From: an uncultured Bacteroidota bacterium
Lineage (GTDB): Bacteria; Bacteroidota; Bacteroidia; Flavobacteriales; Flavobacteriaceae
Reading direction: 5' to 3'
Length of the DNA stretch: 64,000 nt
Assembly: GCA_902595555.1 (NCBI GenBank)
Contig: CACJQM010000001.1
Coordinates: 124,001 to 188,000 of the forward strand
The notes under the pieces were generated by a model. The model was not told the DNA's origin. It saw only the letters and a program-made list of their open reading frames with translations, and ran no database searches. A program made the translations under genes and the position numbers. Below are positions 1-64,000 of the stretch, in pieces. Positions within the stretch are counted from its first letter, which is position 1, and each line of letters opens with the position of its first letter.

Positions 1-1
1 A

Positions 2-652
2 TGGAGGACAGGTGCTAACCAAGCAACCTCAATTTCATTCTCTGATAATGTTAAAATTAACAATCAACTTGTTGAAGCAGGTGAATATCATGTTTATTCA
101 GTCCCCAGAGAAAACAGTTTGGATCTTGTCATTTATAAAAAGACTGATGCATGGGGCTCTCTAAAAAGTTTTGATGAAACCTTAATCAAAGCTAGAGTTA
201 CCAGTGATTTTTATGATTTGCCATTTTCAATTGAAACTTTTACAATTTCTTTTGGTGACATATCCAATGCTGGTGCAAGTTTAAATATCTCATGGGATAA
301 TAAACTAGCAATCTATGTTATTGATGCTCTAACTAGAGAAAAAATGCTTAATAGTATTGAGGAAACTATGGCTAAAAATCCAACTAAAAATGATTTCAGA
401 AAGGCTGCAATGTATTATTATGAGGAAAATATTCACATAGATAAAGCAGTAAAATGGATAGATATTGCTTTTGATGATTCAGATGATCTTAAATATTGGC
501 AACTTAGATATAAAGCTTTAATTAATGAAAAGGCTGGAAAAATTAAGAAAGCAAAAAAATATGCTAAAAAAGGTTATGAAATTGCATTGAAATCCCAATC
601 ACCAGATGCAATCAATATTTTAAAAATATTGAATGATAGATTAAATAATTAA
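2..652 (+). CDS. DUF2911 family protein, 5' truncated by window edge
   Basis: The reading frame is open from base 2, so the gene begins upstream of the window; a TTG at 119 is internal. The first visible residues, WRTGANQAT, are the typical DUF2911 motif, followed by the family's beta-rich pattern (GEYHVYSVP, then DLVIYKKTDAWG). About residues 115-210 are helical and TPR-like, with paired helices rich in Tyr, Ala and Lys, as in the long form of the family in Bacteroidota. The biochemical role of DUF2911 is unknown; such proteins are usually exported. Its stop shares bases 649-652 with the stop of the convergent symporter gene. Confidence 0.85.
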   Translation, partial: WRTGANQATSISFSDNVKINNQLVEAGEYHVYSVPRENSLDLVIYKKTDAWGSLKSFDETLIKARVTSDFYDLPFSIETFTISFGDISNAGASLNISWDNKLAIYVIDALTREKMLNSIEETMAKNPTKNDFRKAAMYYYEENIHIDKAVKWIDIAFDDSDDLKYWQLRYKALINEKAGKIKKAKKYAKKGYEIALKSQSPDAINILKILNDRLNN

Positions 653-2298
653 TTTAATTTTTTTAAGGAGTTAGAAAAGACAACTGTCAGAAAGGCACCA
701 ATAAAATTAAGCCAAAGGTAGCTTATATCTGTACTAAAAAAAATAATAAAAATTGTTATTTGAGAAAGGCATGCTGAGTAAAAAACAGAATTTGATTTAA
801 CGTTTTTAAAGAAAAACGCTACAAGAAATATTCCTAGAATGGTTCCATAGAAAATTGAGCCAATAATATTTACTAATTGAATTAAATTTTCGAATAATGT
901 TCCGAAGCTAGCAAATAATATTGCGATAAATCCCCAAATTATCGTGAATATTTTAGTAGCATTTAAGTAGTGCTTTTCAGATCTTTTTTTGAGATGATTT
1001 CTTTTGTATAAATCGATTGTAGTTGTTGCAGCCAGTGCATTGAGCTCTGAAGCAGTAGATGACATTGCAGCACATATAATTACAGCAATTAATAATCCAA
1101 TTAATCCTCTTGGTAAATAATTTAAAATGAAATGAAGAAAAACATAGTCTTTGTCATTTTCCTCAATAGTATCATTATTCTCAGACACAATTTGTTTTAT
1201 TGTATTTCTTAAATCTTTCTCATTTTTTTGAATAGAATTTAATTCTATTGGAAAATTTATTGGATTTGATAAAAATCTTTCCTGGATTTCATTTTTGTTC
1301 TTAGTTAGTTCATTATATTCTTTAATTAATTCATCATATTCAGAGGAATGATTTTTTTCCATATATGAAATAACTTGCGGATTATAATTTACAGGAGACT
1401 TATTAAACTCAAAAAAAACAAAAACCATTACACCTAGAAGAAGAATAAAAAATTGCATAGGTATTTTAAAAATCCCATTGAAAATTAAACCTAATCGAAT
1501 TTCTTTTACAGATTTCCCGGAAATATATCTTTGAACCTGACTTTGATCTGTTCCAAAATATGAAAGTGCTAAAAATAAACCTCCTGTAATACCACTCCAG
1601 AATGTATACCTGTTGTTAGGATCAATTGAAAAGTCTATTATTTTGAATTTTTCACTTGATCTAGAATAATCTAAAAATTTTGAAATTGTCAAATTCTCAG
1701 GATATTTTTCAAGTAGTATAAAGAAGACAAAAAATAAGCCAAAAAATATAACAAACATTTGTTGTTTTTGGGTAATATTAACAGCCTTAGTTCCTCCCGT
1801 AACTGTGTATATTATTACTAAAAATCCAACTAAAAAATTCAAAATTTTTATATCAATACCCAATACAGTCGACAAAATTATTGATGGGGCAAATATTGTT
1901 ATCCCTGCAGCGAGTCCTCTTTGTACTAAAAATAAAATTGCACCAAGTGTTCTAGTTTTTTTATCAAATCTATTTTCTAAAAACTCATATGCAGTATAAA
2001 CCTTAAGCTTGTGATAAAGGGGAACAAAAAACATACAAATAATTATCATTGCTAAAGGAAGACCAAGATAGAACTGAAGGAAACCCATTCCATCATAATA
2101 TGCTTGACCTGGTGTTGACAAAAAGGTAATCGCACTAGCTTGTGTAGCCATTACTGATATACCTATTGTGAACCAATTTGATGAATTATTACCTTTAAGA
2201 AATGATTGAATATTTTTATTATCTCTTGTTTTGTATGCCCCATATATTACTATGAATAGTATGGTAAATATTAATATAGCCCAATCGTCTTGATGCAT
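649..2298 (-). CDS. Sodium/solute symporter (SSS family)
   Basis: A 549-residue inner-membrane protein with about 13 hydrophobic segments. It carries SSS-family (SLC5-like) features: MATQASAITFLSTPGQAYYDG at residues 50-70, a GGT loop near 168, and GGLFLALSYFGTDQSQVQRY at about 239-258. It should couple sodium entry to uptake of an organic solute; the substrate cannot be read from sequence. Residues about 299-388 form a long, charged, Asn/Glu/Lys-rich insert between two membrane segments, which is larger than usual. It is the last gene of a tight group with DUF2520, a KdsC-like phosphatase and a micro-ORF only 4 bases upstream. Confidence 0.88.
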   Translation of the reverse strand: MHQDDWAILIFTILFIVIYGAYKTRDNKNIQSFLKGNNSSNWFTIGISVMATQASAITFLSTPGQAYYDGMGFLQFYLGLPLAMIIICMFFVPLYHKLKVYTAYEFLENRFDKKTRTLGAILFLVQRGLAAGITIFAPSIILSTVLGIDIKILNFLVGFLVIIYTVTGGTKAVNITQKQQMFVIFFGLFFVFFILLEKYPENLTISKFLDYSRSSEKFKIIDFSIDPNNRYTFWSGITGGLFLALSYFGTDQSQVQRYISGKSVKEIRLGLIFNGIFKIPMQFFILLLGVMVFVFFEFNKSPVNYNPQVISYMEKNHSSEYDELIKEYNELTKNKNEIQERFLSNPINFPIELNSIQKNEKDLRNTIKQIVSENNDTIEENDKDYVFLHFILNYLPRGLIGLLIAVIICAAMSSTASELNALAATTTIDLYKRNHLKKRSEKHYLNATKIFTIIWGFIAILFASFGTLFENLIQLVNIIGSIFYGTILGIFLVAFFFKNVKSNSVFYSACLSQITIFIIFFSTDISYLWLNFIGAFLTVVFSNSLKKLN

Positions 2299-2302
2299 TC
2301 AC

Positions 2303-2383
2303 TTACATTATTAGTAGAAAAATTATTATGTAGAATATATTAGCTAATAAAACTAGAGAATATTCTTTTTTCCAATTACTCAT
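2303..2383 (-). CDS. Putative 26-residue membrane micro-protein
   Basis: An ATG-started 26-codon frame fills the gap between the KdsC-like gene and the symporter, with 4 bases on each side. It begins MSNWKKEY and continues as one hydrophobic helix (SLVLLANIFYIIIFLLIM) with a positive N-terminus, so one N-in membrane span is predicted. The snug fit in an apparent operon supports a real gene. It may be an accessory subunit of the symporter downstream, but that is inference. Codons and AT content match the neighbours. Confidence 0.55.
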   Translation of the reverse strand: MSNWKKEYSLVLLANIFYIIIFLLIM

Positions 2384-2387
2384 ATTT

Positions 2388-2885
2388 CTATCCCCAATTA
2401 TTTTGAATTGTTAGTACTTGTTCAATAATATCTCTAACACAACCCTCACCACCTTTTTTTATTGAAACGTAATCTACAATTTCTCTAACTTCATGTGCAG
2501 CATCATTAGGGCTGCATGATAAACCAACCTTTTTTAAAATATTTATATCTGGCAAATCATCACCCATGAACATAGTCTCAGTCAAATTCAAATTATTATC
2601 ATTAATAAAGGATTCAAAAACTTGAATTTTATCATCAACGCCTAAAAAAACATTTTTAACTCCAAGCCTATTTAATCTTTTTCTTACTCCCTCATTTTTT
2701 CCACCGCTAATAACACAGAAATTATAACCCTTGTCTGTTGCCAGTTTGACTGCAATTCCATCTCGAGTACTAAAGACTCTAAATTCATTTCCTTGATTAT
2801 CTACTATTATTGATCCATCAGTAAAGACTCCATCTACATCAAAAACAAAATTTTTAATTTTTACAAGTTTTTCTTTATAGCTCAT
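2388..2885 (-). CDS. KdsC-like HAD phosphatase (3-deoxy-manno-octulosonate-8-P phosphatase type)
   Basis: The 165 residues match the short, cap-less HAD subfamily IIIA, usual length about 160-180. Motif I is FVFDVDGVFTDG with Asp16 and Asp18. Motif II lies around VISGG (58-62). The C-terminal acidic motif is GDDLPD at 108-113. These proteins are Mg-dependent tetrameric phosphatases; KdsC releases Kdo from Kdo-8-phosphate for lipopolysaccharide. Related enzymes act on other sugar acids, so the exact substrate is unproven here. The start codon overlaps the end of the DUF2520 gene by 11 bases, so co-translation is likely. Confidence 0.82.
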   Translation of the reverse strand: MSYKEKLVKIKNFVFDVDGVFTDGSIIVDNQGNEFRVFSTRDGIAVKLATDKGYNFCVISGGKNEGVRKRLNRLGVKNVFLGVDDKIQVFESFINDNNLNLTETMFMGDDLPDINILKKVGLSCSPNDAAHEVREIVDYVSIKKGGEGCVRDIIEQVLTIQNNWG

Positions 2886-3630
2886 TAGACATTATATTTT
2901 TAGTGACAATTTTATATAAATTTAAAAAATCGCTTTCACTTAAATGATTAATATGTTTATCAATTGTTTCTTTATCATTCCTAATAGCTGGTCCAGTTTG
3001 CGCATCAATTGCTGAAGTTTTTTTCAGTTTTTTAAAAGTTTCAAAAATTAATGGTTTGATAAGATTTGTATCAATTTTATTTTTTTCCAAAAGTTTTTCT
3101 GCAGCGACTATCATATGATTAGAAAAATTATTTGCTATAGTTGCAGATATATGACAAATGATTCTTTCATTTCCATTCATCTCTTTAACTTTTTTTGAAA
3201 ATAATTTGGCTAGTGTTTTAATTTTTAATGATGTGTTTTTGTTGTTTCCTTCAATCAAAATAGGAATTTCTTTAAATAATAATTCACTTTCATAACTGAA
3301 GGTTTGAAGTGGATAAAAAACACCGTAGTTTTTATGTTTAGATAAGACATTGATATCTGTACTTCCAGACAAATGAACGATAACTTTATCATTGACATCA
3401 AGGTTGTTGCTAACTTTTGAAATTTGGTTATCGTTTACGCATATAAAATAGTAATCGCTTGTTTTTAAATTTTTAAAATCCTTCACATAATCTACTTCAT
3501 CAGAAATATGCTTTGGTCTAAACTTAGATCTTCCAAAAACTTGATTTAAATGTAGAGAATCATTTTTTAGAATTTCGTTCATAAAATTAAACGATAATCT
3601 TCCTGTACCAATTAATGTTATTGTAATCAC
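2875..3630 (-). CDS. Rossmann-like and DUF2520 domain protein
   Basis: 251 residues with a GTG start. The N-terminus (ITLIGTGRLSFNF) is a GxGxxx dinucleotide-binding loop of a Rossmann fold. The C-terminal half holds the DUF2520 helical domain with the QTGPAIRND signature at about 213-221. The layout resembles short dehydrogenases such as the F420-dependent NADP reductase fold, but no substrate is known. In Bacteroidota this family is commonly next to a KdsC-like HAD protein, as here. A possible role in envelope or cofactor metabolism is only a guess from that linkage. Confidence 0.8.
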   Translation of the reverse strand: MITITLIGTGRLSFNFMNEILKNDSLHLNQVFGRSKFRPKHISDEVDYVKDFKNLKTSDYYFICVNDNQISKVSNNLDVNDKVIVHLSGSTDINVLSKHKNYGVFYPLQTFSYESELLFKEIPILIEGNNKNTSLKIKTLAKLFSKKVKEMNGNERIICHISATIANNFSNHMIVAAEKLLEKNKIDTNLIKPLIFETFKKLKKTSAIDAQTGPAIRNDKETIDKHINHLSESDFLNLYKIVTKNIMSNEL

Positions 3631-3697
3631 ACTTTAATTTATAATGAAATTTACAACAAATGATTTGAATGTTTTTATTAGGTTTGCAAAAAAAATT

Positions 3698-4117
3698 ATG
3701 TCCAATATAACTTTTATAATGATCAAGCCAGACGCTGTTGAAAGGGGCTTGATAGGAAATATTTTAAAAGATATTAATGATGCTGGATTCAATATAAGAG
3801 CTCTCAAATTAACTAAGTTAAGTATTGATGAAGCAAAAACATTTTATTCTGTTCACTCAGAAAGACCATTTTTTGATGAATTAACAAAATATATGAGCAG
3901 AAGTCCTATTGTTGCAGCAGTGCTTGAGAAGGAAAATGCTGTTTCAGAATTTAGAAAACTTATTGGTGATACAGATCCATCAACCGCTGAGAAAGGTACC
4001 ATTAGGAGTAAGTATGCAATATCTAAAGGTGAAAATTCAGTACACGGTTCAGATAGTGACGAAAATGCAAAAATTGAGGCACAATTTCATTTTTCAGGTA
4101 GAGAAATACTATTTTAA
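3698..4117 (+). CDS. ndk: Nucleoside diphosphate kinase
   Basis: Transfers the gamma-phosphate of ATP to nucleoside diphosphates through a phosphohistidine. I take the ATG at 3698, giving 139 residues that begin [17 protein letters not shown], the normal start of the family; the in-frame upstream codons to 3644 add 18 residues with no family match. The active-site His116 lies in NSVHGSDS, and the nucleotide-binding GTIRSKYA segment precedes it. Cytosolic. Its 3' end overlaps the convergent DciA-like gene by 9 bases. Confidence 0.95.
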
Positions 4118-4402
4118 AACGATTTTTTTTATTACTTCTTTACCTAAATCTTCATTGATTAAATCGATTACCTTTTGTCTACTGTAAAGTATTTCCTGCT
4201 TTAGTATTGGATTAGATACTTTAATAAAGAGAACATCTCCTTTAACATAAATTTCTTTAGTGTAATCAAAAATCTTTTTTTCAACAGCTTTTTCCCAAGA
4301 TTCTTTAATTTTTATATTAAAAATACCATCAACTAGATTTTCTTGTTCAACAAAATTTTCAAGAATCGATTTGATTGATTTTGATTTGTAATTTCTTTTC
4401 AT
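4109..4402 (-). CDS. DUF721 / DciA-like protein
   Basis: 97 residues with the DUF721 pattern: an N-terminal helix ([15 protein letters not shown]), then [11 protein letters not shown], then a beta region ([22 protein letters not shown]). DUF721 includes DciA, the ancestral loader of the replicative helicase in bacteria that lack DnaC/DnaI. The gene directly follows recF (4-base overlap), a conserved arrangement in Bacteroidota. A role at the replication fork with the DnaB encoded at 17.6 kb is therefore reasonable, but inferred. Confidence 0.8.
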
Positions 4403-5487
4403 ACTTCAAAAATTTTTGAAGAAAGATTTAAACTTGATAAAACTTTTTCAATTCTTTCCTTATCCGTATCAGATAGAAAGAGCTGTCCAAAATTAGTAGA
4501 ATTAACTATTTCAACTATTCTTTTCACTCTCATTAAATCTAATTTATCAAAAATATCATCCATTAAAAGAATTGGGGAGTTGCCAGTTTCATTTTTTAGG
4601 TAGTCAAATTGAGCAAGTTTTAGTGCTATTAAAAAAGACTTTTGTTGCCCTTGACTGCCAAATCTCTTTATTCGATTTTCATCAATATTAAAAACAAAAT
4701 CATCTTTATGTAAACCTACTGACGTATACTGAAGAATAACATCCTTCTGAAATGAATCTTTTATTAGATTTTCAATATGATTATTAATAAGATCACTTTT
4801 GTATTCAATTGAAATTTTTTCTTTGTCATCAGAAATATGCTTGTATTTTTCCAATACTAAAGGAGTAAATTCCTTAATAAATTTATCTCTCGCTTTAAAA
4901 ATTGGCTCTGAGAGCTTATATATTTGATCATCATAAACTTTTATAGTATCTAAGTCAAAATCAACAGACCTATTGTATTGTTTTAATAACTTATTTCTAT
5001 TTTGAATAACTCTTGTATATGCTATTAAATTGATTAAATATTCTTTATCATTTTGAGATATAATGGAATCAATAAATTTTCTTCTTTCACTGCTACCTTC
5101 ATTTATTAGGTCATTATCATATGGGGAAATTAGTACTACTGGAATAAGTCCAATATGATTTGAGAATTTTTTGTAAGGTTTGCCATTTCTTTTAAGAACC
5201 TTTTTTTCTCCAATTTTTAAACTAAAAACAATGCTTTCATTTTTATTGTTTAATTCAAAAACTCCATCAACTAGCATATAATCTTTTCCTCTATTAATCA
5301 ACTGATCATTCTTTACATTAAAATAACTTTTTCCCATAGAAAGATGATAAACAGCATCTAAAATATTTGTTTTTCCAACACCGTTATCCCCAACAAAGCA
5401 ATTTATTTTGGGATCCAACTCATATTCTTTATCTAAAATATTTTTATAATTAATTATTGATATTTTTTTTAGAAATACGGATATCAC
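4399..5487 (-). CDS. recF: DNA replication and repair protein RecF
   Basis: SMC-like ATPase that helps load RecA at gaps and stalled forks. 362 residues, normal for RecF. Walker A is GDNGVGKT at 33-40. The ABC-type signature appears as RFGSQGQQKSFLIAL, followed by Walker B ILLMDDIFDKLD. The start is GTG with LKKISIINYKNI soon after, the standard RecF N-terminus. It is translationally coupled to the DciA-like gene downstream and divergent from the TPR gene. Confidence 0.94.
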   Translation of the reverse strand: MISVFLKKISIINYKNILDKEYELDPKINCFVGDNGVGKTNILDAVYHLSMGKSYFNVKNDQLINRGKDYMLVDGVFELNNKNESIVFSLKIGEKKVLKRNGKPYKKFSNHIGLIPVVLISPYDNDLINEGSSERRKFIDSIISQNDKEYLINLIAYTRVIQNRNKLLKQYNRSVDFDLDTIKVYDDQIYKLSEPIFKARDKFIKEFTPLVLEKYKHISDDKEKISIEYKSDLINNHIENLIKDSFQKDVILQYTSVGLHKDDFVFNIDENRIKRFGSQGQQKSFLIALKLAQFDYLKNETGNSPILLMDDIFDKLDLMRVKRIVEIVNSTNFGQLFLSDTDKERIEKVLSSLNLSSKIFEV

Positions 5488-5539
5488 TTTTAGTCAATTA
5501 AAGATGCAAATTATATAAAATAATTAAGTAATTATCATG

Positions 5540-5566
5540 TTTGATTCGTATAAAATTTTATTTTTG
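5540..5566 (+). promoter_or_regulatory. Candidate Bacteroidota promoter for the TPR gene
   Basis: TTTG at 5540-5543 and TATTTTTG (TAnnTTTG) at 5559-5566, spacer 15. Transcription would start near 5572, a few bases before the ATG at 5577, so the ATG-like codon at 5541 cannot be the start. The spacer is somewhat shorter than the usual 17-20. Confidence 0.5.
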
Positions 5567-5576
5567 CGGGGTAATT

Positions 5577-6323
5577 ATGGCTACATATAAGAAAAGATCT
5601 AATAAAAGTAAATCTTCGGTTCGTGCAAAAAATATTGAATCGACTAAGCAAGTTTTTGATACGCTGGATGATAGCGCTTCAAAAACAGAAACTTTTGTTA
5701 GTCAATACCAAAATTATATTATTGGAGCCATATTATCTGTTCTGGTACTCTTTTCTATTTATTTCGCTTATGATAAGTTTATTGTGCAACCCAAAACAGC
5801 AGAAAGTAATCTTGAGATATTTACAGCTCAAAAATATTTCGATCTTGCAATGAAGTCTGATGAAAATAAGGATTCCTTATTTAATCTGTCGCTAAACGGT
5901 GCAGAAGGTAAATTTGGTTTCTTAGATATTATTGATAATTATTCTGGTACTGATGCTTCAAATTTATCCTATTATTCTGCTGGAATGGCTTATTATAATA
6001 TGAAAAAATATGATTTAGCAATTGAGATGCTAGAAAACTTTTCCTCTGATGACGAAATTTTGCAATCATTAAGCCTTTCAACTATCGGAGATTCTTTCGT
6101 TCAGTTAAATCAATTTGATGATGGATTAAGTTATTATGAAAGTGCCTTATCTTATTCAGAAAACAGTTTTGTTAGACCGTTGATTTTGCTCAAGGCTGGA
6201 GATTTGGCTAAAGAACTTAATAAACTTAATAAATCAGTAAAGTTTTACGAGGAAATAAAGAACGATTTTCCAAAATCAGATCAAGCTAATCTCATTGATG
6301 TAAGATTAGAACAAGTCAAGTAG
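5577..6323 (+). CDS. Membrane-anchored tetratricopeptide repeat protein
   Basis: 248 residues starting MATYKKRSNKSKSS. The first 45 residues are basic and polar. One membrane span lies near residues 48-68 (YIIGAILSVLVLFSIYFAY), followed by a periplasmic helical part with TPR pairs (SNLSYYSAGMAYYNMKKYD; DGLSYYESALSYSE). The architecture resembles YfgM-type ancillary factors of the Sec translocon, which protect secreted proteins, but I cannot assign that role with certainty. The stop is 2 bases before ribH, so the two are probably co-transcribed. Confidence 0.85.
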   Translation: MATYKKRSNKSKSSVRAKNIESTKQVFDTLDDSASKTETFVSQYQNYIIGAILSVLVLFSIYFAYDKFIVQPKTAESNLEIFTAQKYFDLAMKSDENKDSLFNLSLNGAEGKFGFLDIIDNYSGTDASNLSYYSAGMAYYNMKKYDLAIEMLENFSSDDEILQSLSLSTIGDSFVQLNQFDDGLSYYESALSYSENSFVRPLILLKAGDLAKELNKLNKSVKFYEEIKNDFPKSDQANLIDVRLEQVK

Positions 6324-6325
6324 TC

Positions 6326-6799
6326 ATGTCTACGAAACACAGACCCTCTAATTTAGATTTAGATAAACTAAAATCAGCCTCTAACAAGAAGTTTGCTATT
6401 GTGTGCTCAGAGTGGAATCCTGAAATAATTAATAGACTACTGGATGGTGCTTATGATTTTTTTGAAGAGATTGGCATTTCAAAAAATAAAATCGATGAAC
6501 TTAAAGTTCCTGGAAGTTTTGAATTAATTTTTGGTTGTTATAAAGTTCAATCTTCAAAAAAATATGATGCTATTTTAGCAATTGGTAGCGTAATTAGAGG
6601 AGAAACATCACACTTTAAATACATTTCCCAATCAGTTTTTGATGGTATTAAAGATTTAAACACTAATGGTAATTCTCCTATTATTTTATGTTTACTAACA
6701 GATGATAATTATCAGCAATCACTAGATAGGAGTGGGGGTAAGCACGGAAATAAAGGATATGATTGTGCTGCTGCTACAGCAAAAATTTCACTTATTTAA
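6326..6799 (+). CDS. ribH: 6,7-dimethyl-8-ribityllumazine synthase
   Basis: Penultimate step of riboflavin synthesis: condenses the ribityl pyrimidine with 3,4-dihydroxy-2-butanone 4-phosphate, forming 60-mer or pentameric assemblies. The 157 residues contain the substrate motifs SEWNPEI (about 29-35), VPGSFEL and AIGSVIRGETSHFKYI; the His in that last motif is the proton-transfer residue. The C-terminal GGKHGNKGYDCAAA is also typical. No other rib gene is in the window. The end overlaps convergent crtZ by 8 bases. Confidence 0.95.
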   Translation: MSTKHRPSNLDLDKLKSASNKKFAIVCSEWNPEIINRLLDGAYDFFEEIGISKNKIDELKVPGSFELIFGCYKVQSSKKYDAILAIGSVIRGETSHFKYISQSVFDGIKDLNTNGNSPIILCLLTDDNYQQSLDRSGGKHGNKGYDCAAATAKISLI

Positions 6800-7238
6800 A
6801 ATATTTAAAGGGAACAACTAACATTCCAAAGCATTCTCCCCCTTTTTTGTGAATATTTTTATGATGAATTTTATGAGCTCTTCTAATTCCTCTTGCATAT
6901 CTATTATTAACGTTTCTAAAAATCTTAAAACGACGGTGAATAAATATGTCATGTACGATAAAATAAGTTAGTCCGTATAGGAAAATACCTATTGCTATAG
7001 GAAGTCCATAGAAAAAATCAAGTTTAGCCCACGAAAGCACAAAAAGCATACTTACAACCGCATAAAACAGAAAGAATGTATCATTTCTTTCAAACCAAGA
7101 ATCGTGGTCTTTTTTGTGATGATCTTCATGAAGGTACCACAAAAAACCATGCATAATATACTTATGAGTAAACCAGGCCATGAATTCCATAACTGAAAAG
7201 GCCCCTACTAATGATAATATCCAAAGAAAAATCTCCAT
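6792..7238 (-). CDS. crtZ: Beta-carotene 3-hydroxylase
   Basis: Membrane di-iron hydroxylase that puts 3-hydroxyl groups on beta-ionone rings, giving zeaxanthin. 148 residues with four hydrophobic segments and all four His motifs: H25xxxxH30, H37xxH40H41, H96xxxxH101 and H122xxH125H126. It is third in a crtI-crtB-crtZ run with a 3-base gap to crtB. A lycopene cyclase gene (crtY) and crtE, needed to give CrtZ its substrate, are not in this window and must lie elsewhere. Confidence 0.93.
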   Translation of the reverse strand: MEIFLWILSLVGAFSVMEFMAWFTHKYIMHGFLWYLHEDHHKKDHDSWFERNDTFFLFYAVVSMLFVLSWAKLDFFYGLPIAIGIFLYGLTYFIVHDIFIHRRFKIFRNVNNRYARGIRRAHKIHHKNIHKKGGECFGMLVVPFKYFK

Positions 7239-7241
7239 TTA

Positions 7242-8081
7242 TTATAAAATATTTAATCTATATCTAACATAAGATCGTGCTAAAACATCAACTTTTTGAT
7301 AATTTGGTACACGAATTCTTTGTTTTTTAATTTTTAAGTAAGAAGATCTCTTAAGTTTAATTAAAAGTCTCTTGTAATATTTGTATGCTGCATATACTCC
7401 AAATTTGGAGTTGTTAGGCAACATATAAATTCCTTTCAATGCCTCACTAAAATCTTTTTCAATATCAACCATAATTTGATTCTTCGTGTTTTCATCAAAA
7501 GAACTATATTCAACACCTGGAAAGTAAATCCTATCTAATTTTTGATAATCATCATTTAAATCCCTCAAAAAGTTTACTTTTTGAAATGCAGATCCCAAAG
7601 ACATAGCATATGGTTTAAGTTTCTTGTACTCACTTTCATTTCCAGAAACAAAAACCTTTAAACACATTAGGCCAACAACATCTGCAGACCCATATATATA
7701 ATCTTTGTATTCTTTTGAGGTTTTATAGTTTTTTTTCTTCAGATCTTGCTTCATGCTTTTTAAAAAAGCATCAATAAGTTCCTTTTGAATACCATATTTG
7801 TGAACCGTCTTTTGAAATGAATTTAATATTGGATTCAAACTGATTTTTTCTTTTAAAGAATGATTTAAATCATTGACAAACCTTTTGAATAATTCTTCCT
7901 TGTTGTAATTGTGAAAACTATCAACAATTTCATCAGCAAATCTTACAAAACCATAGATGTTGTATATATCTTGTCTTATTGAACTTGAAAGCATTTTAGT
8001 AGCCAGACTAAATGATGTACTATATGATTTAGTTACATTCTTTGAACATTCTTCAGAAATTTGATCAAATAGCTCTTTCAT
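7242..8081 (-). CDS. crtB: Phytoene synthase
   Basis: Joins two geranylgeranyl diphosphates head to head into phytoene. 279 residues, at the short end for the family. Both Asp-rich Mg-diphosphate motifs are present: D50EIVD54 and D174LNDD178, the latter inside FLRDLNDDYQKLDRIYFP. The start overlaps the end of crtI by 17 bases. It works with CrtI to make lycopene, then with a cyclase and CrtZ to make a yellow-orange xanthophyll typical of marine flavobacteria. Confidence 0.94.
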   Translation of the reverse strand: MKELFDQISEECSKNVTKSYSTSFSLATKMLSSSIRQDIYNIYGFVRFADEIVDSFHNYNKEELFKRFVNDLNHSLKEKISLNPILNSFQKTVHKYGIQKELIDAFLKSMKQDLKKKNYKTSKEYKDYIYGSADVVGLMCLKVFVSGNESEYKKLKPYAMSLGSAFQKVNFLRDLNDDYQKLDRIYFPGVEYSSFDENTKNQIMVDIEKDFSEALKGIYMLPNNSKFGVYAAYKYYKRLLIKLKRSSYLKIKKQRIRVPNYQKVDVLARSYVRYRLNIL

Positions 8082-9537
8082 TCTTTAAAATAATATCCGA
8101 AACCAGCTTTCCAGAAACAATAGCTGGAGGAACGCCGGGTCCAGGTACGGTTAACTGTCCACTAAAATACAATTTTTTTACTTTTTTACTTTGCAATTTA
8201 GGTCTCAAAAATGCGGTTTGCATTAAAGTGTTTGCAAGACCATAAGCATTCCCACCATATGAATTATAATCTTTTTTAAAATCATTTACACAGTAGCTTT
8301 TCTTGTAAATGATATTTTTTTCAATATCATTATCAGAAAGATTTTTCAACCTATCCAAAATAATTTTAAAATATTTATCTCTTAATGAATCAGTATCTTC
8401 TAAATCAGTAGCTAGTGGAATAAGTATAAAACAATTCTCATGTCCTTTTGGTGCTGTATGACTATTTGTTTTGGAGGTGATGTTAAGGTAAAATAGTGGA
8501 TCAGTTGGCCATTTTGGATTGGTATATATCTCATCAGCATGTTTATTAAAATCAGTGTCAAAAAATAAATTGTGATGATCAAGATTTTTCAGTTTTGTAT
8601 TTAAACCAATATAAAATAATAGTGATGATGGTGACCAAGTTCTATTCCGCCAGTACTTAATGGAGTATTGTCTGTATTTTTTTTCTAATAATGATTCAGT
8701 GTGTTGATAATCAGCTCCTGATATTAAAATATCACATTTCTTATATTCACCATTTATTACAATTCCATCGATTTCACTATTTACAACTTTTATTTTTTGC
8801 ACGTCACAATTTGTATGAAACTTAACCCCATTATTCTTTCCAATCTCAACCATAGCTCTTACGACATCATAAAATCCATTTTTTGGTTGCCAAGTTCCTA
8901 ATCCGAAATCTGCATAATTCATAAAATTATAGAAGGCAGGTGTATTGGATGGTTTAGCACCTAAAAATAATACAGGAAACTGTAAAATTGATCTCAGTCT
9001 ATCATCTTTAAAGGTTTTTTCGACATCATTCTTTATATTTTTAAAAAATAAATTGACTTTAAAAATTGTATCAATATTTATTAGTTCAAGAATAGATTTA
9101 CCAGGCATTTTGTAAAGCATATTATTAACTGCTAACTCATAATTATTTTTTGCCTTTTTAATAAAATTTTTGAGCTTTTTTCCAGATCCCTTTTCAATTT
9201 TTTCAAACTCAAAAGCAATTTTATCTAAATCATCACCAATTTGGATTTGGTTTTTCTTATCAAATACCACTCTGTATCCTGGGTCTAGTTTTTTAATGGT
9301 ATAAAAATCACTTCTGGTTTTCCCAAAATCATTAAAAAATCTTTCAAACACATCTGGCATCCAATACCAACTTGGTCCCATGTCGAAAGTAAAACCTTTA
9401 GCTTTAAATTGAGTGGCACGCCCTCCTAATGTCTTATTTTTTTCATAAACACTTACATCGTAATTATTTTTTGATAAATAGCAGGCTGCAGAAAGAGATG
9501 AAAAACCTGAACCTATAATAAAAACCTTTTTCTTCAA
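8065..9537 (-). CDS. crtI: Phytoene desaturase
   Basis: FAD-dependent desaturase converting phytoene to lycopene. 490 residues; FAD-binding loop IIGSGFSSLSAACYL at 7-21; C-terminal signature SGQLTVPGPGVPPAIVSGK. I accept the TTG at 9537: the only upstream in-frame codons before a stop are ATT and AAA, and the dinucleotide-binding strand starts immediately after. It is first in the crt operon; tRNA genes on the same strand lie 34 bases upstream, so the operon may share their transcription. Confidence 0.94.
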   Translation of the reverse strand: MKKKVFIIGSGFSSLSAACYLSKNNYDVSVYEKNKTLGGRATQFKAKGFTFDMGPSWYWMPDVFERFFNDFGKTRSDFYTIKKLDPGYRVVFDKKNQIQIGDDLDKIAFEFEKIEKGSGKKLKNFIKKAKNNYELAVNNMLYKMPGKSILELINIDTIFKVNLFFKNIKNDVEKTFKDDRLRSILQFPVLFLGAKPSNTPAFYNFMNYADFGLGTWQPKNGFYDVVRAMVEIGKNNGVKFHTNCDVQKIKVVNSEIDGIVINGEYKKCDILISGADYQHTESLLEKKYRQYSIKYWRNRTWSPSSLLFYIGLNTKLKNLDHHNLFFDTDFNKHADEIYTNPKWPTDPLFYLNITSKTNSHTAPKGHENCFILIPLATDLEDTDSLRDKYFKIILDRLKNLSDNDIEKNIIYKKSYCVNDFKKDYNSYGGNAYGLANTLMQTAFLRPKLQSKKVKKLYFSGQLTVPGPGVPPAIVSGKLVSDIILKNERAI

Positions 9538-9571
9538 TTTAATCTAAGATAATGTTTTTAAAAATGAGTAG

Positions 9572-9655
9572 TGCACACGAGAGGAATCGAACCTCCAAGG
9601 GAAAATTCCCACTAGGCCCTCAACCTAGCGCGTCTACCAGTTCCGCCACGTGCGC
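9572..9655 (-). tRNA. tRNA-Leu (GAG)
   Basis: Cloverleaf of 84 nt with a long variable arm as expected for a class II tRNA. The acceptor stem GCGCACG pairs with CGTGTGC (one G-U). The anticodon loop TTGAGGG gives GAG, between stem halves CTAGG and CCTAG. The T-loop is TTCGATT. The 3' CCA is not encoded. Confidence 0.96.
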
Positions 9656-9663
9656 TAGATTAG

Positions 9664-9736
9664 TGACCTGGCTGGGGTTCGAACCCAGGACCCTCTCCTT
9701 AAAAGGGAGATGCTCTACCAGCTGAGCTACCAGGTC
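9664..9736 (-). tRNA. tRNA-Lys (TTT)
   Basis: 73-nt cloverleaf. The acceptor GACCTGG pairs perfectly with CCAGGTC. The anticodon loop CTTTTAA gives TTT, between TCTCC and GGAGA. The T-loop is TTCGAAC. CCA is not encoded. It lies 8 bases upstream of tRNA-Leu, so both come from one transcript. Confidence 0.97.
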
Positions 9737-9751
9737 TTTTTCAAACGCTTG

Positions 9752-9782
9752 CAAATATAGGGCCGTAAACATATAAATCAAA
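9752..9782 (-). promoter_or_regulatory. Promoter of the tRNA-Lys/tRNA-Leu operon
   Basis: Read on the minus strand, TTTG (9782-9779) and TATATTTG (9759-9752) are separated by 19 bases, an exact Bacteroidota consensus. The predicted transcript start is about 10 bases before the tRNA-Lys 5' end. Confidence 0.72.
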
Positions 9783-9808
9783 GATTATTTCTCATAAATT
9801 TGTTAAAT

Positions 9809-10345
9809 ATGACATCGTCTATTGTACTATTAGGCTACATGGGATGTGGCAAGACAAAAGTTGGTAAAAAACTTTCAAAAAAAATTGGTGCAAGATTTAT
9901 TGATTTAGATGCTGAAATTGAACATTTCTATTCAAAATCAATTTCACAAATTTTTGATGATTTAGGTGAAATTGAATTTAGAAATATTGAAAGAAGTATA
10001 CTACTAAAGATTCTTGACTATGATGATTTTCATATTCTTTCAATTGGCGGAGGAACACCCTGTTATTTTGATAATATGGAATTAATAAATAAAAAAACTA
10101 ATCTCACCTTTTTTCTAAATTTAGAATCAAAAATTTTGGCAGAGAGATTATTTTCAAGGAAATCAACTAGACCTATTATAAAATCGATAAATAATGAAAG
10201 TGAAATGTTAAGTTTTGTTAATAAACACCTATTTGAAAGAAATATTTATTATTCAAAAGCAAATTATACCATAAACTCAAATAAAAGAGATGTCAAAAAA
10301 ATATGTGATGAAATTTTGAAAATTTTAGAAAAGAATGGCCTTTAG
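9809..10345 (+). CDS. aroK: Shikimate kinase
   Basis: ATP-dependent phosphorylation of shikimate in the chorismate pathway. Start chosen at ATG 9809, not the in-frame TTG three codons upstream, because MTSSIVLLGYMGCGKT fits the family start. 178 residues: Walker A GYMGCGKT at 9-16, shikimate-binding Asp in FIDLDAEIE, IGGGTPCY loop, and LID arginines near FSRKSTRP. Cytosolic. The 3' end overlaps the convergent phosphoribosyltransferase gene by 21 bases. Confidence 0.94.
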   Translation: MTSSIVLLGYMGCGKTKVGKKLSKKIGARFIDLDAEIEHFYSKSISQIFDDLGEIEFRNIERSILLKILDYDDFHILSIGGGTPCYFDNMELINKKTNLTFFLNLESKILAERLFSRKSTRPIIKSINNESEMLSFVNKHLFERNIYYSKANYTINSNKRDVKKICDEILKILEKNGL

Positions 10346-10816
10346 ATCTTTTTTTTCATCAAGTAATTTAACTTTATCATCAATGTTTGTTGATAATGAA
10401 ACCCCCTTAAAATCAACCTTAATAGGATATTTTTTGTGATTTCTATCAATTAAAACGAGCGTCTTTATACTTTCAAATTTATAACTAAGTAGATAAGAAA
10501 GTGAATATGCTAAAGTCTTTCCTGTATTTAAAACATCATCGATTAAAAAAACGGCATTTTTATCATCATTTATTGATAAATCTGACTTAATCGAGTCTTT
10601 AGGGTTATTTTTATCAATTGTAATATGCTTTAAATTGACTTTTTTATTTACTATATTTTCAATCTGTTTTTTTACAATTTTAGCAATTTCATAGCCCTTT
10701 GATTTTATTCCAATTATAAGAATTTCATTAATATCACTCGAGTTTTCTACAATTTGAAATGCAAATCGGTTACAAATTCTTAATATTTGATTATGGTTTA
10801 AAACCTCTGTTTTCAT
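10325..10816 (-). CDS. Type I phosphoribosyltransferase (PyrR-like)
   Basis: 163 residues with the PRPP-binding loop VFLIDDVLNTGKT at 89-101 and an early helix-strand pattern (IGIKSKGYEIAKIV) like PyrR/uracil or hypoxanthine phosphoribosyltransferases. The base specificity is not visible. In flavobacteria a phosphoribosyltransferase is commonly found beside aroK, as here. It probably salvages a nucleobase or acts as a regulator; I leave the symbol blank because the PyrR assignment is not certain. Confidence 0.8.
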   Translation of the reverse strand: MKTEVLNHNQILRICNRFAFQIVENSSDINEILIIGIKSKGYEIAKIVKKQIENIVNKKVNLKHITIDKNNPKDSIKSDLSINDDKNAVFLIDDVLNTGKTLAYSLSYLLSYKFESIKTLVLIDRNHKKYPIKVDFKGVSLSTNIDDKVKLLDEKKDLKAILF

Positions 10817-10888
10817 CTTTATAAATAGCTTACAAATGCTTTACAAAAATATTAAGAAAATTGTATCTTGCCGATGATTTTAAAAAAT

Positions 10889-11788
10889 ATGTCAAAAAAA
10901 AGTTATTTATTGATTCTATTCCTGAGTTTCAATATTTCTTTTCTTACATCTTGTAAAAAAGATGATGATTCTCAAGACGATACAGTTCCAAAACGAGATC
11001 TTGCAGAACAATATATTGCAGAAAATGATTCAATAATTGAGTTTATGCAAACGCATTTTTATAATTACACTGATTTTGAAAACATTGGAAGCAATCAAAA
11101 TCCAGAACTTATTATTGACACAATTGCTGGTGATAATGCAGACAAAACACCAATTTTTGAGCAGGTTAAATCAATTGATATTGAAGTTAAAGATGATGAC
11201 GACAACATTGTAGTTCACAAATTATATTATGAAGTTCTTAGAGAAGGATCGGGTGATAATCCAACAGTTGCTGACTCAGTTTTTATTACATATAAAGGAT
11301 TGCTCTTTGATAACAAAATATTTGATCAAAGAAAATCTCCCGTTTGGCTTGAAGCCAAAAATGTTGTTAGAGGTTTTCAAGAGTTTTTACCAAAAATTAA
11401 AAGAGGATCAATACAAATAAATCCGGACGGTACTTATGAGTTTGATAATTTTGGAATTGCATTTGCAATTTTCCCATCAGGTTTAGGTTATTATGAAAAT
11501 GGAACAGGTACAATTAAGCCATACTCTCCCCTTATTTTTCAGGTTAATCTGCTAACACTTAATAGAACGGATCATGATAACGATACAGTATTGACTATTC
11601 TGGAAGATTTAGATGGAGATCATAACTTTGATAATGATGATACTGACGAAGATGGTTTCCCCAATTACCTTGATTCTGATGATGATGGTGATGAAATATT
11701 AACTAAAGATGAATATGATGTAAATGGTGATGGAATTCCAGACGATTCAGATGGAGATGGAGTTCCTGATTATCTGGATAATGATTAA
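10889..11788 (+). CDS. FKBP-type prolyl isomerase lipoprotein with C-terminal Ca-binding repeats
   Basis: 299 residues from ATG 10889; two earlier in-frame starts lengthen the signal peptide without need. Lipobox LTSC with Cys22, followed by KKDDD, which resembles the flavobacterial lipoprotein export signal, so surface exposure is possible. The FKBP domain spans about residues 110-225 (VADSVFITYKGLLFDNKIFD; GSIQINPDG; PYSPLIFQVNLL). Residues about 230-299 are Asp-rich thrombospondin-type-3 repeats (DTDEDGFPNYLDSDDDGDE; DSDGDGVPDYLDND) expected to bind calcium. Many canonical FKBP active-site aromatics are not clear, so isomerase activity is uncertain. Confidence 0.86.
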   Translation: MSKKSYLLILFLSFNISFLTSCKKDDDSQDDTVPKRDLAEQYIAENDSIIEFMQTHFYNYTDFENIGSNQNPELIIDTIAGDNADKTPIFEQVKSIDIEVKDDDDNIVVHKLYYEVLREGSGDNPTVADSVFITYKGLLFDNKIFDQRKSPVWLEAKNVVRGFQEFLPKIKRGSIQINPDGTYEFDNFGIAFAIFPSGLGYYENGTGTIKPYSPLIFQVNLLTLNRTDHDNDTVLTILEDLDGDHNFDNDDTDEDGFPNYLDSDDDGDEILTKDEYDVNGDGIPDDSDGDGVPDYLDND

Positions 11789-12444
11789 AATTGGTAACCT
11801 ATTGACATCATAGTTAGAAGTCCATCTGATTTTACAATTTGATCTATATCATTTGTTATATTTTCAACAAACTTTATTTCTCTTTCATCAAAACCTCTTT
11901 CTATTCTAAAATCAATTATCAATTTTTTGAATTTAACTGACAATCCATACTGGAGGTATATTTTAGACTTTTCATATAAGTCATCAATTGAAATTTCTTC
12001 AGTATTTTCCTCAAAAAACATCTTACTGTTAAAATTGAAATTTGGACCAACAAATAAACTAACTCTATCAAACAAATCCATACCAACTAAAACAGGTATA
12101 ATAATCCTATTTTGTCGATATTCATCAACAATATATTTTTCATGATCTGCTGGAAAAGTTAAATCATATTTTCTATTTATTGAGGAGTAATAAATTTCAG
12201 GTTGAACAAAAAATGATTTCAATAATTTAATTTTTGTGTACAATCCAACATGATAACCATTATTTTTTTCAAATAAGTTATATGACATGTTCTCTGATTC
12301 AAAGAAATAATCTTGATTTAGTCCAGCATTGAAGCTAAGGCCTCCTTTAACACCTATTTCAAATTGTGAGTTTAAATTATTACTGAAAAAATTTACAATT
12401 AAAAAAAATAGAGGAATTATTTTCTTGAAATAACTTTTTTGCAT
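11785..12444 (-). CDS. PorT-family small outer-membrane beta-barrel protein
   Basis: 219 residues with an N-terminal signal peptide (IIPLFFLIVNFFSNNLNSQ). FEIGVKGGLSFNAGL follows, and alternating strands end in an aromatic C-terminus (GYQF), as in small OmpA/PorT-like barrels of Bacteroidota. The function is unknown. Its start lies inside the end of the transketolase C-subunit gene (28-base overlap), and its stop shares TTAA with the convergent FKBP gene. Confidence 0.82.
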   Translation of the reverse strand: MQKSYFKKIIPLFFLIVNFFSNNLNSQFEIGVKGGLSFNAGLNQDYFFESENMSYNLFEKNNGYHVGLYTKIKLLKSFFVQPEIYYSSINRKYDLTFPADHEKYIVDEYRQNRIIIPVLVGMDLFDRVSLFVGPNFNFNSKMFFEENTEEISIDDLYEKSKIYLQYGLSVKFKKLIIDFRIERGFDEREIKFVENITNDIDQIVKSDGLLTMMSIGYQF

Positions 12445-13370
12445 TTTGAGTATATATTTTCACAGGATAATTGATATTTTTCCATTAACTCTTTTGGAGT
12501 TCCAGATTCGCCAAATGAATCTTGAACTGCTACAAATTCCATTGGAACTAAATTTTTCTCAACAATCAACCTAGAAATGGATTCTCCTAGTCCACCAATT
12601 ACATTATGTTCTTCTGCAGAAACAACACATTTAGTTTTGGCAATAGATTTTAGAATTAATTCATCGTCAAGTGGCTTAATGGTATGTATGTTAATTAAAT
12701 CAGCTGAAATCCCCTCTGCATTTAACTTTTCAACACATTGTATTGCTTCCCAAACCAAATGACCTGTTGCAACTATTGTTACATCATTTCCGTCAATTAG
12801 TTTCATACCCTTTCCAATCTCAAATTTTTGATCGAAATCTGTAAAGTTAGGAACCTTTGGTCTTCCAAATCTTAAATAAACAGGCCCTTTATGCTCAGCA
12901 ATTGCAATAGTAGCTGCTCTTGTTTGATTAAAGTCACATGTATTTATTACTGTCATTCCTGGAAGCATTTTCATAAGTCCAATGTCCTCTAAAATTTGGT
13001 GAGTAGCTCCATCTTCACCTAAAGTAACACCTGCATGAGATGCACATATTTTAACATTTTTTCCAGAGTAAGCTATACTTTGTCTAATTTGATCATATAC
13101 TCTGCCAGTTGAAAAATTAGCAAAAGTGCCAGTGAAAGGTATTTTTCCACCAATTGTCATTCCAGCTGCTATACCCATCATATTGGCCTCAGCTATTCCA
13201 ACTTGAAAAAATCTATCTGGAAACTCATTTTTAAACTCATTCATTTTTAGTGATCCAGTTAAATCTGCACAGAGTGCTAAAATATTTTTATTTGAACGAC
13301 CTAATTCAAGTAATCCAACTCCGAAACCAGACCTAGTGTCTTTATCCCCTTGATTTACGAATTTTCCCAT
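12417..13370 (-). CDS. Transketolase, C-terminal subunit
   Basis: 317 residues covering the pyrimidine-binding and C-terminal domains of transketolase. It has the GIAEANMMGIAAGM region, GATHQILEDIGLMKMLPGM and RFGRPKVP. Together with the adjacent N-terminal subunit it makes a two-protein enzyme of the pentose phosphate pathway. The start is at 13370, directly after the stop of the N subunit (no gap), so equal translation is expected. 1-deoxyxylulose synthase-like homologues share the fold, but the split layout favours transketolase. Confidence 0.92.
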   Translation of the reverse strand: MGKFVNQGDKDTRSGFGVGLLELGRSNKNILALCADLTGSLKMNEFKNEFPDRFFQVGIAEANMMGIAAGMTIGGKIPFTGTFANFSTGRVYDQIRQSIAYSGKNVKICASHAGVTLGEDGATHQILEDIGLMKMLPGMTVINTCDFNQTRAATIAIAEHKGPVYLRFGRPKVPNFTDFDQKFEIGKGMKLIDGNDVTIVATGHLVWEAIQCVEKLNAEGISADLINIHTIKPLDDELILKSIAKTKCVVSAEEHNVIGGLGESISRLIVEKNLVPMEFVAVQDSFGESGTPKELMEKYQLSCENIYSKCKKVISRK

Positions 13371-14207
13371 TTAATAATCTTTAATTGTTTCAGGATTCTG
13401 ATTTAAAGCCTTTTCAAGTTGCTCATCATTGGGAGCCACTCCGTGCCATTTGTGAGTACCCATCATAAAATCTACTCCATTACCCATCTCAGTATTCATT
13501 ATAATTACAATGGGTTTTTCATTAAAACATAAGTTTTTGGCTTTTTTTAATACTTTTTCAACTTCATCAATATCATTGCCTTTTTCAAGGGTTAAAACTT
13601 TCCAACCAAATGCATCAAATTTTGCTTCTAAATTACCCATGTCTAAAACGTCTTTTAAATCGCCATCAATTTGTTTATTGTTATTATCAATTGTACAAAC
13701 TAGATTATCAATTTTGTTAGCTGCTGCATACATAATGCCTTCCCAATTTTGCCCCTCTTGTAATTCACCATCTCCATGTAAGCTATAAACAATAGATTTT
13801 TCTTTATTAAGTTTTTTGCTAATTGCAGCACCAATGGCAACTGAAAAACCTTGGCCCAAAGAACCACTTGCAATTCTTACGCCTGGCAAGCCTTCATGAG
13901 TTGTGGGATGACCTTGTAATCTTGAGTTTATTTTTCTGAACGTTTGAAGCTCTGAAATTGGAAAATATCCTGATCGAGCTAGTACGCTGTAAAATACAGG
14001 GGAAATATGACCGTTAGAAAGAAAAAAAAGATCTTCGTTTTCACCGTCCATTGTGAAATCTTTATTTCTTTTCATAATTTTTTGATAAAGAACAACCATA
14101 AATTCCGCGCAACCAAGTGATCCACCTGGGTGACCTGAATTAACTGCATGTACCATTCTTAAAATATCTCTCCTGACTTGGATGACAAAATCGGATAGGT
14201 TAGTCAT
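13371..14207 (-). CDS. Transketolase, N-terminal subunit
   Basis: 278 residues forming the thiamine-diphosphate diphosphate-binding domain. It has VNSGHPGGSLGCAEF with His25, GHISP, GSLGQG at 115-120, and the ThDP motif G145DGELQEGQNWEG continuing to CTIDNNNKQIDG. With the downstream C subunit it forms the active enzyme; the split form is common in Bacteroidota, archaea and some Gram-positives. The gene starts 124 bases from the divergent tgt gene. Confidence 0.92.
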   Translation of the reverse strand: MTNLSDFVIQVRRDILRMVHAVNSGHPGGSLGCAEFMVVLYQKIMKRNKDFTMDGENEDLFFLSNGHISPVFYSVLARSGYFPISELQTFRKINSRLQGHPTTHEGLPGVRIASGSLGQGFSVAIGAAISKKLNKEKSIVYSLHGDGELQEGQNWEGIMYAAANKIDNLVCTIDNNNKQIDGDLKDVLDMGNLEAKFDAFGWKVLTLEKGNDIDEVEKVLKKAKNLCFNEKPIVIIMNTEMGNGVDFMMGTHKWHGVAPNDEQLEKALNQNPETIKDY

Positions 14208-14317
14208 TAATTCAAAAATATGATTTATTAAACATTTTAATTCTTTAAAAACTTAAACTTATTAACTATTAGTATTAATTAATCAACAAGAAATCATTTT
14301 CTAAAATTTATATAAAT

Positions 14318-14325
14318 TATATTTG
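14318..14325 (+). promoter_or_regulatory. Candidate -7 box of the tgt promoter
   Basis: TATATTTG (TAnnTTTG) ends 6 bases before the tgt ATG at 14332; no clean TTTG lies at the -33 spacing (TTTT at 14297-14300). If used, the transcript would be leaderless or nearly so. Confidence 0.45.
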
Positions 14326-14331
14326 AAATAA

Positions 14332-15462
14332 ATGAATTTTAAGATTCATAAAACTGATCAAAACACATCGGCTCGAACTGGTGAGGTCACAACAGATCAT
14401 GGAACTTTTGAAACACCAATATTCATGCCTGTAGCTACATCAGCTGCGATCAAAGGTGTACATAACAAGGATCTTATTGAAAATGTTTCTCCAAAAGTTA
14501 TACTATCAAATACCTATCATCTTTATTTAAGACCAGGTCAAAAAATTATAAATAAAGCTGGTGGAATACATAAATTCATGAGTTGGAATAATAATATTTT
14601 AACTGACAGTGGAGGATACCAAGTATATTCTTTGTCAGCGAATAGAAAAATTAATCCAGATGGTGTTAAGTTTAAGTCTCACATTGATGGTTCATACCAT
14701 TTTTTTACGCCAGAAAATGTTATGGATATTCAACGTAATATTGGTGCTGATATTATTATGGCGTTCGATGAGTGCCCACCTTATCCATGTGAAAAAAATT
14801 ATGCCAGAAAGTCAATGGACTTAACACATGAATGGTTAAAAAGATGTATAAATAGATTCAATGCAACCAAACCAATTTATGATCATAATCAATATTTATT
14901 ACCAATTGTTCAAGGAAGTGTTTATTCTGATTTAAGAAAACAATCTGCTGAAATAATAGCTGGACATGACCTCCCAGCTAATGCAATTGGTGGATTATCC
15001 GTTGGAGAACCACATGAATTAATGTATGAGATGTGTGAGGATGTGTGTAAAATACTTCCCATTGCTAAACCAAGGTATTTAATGGGTGTTGGCACACCAA
15101 TAAATATAATTGAAAACATTGCTTTGGGTGTAGATATGTTTGATTGTGTTATGCCTACTAGAAATGCTAGAAACGGCATGTTATTTACCAGAAATGGAAC
15201 AATAAATATTAAAAATAAAAAATGGGAAGATGATAATAGTGAAATTGATCCTTGTGGTACCACATTTGTGGATAAACTATATACAAAATCATATCTTAGA
15301 CATTTATTTACAATCAATGAATATCTTGGAAAAGAAATTGCAACTATTCATAATCTTGGATTTTACAGTTGGCTTATTGAAGAGTGCAAGATTGCTATTA
15401 ATGAAGGTCGATTTTTAGATTGGAAAAATAAAATGGTAAAACAATTAGATAATAAACTTTGA
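14332..15462 (+). CDS. tgt: Queuine/preQ1 tRNA-ribosyltransferase
   Basis: Exchanges guanine-34 for a queuosine precursor in GUN-anticodon tRNAs. 376 residues. It has MPVATSAAIKG, TDSGGYQVYS with Asp92 (general base), AFDECPP, GGLSVGE, and MPTRNARNGMLFTRNG after the Asp269/Asp271 pair that supplies the nucleophile. The canonical Zn site CxCxxC, expected at about 309-315, reads G-T-T-F-V-D; only Cys308 just before it remains, while the partner His340 is kept. So this Tgt probably lacks the structural zinc. It overlaps the next gene by one base (TGATG). Confidence 0.94.
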   Translation: MNFKIHKTDQNTSARTGEVTTDHGTFETPIFMPVATSAAIKGVHNKDLIENVSPKVILSNTYHLYLRPGQKIINKAGGIHKFMSWNNNILTDSGGYQVYSLSANRKINPDGVKFKSHIDGSYHFFTPENVMDIQRNIGADIIMAFDECPPYPCEKNYARKSMDLTHEWLKRCINRFNATKPIYDHNQYLLPIVQGSVYSDLRKQSAEIIAGHDLPANAIGGLSVGEPHELMYEMCEDVCKILPIAKPRYLMGVGTPINIIENIALGVDMFDCVMPTRNARNGMLFTRNGTINIKNKKWEDDNSEIDPCGTTFVDKLYTKSYLRHLFTINEYLGKEIATIHNLGFYSWLIEECKIAINEGRFLDWKNKMVKQLDNKL

Positions 15463-16538
15463 TGAAAATTCTTGACTTATATATTATTAAGAAGTTTTTG
15501 TTGACATTTTTGATGATGTTTCTATTATTTATTCCAATTGGAATTCTTGTAGATGTTTCTGAAAAGATTGATAAATTTAAAGAACATGAGTTGTCCTTAA
15601 ATCAAATTCTAGATTATTACTCTGATTTTGTATGGTATTACGGCTATTTTTTATTTCCAATTTTTGTTTTTTTATCAGTGATATGGTTTACCTCTAAATT
15701 ATCCTCAGATTCTGAGATTACTGCTATATTAAGCTCAGGAATATCTTTTAATAGGTTCTTAAAACCATATATTATATCTGCCACAATAATTTTTTTAGTT
15801 TCTGCATTTTCAGGAATGTTTATAGTCCCAGAAAAAAATAAAAGCTTCAATGAATTTCAGTATAAATATTTAAGTAAAAATAAAAAGGATAGGAACTTAT
15901 CTAATTTGTATAAACAAATTTCTGATAATGAATTTATATATGTTAGCTCCTATAATCCTACAAGAAATCAAGCCTATAACTTTTCTCATGAATTATTTAA
16001 TGAAAATAAACTAGTTGAAAAAATTTCTGCAAGAAATATTCGATGGGTTGAAGAGGATAGTATTTTTAGACTAACAGATTTTTTTAAAAGATCTTTTGTT
16101 AAAGAGACTGAGGTTTTAGAATCAAGAAGAATTTATGACACTCTATTTAACTTTAATATCAATGATTTATCATCTTTAAAATACCAAGCTAAAGCACTAA
16201 GTTTTTTTGAGCTAAATAAATTTATAGAGGAAGAAAGAGCAAGTGGTTCACCGTTGTTAAATGATCATCTACTAGAAAGAAATAGAAGACTGAGTATTCC
16301 TTTCTCTGTTTTAATTTTAACATTATTAGCTGTGTCAGTATCCTCTTTTAAAAGAAGGGGAGGAATAGGTTTGAACTTAGCATTTGGAATCGCTCTTGCT
16401 TTCATATTTATATTTTTCGACAAATTTTTTTCTGTTTTAGTTGTAAAATCTGACTTTAATGCAGCTCTTGGCGCTTGGGGGCCTAATTTTGTTTTTTTAC
16501 TGATTACTTTACAGATAATGAAAATCGCAAAAAAGTAA
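15462..16538 (+). CDS. LptF/LptG-family permease
   Basis: 358 residues from ATG 15462 (a TTG one codon upstream is possible). The protein has three N-terminal hydrophobic segments, a roughly 150-residue periplasmic beta-jellyroll region, and three C-terminal spans starting at RRLSIPFSVLILTLLAVSVSSFKRRGG, the layout of the YjgP/YjgQ family. LptF and LptG form the inner-membrane channel that extracts lipopolysaccharide for LptB-driven transport. Which paralogue this is cannot be told; pairing with tgt upstream is common in Bacteroidota. Confidence 0.87.
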   Translation: MKILDLYIIKKFLLTFLMMFLLFIPIGILVDVSEKIDKFKEHELSLNQILDYYSDFVWYYGYFLFPIFVFLSVIWFTSKLSSDSEITAILSSGISFNRFLKPYIISATIIFLVSAFSGMFIVPEKNKSFNEFQYKYLSKNKKDRNLSNLYKQISDNEFIYVSSYNPTRNQAYNFSHELFNENKLVEKISARNIRWVEEDSIFRLTDFFKRSFVKETEVLESRRIYDTLFNFNINDLSSLKYQAKALSFFELNKFIEEERASGSPLLNDHLLERNRRLSIPFSVLILTLLAVSVSSFKRRGGIGLNLAFGIALAFIFIFFDKFFSVLVVKSDFNAALGAWGPNFVFLLITLQIMKIAKK

Positions 16539-16577
16539 AATTATGATTCTATTAAATGTATATTTGATATAGAATTT

Positions 16578-17534
16578 ATGGAATATTTAGATTTTGAACT
16601 TCCTTTAAAAGATTTAAAAGATCAGCTTGAGAAATGTAATATGCTTGGCGATGAAAGTAAAGTTGATGTACGCGATACTTCTAAAAAATTAAAAGAAAAA
16701 ATAGAGGCTAAAAAGAAAGAAATATATTCAAATATAACTCCATGGCAACGAGTTCAACTCTCAAGACATCCATCAAGACCTTACACTTTAGATTATATCA
16801 ATGCTTTGACTGAAAATAATTTTCTTGAGTTACACGGTGATCGAAATATCTCTGATGACAAGGCAATGATTGGAGGATTGGGTAAGATTGACAATCAAAC
16901 TTTTATGTTTATAGGTCAGCAAAAGGGAAACAACATCAAAACTAGACAATATAGAAATTTTGGCATGGCAAATCCTGAGGGTTATCGTAAAGCTTTGAGA
17001 TTAATGAGATTAGCTGAAAAATTTAAAATTCCAGTTGTTACTATGGTAGATACACCTGGTGCTTACCCAGGTATCGAAGCAGAGGAAAGGGGACAGGCAG
17101 AAGCTATTGCAAGAAATCTTTATGAAATGTTTAATCTAAAAACTCAGATCATTGTCATAGTTATCGGAGAAGGCGCATCTGGTGGTGCATTAGGCATTGG
17201 TATTGGTGATAAGATTATGATGCTTGAGAATACTTGGTATTCTGTTATTTCACCTGAATCATGTTCTTCAATACTTTGGAGAAGTTGGGATTTTAAAGAG
17301 GAGGCTGCTAATGTTTTAAAGTTGACCCCAAAGGACATGAAGGAAAATAAGTTAATTGATAAGATAATTAAAGAGCCATTAGGTGGAGCACATCAAAACA
17401 GAGATAAAATTTTTAACACAGTTAAAAAAGAAATAATATCAACATTTCAAGACCTAAAAAAACAGAAAATAAAAGATCTACTTGAAAATAGATTAAAAAG
17501 ATTTACCGAAATGGGTGTTTTTAATGAATTATAG
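16578..17534 (+). CDS. accA: Acetyl-CoA carboxylase carboxyltransferase subunit alpha
   Basis: Transfers CO2 from carboxybiotin to acetyl-CoA, the first committed step of fatty-acid synthesis. 318 residues, the usual length. It has an N-terminal coiled-coil ([34 protein letters not shown]), [24 protein letters not shown], and [16 protein letters not shown] for the oxyanion hole. AccD is not in this window. It follows the LptF/G gene by 39 bases and probably shares its transcript. Confidence 0.96.
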
Positions 17535-17633
17535 TCGATATTAACAATAACCACTCACTTATTAACATTTTTCTGTTCGTTTAATTTTTTCCAATTATTG
17601 TTTATTAGACTTGGATTTGTTTAAGTTAGATAT

Positions 17634-19151
17634 GTGAAAAGAGTCGAAAGTTTAAAATCATCATCAATTTCTGGAAATCCCTCAATTTTTCCAATTCAGA
17701 AAGGAAAAATTCCCCCACAAGCAGTCGATCTTGAGGAGGTAGTCTTGGGTGCTATGATGATTGACAAAAAAGGTGTTGATGAAGTTATTGATATTTTACA
17801 ACCCGATGCCTTCTATAAAGAAAGTCATAAAATCATTTTTAATTCAATCATAAACCTATTTGATAAACAAGAACCTATAGATATTAAGACAGTATCTCAT
17901 CAATTAAAAAAAGAAGGAAAACTTAATTTAGTTGGTGGTGACTACTATTTAGTTGAACTTACTCAAAAAGTATCTTCATCTGCTCACATAGAATTTCACT
18001 CTCGTATTATTTTACAGAAATTTATTCAAAGGAGACTTATTCAAATTTCAAATGAAATTATTGAAAATTCTTATGATGAAACTTCTGATGTTTTTGATCT
18101 TCTGGATGATGCTGAATCTAAAATCTACGATATTTCACAAGGCAATCTTAAAAAAAATACTCAAACAGCTGAAGATCTTGTAATTCAAGCAAAACAAAAA
18201 ATTGAGGAAATTTCAAAAAAGGAGGGTTTGAGTGGTATTGCTTCAGGATTTTTTGAAATCGATAAGTTAACATCTGGATGGCAACCAAGTGATCTTATTA
18301 TTATTGCAGCAAGGCCTGGTATGGGTAAAACTGCCTTTACATTATCTATGGCTAGAAATATGTCCGTAGAAAATAATATTCCAGTTGCATTTTTCTCATT
18401 GGAAATGTCAAGTATACAGTTGATTACAAGGTTAATCTCATCAGAAACCGGTTTGAATTCAGAAAAGCTTAGAACAGGTAAACTTGAGAAATTTGAATGG
18501 GAACAATTAAATGTTAAAGTTTCCAATTTGGAAAATGCTCCTCTGTATATTGATGATACGCCATCTTTATCAATATTTGAATTAAGAGCAAAGGCTAGAC
18601 GACTTTCATCACAATATGGGATTAAACTTATTGTTTTAGATTACTTGCAGCTAATGACTTTGGGTTCTAGTCAAAAAAGTGGCAATAGAGAACAAGAAAT
18701 TTCTACTATTTCAAGAAATTTAAAAGCTCTTGCAAAGGAATTGGATATTCCGATAATTGCATTATCTCAGTTATCCAGAGCTGTTGAGCTAAGAGGTGGA
18801 GTAAAAAGACCTATTCTTTCCGATTTAAGAGAATCAGGAGCTATAGAACAAGATGCCGATATCGTATCATTTTTATATCGACCGGAGTATTACAAGATGG
18901 ACGAGTGGGATGATGAAGATCATTCTTCTGCATTAGGTCAAGCCGAATTCATTGTTGCAAAACATAGAAATGGTGGTTTAAATTCAATCAAATTGAAGTT
19001 TATCAGTTCTCTTGGAAAATTTGAAAATTTAAGCTCTTATGATAATCCTTTTGAATATGAGTCTAAGTTAAATCAAGATCCTAAAGTAAACCCTGACCAA
19101 GCATTTGAAAGTGGTAGCTATAGATCTGATGATGAAGAAGATCCCTTCTAA
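17634..19151 (+). CDS. dnaB: Replicative DNA helicase
   Basis: Hexameric 5'-3' helicase of the replication fork. 505 residues from GTG 17634; the ATG two bases upstream is out of frame. The N-terminal domain begins [17 protein letters not shown] (about 27-42). The RecA-like domain holds Walker A ARPGMGKT (226-233), [10 protein letters not shown] as Walker B, and [17 protein letters not shown] near the C-end. The acidic tail SDDEEDPF is the likely SSB-like or primase contact. It carries no intein. The stop overlaps that of convergent rplT by 4 bases (CTAA). Confidence 0.96.
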
Positions 19152-19495
19152 TTTTTTATACTTTTAACAATCTCTGAAAACTTTTCTGAATCGTTCATAG
19201 CTAAGTCTGCTAAGACCTTTCTATTAATTTCAATTCCTTTAACTTTTAATTGATTAATTAGCTCTGAATATGATAGTCCATGTTGTCTAGCTGCAGCGTT
19301 AATACGGGTTATCCATAGAGACCTAAATACTCTTTTCTTAGTTTTTCTGTCTCTATAGGCATAAGAAAGTCCTTTTTCAACAGCATTTTTTGCTACTGTG
19401 TAAACATTTTTTCTTCTTCCGAAATAACCTTTTGCTTTTTTTAGAATTTTTTTTCTTCTTTTTCTAGAAGCTACTGAATTTGATGATCTTGGCAT
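19148..19495 (-). CDS. rplT: 50S ribosomal protein L20
   Basis: 115 residues, very basic, with [20 protein letters not shown] and [20 protein letters not shown] typical of L20. It binds 23S rRNA domain II and in some bacteria represses its own operon. It is the last gene of the thrS-infC-rpmI-rplT cluster, 67 bases after rpmI; I see no convincing L20-binding mimic in that gap. Confidence 0.97.
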
Positions 19496-19562
19496 TTTAA
19501 TTATAATTTTGGCTTGGGTGTCTAAAAAGAACTTTAAAAAAACCCTTTACCGGTTATACAAA

Positions 19563-19760
19563 TTATTTTAATCTCAATTGTTTTTTAATACTACCCAAAT
19601 CACTATCGCTAACAAGAGATGAATGAGTAAGCTTTAACTTTCTTTTCTTAGATTTTTTTGTTAAAATATGGTTTTTGAAGGCATGTTTTCTTTTGATTTT
19701 GCCAGTTCCTGTAACCTTAAATCTTTTTTTTGCGCTAGATTTAGTCTTCTGTTTACTCAT
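19563..19760 (-). CDS. rpmI: 50S ribosomal protein L35
   Basis: 65 residues with [34 protein letters not shown]-type composition and the family's K/R-rich C-terminus. It starts 2 bases after the infC stop, the conserved infC-rpmI-rplT order. Part of the large ribosomal subunit. Confidence 0.96.
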
Positions 19761-19762
19761 TA

Positions 19763-20329
19763 TTACTTCTTTTTTGCTTTTTTTGGGCTCACAAACATAA
19801 TCATTTTTTTTCCTTCTAGCACAGGTAATTGCTCAACTTTTCCATATTCCTCTAATTCTTGAGCTAATTTTAGAAGTAGAATTTGCCCTTGCTCTTTAAA
19901 AATGATTGATCTTCCCTTAAAAAAAACAAATGCTTTTAACTTTGCTCCATCTTCGAGAAATTTAATAGCATGCTTCTTTTTAAATTCATAATCATGAATG
20001 TCAGTTTGAGGTCCAAATCTTATTTCTTTTACAACAACTTTTTGAGTTTTAGCTTTAAGATATTTTTCTCTCTTTTTTTGATCATATAAAAACTTTTTGT
20101 AGTCTAAAGCTTTACAAACTGGTGGATTTGCTTTTGGAGAAATCTCAACTAGGTCTGTATCCAAACTTTTAGCTATTTCTAAAGCCTTTTGTAACGGGTA
20201 TATTCCAATTTCTACATTATCACCTACCAACCTAACCTCTGGAGCCTTAATAAACTCATTTATGTTGTGTGGGTTCTTTTTTATTATTCTCCCAGGTCTT
20301 CTCCCTCTTTTTCTTCTTAGTGCTGCTAT
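19763..20329 (-). CDS. infC: Translation initiation factor IF-3 (apparent AUA start)
   Basis: IF-3 checks the initiator codon and keeps the ribosomal subunits apart. The frame contains [64 protein letters not shown] and [17 protein letters not shown] at 20230 lies inside the conserved [16 protein letters not shown] core, so the gene must start earlier. Open codons reach back to a stop at about 20347 and contain no ATG, GTG or TTG. The best candidate is ATA at 20329-20327, giving [15 protein letters not shown]-, 12 bases after the thrS stop. E. coli infC uses AUU for autoregulation; a rare AUA start here would serve the same logic. Confidence 0.88.
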
Positions 20330-20340
20330 GGTTTTAAAAT

Positions 20341-22281
20341 TTAGTTATTAATTAAAGATTTCTTTTCCTCGTTTTTTATAAAGTTAATCAATTCATCAAT
20401 ATTCATCTCACCAACCTCATCACCACCAAGTCCACGAATTGATACACTATTATTAGATACTTCCTTGTCGCCAATTATACCCATGTATGGAACTTTGTTT
20501 TGTTCACTTTCCCTTATCTTTTTACCAACAGTTTCGTTCCTATTGTCTAAAGTTGCACGAATTTCAGCTTTTTCTAATAAACTTGAAACTTTTTTAGCAA
20601 ATTTTTCATGTTTTTCACCAACGCTAATTAAAACAATTTGATTTGATGTTAACCACATTGGAAAAACGCCACCAGTATGTTCGATTAATATTGCTACAAA
20701 CCTTTCAAGACTACCAAATGGTGCTCTGTGGATCATGACTGGTCTTTCATCTTGATTGTTTTTATTTTTGAATTTTAAATCAAATCTTTCCGGTAAATTG
20801 TAGTCAACTTGTATTGTCCCTAGTTGCCATTTTCTATTAAGCGCATCTTTAACCATAAAATCAAGTTTGGGCCCATAGAAGGCAGCTTCCCCATATTCAA
20901 TTGTATAATTTAATTTTTTAGCTGTTGTGGCTTCTACAATTGCATTCTCTGCAAGATCCCACATTTCAGCACTCCCAATATATTTTTTATCATCATTTTT
21001 ATCTTTTAATGAAATTTGAACTTCATAATTATCAAAACCTAGAGTATTAAAAACATAAAGAACTAAATCAATTACCTTCTCAAATTCTTCAACTAATTGA
21101 TCTTGTGAGCAGAATATGTGAGCATCATCTTGTGTAAATCCTCTTACTCTAGTTAAGCCGTGTAATTCACCACTTTGTTCGTATCTGTAAACTGTTCCAA
21201 ATTCAGCATAACGAATTGGTAAATCCTTGTAACTCCATTGTTCAGATTTGTAAATTTCGCAATGGTGTGGGCAATTCATTGGTTTAAGCAGGAATTCTTC
21301 ATCTGAGCTAGGTGATTTTATTGGCATAAAACTACTTTCACCATATTTTTGAAAATGTCCAGATGTTTCGTAAAGTTTCTTATTTCCGATATGAGGACTA
21401 ACAACCATGTCATAACCTGCAGCTTTTTGTGCTTTTGTTAAAAAATCCTCTAATCTTTTTCTAAGTTCCGCACCCTTTGGTAGCCATAATGGAAGACCAA
21501 GTCCAACTTGTTGAGAAAATGTAAAAAGTTTTAGTTTTTTTCCAAGTACTCTATGATCTCTTTTTTTTGCTTCTTCTATAAGCTCAAGATGCTCATTAAG
21601 TAATTTCTGTTTTGGAAATGAAATTCCATAAACTCTAGTAAGTTGTTTATTATTTTCGTCACCTCTCCAATACGCACCAGCAACATTAAGAAGTTTTACT
21701 GCTTTTATGTGACCAGTTGATGGAATATGTCCTCCTTTACAGAGGTCTGAAAAATTTGCATGATCACAGAACGTAATTTTTTCATCACCCAAATTTTCAA
21801 TTAATTCAATTTTGTATTGGTTGTTATAATTTTTATAAAAGTTTATTGCATCTTCCTTTGACGATTCTCTAATTGAAAATTTATGATCTTTTCTAGCTTC
21901 TTCTATTATTCTCTTTTCAATTTTTTCAAAATCATTTTCTGAGATTGTTTGATCCCCTAAATCCAAATCATAATAAAATCCATTTTCTATTGGTGGTCCT
22001 ATCGTCAACTTTGATTTTGGATATAATTCTTTAACTATTTGAGCAAATAAATGAGCTGATGAATGCCAAAAAGCACTTTTTCCTTTCGGATCCTCCCAAA
22101 AGTGAAATTCTATGCTACCACTTTCTTCTAATATTGAAGATGATTCAATTTGTTTTTTATTGAAAGATACTGATAAAAGGTTTTTGGCTAGGGAATTACT
22201 AATGCTTCTAGCAATTTCAATAGGTGATATACCCTTTTTATATTCTTTTATGGCTCCGTCTGGAAAAGTTATTTCAATCAT
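20341..22281 (-). CDS. thrS: Threonyl-tRNA synthetase
   Basis: Class II synthetase of 646 residues. It has a TGS domain (about 1-60), the editing domain with [11 protein letters not shown] (HxxxH) near residue 71 and the later [13 protein letters not shown], and the catalytic core with [10 protein letters not shown] (Zn Cys and His), [23 protein letters not shown] (motif 2) and APFGSLERF (motif 3). The anticodon-binding domain is at the C-end ([11 protein letters not shown] onward). It is first of the thrS-infC-rpmI-rplT cluster and 5 bases after the DUF6095 gene. No T-box leader is seen. Confidence 0.96.
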
Positions 22282-22286
22282 CTCAT

Positions 22287-22505
22287 TTAATCTTTTTCAA
22301 AAATATGGTTTATAATAGACTTTATGCCAGAAAATAATGTAATTAGTGACGCTATGCACAAAATTAAGCCAATAGCTAAAACGTAATAATACCATTGGTG
22401 TCCAATATTACTAAAAGCTTGATATAGAAAAACTGGACCAGTAAACATTAAAAAAAGTGTTATGGCCAGTTTTTTAAATCCTGATATCAAATTATTTTTT
22501 TTCAT
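22287..22505 (-). CDS. DUF6095 family small membrane protein
   Basis: 72 residues with two hydrophobic helices (LAITLFLMFTGPVFLYQAF and WYYYVLAIGLILCIASLITLFSGI), short basic N-terminus and charged C-terminus. The pattern matches the small two-span DUF6095 family as I remember it from flavobacteria; function unknown. It overlaps the end of lgt by 14 bases and precedes thrS by 5, so it belongs to the same transcript. Confidence 0.72.
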   Translation of the reverse strand: MKKNNLISGFKKLAITLFLMFTGPVFLYQAFSNIGHQWYYYVLAIGLILCIASLITLFSGIKSIINHIFEKD

Positions 22506-23328
22506 TTAAAAATAACAGACTTTTAATCATTAATCCAATGCCGAAAATTATGAAAGGAATACTAAGCCATTGTCCGGTTGATAAAATCCCAAATTGTTCT
22601 TCCAAGCCCCCTTGACTTTCTTTAACATACTCAACTATAAATCTAACCGCAAATAAAAACATAAGGAAGAATCCAAAAATGAAGCCTTTTTTATCTTTTA
22701 ATTTTGTTTTATTATATACTATCATCAATATGACAAAAAGTATAATATATCCAAATGCCTCGTAGAGCTGAGCTGGGTGTCTAGGCAGGACTTCTCCTCT
22801 GTTTACAAATACAACACCGTAATCAGATTTAGTAAATATCCCAACAATTTCAGAATTAAAAAAATTTCCAATTCTAACTAATGTTCCACCCAATGCTACA
22901 GCAATAACAAGTCTATCAAATATCCAGAGAACTGAATCATATTTATATTTTATTTTATAGATAATTATAGATATTATAATTCCTATTGTTGCACCATGAC
23001 TTGATAAACCTCTAAATCCAACAAACTCCCAGTCAAAACCATTTATCTTAAATGGTAGAAAGATTTCTAATAAATTATCTTTAAAATAGTCCCAATTATA
23101 AAAAAACACCTCACCTAATCTTGCACCTATTATGGTTCCTAAAACCATATGTACTAAAAAAGGATCTAATAGCTCTACATCCTTATTTTCTTTTATATAT
23201 ATTTTTTTTAATAAATAATATCCAAAAACAAATGCTAAAAGAAACATTAAGCTATACCAATATATTGTAATAGGTCCTATACTGATAAACTTTTCATTTA
23301 GGTCATGTTCGAATATAAAATCATTCAT
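22492..23328 (-). CDS. lgt: Prolipoprotein diacylglyceryl transferase
   Basis: Inner-membrane enzyme that puts diacylglycerol on the lipobox Cys of prelipoproteins. 278 residues, seven spans. It has FRGLSSHGATIG at 105-116 (the family's H-G motif, catalytic His111) and R152IGNFFNSEIVG, the Lgt signature. RHPAQLYEA follows. It would modify the several lipoproteins in this window (FKBP, Tyr/Gly-rich, sulfatase, imelysin, DUF4856). It lies 30 bases after yidD. Confidence 0.95.
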   Translation of the reverse strand: MNDFIFEHDLNEKFISIGPITIYWYSLMFLLAFVFGYYLLKKIYIKENKDVELLDPFLVHMVLGTIIGARLGEVFFYNWDYFKDNLLEIFLPFKINGFDWEFVGFRGLSSHGATIGIIISIIIYKIKYKYDSVLWIFDRLVIAVALGGTLVRIGNFFNSEIVGIFTKSDYGVVFVNRGEVLPRHPAQLYEAFGYIILFVILMIVYNKTKLKDKKGFIFGFFLMFLFAVRFIVEYVKESQGGLEEQFGILSTGQWLSIPFIIFGIGLMIKSLLFLNEKK

Positions 23329-23358
23329 TTGTAGTTTTTTTCAAATATATTAATATTG

Positions 23359-23580
23359 TTAGGGAATAGGGTCATAACCACTATTTCCCCATGGGTGACA
23401 GCTAATAATCCTTTTAAAAGAATAATAAAATCCGTAAAAAAGCCCATGTTTCTGAAAACACATTTTTGAATATTCAGAACAGGTAGGATTATATCTGCAA
23501 TTATGACCAAGAACAGGGGAAATAATTAGCTGATAAATTTTGATTAAAAGTACTATTGGAAAGACTAAAATTTTTTTCAT
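23359..23580 (-). CDS. yidD: Membrane protein insertion efficiency factor YidD
   Basis: 73 residues with an amphipathic N-terminal helix and the full signature CRYNPTCSEYS...HGLFYGFYYSFKRI..CHPWGNSGYDPIP. It assists YidC-dependent insertion at the inner membrane. It is usually near rnpA/yidC; here it sits between cysS (4-base overlap) and lgt. A 61-codon frame on the same strand at 23325-23510 is a shadow. Confidence 0.93.
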   Translation of the reverse strand: MKKILVFPIVLLIKIYQLIISPVLGHNCRYNPTCSEYSKMCFQKHGLFYGFYYSFKRIISCHPWGNSGYDPIP

Positions 23581-25019
23581 TTATTGTCTTCAATATTAAT
23601 ACCTAAACTATTGAGACGATCTCTAATTAAATCAGATAATTCGTAATTTTTTTTGTCTCTTTCAATATTTCTAATTTCTTTAACAAGTTCGATTAAATCA
23701 ACATCTAAATCAACACTACTTTTTTTAGTAAAGTTTAGTCCCAAAATTTCTTCTACAAAAACACTAAGTGAATTTTTAATTTTTGTTTTGGATTCTTTAT
23801 CAATTTTCATTTTATCATTTTTAACTTCAAAAATAAATTTTACAATCTCAAAAATATTTGCAATTAATTTTGGTGTGTTGATATCATCATTTAAATTTTG
23901 ATAGCATTTATCAATCCATGAATCGCAATTAAAATCACATGATTTAGAAACTTTTAAATCATCGATTAAAAAGAAGGCTTTTTCAATTTTTTTAAAACCT
24001 TTTTCTGATGCAAGTAATGCATCATTAGATATGTCAAGTTGGCTTCTGTAATGAGCTTGATACATAAAGAATTTTACTATGTTGGGACTGAAAGATTTTT
24101 CAAAAAATTTATTATTGCCATCAAATATTTCTTGAGGAAGAATAAAATTATTTGTTGATTTTGACATTTTCTTTCCATTTAAAGTAAGCATATTGGTGTG
24201 TAGCCAGTAATTAGCAGGATTTTTCTTATTTGTTGATTCGCATTGAGCAATTTCACAATCGTGGTGTGGGAATTTTAAATCAATACCTCCACCGTGTATG
24301 TCAAACTTTTCACCTAAGTACTTTCTACTCATAGCAGAACATTCTAAATGCCATCCAGGAAAACCTAAACTCCAAGGTGAATTCCATTTCATAATATGTT
24401 TATCAGCTGCTTTTTTCCAAAGAGCAAAATCTTGTGGATTTTTTTTGTCACTTACATTCTCTAGTTTTCTAGATTCATTAATGACGTCATCTAAATTTCT
24501 TTTACTAAGTTTTCCATAATCAAAATCATTTGAAAAACTATTAAGGTCAAAGTATACGGAACCATTCTTTTCGTAAGCATGTCCATTACTAATAATTTCC
24601 TCAATCATTTCTATTTGCTCGGGAATGTGACCGCTGGCAGTAGGTTCAATGCTTGGCTTTACCAAACTAAACTTTTCCATTATCTCATGAAATTCATTGG
24701 AATATTTTTGAACAACTTCCATTGGCTCAAGGTTTTCAATTTTGGCTCTTTTCAAAATTTTATCATCATCGCTATTTTCCTCAAGATGACCAACATCAGT
24801 TATGTTTCTAACATATCTTATATCGTAGCCAATGTGTTTTAAATATCTATATATTAAATCAAATGAAATAAAGGTTCTACAATTGCCTAGGTGAACTGTA
24901 TTGTAGACTGTTGGCCCACAAACATACATACCAATTCTTGATTTATTAATTGGCTTAAAAATTTCTTTTGATGATGTAAGAGAGTTATAAAATTTAAGAT
25001 TCTGATTTGATATCGACAT
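23577..25019 (-). CDS. cysS: Cysteinyl-tRNA synthetase
   Basis: Class I synthetase, 480 residues. It has CGPTVYNTVHLGN at 34-46 with Zn ligand Cys34 and the HIGH-type HLGN. The other Zn ligands lie in GWHLECSAMS and HGGGIDLKFPHHDCE. The KMSKS loop is KMSKSTNNFI. The DALR domain follows, ending LRDRLNSLGIN-like (IRDRLNSLGINIED). It overlaps yidD by 4 bases. Confidence 0.96.
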   Translation of the reverse strand: MSISNQNLKFYNSLTSSKEIFKPINKSRIGMYVCGPTVYNTVHLGNCRTFISFDLIYRYLKHIGYDIRYVRNITDVGHLEENSDDDKILKRAKIENLEPMEVVQKYSNEFHEIMEKFSLVKPSIEPTASGHIPEQIEMIEEIISNGHAYEKNGSVYFDLNSFSNDFDYGKLSKRNLDDVINESRKLENVSDKKNPQDFALWKKAADKHIMKWNSPWSLGFPGWHLECSAMSRKYLGEKFDIHGGGIDLKFPHHDCEIAQCESTNKKNPANYWLHTNMLTLNGKKMSKSTNNFILPQEIFDGNNKFFEKSFSPNIVKFFMYQAHYRSQLDISNDALLASEKGFKKIEKAFFLIDDLKVSKSCDFNCDSWIDKCYQNLNDDINTPKLIANIFEIVKFIFEVKNDKMKIDKESKTKIKNSLSVFVEEILGLNFTKKSSVDLDVDLIELVKEIRNIERDKKNYELSDLIRDRLNSLGINIEDNK

Positions 25020-25038
25020 CGTTAAATACTTATCTTTC

Positions 25039-25701
25039 TTAACGAATATAATCTAAAAATTCCCTTTTTATTAACTTATCTTTAAATTTTCCTCCGAATT
25101 CTCCAGTAACTGTACTACAATCGACATGTCTAATTCCTCTGGAATTTACACACATGTGTTTTGCATCTATTACACATGCAACATCTTCTGTATTTAAGAA
25201 TTGTTGTAATTTTCTTACTATTTGAATGTTTAATCTTTCCTGAACCTGTGGTCTTCTAGCAAAGTAATCCACAATTCTATTCATTTTAGACAATCCTATT
25301 ACATTTCCATTAGAAAAGTATGCTACATGAGCTTTACCGTATATTGGAAGAAGATGATGTTCACATGTTGAAAAAACAGTAATATTTTTTTCAACTAACA
25401 TCTCTCCGTATTGGTACTTATTATCAAATGTTGACGCTTTTGGTAAATTTTTAGGATTCAAACCTCCGAATATTTCTTTTACATAGGCTTTAGCAACCCT
25501 TAGTGGGGTCCCTTTCAAGCTATCATCATTCATATCCATACCTAACGTTTGTAAGATTTCCTGAACATTTTTTTGGATGATAGAAATTTTTTCATCGTCA
25601 GACATCTCAAACGCGTCTTTTCTTAGTGGAGTTTCAATTGAAAACTTTTTGTGATCGGCGTCTATTTGTTCAAGTTCTTCAAGGAATTTATTGTATTTCA
25701 T
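25039..25701 (-). CDS. folE: GTP cyclohydrolase I
   Basis: Makes 7,8-dihydroneopterin triphosphate for folate (and queuosine precursors). 220 residues; Zn ligands Cys113 and His116 in FSTCEHHLLPIYGKAHVAY and Cys184 in HMCVNSRGIRHVDCSTVT. GLSKMNRIVDYFARRPQVQERL is the conserved substrate helix. It complements folP at 36 kb and tgt at 14 kb. A TAnnTTTG-type box (TATCTTTG, minus strand 25726-25719) lies 18 bases upstream of the start. Confidence 0.96.
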   Translation of the reverse strand: MKYNKFLEELEQIDADHKKFSIETPLRKDAFEMSDDEKISIIQKNVQEILQTLGMDMNDDSLKGTPLRVAKAYVKEIFGGLNPKNLPKASTFDNKYQYGEMLVEKNITVFSTCEHHLLPIYGKAHVAYFSNGNVIGLSKMNRIVDYFARRPQVQERLNIQIVRKLQQFLNTEDVACVIDAKHMCVNSRGIRHVDCSTVTGEFGGKFKDKLIKREFLDYIR

Positions 25702-25718
25702 ATTTAAAATAAGTTTCG

Positions 25719-25726
25719 CAAAGATA
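25719..25726 (-). promoter_or_regulatory. Candidate -7 box upstream of folE
   Basis: TATCTTTG on the minus strand, matching TAnnTTTG; no clear -33 TTTG at the usual spacing. It would separate folE-cysS-yidD-lgt from the porin gene upstream. Confidence 0.45.
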
Positions 25727-25741
25727 TAAAAGATTTATTTT

Positions 25742-27238
25742 TTAAAAGATGATATTGTAAGACAATATTAATTTGAGTAAATTATTATTAATATTAGCAG
25801 ATTCAGTTAATCCTGTATCAAATAATTGATAAGCATAATCATGTTTTGAATTTATTATTGCTAGGTCTAATGTAGCTGAATTGAACTCATAACCAAATCC
25901 AAAAGACTGGGTAGTTACATACTTTTCGTCAATGTTTTTATATGGGTTATTCAAGGCTTTATAACCACCTCTTATACTAAATTGATTGAATTTTATTTCT
26001 GTACCAAATTTATAATCCAATACATTTGTTAGGTTTTTCGCAACAGCATTATTTAGATAATTGTAAACACCATCATTTTGGTGTTTAAACTCAGATTTGG
26101 AATAGTTTTTTGAAATTATATCAGCACTTAATATAATCATATTGTTTATAACAACTCCTCCACTAAATGTCAATTTTGATGGGGATTTGAAATCATATTT
26201 ATATATGTTGGTTATTCTTGGATCAACGATGTCAGTGTAAGATACATTATCAACATCAATCGAGTTCGTTTTTATATATTGCTCAAGATTATCTTCAAAG
26301 TTGTAATAGGTAGGAGTAGAGTATGATAATCCCAATCTAACAGTACCAACTTTATATATCATTCCAGCCTGTACAGATATTCCTTGACCATTAGTTGTTA
26401 AATAATTTCTAAAATCAATGTTAGTTATTGGTGAGTCTGAGTCGAAACTACTTTCAATATGCCTTATTTCTTTCTCAGCTAGGACATCATAAAAATTTAA
26501 ATTTAATCCCATATATAAATTCTCTTTGAACTGCCATGATAAGTTGAAAGAAACTTGATTATTAAAACCTGATGAAAATATTTGATGATCATGATTTACC
26601 CCATTATCATATTTAGCTAGTGAGTAGAATGAGCCTGATTCTGAATCATAATTCAAAAGATAAGATTGATAGCCTAAAAAAGCTTGTTGAGCATAATAAC
26701 CTAAATTATCACCAAGCCATCTATAGACTCCACTTACAGTTTCATTAGAACCAACACTAATATTATTTACGTTAACACCTAAAGAATTATTTAAAAAGAA
26801 ATTGTCAACCGAGTTTTGACTTCTTCCTGATATTTTAATTTCATCATTAAAATTACTTACAGATTGAAAATTTAATCCTACTGAAAATTTATTTAAATTA
26901 CCACTTCCATAATTTTTAAAAACATAAATAAGACCAGCTTGATAATTTGAATTTCCAGAGCTAAGACTGTTTTGATTGTTGTTGTATACTGATTCTGTTG
27001 AATTATTATTTACAATTAATGAAACTCCAAATCTTGATAATTCGAAAACTGCTCCAGATGCTGGGTTATTAGAAATAGCAGAGAGGTTACCACCTAGAGC
27101 CCCAAAGGCACCCGCCATAGATTCATATCTAGAATTTCCACTTTCATTTTCAAAACTCCAATTAATTGCATCAGAAACACTTTGTGCATTAATAAATAAT
27201 GGCACTAAAACCAAAAGTAATTTCGAAATGATTCTCAT
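25742..27238 (-). CDS. OmpP1/FadL-like outer-membrane porin
   Basis: 498 residues with a signal peptide (LLLVLVPLFINAQS). SVSDAINWSFENESGNSRYESMAG at the N-end and GALGGNLSAISNNPAS are typical of FadL-like barrels of Bacteroidota. About 14 amphipathic strands follow, with a Phe C-terminus. FadL-type porins pass hydrophobic molecules across the outer membrane; the substrate here is unknown. It sits 5 bases after the Tyr/Gly-rich lipoprotein gene and is likely co-transcribed with it. Confidence 0.85.
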   Translation of the reverse strand: MRIISKLLLVLVPLFINAQSVSDAINWSFENESGNSRYESMAGAFGALGGNLSAISNNPASGAVFELSRFGVSLIVNNNSTESVYNNNQNSLSSGNSNYQAGLIYVFKNYGSGNLNKFSVGLNFQSVSNFNDEIKISGRSQNSVDNFFLNNSLGVNVNNISVGSNETVSGVYRWLGDNLGYYAQQAFLGYQSYLLNYDSESGSFYSLAKYDNGVNHDHQIFSSGFNNQVSFNLSWQFKENLYMGLNLNFYDVLAEKEIRHIESSFDSDSPITNIDFRNYLTTNGQGISVQAGMIYKVGTVRLGLSYSTPTYYNFEDNLEQYIKTNSIDVDNVSYTDIVDPRITNIYKYDFKSPSKLTFSGGVVINNMIILSADIISKNYSKSEFKHQNDGVYNYLNNAVAKNLTNVLDYKFGTEIKFNQFSIRGGYKALNNPYKNIDEKYVTTQSFGFGYEFNSATLDLAIINSKHDYAYQLFDTGLTESANINNNLLKLILSYNIIF

Positions 27239-27243
27239 TAAAA

Positions 27244-28482
27244 TTATCTTGATCCTCTTCCGCCAGATCCAACAGAGGATCCACCACTTGATGAAGAGCT
27301 ACTTACATTACCTGATGGAGGAGAAGAAGGTCTTGAATAGCTACTAGTAGTACTACTTGGTGTGCTATAAGATCTTGATGAGCTTGAGCTTGTATTTGAG
27401 TAAGATCCAGGATTGCTATATGACCTAGCCTGTGACCCACTTGACGTACTTCGATTTCTACCACCTAGTCCCCAGTCGTATTGTGTTGGCTTACTTCCTC
27501 TAACATTGTTAACACTGTTTGGATTATTGTAATACCTTCTCGTTTGATCTCCATTGGATGATGTTCTACCTGAAGCAGCTGACCCTGTTAAACCAACACC
27601 CATTTCAGGTCTAGCATATGTTCTATTTCTAGTTACAGAGTTTGAATTATTGCTTTTAACAAATTCTTTATAAGTTCTTATTCTAGTGTCATTATCCTTG
27701 TTTCCAATATTATCATCTTGCAGAGTTACCCCTCTACCAACATTGTAATAAGTGATTTGTTTAGCACTATTATTATTTTTACTGTCTCCATTAGCACTTG
27801 TCCTTTTACCATCTCCATAAATAACAACATTTGATGAGCTGCCTCTTCTTCCGTCATTGTAAGAAACATTATTGTTATAATCTCTATTCATATAATTGTC
27901 ATATACGTTGTTTCCGTATGTTCCGTAGTATGAATATCTATTACGGTAACCAAAAGGCATTGTTCTTCCCCACCAGCCATATGGATAAAAGTCAAAATAA
28001 AATGGATAATAGCCAATACCCCAACCATATCTGTACCAGTTTCTCATAGCGAAGTATGAATAGTAGGGATATCCGTAACCATATCCATAACCATACGGTG
28101 GATACATTTGACCGTAATAACCATAACCAAAATATCTGTCTCTGTAAGAATTGTAGATTATATAATCCTTAGTATCGGGAATTTGTCCCCATGCTGCGTT
28201 ATTTGTTGAGTAGCTAATCTGATTAGATGTAATAAAATCTGAATTTGAATTTATTGAATCAGAAAAAACAAAATCATTACCTAATTCAAGAGCTTTTTCT
28301 TTGAAATAATTTTCATAATACTTTGATGAGCTATTCTGTGTTTCAATTTTATTTCCGTTACTATATATACCATCTGCAGATACAAGGCTGGATGAATTAA
28401 AGGATCCACAACCAGTAAGAACTATCAATATTAAAACTAAAAAGGAATTATTAAGATTGGATTTTAATTTGTTAGATGGCAT
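27244..28482 (-). CDS. Tyr/Gly-rich low-complexity lipoprotein
   Basis: I take ATG 28482 (412 residues, MPSNKLKSNL...); further in-frame starts upstream only lengthen the signal peptide. Lipobox LTGC at about residue 29-32. The middle (about 115-210) is dominated by Tyr, Gly, Pro and Trp (PPYGYGYGYGYPYYSYF; GWWGRTMPFGYRNRY), then Asn/Arg-rich, and the last 100 residues are Ser/Gly/Arg-rich (SSSSSRSYSTPSSTTSSY). No enzyme motif. Similar proteins precede the FadL-like porin in flavobacteria. It may form a surface or periplasmic adhesive or scaffold layer, but this is a guess. Confidence 0.8.
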   Translation of the reverse strand: MPSNKLKSNLNNSFLVLILIVLTGCGSFNSSSLVSADGIYSNGNKIETQNSSSKYYENYFKEKALELGNDFVFSDSINSNSDFITSNQISYSTNNAAWGQIPDTKDYIIYNSYRDRYFGYGYYGQMYPPYGYGYGYGYPYYSYFAMRNWYRYGWGIGYYPFYFDFYPYGWWGRTMPFGYRNRYSYYGTYGNNVYDNYMNRDYNNNVSYNDGRRGSSSNVVIYGDGKRTSANGDSKNNNSAKQITYYNVGRGVTLQDDNIGNKDNDTRIRTYKEFVKSNNSNSVTRNRTYARPEMGVGLTGSAASGRTSSNGDQTRRYYNNPNSVNNVRGSKPTQYDWGLGGRNRSTSSGSQARSYSNPGSYSNTSSSSSRSYSTPSSTTSSYSRPSSPPSGNVSSSSSSGGSSVGSGGRGSR

Positions 28483-28537
28483 TATTAGCATATTTTTGTT
28501 ACATAAATATAAAAACAAATTTTGTGCCAAATAAATT

Positions 28538-30010
28538 ATGTCTAAAAAATTAACAACTAGGAGCGAAAATTATTCAAAATGGTACAACGAATTGGTTGTA
28601 ATGGCCGATTTAGCTGAAAACTCATCTGTTCGTGGTTGTATGGTTATCAAACCATATGGTTATGCAATTTGGGAAAAAATTCAGCAAGAACTTGACTCAA
28701 AATTTAAAGAAACAGGTCACTACAACGCCTATTTTCCACTATTTGTTCCCAAGAGTTTATTTGAAGCTGAAGAAAAAAACGCTGAAGGTTTTGCTAAGGA
28801 ATGTGCTGTTGTTACGCACTACAGGCTAAAAAATGATGAGGAGAACCCTGGGAAGTTGGTAGTAGACCAAGATTCAAAACTAGAGGAAGAGCTAATTGTG
28901 AGACCTACCAGTGAGGCAATAATTTGGAGGACTTATAAAAACTGGATTCAATCATACAGAGATTTACCAATCTTGTTAAATCAATGGGCAAATGTAGTGA
29001 GATGGGAGATGAGGACTCGCCTTTTTTTAAGAACTGCTGAATTTTTATGGCAAGAAGGACACACAGCACACGCAACAAAAAAAGAAGCTCTAGAGGAAAC
29101 AAAATTGATTATTGATTTATATGCAAATTTTGTAGAAAATTTTATGGGAATAGCTGTCCTCTCTGGTTTAAAATCTGATTCTGAAAAATTTGCCGGAGCT
29201 GAAGAAACTTACTGTATTGAATCCTTAATGCAAGATGGAAAGGCGTTACAAGCTGGAACATCTCATTTTCTGGGTCAAAACTTTGCTAAGGCTTTTGATG
29301 TAAAGTTTGCAGATAAAGATGGCAAGCTTGACCATGTATGGGCAACATCTTGGGGTGTTTCAACCAGATTGATGGGTGCTTTAATTATGAGTCATGGCGA
29401 TGATAATGGACTTGTACTTCCTCCAAAGCTAGCTCCATACCAAGTTGTTATTATTCCAATTTTCAAATCTGAATCTGAGTTGTCCGATATTTCTGATTAT
29501 GTTAATCCATTAATTGATGAAATAAGAAAAAATGGTATAACAGTAAAATATGATAATAGATTGAATCACAAACCTGGATTTAAGTTTAATGAACATGAAG
29601 TAAAGGGTGTTCCAATTAGAATAGCTGTAGGCCCACGAGATCTAAAAGAAAAATCTCTTGAGATTTTTAGGAGAGATAAGATGCAAAAGAAAGTTTTAAA
29701 ATTTTCAGATGCTATGTCTGAGATATCATTCTTAATTGACGATATACAGAATGAACTTCTTAATGCTTCAAAAAAACACATGGATGATAATACCTCCACA
29801 GCCAAATCTTATGATGAATTTAAAGAAATGATTGAAACTGGTGGTTTTGTTTTAGCACATTGGGATGGAACAGTTGAAACTGAAAATAAAATTAAACAAG
29901 ACACGAAAGCAACAATAAGATGTATTCCTTTTGATAAAAAAAATCCAGGAAAATGTATTGTAACAGGTAAAAGCTCTGAATGTCAGGTGTTTTTTGCCAA
30001 GTCATATTAA
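28538..30010 (+). CDS. proS: Prolyl-tRNA synthetase (archaeal/eukaryote-type)
   Basis: Class II synthetase of 490 residues, without the bacterial-type insertion editing domain. It has [25 protein letters not shown] (motif 2 area), [32 protein letters not shown], and the C-terminal anticodon and Zn-like domain ending FFAKSY. Length and motifs match the ProS type 3 group used by Bacteroidota. Start ATG 28538; divergent from the lipoprotein gene with only 55 bases between. Confidence 0.95.
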
Positions 30011-30025
30011 TTTTGCATTTAATAT

Positions 30026-30056
30026 TTTGCATCTTTATTTCCTTTATATAAATTTG
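30026..30056 (+). promoter_or_regulatory. Promoter of tRNA-Glu
   Basis: TTTG at 30026-30029 and TAAATTTG at 30049-30056 with a 19-base spacer, an exact Bacteroidota consensus. The predicted start is about 7 bases before the tRNA at 30071. Confidence 0.72.
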
Positions 30057-30070
30057 CACGGTTATTTTCT

Positions 30071-30142
30071 GGCCCGTTCGTCTATCGGCTAGGACGCCAG
30101 GTTTTCATCCTGGTAAGAGGGGTTCGATTCCCCTACGGGCTA
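30071..30142 (+). tRNA. tRNA-Glu (TTC)
   Basis: 72-nt cloverleaf. GGCCCGT pairs with ACGGGCT (one G-U at the end). The anticodon loop TTTTCAT gives TTC, between CCAGG and CCTGG. The T-loop is TTCGATT. CCA is not encoded. Besides protein synthesis, charged tRNA-Glu is the substrate of the HemA encoded at 55.7-57.0 kb. Confidence 0.96.
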
Positions 30143-30203
30143 CAAATTATCAGGTTTGGATTGATTTTATTTTGATAATGATTAAATTAAAACTTGAAAA
30201 TTG

Positions 30204-30232
30204 TTTGCAGATATAAAAAACTATTATATTTG
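30204..30232 (+). promoter_or_regulatory. Promoter of rpsT
   Basis: TTTG at 30204-30207 and TATATTTG at 30225-30232 with a 17-base spacer. Transcription would start near 30238, leaving a leader of about 18 bases before the rpsT ATG at 30257. Confidence 0.68.
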
Positions 30233-30256
30233 CGAGGCTAAAATTTTAGAATAAGT

Positions 30257-30553
30257 ATGGCAAATCATAAATCAGCTATCAAAAGAATTAGACAGACAAA
30301 AACTAGGAATGCTAAAAATCGTTTACAGCACAAAACAACTAGAAACGCAATTAAAACTTTGAAAGAAACTACCAGCAAGAAAGAAGCTGAAAAGTTGTTT
30401 ACTAATGTTACATCTCTATTAGATAAACTAGCTAAGAATAATATTATTCACAAAAATAAGTCTGCTAATTTGAAATCTAAATTATCTAAGCACGTTAACG
30501 GATTAAAAACAGTAAAAAAATCTAAGCCAAAAGCTAAGGCTAAGAGTTCATAG
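30257..30553 (+). CDS. rpsT: 30S ribosomal protein S20
   Basis: 98 residues, highly basic. [22 protein letters not shown] and the helical-bundle body (ALKET-like [32 protein letters not shown]) identify S20. The C-terminal tail [11 protein letters not shown] is an Ala/Lys-rich extension. It has its own promoter and overlaps convergent rho by 14 bases. Confidence 0.95.
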
Positions 30554-31889
30554 AGATAAGAAACTCTTCGTTATTCAAGGTCTTTTTAATTTTATCCTCA
30601 ACAAATTCCATAGCTTCAACAGGGTTCATATCGGCAAGATATTTTCTCATAATCCACATTCTTTGAATTGTGTTTTCATCAAGAATCAAATCGTCACGTC
30701 TTGTGCTTGAAGATACTAAATCAATTGCTGGAAAAATTCTTCTATTGGAAATTTTTCTATCAAGTTGTAACTCCATATTACCAGTTCCCTTAAATTCTTC
30801 AAAAATTACTTCGTCCATTTTTGATCCAGTTTCGGTCAAAGCAGTTGCAATAATTGACAAGGAACCACCACCTTCAATATTTCTTGCTGCTCCAAAGAAT
30901 CTTTTAGGTTTATGAAGAGCATTTGCGTCAACACCACCACTAAGAATTTTTCCTGATGCAGGTTGAACTGTGTTGTATGCTCTCGCTAACCTTGTAATTG
31001 AATCTAGAAGTATGACTACATCATGGCCACATTCAACAAGTCTCTTCGCTTTAGAGAGAACAATATTGGCAACTCTAACGTGTCTATCAGCGGGTTCATC
31101 AAATGTTGATGCGACTACCTCCCCTTTAACATTTCTTTGCATGTCCGTAACTTCTTCAGGTCTTTCATCTATCAATAGAATTATTTGGTACACCTCTGGG
31201 TGATTAGCAGCAATTGCATTTGCAACATCCTTCAATAACATGGTTTTTCCTGTCTTTGGCTGAGATACAATCATTCCTCTCTGTCCTTTACCAATTGGTG
31301 TAAAAAGATCCATAATTCTTGTAGAAATACTACTTTCTTTGTCAGCAATATTAAATTTTTCATCTGGAAATAGTGGAGTTAAGTGCTCAAAGGATACTCT
31401 ATCTCTAACCACATCAGGACTAAGACCGTTAATTTTATTTACTTTAATTAGTGGAAAGTACTTTTCTCCTTCTTTAGGTGGTCTTACTTGACCCAATACG
31501 GTATCACCAGTTTTAAGACCAAATAATCTTACTTGAGATTGAGAAACATAGATATCATCTGGAGAGCTTAGATAATTGTAATCTGATGATCTTAAAAATC
31601 CATATCCTTCCTGCATTATATCCAATACACCCTCAGACTCAATAATTCCATCAAATTCAAAATCAGGTTCTTTGTACCTATTACGATTGTCCTTGTTGTG
31701 ACTTTTTTCTCTTGATTTTTCTTTAACAATATTGTTTTTAACAGGTTCTTTTCTTTCTTTTTTCAAGTGAAAGTCTACTATTTTTTGAATCAATTCATCT
31801 TTTTTTCCTGAGGAATCAACACCTAATTCAGTTGCTAATTCAACCAGTTCTGAAATCTTTTTTTTGTTTAAATCTTTAATTTCTGACAT
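30540..31889 (-). CDS. rho: Transcription termination factor Rho
   Basis: Hexameric RNA helicase that ends transcription. Start at ATG 31889 (449 residues, [19 protein letters not shown]); the upstream in-frame start at 31940 lies about at the likely transcript start. Residues 1-45 form the helical Rho N-domain, 46-78 a charged Lys/Arg/Asn-rich linker, 80-150 the cold-shock RNA-binding domain ([14 protein letters not shown]), and Walker A is P211KTGKT. Q-loop and R-loop motifs ([36 protein letters not shown]) are present. The linker is longer than in E. coli. Confidence 0.95.
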
Positions 31890-31942
31890 AATCTTGGTTC
31901 GTGATGTGTTGCTATCTGGAAAGTTGATTTTCGATAGCAAAG

Positions 31943-31950
31943 CAAATATA
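31943..31950 (-). promoter_or_regulatory. Candidate -7 box of the rho promoter
   Basis: TATATTTG on the minus strand. The start near 31936 gives a leader of about 47 bases before ATG 31889 and argues against the start at 31940. No clear -33 TTTG at standard distance. Confidence 0.5.
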
Positions 31951-32004
31951 CAATATTTTTATTTATAGATAAAAAACAATATTTTTATCTGTAAAATTAT
32001 TAGA

Positions 32005-32409
32005 GTGATACAAAGAATTCAATCTCTTTACATGTTATTAATCTTTGCAATAAATTTTTTTTTAATTTTTTCAATTGACAGTAATGTATCCATGTCAATT
32101 TCAGAAAGTTACTTTGGTTATTTTAGACCATATTTGGTTGAATACTATTTTTCTGAAATTATTTCATCTTTAATATTATTAAATATTTTTTTATTTAGAT
32201 ATCAAAAAATTCAACTTTTGATATTAAAAATTGTTGTTCTAATAATGATTTTTGGGTTGTTTAATTTTTTTGATGAGAGATCATTAATTCAATCATTAAC
32301 AGATTTGGGTCTTACCTATTTTATTATTTCTTTTATTTTGATTTATTTATCGCACAGGGCAATTAGTAAGGATAAGTCAATTATTGATTCATCCAACAGA
32401 TTAAGATAG
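32005..32409 (+). CDS. DUF4293 family membrane protein
   Basis: 134 residues from GTG 32005, beginning IQRIQSLYMLLIFAI, the typical N-terminus of DUF4293. Four hydrophobic helices with short loops, and a polar C-terminus (SKDKSIIDSSNRLR). Found across Bacteroidota, often beside rho as here; function unknown. Overlaps the convergent phosphoesterase by 9 bases. Confidence 0.82.
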   Translation: MIQRIQSLYMLLIFAINFFLIFSIDSNVSMSISESYFGYFRPYLVEYYFSEIISSLILLNIFLFRYQKIQLLILKIVVLIMIFGLFNFFDERSLIQSLTDLGLTYFIISFILIYLSHRAISKDKSIIDSSNRLR

Positions 32410-32907
32410 GCTTGACCTGTTACCCAGCTCAACAATCTCCATATTTTCTATCTTTTTTTCATTTAAATTAAATCTTATCATAGTTCTTTTTTTATGAAAA
32501 CCGTGTTTACCAGCTGCACCTGGGTTAATGCAAATTATATCATTTATTTTATCATTTTCCACTCTTAATATATGTGAGTGACCATAAATCAAAATATCTG
32601 GAGATTCATTGTTAATTATTTTTCTCAATCTGTTATTGTAGTTTGGTTGTTTTCCTGCTATGTGTGTAATGAGAATTTTAAATCCTTCAATATTTAACAA
32701 CTCATTTTCATTAGTACAAGATCTAATCTGAGCGTTGTCAATATTACCAAATACAGCTTTTAAACTTGAAACTTTTGATAATTTATCTATTACATCAATA
32801 TCCCCTATATCACCAGCATGAATAACCAAATCAGCTTTTTTAGCGTATTTTAAAATTACATTGTCTATGTAACCATGGGTGTCTGATATCAAAAGAATTT
32901 TTTTCAA
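32401..32907 (-). CDS. YfcE/MJ0936-type metallophosphoesterase
   Basis: 168 residues with the complete calcineurin-like metal site: SDTHG (Asp8, His10), HAGDIGD, GNID, THIAGK and YGHSH. Small proteins of this type hydrolyse phosphodiesters with Mn; the natural substrate is unknown. TTG start; a stop lies shortly upstream and no ATG is available. Confidence 0.88.
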   Translation of the reverse strand: MKKILLISDTHGYIDNVILKYAKKADLVIHAGDIGDIDVIDKLSKVSSLKAVFGNIDNAQIRSCTNENELLNIEGFKILITHIAGKQPNYNNRLRKIINNESPDILIYGHSHILRVENDKINDIICINPGAAGKHGFHKKRTMIRFNLNEKKIENMEIVELGNRSSLS

Positions 32908-32958
32908 TTGTTTAAACCGTTATTACTTATCTTTGAATTTAACAAATTTAACCTGTAA

Positions 32959-33714
32959 TTGAGATATTTTATTGAAATTTCATATCTGGGAACTAATTAC
33001 CATGGTTGGCAGTCTCAACCTAATGCCATAACTATTCAAGAAATTACAGAAAATTGCTTTTCCAAAATATTAAATAATCCAGTTAAATTAGTTGCCGCTG
33101 GTCGAACTGATGCAGGTGTTCATGCCAAGCAAATGTATGCTCATTTTGACTCGGATATTATAATAAATGATCTAAAATCATTTGAACATAAGGTTAATTC
33201 ATTTTTACCAAAAGATATAGTAGTTTGGAAGTTAATTTTAGTTCATAATAATGCCCATGCAAGGTTTGATGCATTATATAGAGAATATGAATACCATATA
33301 TCTTTGAAAAAAAATCCTTTTGAAATTGACAAAGCCTACTTTTTTAAAAAGTCCTTAGATATTAAAAAAATGAATAAATGTTGTAATATAATGTTGCAGT
33401 ATACAAACTTTAAATCTTTTTCTAAATCAAAAACTGATGTAAAAACATATGATTGTAAAATTTATGAAGCAAAATGGATGCTCAATGAAAATTCTTTAAT
33501 ATTTAAAATCAAGGCCGATAGGTTTTTACGCAACATGGTTAGAGCAATTGTCGGCACATTAATTGAGATAGGTTTAGGGAAAATTACAGAAAAAGAATTT
33601 AAATTAATTATTGAAAAAAAAGACAGACAGCTAGCTGGTTTCTCAGTTCCTGCCCACGCTTTATTTTTAAAAAATATTGATTACGATTGGGATAAAATTT
33701 TATTAAATGGATAA
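32959..33714 (+). CDS. truA: tRNA pseudouridine synthase A
   Basis: Isomerises U38-40 in anticodon arms. 251 residues from TTG 32959, preceded in frame by TAA and with no ATG option. RYFIEISYLGTNYHGWQSQ and AAGRTDAGVHAKQMYAHFD carry the catalytic Asp51. DRFLRNMVRAIVGTLIEIG is the C-terminal signature. It overlaps the ABC transporter start by 8 bases. Confidence 0.94.
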   Translation: MRYFIEISYLGTNYHGWQSQPNAITIQEITENCFSKILNNPVKLVAAGRTDAGVHAKQMYAHFDSDIIINDLKSFEHKVNSFLPKDIVVWKLILVHNNAHARFDALYREYEYHISLKKNPFEIDKAYFFKKSLDIKKMNKCCNIMLQYTNFKSFSKSKTDVKTYDCKIYEAKWMLNENSLIFKIKADRFLRNMVRAIVGTLIEIGLGKITEKEFKLIIEKKDRQLAGFSVPAHALFLKNIDYDWDKILLNG

Positions 33715-35479
33715 AAGGAAGTTCAATTTTAAGTTATTTAACAGGCTGGTTAGATATGTTAAGCCATATAAACTTAATTTCTTATTTGTTTCTTTTGCGG
33801 CAGTTTTAATCTCCTTTTTTTCAATTTTTAATCAATATCTTTTAAAAATTGCAGTTGATGATTTTATAACCCCAAAAGATTATAAAGGATTAGTTACTAT
33901 AATTTCTATCATGTTAGGAATTCTCCTTTTTCAAGTTACATTCCAGTTTTTATTTGTTTTTTTTACAAATCTTTTAGGTCAAAAGGTAGTATTTGACATA
34001 AGAACTAAATTATTTTCTAAAATAATTTCTTTTAAAATGTCTTATTACAATAAATCATCTGTTGGAAGACTTGTGACAAGAACGGTTAACGATATGGAAA
34101 CAATTGCAAGTATTTTTAGTCAAGGATTATTTATGATTGTTGCAGATTTGATTTTAATGTTTTCAGTGCTTTCTGTTATGTTAATTTTAAGTTTGAAGTT
34201 ATCATTGATAATTTTTCTAGTACTTCCATTTATTCTTGTAGCAACAAGACTCTTTCAAATGGCTATGAAAGTAGCATTTAACCAAGTTAGAAATGAAGTA
34301 GCAAATCTTAATTCTTTTGTACAAGAACGTCTTTCAGGAATTAAAGAAATTCAAATATTTAATCGACAACTTATTGAATATAATAACTTTAAGAAAATTA
34401 ATGAAAGACATAAACAAGCATGGTTAAAAACTGTTTGGTACAATTCAATTTTCTTCCCAATTTCTGAAATATCTACATCGATAACTGTAGGGTTGATTGT
34501 TTGGTATGCAGGATTTAATAATATTGCTGTTGAAAATTCAATTAGTTTAGGTACAATATTTTTGTTTATTCAATTGTCTCAAATGCTATTTAGACCACTT
34601 AGACAAATAGCAGATAAATTTAATACCCTCCAAATGGGAATGGTCGCTGCTAACAGAGTTTTTAAAATATTAGATACCGAAGAATTTGTTAATGATTTTG
34701 GCAAGATTAAAAGTAAATCTATCAAAGGCAATATTTTATTTGATAAGGTAAATTTTGGCTATGATAAGGATAATATAATTATTAAGAACTTATCTCTTAA
34801 AATAAAAAAGGGAGAGAGAATAGCAATTGTTGGGCCAACAGGTTCAGGAAAATCTACTATAATTAAATTAATCTTGAGATTTTTCGAATTGAGTAGTGGA
34901 AAAATTAATATAGATGATGTTAATATTAAAGATTATTCTCTGAAAAATCTGAGATCCCAAATATCATTGGTTTCACAAGACATCTTCCTTTTTGCTGATT
35001 CTATCTATAATAATATATCTCTTTTTAATAAAGAAATTAGTGATAAGGATGTAGAGTCAGCAGCAAAAGAGATTGGAATTCTAGATTTCATTAACAATCT
35101 TCCTGGCGGCTTTAATTATAATGTAAAAGAAAGAGGGGTAATGCTTTCTGAAGGTCAAAGACAATTAATATCGTTTTTAAGAGCATATGTATCTAATCCC
35201 AAAATTTTAATTCTTGATGAGGCTACCTCATCAATAGATTCTAGAACAGAGCAGTTAATTCAGTATGCAACAAATAAAATTATTGAGGGTAAAACATCCA
35301 TAATTATTGCTCATCGATTATCAACAATTTTAAATGCAGATAAGATTTTATATCTAGATAATGGTATGATTAAAGAATTTGGCAGTCATAAAGAACTTAT
35401 AAAAATTGATAATGGTTATTACAAAAAATTATTTGAATATCAATTTCAAGATTCTGAATTAATCGAGCAAGTCATTTGA
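33707..35479 (+). CDS. ABC exporter, fused permease and ATPase (MsbA-like)
   Basis: 590 residues: six membrane spans (about 25-285) then a nucleotide-binding domain. Walker A is GPTGSGKS at 376-383, Q-loop SLVSQD at 420-425, Walker B ILILDE at 500-505, and the H-loop AHRLS follows. The C-loop reads LSEGQ (480-484) instead of LSGGQ. It probably works as a homodimer exporting a lipid or drug-like molecule; in Bacteroidota such genes next to truA are common, but the cargo is unknown. Overlaps convergent cdaA by 21 bases. Confidence 0.9.
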   Translation: MDKRKFNFKLFNRLVRYVKPYKLNFLFVSFAAVLISFFSIFNQYLLKIAVDDFITPKDYKGLVTIISIMLGILLFQVTFQFLFVFFTNLLGQKVVFDIRTKLFSKIISFKMSYYNKSSVGRLVTRTVNDMETIASIFSQGLFMIVADLILMFSVLSVMLILSLKLSLIIFLVLPFILVATRLFQMAMKVAFNQVRNEVANLNSFVQERLSGIKEIQIFNRQLIEYNNFKKINERHKQAWLKTVWYNSIFFPISEISTSITVGLIVWYAGFNNIAVENSISLGTIFLFIQLSQMLFRPLRQIADKFNTLQMGMVAANRVFKILDTEEFVNDFGKIKSKSIKGNILFDKVNFGYDKDNIIIKNLSLKIKKGERIAIVGPTGSGKSTIIKLILRFFELSSGKINIDDVNIKDYSLKNLRSQISLVSQDIFLFADSIYNNISLFNKEISDKDVESAAKEIGILDFINNLPGGFNYNVKERGVMLSEGQRQLISFLRAYVSNPKILILDEATSSIDSRTEQLIQYATNKIIEGKTSIIIAHRLSTILNADKILYLDNGMIKEFGSHKELIKIDNGYYKKLFEYQFQDSELIEQVI

Positions 35480-36250
35480 AATTAAATCTTTAAGTTCCTC
35501 ATCATTTTTGTAATCTACAATTTTTCCATTTTTAATATATGACAACTTTCCTGTCTCCTCAGAAATAACTATTGAGATTGCATCAGATTCCTCAGTAATT
35601 CCAATTCCAGCTTTGTGTCTTAAGCCTAATGACTTGTTGATTTTTCTATTTTTTGATACAGGCAGGGTAACCCTTGATGCCACAATAATATTTCCAACAA
35701 CAATAACGGCACCGTCATGAAGAGGGCTATTTTTATAAAAAATGCTCTCAATAATTGGTAATGATAGTTCAGCATTAATTGTATCACCATCCTCTTTAAC
35801 AAAATCAAGATTATTATTTCTTTCAAAAACAAAAATTGCCCCAGTTTTATCTTTTCTCAATTTATCACAGGCAACTATAAAATCTTCAATATTTAATTTA
35901 GTTTGCTCTTTACTAATTTTAAAAAAAAGATTAAATCGTTTCCAAAGAGATTTGTTATTAGTAATTCTAGATGATCCAAGAAGTAGAAGAAACTTCCTTA
36001 TTTCTTGCTGAAAAACTATAATAACGGCAAATACACCAACCCCAATAAAACCTCCCAATATACTACTCAAAATATTCATGTTGAGTAGATCAGTTATCCA
36101 CCAAATAATATAAATGATTACAAAACCTCTAAATACTATTATTGCTGCTGTTCCACGAACTAACTTATACGCATAATAAAGCATTATAGCTACAAGTATA
36201 ACATCAATAATTGGTAGAATAGTTGATTTTATTAAGTCAAGGATTTCCAA
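35459..36250 (-). CDS. cdaA: Diadenylate cyclase CdaA (c-di-AMP synthase)
   Basis: Makes cyclic di-AMP from two ATP. 263 residues from TTG 36250 (stop 15 bases upstream, no ATG). Three N-terminal membrane spans, then the DAC domain with DGA at 179-181. The RHR motif appears as RHK (211-213) followed by AGIGITEESDA, a conservative change. c-di-AMP controls potassium and wall homeostasis. It is 16 bases after folP, the usual Bacteroidota neighbour. Confidence 0.92.
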   Translation of the reverse strand: MEILDLIKSTILPIIDVILVAIMLYYAYKLVRGTAAIIVFRGFVIIYIIWWITDLLNMNILSSILGGFIGVGVFAVIIVFQQEIRKFLLLLGSSRITNNKSLWKRFNLFFKISKEQTKLNIEDFIVACDKLRKDKTGAIFVFERNNNLDFVKEDGDTINAELSLPIIESIFYKNSPLHDGAVIVVGNIIVASRVTLPVSKNRKINKSLGLRHKAGIGITEESDAISIVISEETGKLSYIKNGKIVDYKNDEELKDLISNDLLD

Positions 36251-36266
36251 AGCTTTACAAAATTAG

Positions 36267-37100
36267 TCAAAATAGACTACTTATTGTTTTTTCATATAAA
36301 ATAATACACTCTTTGGCTTCTTTAACATCGTGAACTCTAAGAATTTTTGCCCCTTTTGTTAACGCAATCGTATTTAAGCTAGATGTTCCATTTAGTGCAT
36401 TTTTACTTGTTGTGTTCAGTGTTTTGTAAATCATAGATTTACGAGAAAAACCAGTAAGCAGGGGTACATCTAAAATCTTGAATTTCTCCAAATTATTTAA
36501 AATTTCAAAGTTGTTTTCTGTTGTCTTTCCAAATCCAAACCCAGGATCTGTGATTAAATCGACAATACCAAAATCACGAGCTGTTTTTATTCTTTGAGAA
36601 AGAAATTTAATTACATCAATTACCACATCTTTGTATTTTGGCGAATTCTGCATATTTTGTGGATTACCCAGCATGTGCATCATAATGTAGGGACAGTTAA
36701 ATTTTGATATAATCTTCATCATTTCCTTATCCATTATTCCAGAGCTAATATCATTAATCATATCTGCACCCTCAGTGAGACAAGCCTCTGCAATTTCAGA
36801 CCTGAAAGTATCAATTGATATTACTAATTGAGGAAATTTTTTTTTGATATGTTTTAGCACAGGTAGAACTCGAGATTTTTCTTCATCAGAGCTGATGTTT
36901 TTTGCACCGGGACGTGAACTGTATCCACCTATGTCTAGAATATCTAATCCTTCTTCTATCATTTTAGATATTTGATTGCTTACATCATCTACATTATTAT
37001 ATTTACCACCATCATAAAAAGAATCTGGGGTTAAATTTAAAATTCCCATAACCTTTGAGGATGATAAATCATAAAGTTCTCCTCTTATATTAATATTCAT
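36267..37100 (-). CDS. folP: Dihydropteroate synthase
   Basis: Joins p-aminobenzoate to dihydropterin pyrophosphate in folate synthesis. 277 residues. It has GILNLTPDSFYDGGKYN, IGGYSSRPGA, INDISSG, ITDPGFGFGKTTENN, LTGFSRKSMI and a C-terminal RVHDV, all substrate-binding loops of the TIM barrel. It is first of a folP-cdaA pair and 56 bases from the divergent DUF1599 gene. No sulfonamide-resistance insertion in the 60s loop is seen. Confidence 0.95.
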   Translation of the reverse strand: MNINIRGELYDLSSSKVMGILNLTPDSFYDGGKYNNVDDVSNQISKMIEEGLDILDIGGYSSRPGAKNISSDEEKSRVLPVLKHIKKKFPQLVISIDTFRSEIAEACLTEGADMINDISSGIMDKEMMKIISKFNCPYIMMHMLGNPQNMQNSPKYKDVVIDVIKFLSQRIKTARDFGIVDLITDPGFGFGKTTENNFEILNNLEKFKILDVPLLTGFSRKSMIYKTLNTTSKNALNGTSSLNTIALTKGAKILRVHDVKEAKECIILYEKTISSLF

Positions 37101-37156
37101 TTAGCGAATTAGTTTATTAGGTAATTTTAATCGAAATTTACATAAAATAAGTTTTT

Positions 37157-37690
37157 GTGACAACTGAAAATCAATTTGACTCCATAATTAAAAATTGCTT
37201 AGAAATTTTTTCAAAAAAAATGAAAGATTATGGTAGTGCTTGGAGAATTTTAAGACTTCCATCTTTGACTGATCAGATTTATATTAAGGCTCAAAGGATT
37301 AGAAGTCTTCAAACTAATAAAACAAAAAAAATAGATGAGGGTCAAGCATCTGAATTTATTGGAATAATAAATTATTCTGTAATGTCATTAATTCAAATTG
37401 AGTTGGGTGTAGTAGAAGAACCAGATATGGATACTGATTCTGCTGTTGTTAATTACAAAAAACAGATTGAAATTGTTAAAAGTTTAATGAAGGATAAAAA
37501 TCATGATTATGGTGAGGCATGGAGAGATATGAGAATTAGTTCATTGACTGACTTAATAATTCAAAAACTTCTCAGGGTAAAACAAATTGAAGACAATGAT
37601 GGTGAGACATTAATCAGTGAAGGAGTAGATGCAAATTATCAAGACATCATTAACTATTCTGTTTTTGCTCTGATTCTAATAAATCATTGA
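37157..37690 (+). CDS. DUF1599 protein with internal duplication
   Basis: 177 residues from GTG 37157. Two copies of one helical unit lie about 90 residues apart: MKDYGSAWRILRLPSLTD with INYSVMSLIQ (22-80), and NHDYGEAWRDMRISSLTD with INYSVFALIL (116-174). This tandem DYGxAW form is the DUF1599 hallmark; the fold is thought to be MazG-like, but no activity is established. The position beside folP is conserved in flavobacteria. It may share a transcript with the permease 5 bases downstream. Confidence 0.85.
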   Translation: MTTENQFDSIIKNCLEIFSKKMKDYGSAWRILRLPSLTDQIYIKAQRIRSLQTNKTKKIDEGQASEFIGIINYSVMSLIQIELGVVEEPDMDTDSAVVNYKKQIEIVKSLMKDKNHDYGEAWRDMRISSLTDLIIQKLLRVKQIEDNDGETLISEGVDANYQDIINYSVFALILINH

Positions 37691-37695
37691 TTTAA

Positions 37696-38748
37696 ATGAA
37701 GCTATTTAACATCCTATTTACTTTATTTGGTGTTGTAACAGTCATATTTTTTCTTTTTCAGATTTTACCCGGTGATCCTGCTAGAATGATGATGGATCAA
37801 AACGAAGATGTTGAACAATTAGAGATAATTAAAAAGAAATATGGTTTTGATGAGCCTATTTTAAAACAATATTTATATTACCTGAATGATTTATCTATAA
37901 TCTCCATTCATTCTAAAAATCCTGAAAAAATTAATTTTATTAGAGAAAATAAGTACTCATTCACCAAAATATATGACTTTCAGAATTCAACCTTAGTTTT
38001 AAAATTTCCATATTTAAGGGAATCCTATCAAAGAAGAGGTGTAAAAGTTTCAACGATCATTATGGATACTTTTCCAAACACAGTTGTTTTAGCAATTTCA
38101 TCAATTTTGTTTGCCACAGTTTTTGGTTTGCTTTTAGGTATTTTTTCAGCTCTCTACAAAGAAACTTTATTTGACAATTCCATTCAGTTATTTAGTACGT
38201 TTGGTATGAGTATGCCATCTTTTTTAAGTTCAATAATTTTTGCTTGGATTTTTGGTTTTGTTTTAGCTGATATTACGGGCTTGAATATGACTGGAAGTTT
38301 ATTTGAATTGGATGATTTTGGTGATGAATATAGACTGGAACTAAAAAATCTAATATTGCCTTCAATTGTTCTTGGAATCCGACCCATTGCTGTAATTAGC
38401 ATGATGATGAGAAATTCTTTGATTGAAACATTAAAGAAGAATTACGTGATAACTGCTTATGCAAAGGGTTTGTCAAAATCTAAGGTAATTCTCAATCATT
38501 GTTTAAAGAATTCATTAAACCCTGTGATTACCGCTCTTTCTGGTTGGTTTGCTAGTTTGTTGGCAGGCTCTGTATTTGTAGAATATATTTTTGGATGGAA
38601 TGGATTAGGAAGAGAGATAGTAAACTCTTTAAATTTATTAGATGTTCCTGTAATAATTGGAGCAGTTATAGTCGTAAGTTTTTCTTTCATAATGATTAAT
38701 ATCTTTGTAGATTATATTTATAAATTTTTAGACCCTAGAATAAGTTAA
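37696..38748 (+). CDS. Orphan DppB-type ABC permease
   Basis: 350 residues, six spans, with the N-terminal signature TVIFFLFQILPGDPARMMM and the EAA-like cytoplasmic loop YAKGLSKSKVILNHCLKNSLNPVI near residues 255-280. It matches permeases of peptide/nickel importers. The periplasmic segment between spans 1 and 2 (about 30-125) is longer than usual. No ATPase, second permease or binding protein is encoded nearby, so its partners must be elsewhere or it has another role. Confidence 0.84.
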   Translation: MKLFNILFTLFGVVTVIFFLFQILPGDPARMMMDQNEDVEQLEIIKKKYGFDEPILKQYLYYLNDLSIISIHSKNPEKINFIRENKYSFTKIYDFQNSTLVLKFPYLRESYQRRGVKVSTIIMDTFPNTVVLAISSILFATVFGLLLGIFSALYKETLFDNSIQLFSTFGMSMPSFLSSIIFAWIFGFVLADITGLNMTGSLFELDDFGDEYRLELKNLILPSIVLGIRPIAVISMMMRNSLIETLKKNYVITAYAKGLSKSKVILNHCLKNSLNPVITALSGWFASLLAGSVFVEYIFGWNGLGREIVNSLNLLDVPVIIGAVIVVSFSFIMINIFVDYIYKFLDPRIS

Positions 38749-38750
38749 TT

Positions 38751-39506
38751 ATGAGAAGAAAAATAGTTGCAGGTAATTGGAAAATGAATAATGATCTAAA
38801 TCAATCAATGAGTTTGATTGATTCTGTTATTGAAAATAGCGCGGGCATTACTAATTGTGAATTGTATTTATCTCCATCATTTCCCTTCCTGAGGGACTCA
38901 AAAATTAAATGCGAACATACAAATATCAAAGTTTTAGCTCAGAATGTATCTCATTTAGAAAAAGGAGCTCTAACTGGTGATGTTTCATGTGATATGCTCA
39001 AAAGTATAAATATTAATAGCGTAATAATTGGACACTCTGAAAGAAGGACTATTTTTAAAGAGAATGATGATATACTATTAAAAAAAATTGAATTATGTGT
39101 AAAAAATAATTTTGAAATTTTTTTATGTATTGGAGAGGATTTAGAATCAAGAAATTCTAATAAAGAATTTTCAGTTATAGAGGATCAGTTAAATAACACA
39201 ATTTTTAATTTAAATGATATAAATCCTAAAAAATTAATAATTGCTTATGAACCAGTCTGGGCAATAGGAACCGGACTTTCTGCTAACCCAAGCCAAGCAC
39301 AAGAAATGCATAATTTCATTCGAGAAAAGTTTAAAGTTAAGTTCTCGGAATCAATTTCTGATAACTTAACAATAATTTATGGTGGTAGTGTAAAACCAGA
39401 GACAGCTAAAGATATTTTTGATCAACCAGATGTAGATGGCGGTTTGATTGGAGGAGCATCATTAAAACATAGTGATTTTATTAAAATCGTAAAATCAATC
39501 ACTTAA
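38751..39506 (+). CDS. tpiA: Triosephosphate isomerase
   Basis: Interconverts dihydroxyacetone phosphate and glyceraldehyde 3-phosphate. 251 residues. It has GNWKMN (Lys11), IIGHSERR with the electrophilic His, AYEPVWAIGTG with the catalytic Glu, and IIYGGSVKPE for phosphate binding. It starts 2 bases after the permease stop. In many relatives prmA lies between tpiA and clpS; here it is absent. Confidence 0.96.
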   Translation: MRRKIVAGNWKMNNDLNQSMSLIDSVIENSAGITNCELYLSPSFPFLRDSKIKCEHTNIKVLAQNVSHLEKGALTGDVSCDMLKSININSVIIGHSERRTIFKENDDILLKKIELCVKNNFEIFLCIGEDLESRNSNKEFSVIEDQLNNTIFNLNDINPKKLIIAYEPVWAIGTGLSANPSQAQEMHNFIREKFKVKFSESISDNLTIIYGGSVKPETAKDIFDQPDVDGGLIGGASLKHSDFIKIVKSIT

Positions 39507-39517
39507 TATAAATATCG

Positions 39518-39525
39518 TAAATTTG
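39518..39525 (+). promoter_or_regulatory. Candidate -7 box of the clpS promoter
   Basis: TAAATTTG followed by CAC, 17 bases before the clpS ATG at 39543. No TTTG at the expected -33 distance. Confidence 0.45.
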
Positions 39526-39542
39526 CACATAACTAACTGGTT

Positions 39543-39818
39543 ATGAGCGTTAAAGAGAAGGAAAAGAAAGATTATTCTGTTGATGAGCAGAAAGGTGATG
39601 AACATCAAATTATTTTATACAATGATGATTTTAATACCTTCGATCACGTTATTGAATGTTTGATTAACATTTGCGATCATACACCATTACAAGCCGAGCA
39701 ATGTACACTGATTGTCCACTATAAGGGTAAATGCTCAGTAAAGTCTGGTACACTTATTGATTTAAAACCAAGGTTGAAGAGGTTGATTGATGCTAATTTA
39801 TCAGCCGAAATAATTTAA
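39543..39818 (+). CDS. clpS: ClpS adaptor protein
   Basis: 91 residues. It has HQIILYNDDFNTFDHVIECL, the conserved N-degron pocket region, and CTLIVHYKGKCSVKSG. ClpS delivers proteins with destabilising N-terminal residues to the ClpA/ClpC-ClpP protease. Cytosolic. It sits just before a peroxidase gene. Confidence 0.93.
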   Translation: MSVKEKEKKDYSVDEQKGDEHQIILYNDDFNTFDHVIECLINICDHTPLQAEQCTLIVHYKGKCSVKSGTLIDLKPRLKRLIDANLSAEII

Positions 39819-39827
39819 ATAACGAAT

Positions 39828-40379
39828 ATGAAAATAATTTTAAGTTTATCTATGGTTCTTTTTTTTAATTGTATCTTTTCGCAAACTAACAATGTAGTGC
39901 CAAAATCAATACATAATTTTGATGTTCAAGATATTTATGGAAATAAGTTTGACTTTAAATCTTTGAAAGGTAAAAAGGTCATGGTTGTAAATACTGCATC
40001 AAAATGTGGTTTGACATATCAATACGAAAATTTGGAAAAACTATACAATCAATATAAAAATGAAAATTTTGTTATTGTTGGTTTTCCAGCAAATAATTTT
40101 CTTTGGCAAGAACCAGGATCAAATGAAAAAATTGCATCCTTTTGTAAAGAAAATTATGGTGTAAGTTTTCCGATGATGAGTAAAATTTCAGTTAAGGGAT
40201 CAAGTATCCATCCGGTGTACAAGTTTTTAACTAAAAAAAGTGAGAATGGTGTAATGGATTCTTCTGTGTCTTGGAATTTTCAAAAATATTTGATTGATGA
40301 GAATGGTTTTATTGTTAGAGTTGTTTCACCTAGAACCAAACCAGATGATCAATCAATTATAGATTGGATTTCAAGTTAA
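39828..40379 (+). CDS. Glutathione-peroxidase-family thiol peroxidase, exported
   Basis: 183 residues with a signal peptide (ILSLSMVLFFNCIFSQ). The catalytic tetrad is complete: Cys60 in NTASKCGLTYQYENL, Gln94 in GFPANNFLWQEPGS, and Trp149-Asn150 in SVSWNFQKYLID. Cys, not selenocysteine, is at the active site. Bacterial members usually take electrons from thioredoxin; a periplasmic location is inferred. It detoxifies peroxides. Confidence 0.92.
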   Translation: MKIILSLSMVLFFNCIFSQTNNVVPKSIHNFDVQDIYGNKFDFKSLKGKKVMVVNTASKCGLTYQYENLEKLYNQYKNENFVIVGFPANNFLWQEPGSNEKIASFCKENYGVSFPMMSKISVKGSSIHPVYKFLTKKSENGVMDSSVSWNFQKYLIDENGFIVRVVSPRTKPDDQSIIDWISS

Positions 40380-40382
40380 ACT

Positions 40383-41522
40383 ATGTCAAAAAAATTAAGT
40401 ACCAAATGCATACATTCCGGAGGTATAATCGATGATAAATTTCATGGAAATATAACTCCGATATACCCCTCAATCACTTATGATTATTTAAAAAGTGATG
40501 CGTATCCAAGGTATTTCAATACCCCAAATCAACTATCAGCATCAAAAAAAATTGCAGAACTTGAAGGAGCTGAAGATGCTGTTCTATTTGGTTCAGGATT
40601 AGCTTCCGTAGCAACTTCAATGTTTTCTTTATTAAGTTCTGAGAGTCACGTAATATTACAGAAATCTTTGTATGGGGGAACAATCAACTTGGTAAACACA
40701 GAATTTAAAAAATTTAATATTGAATTCGATTATGTTGATGTAAGTAATCAGGATGAGTTAGAAGGTGCTTTAAATTCTAAAACAAAAATTATTTACATTG
40801 AATCACCAAGTAATCCTTTATTGAGCATTACTGATATAAAGTCTATTGCTTCCTTTGCAAAAAAAAATAATTTAATTTCCATAATTGATAATACATTTGC
40901 TAGTCCAGTTAATCAAAATCCAATATCATTAGGTATTGATTTAGTTATACACAGTGCCACAAAATACTTAGGTGGACACAGTGATATCCTTGCAGGAGTA
41001 GTTTGTGGTTCTAATGATTTAATTTCTATTATTAAAAAATCTGGATTGAATTTTGGATCAAATATTAGTGAATATATTTCATGGCTTTTAGAAAGAAGTA
41101 TTAAAACTCTTTCTGTTAGAGTTTTACAACAAAACTACAATGCTTTGAAAATTGCTAATTTTTTATCCAGCCATAAAAAAATTAATAAAGTTTATTATCC
41201 TGGATTAGTCAATCATCCTAAGCATGATATTGCAAAAAAACAAATGACAGCCGGATTTGGCGGTATGGTCTCATTTGAGCTTAATGATTCAATTGACTCT
41301 GATAAATTTGTAAAAACTCTAAAAATTATTCAACCAACAATGAGTTTAGCTGGTGTTGAATCCACAATTACTTCTCCAGCAAAAACCTCTCACAGAAAAA
41401 TGGATCCTAAAGACAGAGATAAAATCGGTATAACTAAAAATCTTCTCAGATTATCTGTTGGAATTGAAGATGCAGATGATTTGATTAATGATCTTTCAAA
41501 TGCTTTAGAAATTAATGGATAA
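40383..41522 (+). CDS. Cys/Met-metabolism PLP enzyme (cystathionine gamma-synthase or lyase family)
   Basis: 379 residues of the fold-type I aspartate-aminotransferase superfamily. The PLP Lys194 lies in IHSATKYLGGHSD, the ring-stacking and Asp169 regions fit (SLYGGTINL; IIDNTFASP), and the C-terminal substrate motif is SLAGVESTITSPAKTSH. It may be cystathionine gamma-synthase, gamma-lyase or methionine gamma-lyase; sequence alone does not decide. It overlaps bshB1 by 8 bases, so a link with low-molecular-weight thiols is possible. Confidence 0.87.
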   Translation: MSKKLSTKCIHSGGIIDDKFHGNITPIYPSITYDYLKSDAYPRYFNTPNQLSASKKIAELEGAEDAVLFGSGLASVATSMFSLLSSESHVILQKSLYGGTINLVNTEFKKFNIEFDYVDVSNQDELEGALNSKTKIIYIESPSNPLLSITDIKSIASFAKKNNLISIIDNTFASPVNQNPISLGIDLVIHSATKYLGGHSDILAGVVCGSNDLISIIKKSGLNFGSNISEYISWLLERSIKTLSVRVLQQNYNALKIANFLSSHKKINKVYYPGLVNHPKHDIAKKQMTAGFGGMVSFELNDSIDSDKFVKTLKIIQPTMSLAGVESTITSPAKTSHRKMDPKDRDKIGITKNLLRLSVGIEDADDLINDLSNALEING

Positions 41523-42237
41523 AAACTTAGATATACTTGCTTTTGGAGCTCATCCTGATGATATTGAGCTGGGATGTGGTGGAACAATAATCAAAGAAAT
41601 TCATTCTGGTAAATCCGTTGGCATAATTGATTTGACCAGAGGAGAGCTCGGTACACGTGGGACAGCTGAAATAAGAGACCAGGAAAGTGCAAGTGCCGCA
41701 GAAGTGATGGGAGTAAAAATTAGAGAAAATTTAGGATTTAAAGATGGATTTTTTCAAAACGATGAAGAGCATCAACTTGAGGTCATAAAAATAATTAGAA
41801 AATATAAACCTAAGATTGTTTTATGTAATGCAAAGGATGATAGACATATAGATCATCCAAAAGGAGCTGATCTGGTTTCTGATGCTTGTTTTTTAAGCGG
41901 CTTGGAAAAAATAAAAACCAAATTAGATGGTAAAACACAACAATCTTGGAGACCATTAAATGTTTATCATTATATACAATGGAAAAATAGCAGCCCAGAT
42001 TTTCTTGTAGATATAAGTGGGTTTGAGAATATTAAAATGAATGCCATCAAATGCTATTCATCTCAGTTCTATGATCCAAAAAGTAAAGAGTCAGAAACTT
42101 TAATTAGTAAAAAGAATTTTCTTGACACTATTTTTAATAGGTCATTGGATTTGGGTAGACTAATTGGTGTTGATCATGCAGAGGGTTTTACTTCAAACAA
42201 AATAGTGGGTGTCAAATCTATCAATGATTTGATTTAA
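41515..42237 (+). CDS. bshB1: Bacillithiol biosynthesis deacetylase BshB1
   Basis: Zn hydrolase that deacetylates GlcNAc-malate in bacillithiol synthesis. 240 residues: AFGAHPDDIELGCGGTI (Zn ligands His13 and Asp16), DLTRGELGTRGTAEIRDQES, and DDRHIDHPKGADL with the third Zn His. The overlap with the Cys/Met lyase gene suggests coupling of cysteine and bacillithiol supply. Its presence indicates that the cell uses bacillithiol, not glutathione. Confidence 0.9.
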   Translation: MDKNLDILAFGAHPDDIELGCGGTIIKEIHSGKSVGIIDLTRGELGTRGTAEIRDQESASAAEVMGVKIRENLGFKDGFFQNDEEHQLEVIKIIRKYKPKIVLCNAKDDRHIDHPKGADLVSDACFLSGLEKIKTKLDGKTQQSWRPLNVYHYIQWKNSSPDFLVDISGFENIKMNAIKCYSSQFYDPKSKESETLISKKNFLDTIFNRSLDLGRLIGVDHAEGFTSNKIVGVKSINDLI

Positions 42238-42285
42238 TACTATTATTTTATTATCATAAATATTATATTAGCGAACTTAAAAATG

Positions 42286-42359
42286 GTGGTTGTAGTTCAG
42301 TTGGTTAGAACGCCTGATTGTGGTTCAGGAGGTCGCCGGTTCGAGTCCGGTCTTCCACC
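42286..42359 (+). tRNA. tRNA-His (GTG)
   Basis: Anticodon loop TTGTGGT gives GTG, between CTGA and TCAG halves. The T-arm is GCCGG TTCGAGT CCGGT. A G at 42285 would be the extra G-1, facing discriminator C42359, as His tRNAs need. The acceptor GTGGTTG pairs with CTTCCAC except for two U-U mismatches at 5-68 and 6-67. CCA is not encoded. Confidence 0.93.
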
Positions 42360-42369
42360 CAAAATTTAA

Positions 42370-42549
42370 ATGATCGAGTTTTCTTTTACGTGCCCACATT
42401 GTTGGGAAATGCAGTTAAAATTAATAGATTCATCTGTAAATTTTCATAGCTTTATTGAAGATTGTGAAGTTTGCTGTAATCCAATCAGTTTTGAATTAAA
42501 AATTTATAATAATTCAATTTCTCACAGTCGAGTAGAATTAATTGAATGA
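42370..42549 (+). CDS. CPXCG-motif cysteine-rich small protein
   Basis: 59 residues, ATG 42370. FTCPHCWE (Cys8, Cys11) and EDCEVCCNPI (Cys32, Cys35, Cys36) form a likely zinc ribbon, matching the CPXCG Cys-rich family. Function unknown. The stop overlaps the start of the GHL10 gene in ATGA, so the two are translationally coupled. It lies 10 bases after tRNA-His and probably shares its promoter. Confidence 0.82.
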   Translation: MIEFSFTCPHCWEMQLKLIDSSVNFHSFIEDCEVCCNPISFELKIYNNSISHSRVELIE

Positions 42550-43688
42550 ATCTAATAAAGATATTCTTTCTTCTTTTTTTTATAAATATATTTTCACAAG
42601 AGCTCGAGTTTAGAGCAGTTTGGGTTGCTTCAGTTGCAAATATTAATTGGCCTAGTGAACCTGGTTTATCTACTGATAAACAAATGGAAGAGGCCATAAA
42701 TATTATAGAAACCGTTAAGAATACAAACATGAATACTATTATTCTACAAGTAAGACCACAATGTGATGCATTATATTATAGTGAAATAGAACCATGGTCA
42801 TATTTTTTAACTGGAGAAACGGGTTTACCACCTGAACCGTTCTATGACCCTCTAAAGTTTTGGATTGATGAAAGTCATAAAAGAGGTATTAAAATTCATG
42901 CATGGTTAAACCCTTACAGAGCAAACCACCCCCAAAATAAATCTATAAATCAAAAAAGTATTATTAACACTAAAAATGAACTTGTTTTTCAGTTAAAAAA
43001 CGGATACTGGTGGCTTAATCCTACAGATAAAAATGCAATGCAACACTCATTAAATGTCGTATATGATATTGTAAAAAGATATGACATTGATGGTATTCAT
43101 TTTGATGATTATTTTTACCCATATCCATCATATAATAACGGTGAAGATTTTCCTGATCATGAATTATGGAAAAAATCCAAAAAAAATATTTTTGTTAATA
43201 ATAAAAATAATTGGAGAAGAAAAAGTGTCAATTCTTTTATAAAAAAAGTAAATAAAGGAATTAAAAAAATTAAACCTCATGTGGTTTTTGGGATTAGTCC
43301 ATTTGGAATTTGGAGACCCAAACACCCAAATATTGCTGATACTAGTTTTGATCAATATGATATGATTTTTGCTGATCCAAAAAAATGGTTGGAAAGAGGA
43401 TGGGCAGACTACTTTTCACCACAACTGTATTGGACTATTGATAATCCAAAATATAGTTATCCTATTTTACTTGATTGGTGGAATTCCCAAAATAAAAAAA
43501 ATAAGAAGATATGGCCTGGAATAAGGTTAAGTAACTATTCTGGGAAAGATCAAATAAAAGAAGTAATTAATCAAATCAAGATAAATAAATCAAAAAATAA
43601 TCTAGGAATTGTTTTTTGGAGTTTTAATGAACTCAAAAACAACCCTGAATTATCTAAAGCTTTGGTTGATGAACATTTTAAAAATTAA
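42546..43688 (+). CDS. GHL10 / DUF187 glycoside-hydrolase-like protein
   Basis: 380 residues with a signal peptide (IKIFFLLFFINIFSQ). LEFRAVWVASVANINWPS and IIETVKNTNMNTIILQVRPQCDALY are typical of GHL10 TIM barrels, as are KIHAWLNPYRAN, YDIDGIHFDDYFYPYPSY (acidic catalytic candidates) and GISPFGIWRPKHPN. Related enzymes act on wall glycans or long polysaccharides, but the substrate is unverified. Probably periplasmic or surface. The 16-base gap to the next gene is the only non-overlapping convergent boundary of the window. Confidence 0.88.
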   Translation: MNLIKIFFLLFFINIFSQELEFRAVWVASVANINWPSEPGLSTDKQMEEAINIIETVKNTNMNTIILQVRPQCDALYYSEIEPWSYFLTGETGLPPEPFYDPLKFWIDESHKRGIKIHAWLNPYRANHPQNKSINQKSIINTKNELVFQLKNGYWWLNPTDKNAMQHSLNVVYDIVKRYDIDGIHFDDYFYPYPSYNNGEDFPDHELWKKSKKNIFVNNKNNWRRKSVNSFIKKVNKGIKKIKPHVVFGISPFGIWRPKHPNIADTSFDQYDMIFADPKKWLERGWADYFSPQLYWTIDNPKYSYPILLDWWNSQNKKNKKIWPGIRLSNYSGKDQIKEVINQIKINKSKNNLGIVFWSFNELKNNPELSKALVDEHFKN

Positions 43689-43704
43689 CTAATGCTTATT
43701 TTAT

Positions 43705-44997
43705 TTACTCCTTATTTAATTTAATTTGATAAGGACCTTGCTTGAACTCCATAGTTCCGTTTGCAGTATCGAATGTTAATTTTAAACCCATAGCTTCGCT
43801 TCCAAAAACATCCTCTGATAATGGATCTAGTTGAACAGATTGATTCATGACTTCAATAAAAAGGTTTTTATCTCTTATAAATACTCCGATTTTTAGAGGG
43901 ATTCCTTCAGCTCCATAATTCCCTGCATATCCATCTAATTTATCTTCATCAACTTCAAATGTTTTAACTTCAGGTTTGGGATCTAAAACAATTCTTTCTT
44001 CTCTATTAGCGATATTCCAAGCAGTATAAAACACTAATCTACTTCTTACTTCAAGTAAATCATATTCAATTTTGTCAGGTGTATCAGAAGGCATGTGATA
44101 ATCAGGGTGCGTTCCCGAAAAATAAAAAATTATTGGTATTCCATTTTTAGCAAAATTGTAATGATCGCTTCTGTAATAAAATCTTTGTGGATCATCTTTA
44201 GCATTAAATCTATAGTCTAAGTCTATGTTAACCGTCTCCGAATTTGTTTTTTCAGATAAGTTGTGCAAATCTTGACTATCATGATCTGATCCTATTATGT
44301 AAATATATTCCCTATTTTTTCCTTCTCTAGTTGGATCTGTTCTACCAATCATATCTAGATTTAGATTTGTGACAGTATCTTCAAGTGGATATATTGGATT
44401 ATCAGCATAATAAGCAGATCCTAATAAACCTTTCTCTTCACCTGTTACGTGAAGAAAAATAATACTCCTCTTTGGACCTTTCCCCTTTTTGCTAGCTTCT
44501 TTAAATGCTTGTGCAATTTCAAGAACTGCAACAGTTCCTGAGCCATCATCATCAGCTCCATTATGAATTTTATTTACGTTTCTTCCTGCTCTGGATCCTG
44601 TTCTTCCATACCCAACATGATCAAGGTGCGCAGTTAAAATGACATATTCTTCTGGAATCTCGGTTCCTTTAATTATTGCTATAACATTTTCAGTATCAAC
44701 TTCTCCTTCATTTCCTCTTCTTAAATTTAATTTCATTTTTTGAAAGTAATCTTTATCAGGATCACCTGGCTCAATTTCATTTTCGATATAAAAGTTTCGC
44801 AAGTATTCTACAGCTTTTTTCTGACCAGCGTCACCGGTATTTCTTCCTTCAAATTCATCAGAAGCATATACATACAAATATTCTTTAAGATCTTCTGCGG
44901 TAATTGTTTTTGCAAACTTTTTAGCTTTTTGCAACTGAGAATGTGAGTTAATTGAAAATAAACTTACTAGAATTAATAAAAAAAGTCTTTTCATCAT
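43705..44997 (-). CDS. M28-family metallopeptidase, exported
   Basis: 430 residues with a signal peptide (FLLILVSLFSINSHS). All two-zinc ligands are present: LTAHLDHVGYG, HNGADDDGSGTVAVLE, HVTGEEKGLLGS, NLDMIGRTD and the final SGTHPDYHMPSD. Fold and motifs match aminopeptidase-type M28. A C-terminal beta domain of about 90 residues follows. It likely trims peptides outside the inner membrane for uptake. Divergent from the sulfatase. Confidence 0.91.
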   Translation of the reverse strand: MMKRLFLLILVSLFSINSHSQLQKAKKFAKTITAEDLKEYLYVYASDEFEGRNTGDAGQKKAVEYLRNFYIENEIEPGDPDKDYFQKMKLNLRRGNEGEVDTENVIAIIKGTEIPEEYVILTAHLDHVGYGRTGSRAGRNVNKIHNGADDDGSGTVAVLEIAQAFKEASKKGKGPKRSIIFLHVTGEEKGLLGSAYYADNPIYPLEDTVTNLNLDMIGRTDPTREGKNREYIYIIGSDHDSQDLHNLSEKTNSETVNIDLDYRFNAKDDPQRFYYRSDHYNFAKNGIPIIFYFSGTHPDYHMPSDTPDKIEYDLLEVRSRLVFYTAWNIANREERIVLDPKPEVKTFEVDEDKLDGYAGNYGAEGIPLKIGVFIRDKNLFIEVMNQSVQLDPLSEDVFGSEAMGLKLTFDTANGTMEFKQGPYQIKLNKE

Positions 44998-45061
44998 ATT
45001 AATTTTGTTTGGACTGCTAATATAGTTATAATTTGCAATGACTTTTTTATATTTAAAATGT

Positions 45062-46483
45062 ATGAGAAAATTATTCTTAATTATAATTTACTTTCTAACA
45101 TTTCTTAGTTGTCAGAACACTGTAAAAAATGACTATAATTTTATAATTGTTTTTGTTGATGATATGGGTTATGGTGATGTAGGATCATATGGGCACCCTA
45201 CCATAAAAACACCTAACCTTGATATGATGTGTTTTGAGGGTCAAAAATGGACCCAATTTTATTCAGCATCTAGCGTATGTACACCAAGTAGAGCTGCATT
45301 AATGACTGGTAGATTACCAATAAGAAATGGAATGATTGGGACTAGTGCGAGAGTTCTTTTTCCTGACTCTGATTTTGGATTACCTTCCTCTGAGATTACA
45401 ATTGCAGAAAAGCTTAAGGAAAATGGATATAACACTATTGCAATTGGTAAATGGCATTTAGGTCATAAAAAGGAGTATCTACCTTTACAGCATGGATTCG
45501 ATTATTATTATGGAATTCCATATTCAAATGATATGAATGCCATAAATGGAGTTACTTGTTGTCCTGGAAATAATTATTGGCCCCAGTACGAAAAAAAACC
45601 TATCAACTCTAACAATTATAATGTTCCTTTAATGGAAAATAATGAAATAGTTGAAAGGCCAGCTGATCAAACCACCATAACAAAAAGATTTTCGGAGAAG
45701 GTAGTTGAAAAGATTAATGAATTAAAAGATGATAAATTCTTTATTTATTTAGCTCATAGTTTGCCTCATATTCCTCTTTATGCTTCAGAAGATTTTTTGG
45801 GAAAAAGTAAAAATGGTTTGTATGGTGATGTTATAGAGGAAATTGATCACGGTGTTGGTACTATAATTAGTGAGCTTAAAAAATTCAATCTTGACAAAAA
45901 AACAATAGTAGTCTTCACATCCGATAATGGCCCATGGTTACCTTTTGAAACTCATGGAGGTTCAGCTGGTTTACTTAGAGAGGGTAAGGGAATGACATGG
46001 GAAGGTGGCCAGAGAGTTCCAGGGATTTTTTGGGGAGCAGATATAAAACCTGGTGTAATTGATCAAATTGGCTCCTCTATGGATCTGTTACCAACAATAG
46101 TTGATTTTACTAATACTGAAAAAATCTCAGACAGAGTTATTGATGGTGTAAGTATTAAACAAACCTTATTAAATCATGCACCTAGTGAAAGAAATAAAAT
46201 AATTTTTTACAGGGAAAGAGAAATTTATGCTGTAAGACTTGGTGATTATAAAGCACATTTCATAATTAAAGGTGCTTACAACTATCCAGAGGGTAGTAAT
46301 GAAAAAATTGTTCTAGAAGATCCTTTATTATATAATCTAAATGTCGATCCCTCAGAGAAATTTAATATTGCTAAAAAATTTCCAGAAAAAGTCATAGAAA
46401 TTAAAAAAATAGCTGAAGATCACATCAAAAGTTTTGAACCACCTAAAAGTCTTTTAGAGTCCAGAACAAGTGATAGTTTTTAA
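45062..46483 (+). CDS. Sulfatase, lipoprotein
   Basis: 473 residues from ATG 45062, chosen because a likely -7 region (ending TTTG at 45032-45035) puts the transcript start after the ATG at 45038. Lipobox FLSC (Cys17). The sulfatase signature SVCTPSRAALMTGR has Cys73, to be converted to formylglycine. IVFVDDMGYGDVG supplies Ca-binding Asp, and GKWHLGH, HSLPHIPLY and FTSDNGPWLPFETHGGSAG follow. It belongs to the arylsulfatase group and probably desulfates algal polysaccharide or a glycoside; the substrate is unknown. Confidence 0.91.
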   Translation: MRKLFLIIIYFLTFLSCQNTVKNDYNFIIVFVDDMGYGDVGSYGHPTIKTPNLDMMCFEGQKWTQFYSASSVCTPSRAALMTGRLPIRNGMIGTSARVLFPDSDFGLPSSEITIAEKLKENGYNTIAIGKWHLGHKKEYLPLQHGFDYYYGIPYSNDMNAINGVTCCPGNNYWPQYEKKPINSNNYNVPLMENNEIVERPADQTTITKRFSEKVVEKINELKDDKFFIYLAHSLPHIPLYASEDFLGKSKNGLYGDVIEEIDHGVGTIISELKKFNLDKKTIVVFTSDNGPWLPFETHGGSAGLLREGKGMTWEGGQRVPGIFWGADIKPGVIDQIGSSMDLLPTIVDFTNTEKISDRVIDGVSIKQTLLNHAPSERNKIIFYREREIYAVRLGDYKAHFIIKGAYNYPEGSNEKIVLEDPLLYNLNVDPSEKFNIAKKFPEKVIEIKKIAEDHIKSFEPPKSLLESRTSDSF

Positions 46484-47241
46484 ATTTGACTGCTGATGTA
46501 GTCCCAAAGTTTTATTCTTTGCTTTAGTGCCTGATTAGAAAATTCAACAGCATCATTCCACTTTTCTTTATCATCTCCGCAAAGCCCAGAAATCATTTTC
46601 AATGCCATCGGACCGTGTTCGTCACCATCCATTTCAATGTGTCTCTCAAGGTAGTATAGTAAATCGTTTGTTTTACTTCCGGGTTTTTCATTAAGAGATT
46701 TAACAATGTTAATAAACATATCAGGAATCAAATCCTCTCTTCCAAAAGTAAAAACACTTGCTATTATATGTGTCTTTTTTGTATCAATAACATCAAATGT
46801 AAAATTCATAAATTCTACGGCTGCATGCGGAATATCTGATTTTGAAACCGCTACTTTGTAATCATTACATTCGATAACATTAGAAACAAATTTTTTAATT
46901 TTATCTGTCTTTGCACCTATAGTTTCCATAGCTTCCAAATACAATTCATAATGACTTGTTGGGTTTTCTTCTTGATCAATATCACTTTCTTCACCCAAAA
47001 CTATTTCATTTATCAACCTTCTTGAAACATTATCCTTTGTAGGTGTCCATGGTAATTTAACACTAGTTAAATCTATTTGAAGAGCTTTTACAAGTGACAT
47101 AAAGTCCCAAACTGCAAAGACATGTGTTTCCATAAATTTTGCAATGGCATGCTCTGATTTTAACTTAGAGTATATTGGATGATTAAGAAGTTCATTTCTC
47201 GTTTCAGAAATATTATTTAAAAGTATGTCTATATTCTTCAT
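46480..47241 (-). CDS. DUF3050 family protein
   Basis: 253 residues, mainly helical, with HPIYSKLKSEHAIAKFMETHVFAVWDFMSLVKALQ near the N-end and HIEMDGDEHGPMALKMISGLCG near the C-end. The pattern of conserved His, Glu and Asp resembles heme-oxygenase-like/TenA helical folds, as known for DUF3050. Its activity is unknown; a di-metal or heme ligand is conceivable. It sits alone, sharing TTAA stops with the sulfatase. Confidence 0.83.
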   Translation of the reverse strand: MKNIDILLNNISETRNELLNHPIYSKLKSEHAIAKFMETHVFAVWDFMSLVKALQIDLTSVKLPWTPTKDNVSRRLINEIVLGEESDIDQEENPTSHYELYLEAMETIGAKTDKIKKFVSNVIECNDYKVAVSKSDIPHAAVEFMNFTFDVIDTKKTHIIASVFTFGREDLIPDMFINIVKSLNEKPGSKTNDLLYYLERHIEMDGDEHGPMALKMISGLCGDDKEKWNDAVEFSNQALKQRIKLWDYISSQI

Positions 47242-47298
47242 TTCAGGATTTCAAAATTATATATTAATAGAAATTATTCATAGTTTAAATCAAAAATT

Positions 47299-47898
47299 AT
47301 GCAATTAGATACTATTTTAATTTTTTTGTTATCCGCCAGTATTTTGACTTTGAGTCCAGGTCCAGACATAATTTACGTTTTTTTTAAGAGTTCAACAGAG
47401 GGAATAAGGGCTGGTGTAAAAACTGTTTTTGGCTTGACGACTGGATTGATTTTTCACACACTTTTGTTAGTTTTTGGTATTTCAGCATTGATTAATTCTA
47501 ATGAGAATGTCTTTTTTGTGTTAAAGCTATTTGGTTTTTTTTATTTTATTTTTTTAGCTATTAAAACTTATAATGAATCCCTAAAAATTGATAAAAAATC
47601 TAATTACAATAAAAATGATTTTATCACTGGTTTATTAATGAATATTTTGAATCCTAAAGTCAGTGTTTTTTTTATTGCATTTTTTCCAAATTATATATTT
47701 CACAATTCATGGACCTATGAATTGCAATTTGCATTATTAGGTCTTTTATTTTGGTTTATTGCAAATACAATATTTTTACTGGTTGTTTTTTTATCTTCCT
47801 TTAACACAGTACTTATTAAAAAAATTATTAATCATAATAAGATAAAAATTTTTAAATCTGTATTTTATATAGTTATTGCAATTTGGATTTTAGCTTAA
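47299..47898 (+). CDS. LysE-family amino-acid exporter
   Basis: 199 residues, six hydrophobic spans. The motif LTLSPGPDIIYVFFKSSTEGIRAG near the N-end and LLMNILNPKVSVFFIAFFPNYI in the middle mark the LysE/RhtB family. It likely exports an amino acid or related compound; substrate unknown. It shares TTAA with the stop of convergent hemJ. Confidence 0.9.
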   Translation: MQLDTILIFLLSASILTLSPGPDIIYVFFKSSTEGIRAGVKTVFGLTTGLIFHTLLLVFGISALINSNENVFFVLKLFGFFYFIFLAIKTYNESLKIDKKSNYNKNDFITGLLMNILNPKVSVFFIAFFPNYIFHNSWTYELQFALLGLLFWFIANTIFLLVVFLSSFNTVLIKKIINHNKIKIFKSVFYIVIAIWILA

Positions 47899-48437
47899 TC
47901 AGTTTTTGAATTAATATATTTTTTGTAAAGTTTTATTAGAGTAAATAATATTATTCCTATTAATAAAAATACTACCACTGCTTTTACCCATGATAAGGCA
48001 GTTTTTAAAATCGCTAATGAAACAATAGAGATTAGAAGAAGAGTAGCAAATTCATTCCATAGTCTAAGCTTAAAATCTGAAAATTTTATTGAACCTTTCA
48101 TCATTTGTAAAAGAATTTTTTGGCAATAAGCAGTATATACAATAAGTACAGTTACAAAAACCAATTTTACGATCATCCAATTTAAATAAATTAATGATGG
48201 GTTTTTATGTAACATGTATAGTCCAAAAAAGGTTGATATAATTAATGAAGGCCATGTTATTATGTACATGCATCTTTTTGTCATTAATAAAAATTGATCT
48301 TGTAGTATTTCTTTCTTTTTAGGTTCATAAGCTGCAGCTTCTTTAAAATAAATAAATAATCTACCAACGTAAAATAGACCTGCAAACCAAGCTACTACTG
48401 AAATTATATGGATTGTCTTTAAAACTAAGTAGTTCAT
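47895..48437 (-). CDS. hemJ: Protoporphyrinogen IX oxidase HemJ
   Basis: Oxidises protoporphyrinogen IX to protoporphyrin. 180 residues, five spans; HIISVVAWFAGLFYVGRLFIYF with the conserved His near residue 10 and the later WPSLIISTFFG and WMIVKLVFV patterns fit HemJ (CopD-like). It is the last gene of the hem operon, overlapping hemH by 4 bases; since no hemG or hemY is present it supplies the missing step before ferrochelatase. Confidence 0.9.
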   Translation of the reverse strand: MNYLVLKTIHIISVVAWFAGLFYVGRLFIYFKEAAAYEPKKKEILQDQFLLMTKRCMYIITWPSLIISTFFGLYMLHKNPSLIYLNWMIVKLVFVTVLIVYTAYCQKILLQMMKGSIKFSDFKLRLWNEFATLLLISIVSLAILKTALSWVKAVVVFLLIGIILFTLIKLYKKYINSKTD

Positions 48438-49438
48438 TTATTTGCCCACTTTGAAATTAATGCTGCCCAATCATCATCATCGTTTAAACAAGGTACGTAG
48501 TGGTAGCTTTCTCCTCCTGCTTCTAGAAACTCTTCTTTTCCTTCCATTGCAATTTCTTCTAAAGTTTCCAAACAATCAGTAACAAAAGCGGGGGTTACTA
48601 TTACCAGTCTTTTTTTTCCTTCTTTTGCCAGCCTTACGAGTTCATCATCCGTATATGGTTTAAGCCAAGCTTCATTGGGTAATCTGGATTGAAAAGCATT
48701 ACTATACTTATTTTTATCAATTTTCAATTTATTAATTACTGCTTCAGTTGTTTCTATTACTTGATGTTTGTAACAAAACTCATGTGCTTTAGAATGAACG
48801 CTGCAACAGTTTTTTACCTTATAGCAATGAGAATTTGTTGGATCAGAAATTTTCAAATGGCTAATTGGTATACCATGATATGAAAATAATATATGGTCAT
48901 AATCTATTTTATCAATTGTAGCTTTAATTTTATTACACAACAAATCAATATAGTTTTTTTCCTTGTAGAAGGGCTTTACAGTTTTTATTTTTAAGTGTGG
49001 AAAATTTGTTTTCACTTCATCCTTAACCTTTTCTACAACAGTTTCATATGATGACATTGCATAATGGGGATAGAGTGGGAGTACAGTAATATTTTTAACT
49101 CCTTTTTCATCTAGTTCTTTTAAACCATTAATAATACTGATTGAACCGTATCTCATGGCCAAAGCAACTGGAAATTTCACAAGTTTTAACACTTTGTCAA
49201 ATAATCTTCTTGAAAGTACTATTAATGGGGAACCTTCTTTCCACCATATTTTTTTATAAGCTTTTGCGGATTTTTTAGGCCTTGTATTTAAAATAATTAC
49301 TTTAACTAAAAACCACCTAAACCAATAACTTTTTCCTATTACCCTTTCATCCATCAAAAATTCATCTAAATACTTTTTTACATCTTTAACAGAAGTGCTA
49401 TCAGGCGATCCCAGATTTATCATTAATAATCCCCTCAT
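48434..49438 (-). CDS. hemH: Ferrochelatase
   Basis: Inserts Fe2+ into protoporphyrin IX. 334 residues. MINLGSPDS, YPHYAMSSYETV, ILFSYHGIP with catalytic His188, and PAFVTDCLETLEEI with the second acidic site are all present. Cys205, Cys211, Cys212 and Cys222 form a cluster (SHCYKVKNCC..EFCYKHQ) that may bind a [2Fe-2S] centre, as in ferrochelatases of several bacterial groups. Overlaps hemJ by 4 bases and abuts hemN. Confidence 0.94.
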   Translation of the reverse strand: MRGLLMINLGSPDSTSVKDVKKYLDEFLMDERVIGKSYWFRWFLVKVIILNTRPKKSAKAYKKIWWKEGSPLIVLSRRLFDKVLKLVKFPVALAMRYGSISIINGLKELDEKGVKNITVLPLYPHYAMSSYETVVEKVKDEVKTNFPHLKIKTVKPFYKEKNYIDLLCNKIKATIDKIDYDHILFSYHGIPISHLKISDPTNSHCYKVKNCCSVHSKAHEFCYKHQVIETTEAVINKLKIDKNKYSNAFQSRLPNEAWLKPYTDDELVRLAKEGKKRLVIVTPAFVTDCLETLEEIAMEGKEEFLEAGGESYHYVPCLNDDDDWAALISKWANK

Positions 49439-50815
49439 CTATATAGTTTTTGAATAAGTCCCAATTTTTTGATTTAGCAATGGATCAAATCTCATAGCAA
49501 TATTTCTAGTAAATAGCCTCCCTTTTTCAAAAACTATGAGTTTATAATTTTCAATAATTAAAAGTTTATCATTTATGAAATCTTGAAATTTATCTTTACT
49601 AAAATCAACAACATTAACTATCTCATTAACATCTAAATTATATTTTTCAGCAACAATTTCTAAATCTAGATAGTAGTTACACATTATAGAATTTATAACC
49701 TCCCTAACAATTTTTTGATTAATATTTACCTCATATCCTCTTAAAACTGCTAGATTGTTTTTTTCAATTGCCTTTATGTATTGTGCTGCATTTTTGATGT
49801 TTTGACTATAAGCTGAGTCTAGTTGAGAGATTGAAGAAGCACCAAATGCGTAAACTTGTCCGGTTGTTTCACGTGTACAATATCCTTGAAAATTTCTATG
49901 AAGTTGCTTGTTTTTGAGAGCAACTTCGAACTCATCACCCGGTTTAGAAAAATGATCCATTCCAATTGATACATATCCTGCTTTCAAAAATAATTCATAT
50001 GAATTCTCATACATTAATGCCTTTTCTTTAGAACTAGGAAAGCCTATAGTTTCAAGAATTTTTTGTCTTGGAAGTATCGAGGGCACATGAGCGTAAGAGA
50101 AGGTAACTATACGTTCAGTATCTAATTCAATAGCTCTTTCAACAGTCTTTTTAAAGCTTTCGACAGTTTGTAATGGTAAGCCATATACTAAATCAATATT
50201 GGTACCTGTGAAGCCTTCATCTTTAATTTTTTTTACAATTTCTGCGATTGGATGTTTAGATGGTTTTCTGTTTATAGCATCCAAAACATCATTTCTAAAA
50301 TCTTGAATACCTAGTGATATTCTATTAAATCCAAATTTTTTCAATAACTCAATGTGTCTAAATTCTAAATGGGCTGGGTTACATTCAATAGCCATTTCAT
50401 AATTTTTAGAAAATGTGAATTCATCAAAAAGTTTATTGGTTATTCTTTCAATAAACTTATAAGAAATCGCATTAGGTGTACCACCTCCCCAGTGCACTTG
50501 TGTAAGCTTCCTTTTTTTATCAATTAACTTTCCAACATAGTCAATCTCTTTGATAACGGCATCTACATATCTTTCCAAAAAAGGTTTCGTAAAGCCCGTC
50601 TCTGTTGTACATCCACAAAAATGACATATTTGAGGGCAAAATGGAATGTGAATGTAAACAGAAATATTTTGGGGATGTTCTAAATTTGATTCTATAATTT
50701 TTGTTTTGAAATCCTCATTAGAAAAGTCACTATCAAAAAAAGTTGCAGGTGGGTATGAGGTATACCTTGGTCCACTTTTGTTGTATTTTTTTATTAATTT
50801 GTCACTTACTTTCAT
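49439..50815 (-). CDS. hemN: Oxygen-independent coproporphyrinogen III oxidase
   Basis: Radical SAM enzyme that converts coproporphyrinogen III to protoporphyrinogen IX. 458 residues, the full-length HemN size. C60xxxC64xxC67 in YIHIPFCPQICHFCGCTTETG binds the 4Fe-4S cluster. QVHWGGGTPNAI, ISLGIQDFRNDV and YGLPLQT are further SAM and substrate motifs. It is the only coproporphyrinogen oxidase in the block. The gene abuts hemH and hemE without gaps. Confidence 0.95.
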   Translation of the reverse strand: MKVSDKLIKKYNKSGPRYTSYPPATFFDSDFSNEDFKTKIIESNLEHPQNISVYIHIPFCPQICHFCGCTTETGFTKPFLERYVDAVIKEIDYVGKLIDKKRKLTQVHWGGGTPNAISYKFIERITNKLFDEFTFSKNYEMAIECNPAHLEFRHIELLKKFGFNRISLGIQDFRNDVLDAINRKPSKHPIAEIVKKIKDEGFTGTNIDLVYGLPLQTVESFKKTVERAIELDTERIVTFSYAHVPSILPRQKILETIGFPSSKEKALMYENSYELFLKAGYVSIGMDHFSKPGDEFEVALKNKQLHRNFQGYCTRETTGQVYAFGASSISQLDSAYSQNIKNAAQYIKAIEKNNLAVLRGYEVNINQKIVREVINSIMCNYYLDLEIVAEKYNLDVNEIVNVVDFSKDKFQDFINDKLLIIENYKLIVFEKGRLFTRNIAMRFDPLLNQKIGTYSKTI

Positions 50816-51835
50816 CTATCTGCCCCAGTTTTTAGTTTTTATCCAATTCACAACATTTTGAACTTTTTTATAATCAATATCGGGTAAGAATCCATGACCT
50901 AAGTTAAAAACCCAATCATGATTTTTTTTACCAAAATTTGAAAGAGTTTCTAAATAATTTTTAATTTCTGGTTCACTGTAGTAGAATATTCTAGGATCCA
51001 TATTTCCTTGTAATCCAACTTTATCATCAACGAGATTTCTAGCATCATCTAATTTCATGGTCCAATCTATACTTACAAAATCACAGATTTCATTATTAAT
51101 ACTTTTTAATCCAAGTGAAAAATCTTTTGGAAAAAAAATCGTAGAACATCCTAATTCTTTTGCGGTATTGAGTATTTTTTTTGAATATGGTAAGATTAAT
51201 TCTTCATATAAATCATAGGGTATACTTCCGCAATATGTTTCAAAAAGTTGGAAACATTCAATACCACTTTTTACTTGGTTTTTAACATAATCTATGGAAG
51301 CTTCAGTTATTAGTTCAATAATTTTTACACTTTCTTTCCTATTATTATAGAAAAACTTTATTGCATCTTTAAAGCTTTTTTGTGTTTCATCTCCTCTGAA
51401 CATAAATAAAAAGGTTGTCAAAGGTCCTCCACAAAACCCGATTAAGGGAGTATCCTTTTTCTTTTCAACAGTTTTTTTGATGTTTGTATATATATAATCT
51501 AGTTTTTGAGGAACAAAGTCTAATTGATTGTGACTCCCTTCACTTAATGCATTTGTAAACTTTGGTCCATTTTTAGTAAATATTAATTCAAGTCCAAGTG
51601 CATCAGGAATAACTAAAATATCTGAGAAGAGAATAGCGCTATCAACACCAAGATCATTTATAGGCAATAAAGTCACCTCAGACGCTAGTTCAGGATCTTT
51701 CATCATATCATAGAAATGATGATTTTCTTTGAGTTTTCTGTAAGATGGAAGAATTCTTCCTGCTTGCCTCATGAACCATACTGGTGGTCTTGAACAGCTT
51801 TTTCCTTTAATTGTATCTAAAAATATACTACTCAT
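50816..51835 (-). CDS. hemE: Uroporphyrinogen decarboxylase
   Basis: Removes four carboxyls of uroporphyrinogen III. 339 residues; RPPVWFMRQAGRILPSYR at about 16-33 holds the catalytic Arg pair, FSDILVIPDALG contains the key Asp, and NLGHGFLPDIDYKKV is the C-terminal motif. It overlaps hemL by 4 bases and adjoins hemN. Confidence 0.96.
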   Translation of the reverse strand: MSSIFLDTIKGKSCSRPPVWFMRQAGRILPSYRKLKENHHFYDMMKDPELASEVTLLPINDLGVDSAILFSDILVIPDALGLELIFTKNGPKFTNALSEGSHNQLDFVPQKLDYIYTNIKKTVEKKKDTPLIGFCGGPLTTFLFMFRGDETQKSFKDAIKFFYNNRKESVKIIELITEASIDYVKNQVKSGIECFQLFETYCGSIPYDLYEELILPYSKKILNTAKELGCSTIFFPKDFSLGLKSINNEICDFVSIDWTMKLDDARNLVDDKVGLQGNMDPRIFYYSEPEIKNYLETLSNFGKKNHDWVFNLGHGFLPDIDYKKVQNVVNWIKTKNWGR

Positions 51836-53115
51836 TTTAATTCTTCCAGTGCTTTTTTATTCGATTTAATTAAATGATCTATATCATCATCATCAATAGC
51901 TGTTGACAAAAATAAACACTCATACTGGGACGGTGGTAGGTACACTCCCATATTAAGCATTGATTTGAAATATTTCGCGTATTGCATAGTATTCAGTTCG
52001 AGAGCATCATTATAATTATTTATTTGATTTTTATCGCTAAAAAATAAAGTCATCATAGATCCAACTCTGGCAATATGAGCTTTAGTTTTTGTTTCAATTA
52101 TATTTTTATTCCATCCATCTTCTATTTTCTTTGAAATATTTTCTAGTTTCTCGTAAACCTTATTTTCAAGTAAATTAAGCACAGTCAATCCAGCTGACAT
52201 AGCAAGTGGATTTCCAGAAAGTGTGCCAGCTTGATATACAGGGCCTTCAGGCGCTAATAAATTCATAATTTCTTCTTTACCACCATAGGCTCCAACTGGG
52301 AGGCCTCCACCAATGATTTTTCCCAATGTTGTTAAATCAGGGTGAACACCATACAATTCTTGAGCTCCACCAGCTGCAACTCTAAATCCTGTCATGACTT
52401 CATCAAAGATTAATACACTCTTAAATTTATTGCATAGATTTCTAAGTTCTTGAAGGAATGTTTTTTGAGGTTTAACAAGCCCCATGTTTCCAGCTATAGG
52501 TTCAACTATAACTGCAGCAATATTTTTGCTATTATCATTAAATAGTTTTTCAACTGATTCTATATTATTAAAGTTAGCTATTAAAGTATCTTTTGCAATG
52601 TTTTTAGTAACTCCAGGGCTATCTGGAAGTCCTAATGTAACTGCACCCGATCCGGCTTTAATTAAGAAACTATCACCATGACCATGATAATTACCTGAAA
52701 ACTTAATTATCTTTTCTTTATTTGTATATCCTCTAGCTAACCTTATAGCACTCATTGTAGCTTCCGTCCCAGAGTTTACCATTCTTACCTTTTCAACTGA
52801 AGGAACCATGTCAACAATTTTTTTTGCGATAAGAGTTTCAATTTCTGTTGATGCGCCATAGGTTGTCCCGTTTTTACTAGTTTCAATTATTGAACTAATT
52901 ATAGTTTCATTTGCATGTCCAAAAATTAACGGCCCCCAGGATGAGACACAATCGATGTATTCATTTTTGTCAATATCAATCATTTTAGAGCCTTTTCCTT
53001 TTTCAAAAAAAACAGGTGTTGAATCTACACTCTTAAATGCTCTTACAGGTGAATTTACACCACCTGGAATGAATTTTTTAGCTTCACTAAACGCATTGAT
53101 ACTTTTCTTATACAT
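51832..53115 (-). CDS. hemL: Glutamate-1-semialdehyde 2,1-aminomutase
   Basis: PLP enzyme making 5-aminolevulinate from glutamate 1-semialdehyde (product of HemA). 427 residues. It has FIPGGVNSPVRAFKS, MVNSGTEATMSAIRLARG and the PLP Lys266 in TTLGKIIGGGLPVGAYGG after FDEVMTGFRV. Overlaps hemB and hemE slightly. It confirms the C5 route. Confidence 0.96.
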   Translation of the reverse strand: MYKKSINAFSEAKKFIPGGVNSPVRAFKSVDSTPVFFEKGKGSKMIDIDKNEYIDCVSSWGPLIFGHANETIISSIIETSKNGTTYGASTEIETLIAKKIVDMVPSVEKVRMVNSGTEATMSAIRLARGYTNKEKIIKFSGNYHGHGDSFLIKAGSGAVTLGLPDSPGVTKNIAKDTLIANFNNIESVEKLFNDNSKNIAAVIVEPIAGNMGLVKPQKTFLQELRNLCNKFKSVLIFDEVMTGFRVAAGGAQELYGVHPDLTTLGKIIGGGLPVGAYGGKEEIMNLLAPEGPVYQAGTLSGNPLAMSAGLTVLNLLENKVYEKLENISKKIEDGWNKNIIETKTKAHIARVGSMMTLFFSDKNQINNYNDALELNTMQYAKYFKSMLNMGVYLPPSQYECLFLSTAIDDDDIDHLIKSNKKALEELK

Positions 53116-54094
53116 TTTTAGAGTTTAAATTTTTTGCTATATCATATGCGAAGTAGGTGATTATTGCATTTGCACCAGCTCTTTTCATACAATGTATAGT
53201 TTCCATTAAAACATCCTTTTCATTAATTTGACCTTTTTCTGCTGATGATTTTATCATTGAATATTCACCGCTGACATTGTAGGCAATTATAGGGACATCA
53301 AAATTTCTTCTTACTTCATTTACAATATCAAGGTAAGCAAGAGCAGGTTTTATTATGATTGCATCTGCACCTTCATTTAAATCCTGTTCAACTTCTCTCA
53401 AATATTCATTGGAATTCTTAAAGCTCATCTGATAAGTTTTTCTATCGCCTTTTTTCGGCCCGCTTCCAACTGCATCCCTGAATGGACCGTAAAATGCTGA
53501 TGCGTATTTTACCGAATATGGAAAAATAGGTGTTTTTTCAAATCCTGATGAATCAAGTTTATTTCTTATAGATTGAACTCTTCCATCCATCATGTCAGAG
53601 GGAGCAAGCACATCAGCACCTGCTTTTGCTAATGTTAGTGATTGTTTAGACAAGGTCTCTAATGTTAAGTCATTATCGACATCATTTTCAACAATTGTTC
53701 CGCAGTGCCCATGATTTGTATAGCTACAATTACAAACATCTGCTATAACTAAAAGTTGATCACCAAACTTATTTTTAATTTCTTTAATTGCTTTTGGTAC
53801 AATACTTTGGCTTGAACAAGAAATTTCACCTGTATCATCCTTTTCAGAGGAAACACCAAATAATATAATTGAATTTACCCCCTCATTCATTAAGCTTTTA
53901 CAAAAATCTATGGCATTATCTATGGATAGTTGAAATTGTCCAGTCAAAGATTTAATTTCCTTTTTTATATTTTTTCCCTCAACTAAAAAAATTGGCTGTA
54001 TTAAATCAGATTTGTTTACAGTAATATCTTCGAACATATTTCGAATATTTCTATTATATCTAAGCCTTCTAAGTCTAGTTTTAGGATAATTCAT
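53108..54094 (-). CDS. hemB: Porphobilinogen synthase (ALA dehydratase)
   Basis: Condenses two 5-aminolevulinates. 328 residues. The Zn-type Cys triad is present: Cys121, Cys123 and Cys131 in VCNCSYTNHGHCG, so it is zinc-dependent. Schiff-base lysines are Lys196 (SVKYASAFYGPFRDA) and Lys249 (IIIKPALAYLDI). It overlaps hemD by 14 bases and hemL by 8. Confidence 0.96.
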   Translation of the reverse strand: MNYPKTRLRRLRYNRNIRNMFEDITVNKSDLIQPIFLVEGKNIKKEIKSLTGQFQLSIDNAIDFCKSLMNEGVNSIILFGVSSEKDDTGEISCSSQSIVPKAIKEIKNKFGDQLLVIADVCNCSYTNHGHCGTIVENDVDNDLTLETLSKQSLTLAKAGADVLAPSDMMDGRVQSIRNKLDSSGFEKTPIFPYSVKYASAFYGPFRDAVGSGPKKGDRKTYQMSFKNSNEYLREVEQDLNEGADAIIIKPALAYLDIVNEVRRNFDVPIIAYNVSGEYSMIKSSAEKGQINEKDVLMETIHCMKRAGANAIITYFAYDIAKNLNSKNV

Positions 54095-54824
54095 ATTCTG
54101 ATTTTTCTTTGAGGAAAGCCATTAATGATTCACTAATCCCCTCAAACGATTGCATTTTTGATGTTAAAACCGTATCAAACCCTTTTCCATTGATATGTGA
54201 TGAAGTAGTGTTGCCAATACTAACAATATTTACTTTTTTTGGATCATAATGATTAATAAATGAATCAAAAGATGATGGGCTTGTAAATATAACATATGGT
54301 TCTTCCTTCTGGCATATTTTTTCAAGATCATCGTATTTTTTATTTAATAATTCTGTATTGTAAAAAATTGCTTTTTGGGTATTAGAAAAAGATATTAATG
54401 AATCAAGTAGTGAATTATCAGATAGTGATCCTTGTACAAGAAGGCTCTTTTTGTCTTTTAAAACACCACTTTTTTTAATTTCATCACTCATGAATTTTGA
54501 ATAATTTCTTTTGCAAACATAGCTCGCTTCAAATCCGAATTCTTTCAATTTTTGTGCCGTTTTTTTCCCAATACAAACAAAAAACTTTTCATCCATTTTA
54601 ATTTCCTTAGCTAAGCTGTCAGTAAAAAAATATTTCACTCCGTTTTTGGAAGTGAAAATTATACATTCTTTATCTTTTAAATCTATGTTGCTGTTTTGTT
54701 TTCTTGATGATGTTTTAATCATTGGAAAGTGTAATAAGTTTACACCACTTCTTCTAAGTCTTAAAAAACCTTTTTCAAAATTTTCATTGGTCAATATTAC
54801 AGTGATGTGATTATTTGATTTCAT
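54081..54824 (-). CDS. hemD: Uroporphyrinogen-III synthase
   Basis: Cyclises hydroxymethylbilane with inversion of ring D. About 247 residues from ATG 54824; an in-frame ATG at 54836 gives four more. This poorly conserved family shows the two-lobe pattern (VILTNENFEKG; IIFTSKNGVKYFF; FVCIGKKTAQKL; YVIFTSPSSFDSFI; VSIGNTTSSHI). The assignment relies on these motifs and on position between hemC and hemB. Start overlaps the 3' end of hemC. Confidence 0.88.
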   Translation of the reverse strand: MKSNNHITVILTNENFEKGFLRLRRSGVNLLHFPMIKTSSRKQNSNIDLKDKECIIFTSKNGVKYFFTDSLAKEIKMDEKFFVCIGKKTAQKLKEFGFEASYVCKRNYSKFMSDEIKKSGVLKDKKSLLVQGSLSDNSLLDSLISFSNTQKAIFYNTELLNKKYDDLEKICQKEEPYVIFTSPSSFDSFINHYDPKKVNIVSIGNTTSSHINGKGFDTVLTSKMQSFEGISESLMAFLKEKSEYELS

Positions 54825-55740
54825 TGTCAATTTCATTTATTAAGTCTCTAACATTCTCTTCATTGAACTTTTTACTAAGATCTATGGATAAATCTTCATT
54901 AAGGTTTGATGATTCAACTCTATGTTTAATTGATTTTTTCCCATCCAATGATAAGACAATCCCCTCTAAAATTAGCTTACCTTCATTCACATACGAGTGT
55001 GCACCAATTGGATAATTACATCCACCACCCATTTTTTTCATAAAATTTCTTTCATTTTTTGTGCAAATCATGGTTTTTTCATGATTAATGGTTGAAACAA
55101 TTTTATCAAGCTCATCATTTTTCGAGTTTATTTCAACTGCAATTGCACCTTGACCCGGTGCATTAAGAAATAACTCATATTCTAAATACTCTGTAATATG
55201 TTTATTTAATTTTAATCTTTCTATACCAGCAGCTGCCATCACCAAGCCATCATATTGGCCCTCAATCATTTTTTTTATCCTTGTATCAACATTACCCCTT
55301 ACATCCTTAATTTTAAGTTTAGGATTCAACTTTAAAAGTTGTGCCTTTCTTCTTAGGGATGTAGTTCCAATTAAATCACTTTCAGTAAAATCAGAAAGTT
55401 TTTTATTTTTTCTACTTAAAAAAACATCCTTGGGATTCCCTCTTTTTAAAATAGCACTTATTTTAAGTTCATCTAATTGTTCAACAGGAAGATCTTTTAA
55501 ACTATGTACTGCAATATCTATTTTATTTGTAAGTAATAGTTCTTGAATTTCCTTTACAAAAAACCCTTTATCAAGATTTCTATCAAGTGGCTTATCAAGA
55601 AGAATATCACCTTTTGTTTTGACTTCTAAAACTCCTATATCTAAATCAGGGAAGTTTTTTTTTAACTCTTTTTTTACTTTATGGGTTTGATAAAGAGCTA
55701 ATTTACTTGTTCTAGTCCCAATGACAACTTTATTTCTCAT
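54811..55740 (-). CDS. hemC: Porphobilinogen deaminase
   Basis: Builds hydroxymethylbilane from four porphobilinogens. 309 residues. VIGTRTSKLALYQT, GFFVKEIQELLL, AVHSLKDLP (catalytic Asp83), GTTSLRRKAQL, RGNVDTRI, and cofactor Cys241 in MGGGCNYPIGAHSY are all present. Overlaps hemA by 11 bases and hemD by 14. Confidence 0.96.
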   Translation of the reverse strand: MRNKVVIGTRTSKLALYQTHKVKKELKKNFPDLDIGVLEVKTKGDILLDKPLDRNLDKGFFVKEIQELLLTNKIDIAVHSLKDLPVEQLDELKISAILKRGNPKDVFLSRKNKKLSDFTESDLIGTTSLRRKAQLLKLNPKLKIKDVRGNVDTRIKKMIEGQYDGLVMAAAGIERLKLNKHITEYLEYELFLNAPGQGAIAVEINSKNDELDKIVSTINHEKTMICTKNERNFMKKMGGGCNYPIGAHSYVNEGKLILEGIVLSLDGKKSIKHRVESSNLNEDLSIDLSKKFNEENVRDLINEIDNEIK

Positions 55741-57016
55741 TTAGAAAAATTTGATTTATGACTTCAATCGCTTTTTCATCTTTACCATTGTTGCTGGCTT
55801 TTTTTATTTTTTTTACAAGATTGCTAGAGAATTTATCATAAACTTTGTTAAGGTGAGAATTTAGCTCTTCACCGTTTCTTTCTTCAGAGTAATAGTCTTC
55901 TATGTTATTTAATGTTTCATTAACTATTAATTCTCTTACTTGTTTTTTTAATGATAAAATTGATGGTCTAAGTAATCTTGAATTGGTCCAATCATCAAAC
56001 TCAACTAAAAACTCTTCAATGTATAATTCAGCTTTTATGATTTCACCTTTTCTTTTTTTATAATTTTCATTCACAGCATCCTTAAGATTATCAACATTTA
56101 TTATTTCAATATTATCAAGGTCATACAAGTCAGAGGATAAGTTTCTTGGCACAGATAAATCAACTAAGAGAAGTTTTTTATCTCTTTTTAACGTTATGTT
56201 TGTTAAATCAGATTTTGTAAGGAGTGTATTTTTGGAGCTGGTTGAAAAAATAACCACATCACTTTCTTTTATTTCACTTTTAAAATTTTCAAATTTCACT
56301 GATTCATACCCAAGTTCTTTACAAAACTCATCTGACTTTGATTTAGTTCTATTTGCAATTTTAATATTCTTTATTCCTTTTTGATGTAAGTGTCTTATGG
56401 ATAGCTTTGATGTTTCACCAAGACCAACACACAAAAATTTAGATTTAGTTAAATCATATTTTTTCGTTATTTGTTCAACTGCAGCATAGCTTACTGAAAC
56501 CGCACCTCTGCCTATGTCAGTATTTGTTCTTATGTATTTACCAGTCTCTAATGATTTTTGGATCATTCTTCCAAGGATTGGACCAAGCATTTTATGTTTT
56601 TTTGAAAAATAATATGCATCTTTCAATTGTTCAACAATCTGGAATTCACCAATAATCATAGATTCAAGCCCTGAAACAAGTCTAAACAGGTGATTTGCAA
56701 CATTGTAAGAGCCAGTAAGGTTATTAAGGTAGGGGGAAAGACTGTCTTTATAACTTTTAAAGTCAACTAATTCTTTAACAATTGTGTGTAAAAATTTTTT
56801 TTCCTCTCCGACGTGGTTTTCAAATTCAAAATAAATTTCTGTTCTGTTACATGTTGAAATCATCATTAATCCCTCAACACCTACTTTCTTTTTTAGAAGA
56901 TTATTGAAAACAATTTTTTCAGAATTGTCGAAGTAAAATTTCTCTCTAATTTCTAAGGGAGCAATTTTGTAGTTAATACTTATTAATCCAACCAACTTTT
57001 TGACTTGATATGCCAA
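55730..57016 (-). CDS. hemA: Glutamyl-tRNA reductase
   Basis: NADPH-dependent reduction of glutamyl-tRNA to glutamate 1-semialdehyde, first committed step of the C5 heme route. 428 residues from TTG 57016. Upstream open codons back to a TAG near 57090 contain no ATG and no family match. Nucleophile Cys56 lies in ISTCNRTEIYF; GESQ-like GEFQIVEQLKDAY, RGAVSVSYAAVEQI and the NADP-binding FLCVGLGETSKL follow, with a C-terminal dimerisation helix. It heads the nine-gene hem operon. A palindromic candidate operator overlaps its probable promoter. Confidence 0.95.
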   Translation of the reverse strand: MAYQVKKLVGLISINYKIAPLEIREKFYFDNSEKIVFNNLLKKKVGVEGLMMISTCNRTEIYFEFENHVGEEKKFLHTIVKELVDFKSYKDSLSPYLNNLTGSYNVANHLFRLVSGLESMIIGEFQIVEQLKDAYYFSKKHKMLGPILGRMIQKSLETGKYIRTNTDIGRGAVSVSYAAVEQITKKYDLTKSKFLCVGLGETSKLSIRHLHQKGIKNIKIANRTKSKSDEFCKELGYESVKFENFKSEIKESDVVIFSTSSKNTLLTKSDLTNITLKRDKKLLLVDLSVPRNLSSDLYDLDNIEIINVDNLKDAVNENYKKRKGEIIKAELYIEEFLVEFDDWTNSRLLRPSILSLKKQVRELIVNETLNNIEDYYSEERNGEELNSHLNKVYDKFSSNLVKKIKKASNNGKDEKAIEVINQIFLNEK

Positions 57017-57085
57017 ATTTACTTTTAAAGGGATATCGAAAAATAACGCTAAAGGGTCTAAAAGTATAGCTATCAGTTCACAGAG

Positions 57086-57110
57086 CTAATATATAATGAT
57101 TCTAAATAAT
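57086..57110 (-). promoter_or_regulatory. Degenerate Fur/Irr-like palindrome on the probable hemA promoter
   Basis: Read on the minus strand, ATTATTTAGAAT, one central base, then ATTATATATTAG. The two arms match at 8 of 12 positions. The second arm contains TATATTAG (57093-57086), a plausible -7 box for hemA, about 70 bases upstream of its TTG. The ATTCTAAATAAT half, read on plus at 57099-57110, is identical to the half in the copy at 57162-57186. A repressor here would cover the polymerase site. Confidence 0.45.
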
Positions 57111-57150
57111 AATATCGCTAGAAGTTCTTTTAAATATCAATATTAAATTA

Positions 57151-57158
57151 TATGTTTG
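57151..57158 (+). promoter_or_regulatory. Candidate -7 box for a plus-strand small RNA
   Basis: TATGTTTG, an exact TAnnTTTG match, with only a weak T-rich -33 region. The predicted start near 57164 falls within the palindrome at 57162-57186. No plus-strand protein gene follows before the terminator at 57235-57275. Confidence 0.4.
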
Positions 57159-57161
57159 ACC

Positions 57162-57186
57162 TTTATTTATAATAATTCTAAATAAT
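57162..57186. promoter_or_regulatory. Fur/Irr-like palindrome between the heme and DUF4856 operons
   Basis: TTTATTTATAAT, centre A, ATTCTAAATAAT. The arms pair at 10 of 12 positions, and 22 of 25 bases equal the perfect palindrome at 63864-63888. The inner 15 bases have the 7-1-7 spacing of Fur-family sites: TTATAAT A ATTCTAA. The right half also forms a second hairpin with TTATTTAG at 57190-57197. Confidence 0.55.
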
Positions 57187-57275
57187 ATTTTATTTAGTTA
57201 ATTTATTATAGTTTTTTCTAGTTCACACCTTGAGAGGAACTTAGGTAAACTCAGATTATCTAAGTTCCTTTTTTT
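57164..57275 (+). ncRNA. Candidate iron-responsive small RNA
   Basis: An approximately 110-nt plus-strand transcript is suggested by a TAnnTTTG box at 57151-57158 and a strong intrinsic terminator at 57235-57275 with no protein frame between. The region is AT-rich and includes a hairpin CTAAATAA/TTATTTAG (57178-57197), a single-stranded TTTTTTCTAG segment and the terminator stem. The Fur/Irr-like palindrome over its start suggests metal or heme control. I see no resemblance to a known RNA family. The existence of the transcript is inferred only. Confidence 0.35.
57235..57275 (+). terminator. Strong intrinsic terminator
   Basis: AGGAACTTAG (57235-57244) pairs with CTAAGTTCCT (57260-57269), and the stem extends through one G-U and three A-U pairs to 14 bp with loop ACTCAGA. 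It is followed by a run of T to 57275. The T-run is on the plus strand, where there is no upstream gene before 47.9 kb. On the minus strand the hairpin starts about 7 bases after the DCC stop but lacks a T-run, so it would end that operon poorly. Confidence 0.75.
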
Positions 57276-57666
57276 AATCGATAAACTTATTCTGATATTT
57301 TTTGTCTAGTACTGGACAGTTATCATATTTTCCAAATATGGTGTATCTAGTAGATGCAACAAAATCATAAAAAATATTTAAGAATGCGTATGGTAATATG
57401 CCAATCAAAAGCCTAACAATTAGAAATTTTTTTGTCTTTTTTAGAATGTAGTGTACTGCCTTTGTCTTTCTAATTACTTCTCCATCTTTTAAAATTACGG
57501 CTATTGAATCAGCATTTTTTAATTGATTCATGTTCTTTAATGAAAAATTACTTTGAAAATGGGAGAAGAAGAATACATTTTCTTTATCATTTTTATGAAC
57601 CCATCTAAAAAATGAATTACACATGATACAAACACCATCATATATTATCACATCATTTTTTATCAT
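57274..57666 (-). CDS. DCC-family thiol-disulfide oxidoreductase (DUF393)
   Basis: 130 residues with IIYDGVCIMCNSFFRWV: Asp10, Cys13 and Cys16 give the DxxCxxC motif that names the DCC family. No signal peptide, so cytosolic or peripheral. DCC proteins are predicted thioredoxin-like redox enzymes and are known to co-occur with HTTM proteins; one is encoded two genes upstream here. It is the last gene of the operon and abuts the TonB receptor without gap. A role in reducing or releasing an imported metal is inferred. Confidence 0.87.
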   Translation of the reverse strand: MIKNDVIIYDGVCIMCNSFFRWVHKNDKENVFFFSHFQSNFSLKNMNQLKNADSIAVILKDGEVIRKTKAVHYILKKTKKFLIVRLLIGILPYAFLNIFYDFVASTRYTIFGKYDNCPVLDKKYQNKFID

Positions 57667-60086
57667 TAAAATTTTATTTGCATTGTAAAATATAAATTTC
57701 TAGGTGCTGATGGTATTATACCAGGGCCTGGGTATCCCGTTGCTCTTCTAGTAAAATATTTTTCATTAAACAAGTTATTCACACCAGTCTCAAAGCTAAG
57801 GTTTTTTAACTTATATGAAAGAGATATGTCTGCAAGGCTGTATTTTGGTATCTCACCAATAACACCACTTAAATTGCCTCCAATAGCATTTGATGAATCT
57901 GTAAATTGTTTTGAAATAAATGAATATTGGAAGTTAAATGATAAATTTTTATATCCAAACTTTAAACCTGTCTTCAAATTATGATTTGGAACAAATTCAA
58001 CAGAATTACCTTCAATACCAACCTGATCGGACTCTAGGTATTCAGACTCAATGTATGAGTAATTAACAAAGTAATTAATGTCAATATCATTGTTTTTAAA
58101 AAAGATTTCATTTAAATCAAAATCAAATAATGATTCAATTCCATTAATTCGTGCATTTCCAACATTTCCCCTCTCACTTTTAACATTTCCATCAGGAAAA
58201 ACTTTTTGAACAAATCCTATTCTGTCCTCATAGAGAAGTAAAAAAATATTTGTATCATAAGATATTTTTCTATTTATATTACCTCTAAATCCAAGATCAA
58301 ATGTGTAACCTTTCTCATCATCAATATCGGGATTTACTGCATAGGCTGGGTTTATTATGCTTATGTCAGCAAATGTTACTGATCTGTAGTTTTCGCTTAT
58401 ATTGGTATACATCTCAATATTTCTGTTTGGTTTGTAACTGATACCTAATCCTAGCAACAGAAAATTTCTTTTCTTAACGTCAAGCTCATCATATTTTTCA
58501 TTAAAAATGACGTTACCAGCACCATCTAAATTTATTTTTCTATAAAATCCATCACTCTTAGTTTCAATATTTTCATATCTAAACCCTGGTGTGATTGAAA
58601 AATTCTCAGTTAGGTAAAAAATATTTTCACCAAAAAGTGCAATATTTTTATTAGGATAGGTATAATCTGATTGGTTATTATAATTTGGATATAAAGAGTT
58701 TTGAAAATTAAAATTTGCATCAATTCCATTAGAACCAGGCCCTTGAATACTAGATGAATTGGAATTATAGTATTTCAAACCTATTAAAAAGTAAGATTTA
58801 TTTTTAAATGCTTTATATCTTGTTAGTAACCGTGATTCAAAGCCAAAATTTGAAAAATCGCCTTTAATTAAGTCTCTTTCTTGACCTGTGTCAACTTGAC
58901 TTACTCTGTTAGTTCTAAACCCTAAAGAGTTTCTTTTTGCTTCTAATCCAAAAAAACTAAAAGTGAAGTTTGTTTTGTCTGAAAATTCTTTTTTATACTT
59001 TATATTGTACAACAACCAATCCACTTCAAACCAATTTCTGGATCTATTACTTTGATATGGATCTTCCTTAAACATTTGATCACTAAGTCCGCCTGCCTGT
59101 TGTGCTAAATAGTTTAAATATGTTATTTCTGAACTTAAACTTGTAGAATCATTGAAATTATATTCTAAAAATTGAAAAGTATTTAGGGACTCAAAATTTG
59201 AATTAATTCTAAATCCATCCCCTTTTTTATAATTTATATATCCATAGTAATTTAATTTTTCACCTTTTGAGCTTAAACTTGTGAAGTTGGTAAAGAGATT
59301 ATTTGAACCAATTGTGTTTCTAGTAATTAATTCTAATTTTTTATCTAGGTTTGGTCTTTTCATTATAAAATTTATCAGCCCCCCAAACTGAGTTCCATAC
59401 TGTAATGATGCAGCTCCTCTTAATATCTGAATTTCACTTAAACCTTCAGCAGGTGGTGTGTAATAACTTTCAGGATAACCAAGTGCATCAGCACTAATAT
59501 CATATCCGTTCTGTCTAGTATTAAAATTTGAAGTTCGATTTGGGTCTAGTCCACGTCCTCCGATGTTTAATTGCAAACCTGCATCATCATTTTGGTATAT
59601 ATTTAAACCAGGTATTTGGTTATAAATTTGTCTTGCATTATTTGAGGCCAGGTTTGCCATAGAAAGTTCGAGTAAAATGACTTCATTTTTTTTACCTGCA
59701 AATACAGATGTTTCCTCAAAATCTTTCATTCTTCTGATTTGAAATATTTTTTTCTTATTAGCTCTTACTACAACCTCGTTTAGCTTTTCAACTCTTGATG
59801 AAAGTTTTATATTTAGGTTAACGTTATCTTCATCTAATTGTTTAGAGAGGAGAATGTAACCTTCAATAAAAAATACTATCTCTACTGTGTTTTTATTTTT
59901 TATGAATTCAAAGTAACCATCACTATCGGAGTAATAGATTTGATCGCTGTTGTTATCATAAATTGCAACGTTATTTAAGGGAAGATTTGTGTCTTCATCA
60001 AGAACATAGCCAGAAACTTTTTCCTGCCCTAAACAGAAGTTAATAAAAATCAAAAATACTATGTTAAAGTTTATTAATTTCTTCAT
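57666..60086 (-). CDS. TonB-dependent outer-membrane receptor (FecA-like)
   Basis: 806 residues with a signal peptide (IVFLIFINFCLGQ). Residues about 23-95 are a carboxypeptidase-regulatory-like beta domain (SGYVLDEDTNLPLNNVAIYDN; SDSDGYFEF). The plug follows, with ARQIYNQIPGLNIYQND, GGRGLDPNRTSNFNTRQNGYDI and ILRGAASLQYGTQFGGLINF. A barrel of about 22 strands ends YFTMQIKF. The plug pattern resembles Fe(III)-dicitrate/siderophore receptors. It lies between HTTM (23-base overlap) and DCC genes. Substrate not readable; ferric chelate or heme is likely from context. Confidence 0.9.
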   Translation of the reverse strand: MKKLINFNIVFLIFINFCLGQEKVSGYVLDEDTNLPLNNVAIYDNNSDQIYYSDSDGYFEFIKNKNTVEIVFFIEGYILLSKQLDEDNVNLNIKLSSRVEKLNEVVVRANKKKIFQIRRMKDFEETSVFAGKKNEVILLELSMANLASNNARQIYNQIPGLNIYQNDDAGLQLNIGGRGLDPNRTSNFNTRQNGYDISADALGYPESYYTPPAEGLSEIQILRGAASLQYGTQFGGLINFIMKRPNLDKKLELITRNTIGSNNLFTNFTSLSSKGEKLNYYGYINYKKGDGFRINSNFESLNTFQFLEYNFNDSTSLSSEITYLNYLAQQAGGLSDQMFKEDPYQSNRSRNWFEVDWLLYNIKYKKEFSDKTNFTFSFFGLEAKRNSLGFRTNRVSQVDTGQERDLIKGDFSNFGFESRLLTRYKAFKNKSYFLIGLKYYNSNSSSIQGPGSNGIDANFNFQNSLYPNYNNQSDYTYPNKNIALFGENIFYLTENFSITPGFRYENIETKSDGFYRKINLDGAGNVIFNEKYDELDVKKRNFLLLGLGISYKPNRNIEMYTNISENYRSVTFADISIINPAYAVNPDIDDEKGYTFDLGFRGNINRKISYDTNIFLLLYEDRIGFVQKVFPDGNVKSERGNVGNARINGIESLFDFDLNEIFFKNNDIDINYFVNYSYIESEYLESDQVGIEGNSVEFVPNHNLKTGLKFGYKNLSFNFQYSFISKQFTDSSNAIGGNLSGVIGEIPKYSLADISLSYKLKNLSFETGVNNLFNEKYFTRRATGYPGPGIIPSAPRNLYFTMQIKF

Positions 60087-61422
60087 TTAGAGGTAGTATC
60101 CATTTTTTATTATTAAAGCCTCTTTTTTCTTTTAGCAGATCAACTTTAGGATCAACAAATCTTTTACTCATTCTTCCATTTAGTGCTACGTAACTATCAG
60201 CATAAACCTCAATATTATTATATCCCAGTTCTTTATAGTGATCACCCAAATGATGCGCATATTCAAGAATAAAATCAGGTTGGAAACTCATTTGTCTCTC
60301 TTGAAATTCAGTTAGAAATTCATCATTCATTACGTAAAATGAATTCCCCTTCTCTATATCAACAATTTTAAAAGTGGTGTAACCTCTTTTTTCCATTAAC
60401 ATAACTCGCCAAGAAAATCTGTAACCTTGTTCATTCCAAAATAGTTCACCAGGGTAAAAAGCATATCTAAATGGAAAAATAAATTGGATAATGAAAAAAA
60501 TTGTTACAACTGTTAATGCTATTTTTTCTCTTCTAATATTCACTGTGTTAATTTGTTTTAGGCTTCCCAAAGTCTTGGAAAATGGTTTTAATATAAAATC
60601 AAGTATTTTTTTGTGGGTTTTTGAAGTAAAGAAAATCAAAGATGAAATGATCATTATGTAAGGGAACATTCCAATTGGGAACAGAATTACTGTGAAAATG
60701 TGGAAAAATACAACTAGAATAAAACCAAATATTCTTGTTCTATGGTAAAGAAGAATAAAAGGAATTAAAAGATCATAAAACATGCCTCCCCAACTCATAA
60801 AATAATGAAACCATTCTTGTTGCATAATATTTGACCCAATCAGCGGTAAATCATAGCTTCCCGTGGTCAACCATATTTTTAATGGTTGAGCTTCTAATAA
60901 CCAATCCTTATTAATTTTGGCTAAACCAGCATAAAAATACACAATGAACAATAGAAGTTTTATGCTATCCACACACCATCTCGGAGTATATTTAAATGAT
61001 TTTTTACTTAAATATGAATCCATAGAGTATGATGAGTTTGCAGGAAGAAAAATCATTAAAAAGCTAAGAATACTAACAAAATAATAATGGTTTAGATATG
61101 TAGTCTTATCCATTAATTCAATATAAGTGAAGGACAAAAAGAAAGTTATTATGGATAAGTAATATTTATAACCAATACCAACAAAAAAGGCTGAAATGCC
61201 ACAAATTAGAAAAAGGATATATGTATACTCTTCTATTGGTTTTACCCATTCAAAGCCATAAAAGGTAAAGTGGAATGATGGGTCAATATACATTGTCTTG
61301 ATCCAACCTTTAAACCAAAATCTTATAATACTATAAGTCATTAAAAATCCAAAGCCTAACCGAAATAAGGCTAGACTTGAGGATTCTTGCTTTTTTGAAA
61401 AATAAGATTTTATAATTTCCAA
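60064..61422 (-). CDS. HTTM-domain membrane protein
   Basis: 452 residues from TTG 61422, with a stop in frame 15 bases upstream and no ATG. Several hydrophobic spans: ALFRLGFGFLMTYSIIRFWFKGW at the N-end, CGISAFFVGIGYKYYLSI, LLLFIVYFYAGLAKINKDWL, and GGMFYDLLIPFILLYHRTR. These are HTTM (vitamin-K-carboxylase-like) motifs. A soluble C-terminal domain of about 130 residues follows (YTTFKIVDIEKGNSFYVMN). Bacterial HTTM proteins have no proven activity. Being co-operonic with a TonB receptor and imelysin points to metal uptake or redox. Confidence 0.86.
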   Translation of the reverse strand: MEIIKSYFSKKQESSSLALFRLGFGFLMTYSIIRFWFKGWIKTMYIDPSFHFTFYGFEWVKPIEEYTYILFLICGISAFFVGIGYKYYLSIITFFLSFTYIELMDKTTYLNHYYFVSILSFLMIFLPANSSYSMDSYLSKKSFKYTPRWCVDSIKLLLFIVYFYAGLAKINKDWLLEAQPLKIWLTTGSYDLPLIGSNIMQQEWFHYFMSWGGMFYDLLIPFILLYHRTRIFGFILVVFFHIFTVILFPIGMFPYIMIISSLIFFTSKTHKKILDFILKPFSKTLGSLKQINTVNIRREKIALTVVTIFFIIQFIFPFRYAFYPGELFWNEQGYRFSWRVMLMEKRGYTTFKIVDIEKGNSFYVMNDEFLTEFQERQMSFQPDFILEYAHHLGDHYKELGYNNIEVYADSYVALNGRMSKRFVDPKVDLLKEKRGFNNKKWILPLNEEINKL

Positions 61423-61440
61423 GATTGAAAATTACGATTT

Positions 61441-62568
61441 TTAATCTCCGTCAGCATCTATATAGTCAACTTGGATGCTTAGTAATGAAAGCATATTGGT
61501 TTTCATGTTGACAACAATTGCTTGAAGTTTATCGAATGCATTTAGCATTTTTAATTTATCGTTATTTATTTGATCAACAAAATTAGAATCAAGTAAATCG
61601 ACAGCTTGCTTTGCTTTTTGAAAATTACTTATAATAATTGGACTTAAATTTTCTTTATTAACATCAGCAGCATGTATATAATCTAAGTACGTTTTCAAAC
61701 TTGGTCCAGTTGCTCCGGTTGCAGCTTTACCTAAAAATAAATTCTCAGAAGCAATTACAGCTTCTTTTGCTAAATCTTTTGAGATATCTTGAAATGAGTT
61801 TTTTGAGGAGTAATATGCCTCTACTTTAGAGGGTAGGGTATTTCCCCCAGAGTATACGCCAGCTGGAATACCAATTTTATTTGCTCTTAGTCCTTTTTCA
61901 AAATAGTATACAAAATCATTTGTAATCATATTTAAAGCACTCGTATTTGAATTTCCTGATGATTGAATGAATGAATCTTTATATGATGGCCAATCTTGTA
62001 CAATATCATCAGTATTCTTAGTCATTATTGCTAAAAGATTTTTTAAGTAATCCCCATAATTAGAGTCATTCAAATATTTTTGAATTACCTTTTCTTTTGT
62101 GTCACCAACTCCATGTAGCATGTAGTCGACTCCACTCAAACCTTGTGATGACCAATCATTCGCATTACTCAATTCATACCTTTTAGAGGAAATATTATCA
62201 TTTATTCTCAATTCATCAACTGGATAGGTATTCATAGTGTTGAAATACATTAATTGCTCTGCCTTGCCAATATTGAACATTTCAACGTGTTGCCATGTCT
62301 TGTAGGCATTAAACCACTGGCTGTGTACCTTGTCAAAATTTACTGAATTTGGGTTTGCTACAAAGTCATCAACCGCAATTTTGAGTGCATCAAGGTCTGT
62401 TTTAAAATCATTATATCTAGGTATAATTATGTTTTCAGCGTAATTTTTTAGAATCGTTGATCTATCAAACTCAGGAATATTATCTTGCTCTTCTTCGGAA
62501 TCACCAGAGCAAGCAATTATTAAAAAAATAGAAAATAGGGAAATGAGAGTGTACTTAAATTTTTTCAT
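61441..62568 (-). CDS. Imelysin-family lipoprotein
   Basis: 375 residues; lipobox LIIAC with Cys20, followed by SGDSEEEQ, an acidic stretch like the flavobacterial surface-export signal. Imelysin/EfeO-type helical domain with FDKVHSQWFNAYKTWQHVEMFNIG, the GxxxxD region QGLSGVDYMLHGVGD, and a second four-helix half (GATGPSLKTYLDYIHA). Imelysins (ICMP, IrpA, Algp7) bind iron or related ligands; the classic GxHxxE metal motif is not exact here. It follows DUF4856 after an internal terminator. Confidence 0.87.
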   Translation of the reverse strand: MKKFKYTLISLFSIFLIIACSGDSEEEQDNIPEFDRSTILKNYAENIIIPRYNDFKTDLDALKIAVDDFVANPNSVNFDKVHSQWFNAYKTWQHVEMFNIGKAEQLMYFNTMNTYPVDELRINDNISSKRYELSNANDWSSQGLSGVDYMLHGVGDTKEKVIQKYLNDSNYGDYLKNLLAIMTKNTDDIVQDWPSYKDSFIQSSGNSNTSALNMITNDFVYYFEKGLRANKIGIPAGVYSGGNTLPSKVEAYYSSKNSFQDISKDLAKEAVIASENLFLGKAATGATGPSLKTYLDYIHAADVNKENLSPIIISNFQKAKQAVDLLDSNFVDQINNDKLKMLNAFDKLQAIVVNMKTNMLSLLSIQVDYIDADGD

Positions 62569-62580
62569 AACATAAAAATA

Positions 62581-62614
62581 AAAAACAGTGGCATCTTAAT
62601 ACCACTGTTTTTTT
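62581..62614. terminator. Intercistronic bidirectional terminator hairpin
   Basis: AAAAACAGTGG (62581-62591) pairs with CCACTGTTTTT (62602-62612), loop CATCTTAATA. T-runs follow on both strands because of the A/T ends. On the minus strand it stands between the DUF4856 stop and the imelysin start. It should reduce transcription of the four downstream genes relative to DUF4856. Confidence 0.75.
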
Positions 62615-62648
62615 AATATTAATTAAATGATATAATAACCATCAAATA

Positions 62649-63833
62649 TTAGATATTCATTTTTGATTTGATTTGACTTACCATTGAAGTTAAATCTGAA
62701 TCCTTAACAGTCCAAAAGTCAGAAAGTTTAGCTAACATAGCATCAACTTCAGCTTTTGTAAAATGTGGGTTATCATTTCCATCATTAGTAAACTGAAGAC
62801 TCATGATAAAACCATATCCTTCAGATAATGCATGAAATGCATCTGCAGTATTACCTGCTGCCATCTTGCTCATGTAACCGTTTAAGTAATCAACAGATTT
62901 GTATCCAATCACTTTTGATAGGTTAATCTTGATGATATTAGCTTGAGCATCTCTAACTTCATAGTTTCCAGCAACAATTGCTGCTCTACCTAATTTAAAG
63001 GCATCATAAACTGTTTGAGAAATACCAGGCATGTTACTATCATTAATTTTTTTGAAATATTTATTTAATGTAGTTCCATTTCCAGTTGGTGCTGATCCTA
63101 AATCAGCTCTAGAGTAATCCGCTTCCTGACCGTAAAGGTATCCAAAAGCTTCATCCCATTTATGCTCCATATCAGTGTAGTTTTTACCGCTTGCTAAGGT
63201 ACCATTAGTATTATCATCTCTTCTTGTTCCTGAATCAAGTTGACAAGGTTGTAGATAATTATTAACGATCTGATCTAAACACATTCCACCAATTAAACCT
63301 TTCACGAAAGTTTGATCGATTTCGTGTCCTGCACCATTAACATGAATACTCCTTGTAGCATCAGTTAATTTACCTGCAACACCTGCGCTAGCATCTGCAC
63401 TCCAAGCAGAAACAACATTAGCAGTAAAGTCAGCTATTTGATCATCGAATTGAGCTTGAGTTGCTGAATTACCAGCAGCACAACCAGCAGAAGTTTTACT
63501 TCTAACTTTTTTGCCTGTTCCGTTCAATGCAGCATTCATAAATCCAGCACCGTCTGCAAACATTGCATCAATTTGAGCTTCAGTGTAAAATTTTTGAGCT
63601 CCACTACCATCATCAGCCTTTGAATTTAACGCGTTATAGATAGCATCTACTTGATTTAATCTAGTAGTTTGTCCTGAGAAAGATACCGTTGATACACCAT
63701 CTCTAAGGAATTCATATGTTGCTGGAGCCGTAACTTCAATAACATTGTCATCATTATCTGAATCACATGAAACAAATAAAAACGAAGTAATCATTACTAA
63801 ACACACCTTTAAAATTGATTTGTAATTTTTCAT
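62649..63833 (-). CDS. DUF4856 family lipoprotein
   Basis: 394 residues; lipobox FVSC (Cys23) then DSDNDDN, an acidic surface-export-like tail. VTAPATYEFLRDGVSTVSFSGQTTRLNQ at the N-end and a helical body with AAGCAAGNS, GMCLDQIVNNYL, DMEHKWDEAFGYLYG and LSEGYGFIMSL identify DUF4856, a family found with imelysins in Bacteroidota. Its codon and amino-acid use is richer in Ala, Gly and Asp than neighbours, suggesting high expression. It is first in the operon, with a palindromic operator upstream and a terminator directly after it. Confidence 0.86.
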   Translation of the reverse strand: MKNYKSILKVCLVMITSFLFVSCDSDNDDNVIEVTAPATYEFLRDGVSTVSFSGQTTRLNQVDAIYNALNSKADDGSGAQKFYTEAQIDAMFADGAGFMNAALNGTGKKVRSKTSAGCAAGNSATQAQFDDQIADFTANVVSAWSADASAGVAGKLTDATRSIHVNGAGHEIDQTFVKGLIGGMCLDQIVNNYLQPCQLDSGTRRDDNTNGTLASGKNYTDMEHKWDEAFGYLYGQEADYSRADLGSAPTGNGTTLNKYFKKINDSNMPGISQTVYDAFKLGRAAIVAGNYEVRDAQANIIKINLSKVIGYKSVDYLNGYMSKMAAGNTADAFHALSEGYGFIMSLQFTNDGNDNPHFTKAEVDAMLAKLSDFWTVKDSDLTSMVSQIKSKMNI

Positions 63834-63851
63834 TTTTTATTTTATTTTCGG

Positions 63852-63859
63852 CGAATATA
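63852..63859 (-). promoter_or_regulatory. Probable -7 box of the DUF4856 operon
   Basis: TATATTCG on the minus strand, a one-base variant of TAnnTTTG. The start would be near 63846, giving a leader of about a dozen bases before ATG 63833. The palindrome at 63864-63888 lies immediately upstream. Confidence 0.5.
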
Positions 63860-63863
63860 TATA

Positions 63864-63888
63864 TTTATTTAGAATTATTCTAAATAAA
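63864..63888. promoter_or_regulatory. Perfect 12-1-12 palindrome, Fur/Irr-like operator
   Basis: TTTATTTAGAAT (63864-63875), centre T, ATTCTAAATAAA (63877-63888), every arm base paired. The core TTTAGAA NNN TTCTAAA equals the ICE/Irr-box consensus as I remember it, and the inner 7-1-7 (TTAGAAT T ATTCTAA) has Fur-family geometry. It ends 4 bases from the -7 box of the DUF4856 operon and would block the -33 region. It may also serve the divergent lipoprotein at 63947. Confidence 0.7.
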
Positions 63889-63946
63889 AATAATTTTTTT
63901 TTTAATATTGTTTAAACTAATTTCGTCGATCTAAAAAAAGTAAAAT

Positions 63947-64000
63947 ATGAAGAACTATATCTACCTTGTTGTTATTGTCTTATTATCAAGTTGTATGCCA
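63947..64000 (+). CDS. N-terminus of a lipoprotein, cut by window end
   Basis: ATG 63947 opens 18 codons: MKNYIYLVVIVLLSSCMP, a signal peptide with lipobox LSSC. The gene continues beyond the window. It is divergent from the DUF4856 operon with 113 bases between, and the perfect palindrome lies in that gap, so it may be in the same regulon. A TAATTTCG sequence at 63918-63925 is a possible -7 box. Confidence 0.6.
   Translation, partial: MKNYIYLVVIVLLSSCMP

Follow-up and report, generated by a model that had tools for sequence, protein, structure and literature searches.

A palindrome between divergent iron-uptake operons of an uncultured flavobacterium as a predicted Fur operator

Iron-responsive boxes of Riemerella and other bacteria

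The closest described counterpart of the site analyzed here comes from Riemerella anatipestifer, for which a Fur box, ATTTAGAATTATTCTAAAT, was predicted by software in 2017 (PMC5609570). In the same study, R. anatipestifer Fur shifted four promoters in gel assays, one of them that of sprT, whose listed box hardly fits the consensus (PMC5609570); these shifts therefore say little about sequence specificity. A later paper on the same strain quotes a conflicting, E. coli-type box (PMC7976709), and in Riemerella, mutation of a Fur box has been reported to derepress rhuH (PMC11967795). Among the entries in Table 4 of the 2017 study are genes whose tags are evenly spaced, for a TonB receptor, a vitamin K-dependent gamma-carboxylase, an imelysin and a hypothetical protein, all of which rose 2.11- to 3.07-fold at low iron in the wild type (PMC5609570). 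The block kept its iron response in the fur mutant (2.70- to 3.07-fold). When iron was present, its expression rose by just 1.36- to 1.93-fold in the absence of Fur, and the study's Table 5 gives no box for it (PMC5609570). Thus, Fur may not be the sole controller of the Riemerella block. In Bizionia, loss of the MerR-like protein MliR lowers the expression of an imelysin-like gene and of TonB receptors (PMC9478572), and a second iron regulator therefore exists in the phylum.

The E. coli Fur box is given as GATAATGATAATCATTATC (PMC5609570). Its reader belongs to the same protein family as the candidate regulator of the flavobacterium described here, but the outer half-site is TTAGAAT in the flavobacterial box versus TGATAAT in that of E. 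coli, and the flavobacterial protein has Asn in place of Arg57. In a 7-1-7 reading, the two boxes have the centre AATNATT in common. The PerR box of Bacillus is TTATAATNATTATAA. The flavobacterial system resembles it in the 7-1-7 layout, in an N61-type residue, and in a second box (at 57162), one half of which, TTATAAT, is a PerR half-site; where PerR has Asp104, however, the flavobacterial protein carries the Glu seen in Fur. The system also resembles Irr and its iron control element (ICE), with an TTTAGAANNNTTCTAAA-like sequence, an association with iron and heme genes, and an Asn reading residue in one Irr, but the protein falls into another clade and scores differently on the models. Irr binds DNA in the absence of heme, its co-regulator, and frequently acts as an activator (PMC7762939).

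The palindrome and its divergent gene neighborhood

Within the window, that is, the whole 64,000-nucleotide stretch of DNA that was analyzed, the site reads TTTATTTAGAAT-T-ATTCTAAATAAA, and the original prediction that it forms a perfect 12-1-12 palindrome of 25 bp was confirmed. It is the sole such palindrome in the window, the runner-up among odd palindromes having arms of 10 (Table 1). Its 19-bp core is identical, letter for letter, to the Riemerella sequence ATTTAGAATTATTCTAAAT. Because this 19-mer was predicted for Riemerella in 2017, in a study with Fur gel shifts (PMC5609570), the claim that such a site had not been described for Bacteroidota fails. The sequence and kind of the box are already known from Riemerella; what deserves to be retained is the divergent futABC/imelysin architecture, the link to hemA, and an idea about residue Asn57, discussed below.

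With up to three mismatches allowed, the 25-mer matched twice in the window (starting at 63864 and 57162), compared with a mean of 0.01 in 100 dinucleotide shuffles. The loose core TTTAGAANNNTTCTAAA showed no enrichment in the window at up to three mismatches (28 observed versus 34.7 expected), and at up to two mismatches it was rarer in the whole genome than its reversed control (78 versus 128). Therefore, only near-perfect copies are informative, and the loose pattern with two to three mismatches was dropped as a search motif. A perfect TTTAGAANNNTTCTAAA core was also seen at G000:C1:210676-210694 (L058 5676-5694), 29 bp before a 254-aa gene for which there was no Pfam match and no family; this site had no counterpart among the 22 genus loci examined.

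The box sits in a 113-bp gap that separates two divergent units. The minus-strand unit runs leftwards through genes for a DUF4856 protein, an imelysin, an HTTM/gamma-carboxylase, a TonB receptor and a DCC protein, while the plus-strand unit runs rightwards and encodes a solute-binding protein, a permease and an ATPase (futA/fbpA-B-C). The latter unit lies mostly beyond the window, which holds only its first 54 bases, and the box ends 58 bp from its first gene. The original prediction had correctly set the palindrome beside the −7 box of an iron-type DUF4856-imelysin-HTTM-TonB-DCC operon but had missed that it also faces the divergent futA/fbpA-B-C genes. The best solved relative of the futA/fbpA product is the iron transport protein 2pt1 (E 8.8e-90), and its closest relatives of solved structure bind iron and are of the FutA/FbpA kind; NCBIfam returned transporter names only, all below their cut-offs. 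The DUF4856 protein showed a weak NCBIfam match to an FEA1-related lipoprotein (E 2.6e-6, 26.4 of 250 bits), FEA1 being a name associated with iron assimilation in algae. A terminator-like hairpin, GGAACTTAG...CTAAGTTCC, was noted by eye at 57236-57268 on the minus strand, in the stretch that separates the DCC gene from the hemA boxes.

Table 1. Positions of predicted boxes, promoter elements and genes in the window
Feature	Position	Strand	Details
Fur box (predicted), perfect 12-1-12	63864..63888	none	core 19-mer 63867-63885 equals predicted Riemerella Fur box; conserved in genus and before DUF4856 genes
−7-like element TATATTCG of DUF4856 operon	63852..63859	-	17 bp from box centre
−7-like element TAATTTCG before futA, tentative	63918..63925	+	42 bp from box centre; pattern match only
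futA/fbpA ferric-iron binding protein gene, start	63947..64000	+	341 aa; ends 972 bases past window; followed by permease and ATPase genes
DUF4856 gene	62649..63833	-	PF16148, E 7.1e-93
Imelysin (Peptidase_M75) gene	61441..62568	-	PF09375, E 4.3e-24
HTTM / vitamin-K-dependent gamma-carboxylase-like gene	60064..61422	-	PF05090, PF22777
TonB-dependent receptor gene	57666..60086	-	PF00593, PF07715
DCC1-like oxidoreductase gene	57274..57666	-	PF04134
Second Fur-type box (predicted)	57162..57186	none	2 mismatches to 25-mer; upstream of hemA
Third, weaker box (predicted)	57089..57107	none	19-mer with 2 mismatches; upstream of hemA
hemA glutamyl-tRNA reductase gene, first of hem operon	55730..57016	-	TIGR01035, 359.4 bits versus cut-off 209.55

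The R. anatipestifer system thus shares with this locus the same 19-mer and has a low-iron-induced block of TonB receptor, carboxylase, imelysin and hypothetical genes. In contrast to the Riemerella block, for which no box is listed, a perfect 25-bp palindrome here lies between futABC and the DUF4856 gene; neither futABC nor hemA appears in the available parts of the Riemerella paper (PMC5609570).

Taken together, we consider it highly probable that the palindrome represents the Fur operator of this flavobacterium, as predicted from sequence, and that it serves to shut off both divergent iron-uptake operons at high iron. Fur binding and repression in this organism are what we infer, and the likely reader of the box is the product of the one Fur gene found, P0001. 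When iron is plentiful, an Fe2+-loaded Fur dimer would bind the palindrome and would shut off the DUF4856-imelysin-HTTM-TonB-DCC and futABC operons together; repression of both is proposed because the box abuts the −7 element of the DUF4856 operon and lies just upstream of the likely futABC promoter. As iron falls, Fur would let go, and both divergent operons would be transcribed. An arrangement in which Fur is joined by a second iron-responsive regulator, for example an MliR-like activator, and the latter gives most of the iron response, appears improbable. It would account for the iron response that survives in the Riemerella fur mutant (PMC5609570) and for the lowered imelysin-like and TonB receptor genes upon mliR deletion in Bizionia, but the available parts of the Bizionia paper give no MliR binding site (PMC9478572).

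Conservation of the box and the genes beside it

The reading of the palindrome as a Fur operator is supported by its conservation. In the genus, the 25-mer (up to three mismatches) gave 39 matches in 22 of 23 genomes, compared with none for the reversed control. When one locus per genome was examined (n = 22), 13 sites adjoined fbpA, 7 adjoined hemA and 2 lay elsewhere; at the 13 fbpA-side loci, the opposite partner was a DUF4856 gene in 4, a TonB-type receptor gene in 8 and a contig edge in 1. Therefore, the site tracks futABC and hemA, with DUF4856 as one partner among several. 

Upstream of DUF4856 genes, the 19-mer ATTTAGAATNATTCTAAAT (up to three mismatches, within 300 bp) was present at 63 of 74 loci, which include close relatives and are not independent, while 200 scrambled palindromes of the same composition gave a mean of 0.7 and a maximum of 10. 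The set combines 45 named loci with 30 loci drawn from 34 positives among 147 order genomes, minus 1 with a short upstream region. The remaining 11 upstream regions showed no box at up to three mismatches. Dokdonia, a culturable flavobacterium, is among the carriers of the box. Conservation before orthologous operons, which the original prediction had put forward as its own check, is thus observed, and together with the genus data it supports the proposal of a Fur-family protein acting on a box of Fur-like 7-1-7 geometry at an iron-type operon. The commonest form of the sites was ATTTA(G/A)A-N-T-N-A-N-TCTAAAT. Nineteen of the 63 boxed promoters had the −7 element TAnnTT(T/C)G starting at +17 from the box centre, and 13 had it starting at +37; the window is of the +17 type. 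This places the box against the promoter, as a repressor would need.

Co-occurrence of motif and Fur was counted over 99 genomes of the order. The 77 genomes with a Fur of this type held 384 motif matches versus 90 for the control, and 17 genomes of two families without this Fur held 4 versus 13. A misfit is formed by five Fur-less genomes from families f6 and f11 (three 80-87% complete, the other two 95% and 97%), with 27 motif matches versus 4 for the control. Outside the order, in family f18, this Fur was absent from all four genomes tested, and the seven genomes searched gave 0 motif matches and 2 control matches.

One site per genome was also examined at 29 sites in the order, with a Pfam scan of 20 of the 43 neighboring frames; four feoA, two hemA, the sufS and the futA were named by eye. 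Uptake genes adjoin 10 of these sites (feoA at 5, TonB receptor genes at 2, and a futA-like, an HmuY and a DUF4856 gene), iron-using genes adjoin 8 (nqrA at 3, cytochrome c at 3, a ferredoxin and a sufS-like gene), and 3 adjoin hemA with an araC-type gene opposite. The other 8 have no neighbor of these kinds; of these sites, 3 fall within coding frames in family f16 genomes of 0.6 Mb. The box precedes nqrA, of the Na+-translocating NADH:quinone reductase, in relatives L190, L205 and L211 (box at 1501) and cytochrome c or ferredoxin genes in L188, L192, L193 and L196.

At the hem operon of the window, whose later genes were named hemC, hemD, hemB and hemL by eye from translations, the two predicted boxes are spaced by about 76 bp. 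At 5 of the 7 genus hemA loci, the weaker box has a counterpart some 75 bp away from the first, and at 9 of the 74 DUF4856 loci the gene that diverges across the box is hemA. In the order, own genome included, 16 of 30 hemA upstream regions carried a box, versus a control mean of 0.2. Among 23 boxed hemA upstream regions, a −7-like element lay 141-142 bp downstream of the box centre in 6; in 10 the distance differed (68 to 191 bp), and 7 showed no such element. In this genome, the sole −7-like match near hemA overlaps the presumed hemA start. At three order loci, the box is closer to a divergent araC-type gene (identified by Pfam in L206, by eye in L208 and L210). Given the variable or large −7 distances and the nearer araC-type gene, the view that hemA boxes are simple hemA operators across the order was rejected; hemA is a natural target only in this genus and at the nine DUF4856 loci with a divergent hemA. 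Neither the literature matches listed, outside which subscription journals mostly lie, nor a term look-up in the available parts of PMC5609570 gave a Fur box before hemA in Bacteroidota.

The Fur protein and its DNA-reading residue

The genome, which is 83% complete and whose nearest relatives mark the organism as a flavobacterium, contains a single Fur-family gene, P0001, flanked by purA and relA (names by eye). PurA adjoins Fur at 28 and RelA at 22 of 30 Fur loci of the order, and F. psychrophilum Fur is likewise described in a purA neighborhood (PMC9331221). Of 13 genus genomes, 8 yielded a Fur gene; the other 5, which are 57-75% complete, nevertheless keep the motif. P0001 reached 88.8 bits on the Pfam FUR domain (cut-off 23.1) and stayed below the cut-offs of the NCBIfam Fur equivalogs (63.2 of 220, 51.7 of 146 and 39.2 of 200 bits), which were built for other lineages. 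It scored 53.1 of 180 bits on the PerR model and, of the PerR residues, has the Asn61-type residue but Glu at the Asp104 place, and so does not qualify as PerR. The protein keeps the Fur ligands H33, E81, H88, D89, H90, E101 and H125 (E. coli Fur), with Gln at the H87 and E108 positions. In a tree of 28 rows, P0001 falls, together with 14 relatives, into one group with the Fur proteins of E. coli and alphaproteobacteria (support 96/93), and the Irr and PerR-like rows fall outside the Fur group on long branches, for which the program issued a long-branch warning.

These data bear directly on whether an Irr-type, heme-sensing Fur-family protein, heme-free at low iron as in alphaproteobacteria, reads the site instead. 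The core of the palindrome fits the ICE consensus, hemA has similar boxes, and Methylobacterium Irr shares the Asn reading residue. A Porphyromonas Fur orthologue has in addition been reported to bind hemin, though Porphyromonas Fur was elsewhere found not to bind heme (PMC6613475), and the similar Riemerella operon goes up, not down, at low iron (PMC5609570). P0001 itself scored far below the Irr cut-offs (NF045677, 35.9 of 170 bits; NF045678, 35.3 of 150 bits), its ligands H33, E81, H88, H90 and E101 match those of E. coli Fur, and the tree places it among the Fur proteins. None of 198 Bacteroidota genomes passed the Irr cut-off, and neither did any of 14 control genomes; nevertheless, Methylobacterium Irr scored 212.1 bits against the cut-off of 170, so the model works. 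Irr was therefore rejected as the reader on the basis of model score and tree, the relationship to Irr drawn by the original prediction does not extend beyond look-alike sequence, and control by an Irr-type protein is very unlikely, more so than the second-regulator arrangement above.

Least credible of all is a DtxR-family metalloregulator: this family also uses TTTAG..CTAAA-type palindromes, but DtxR was rejected as the reader, since PF02742 had no match in this 83% complete genome and matched in just three of the 23 genomes of the genus, whereas the motif is in 22 of 23. In Riemerella, moreover, it was Fur that shifted promoters carrying this box (PMC5609570).

With Fur as the preferred reader, the residue at the position of E. 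coli Fur Arg57 may explain the appearance of the box. Asn occupies this position in all 45 Fur rows from 41 genomes; the single Irr and the single PerR-like protein that were compared have it too. In Bacillus, the choice of box is determined by residue 61, which is N61 in PerR and R61 in Fur (PMC8638851, citing Caux-Thang 2015). From the alignments, the substitution of Asn for Arg57 may thus underlie the Irr/PerR (ICE)-like look of the flavobacterial box. Among Fur relatives, those from family f30 have His here (8 of 8 best copies; L269-L276) and the one from f37 has Ser (1 of 1; L267). At least two motif matches were present in 13 of 15 Asn57 genomes, own genome included, and in 0 of 9 genomes with His or Ser (Fisher p 4e-5), a comparison that left out the second, Arg-bearing Fur copies of two f30 genomes and one unaligned copy. 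The GC content of the retrieved Fur loci was 0.46-0.64 in the motif-less genomes versus 0.29-0.45 in the others; because the association is confounded with GC and eight of the nine genomes with His or Ser come from one family, it is only suggestive.

More tentatively, and rather less likely than not, flavobacterial Fur could be a genuine Fur in which Arg has been replaced by Asn, the residue of PerR and Irr, and which would hence read an Irr/PerR-like box. Through this box, it would also govern heme synthesis (hemA) and iron-using respiration, the role that Irr has in alphaproteobacteria, and across Bacteroidota the residue (Asn, His or Ser) would track the box. In uncultured flavobacteria, the palindrome provides a motif with which iron control can be searched for reliably, and the conserved promoter architecture connects the genes for DUF4856, imelysin and HTTM/gamma-carboxylase proteins with iron uptake. 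Finally, the Asn57 idea offers a simple residue-to-box hypothesis for the differences in Fur boxes between phyla.
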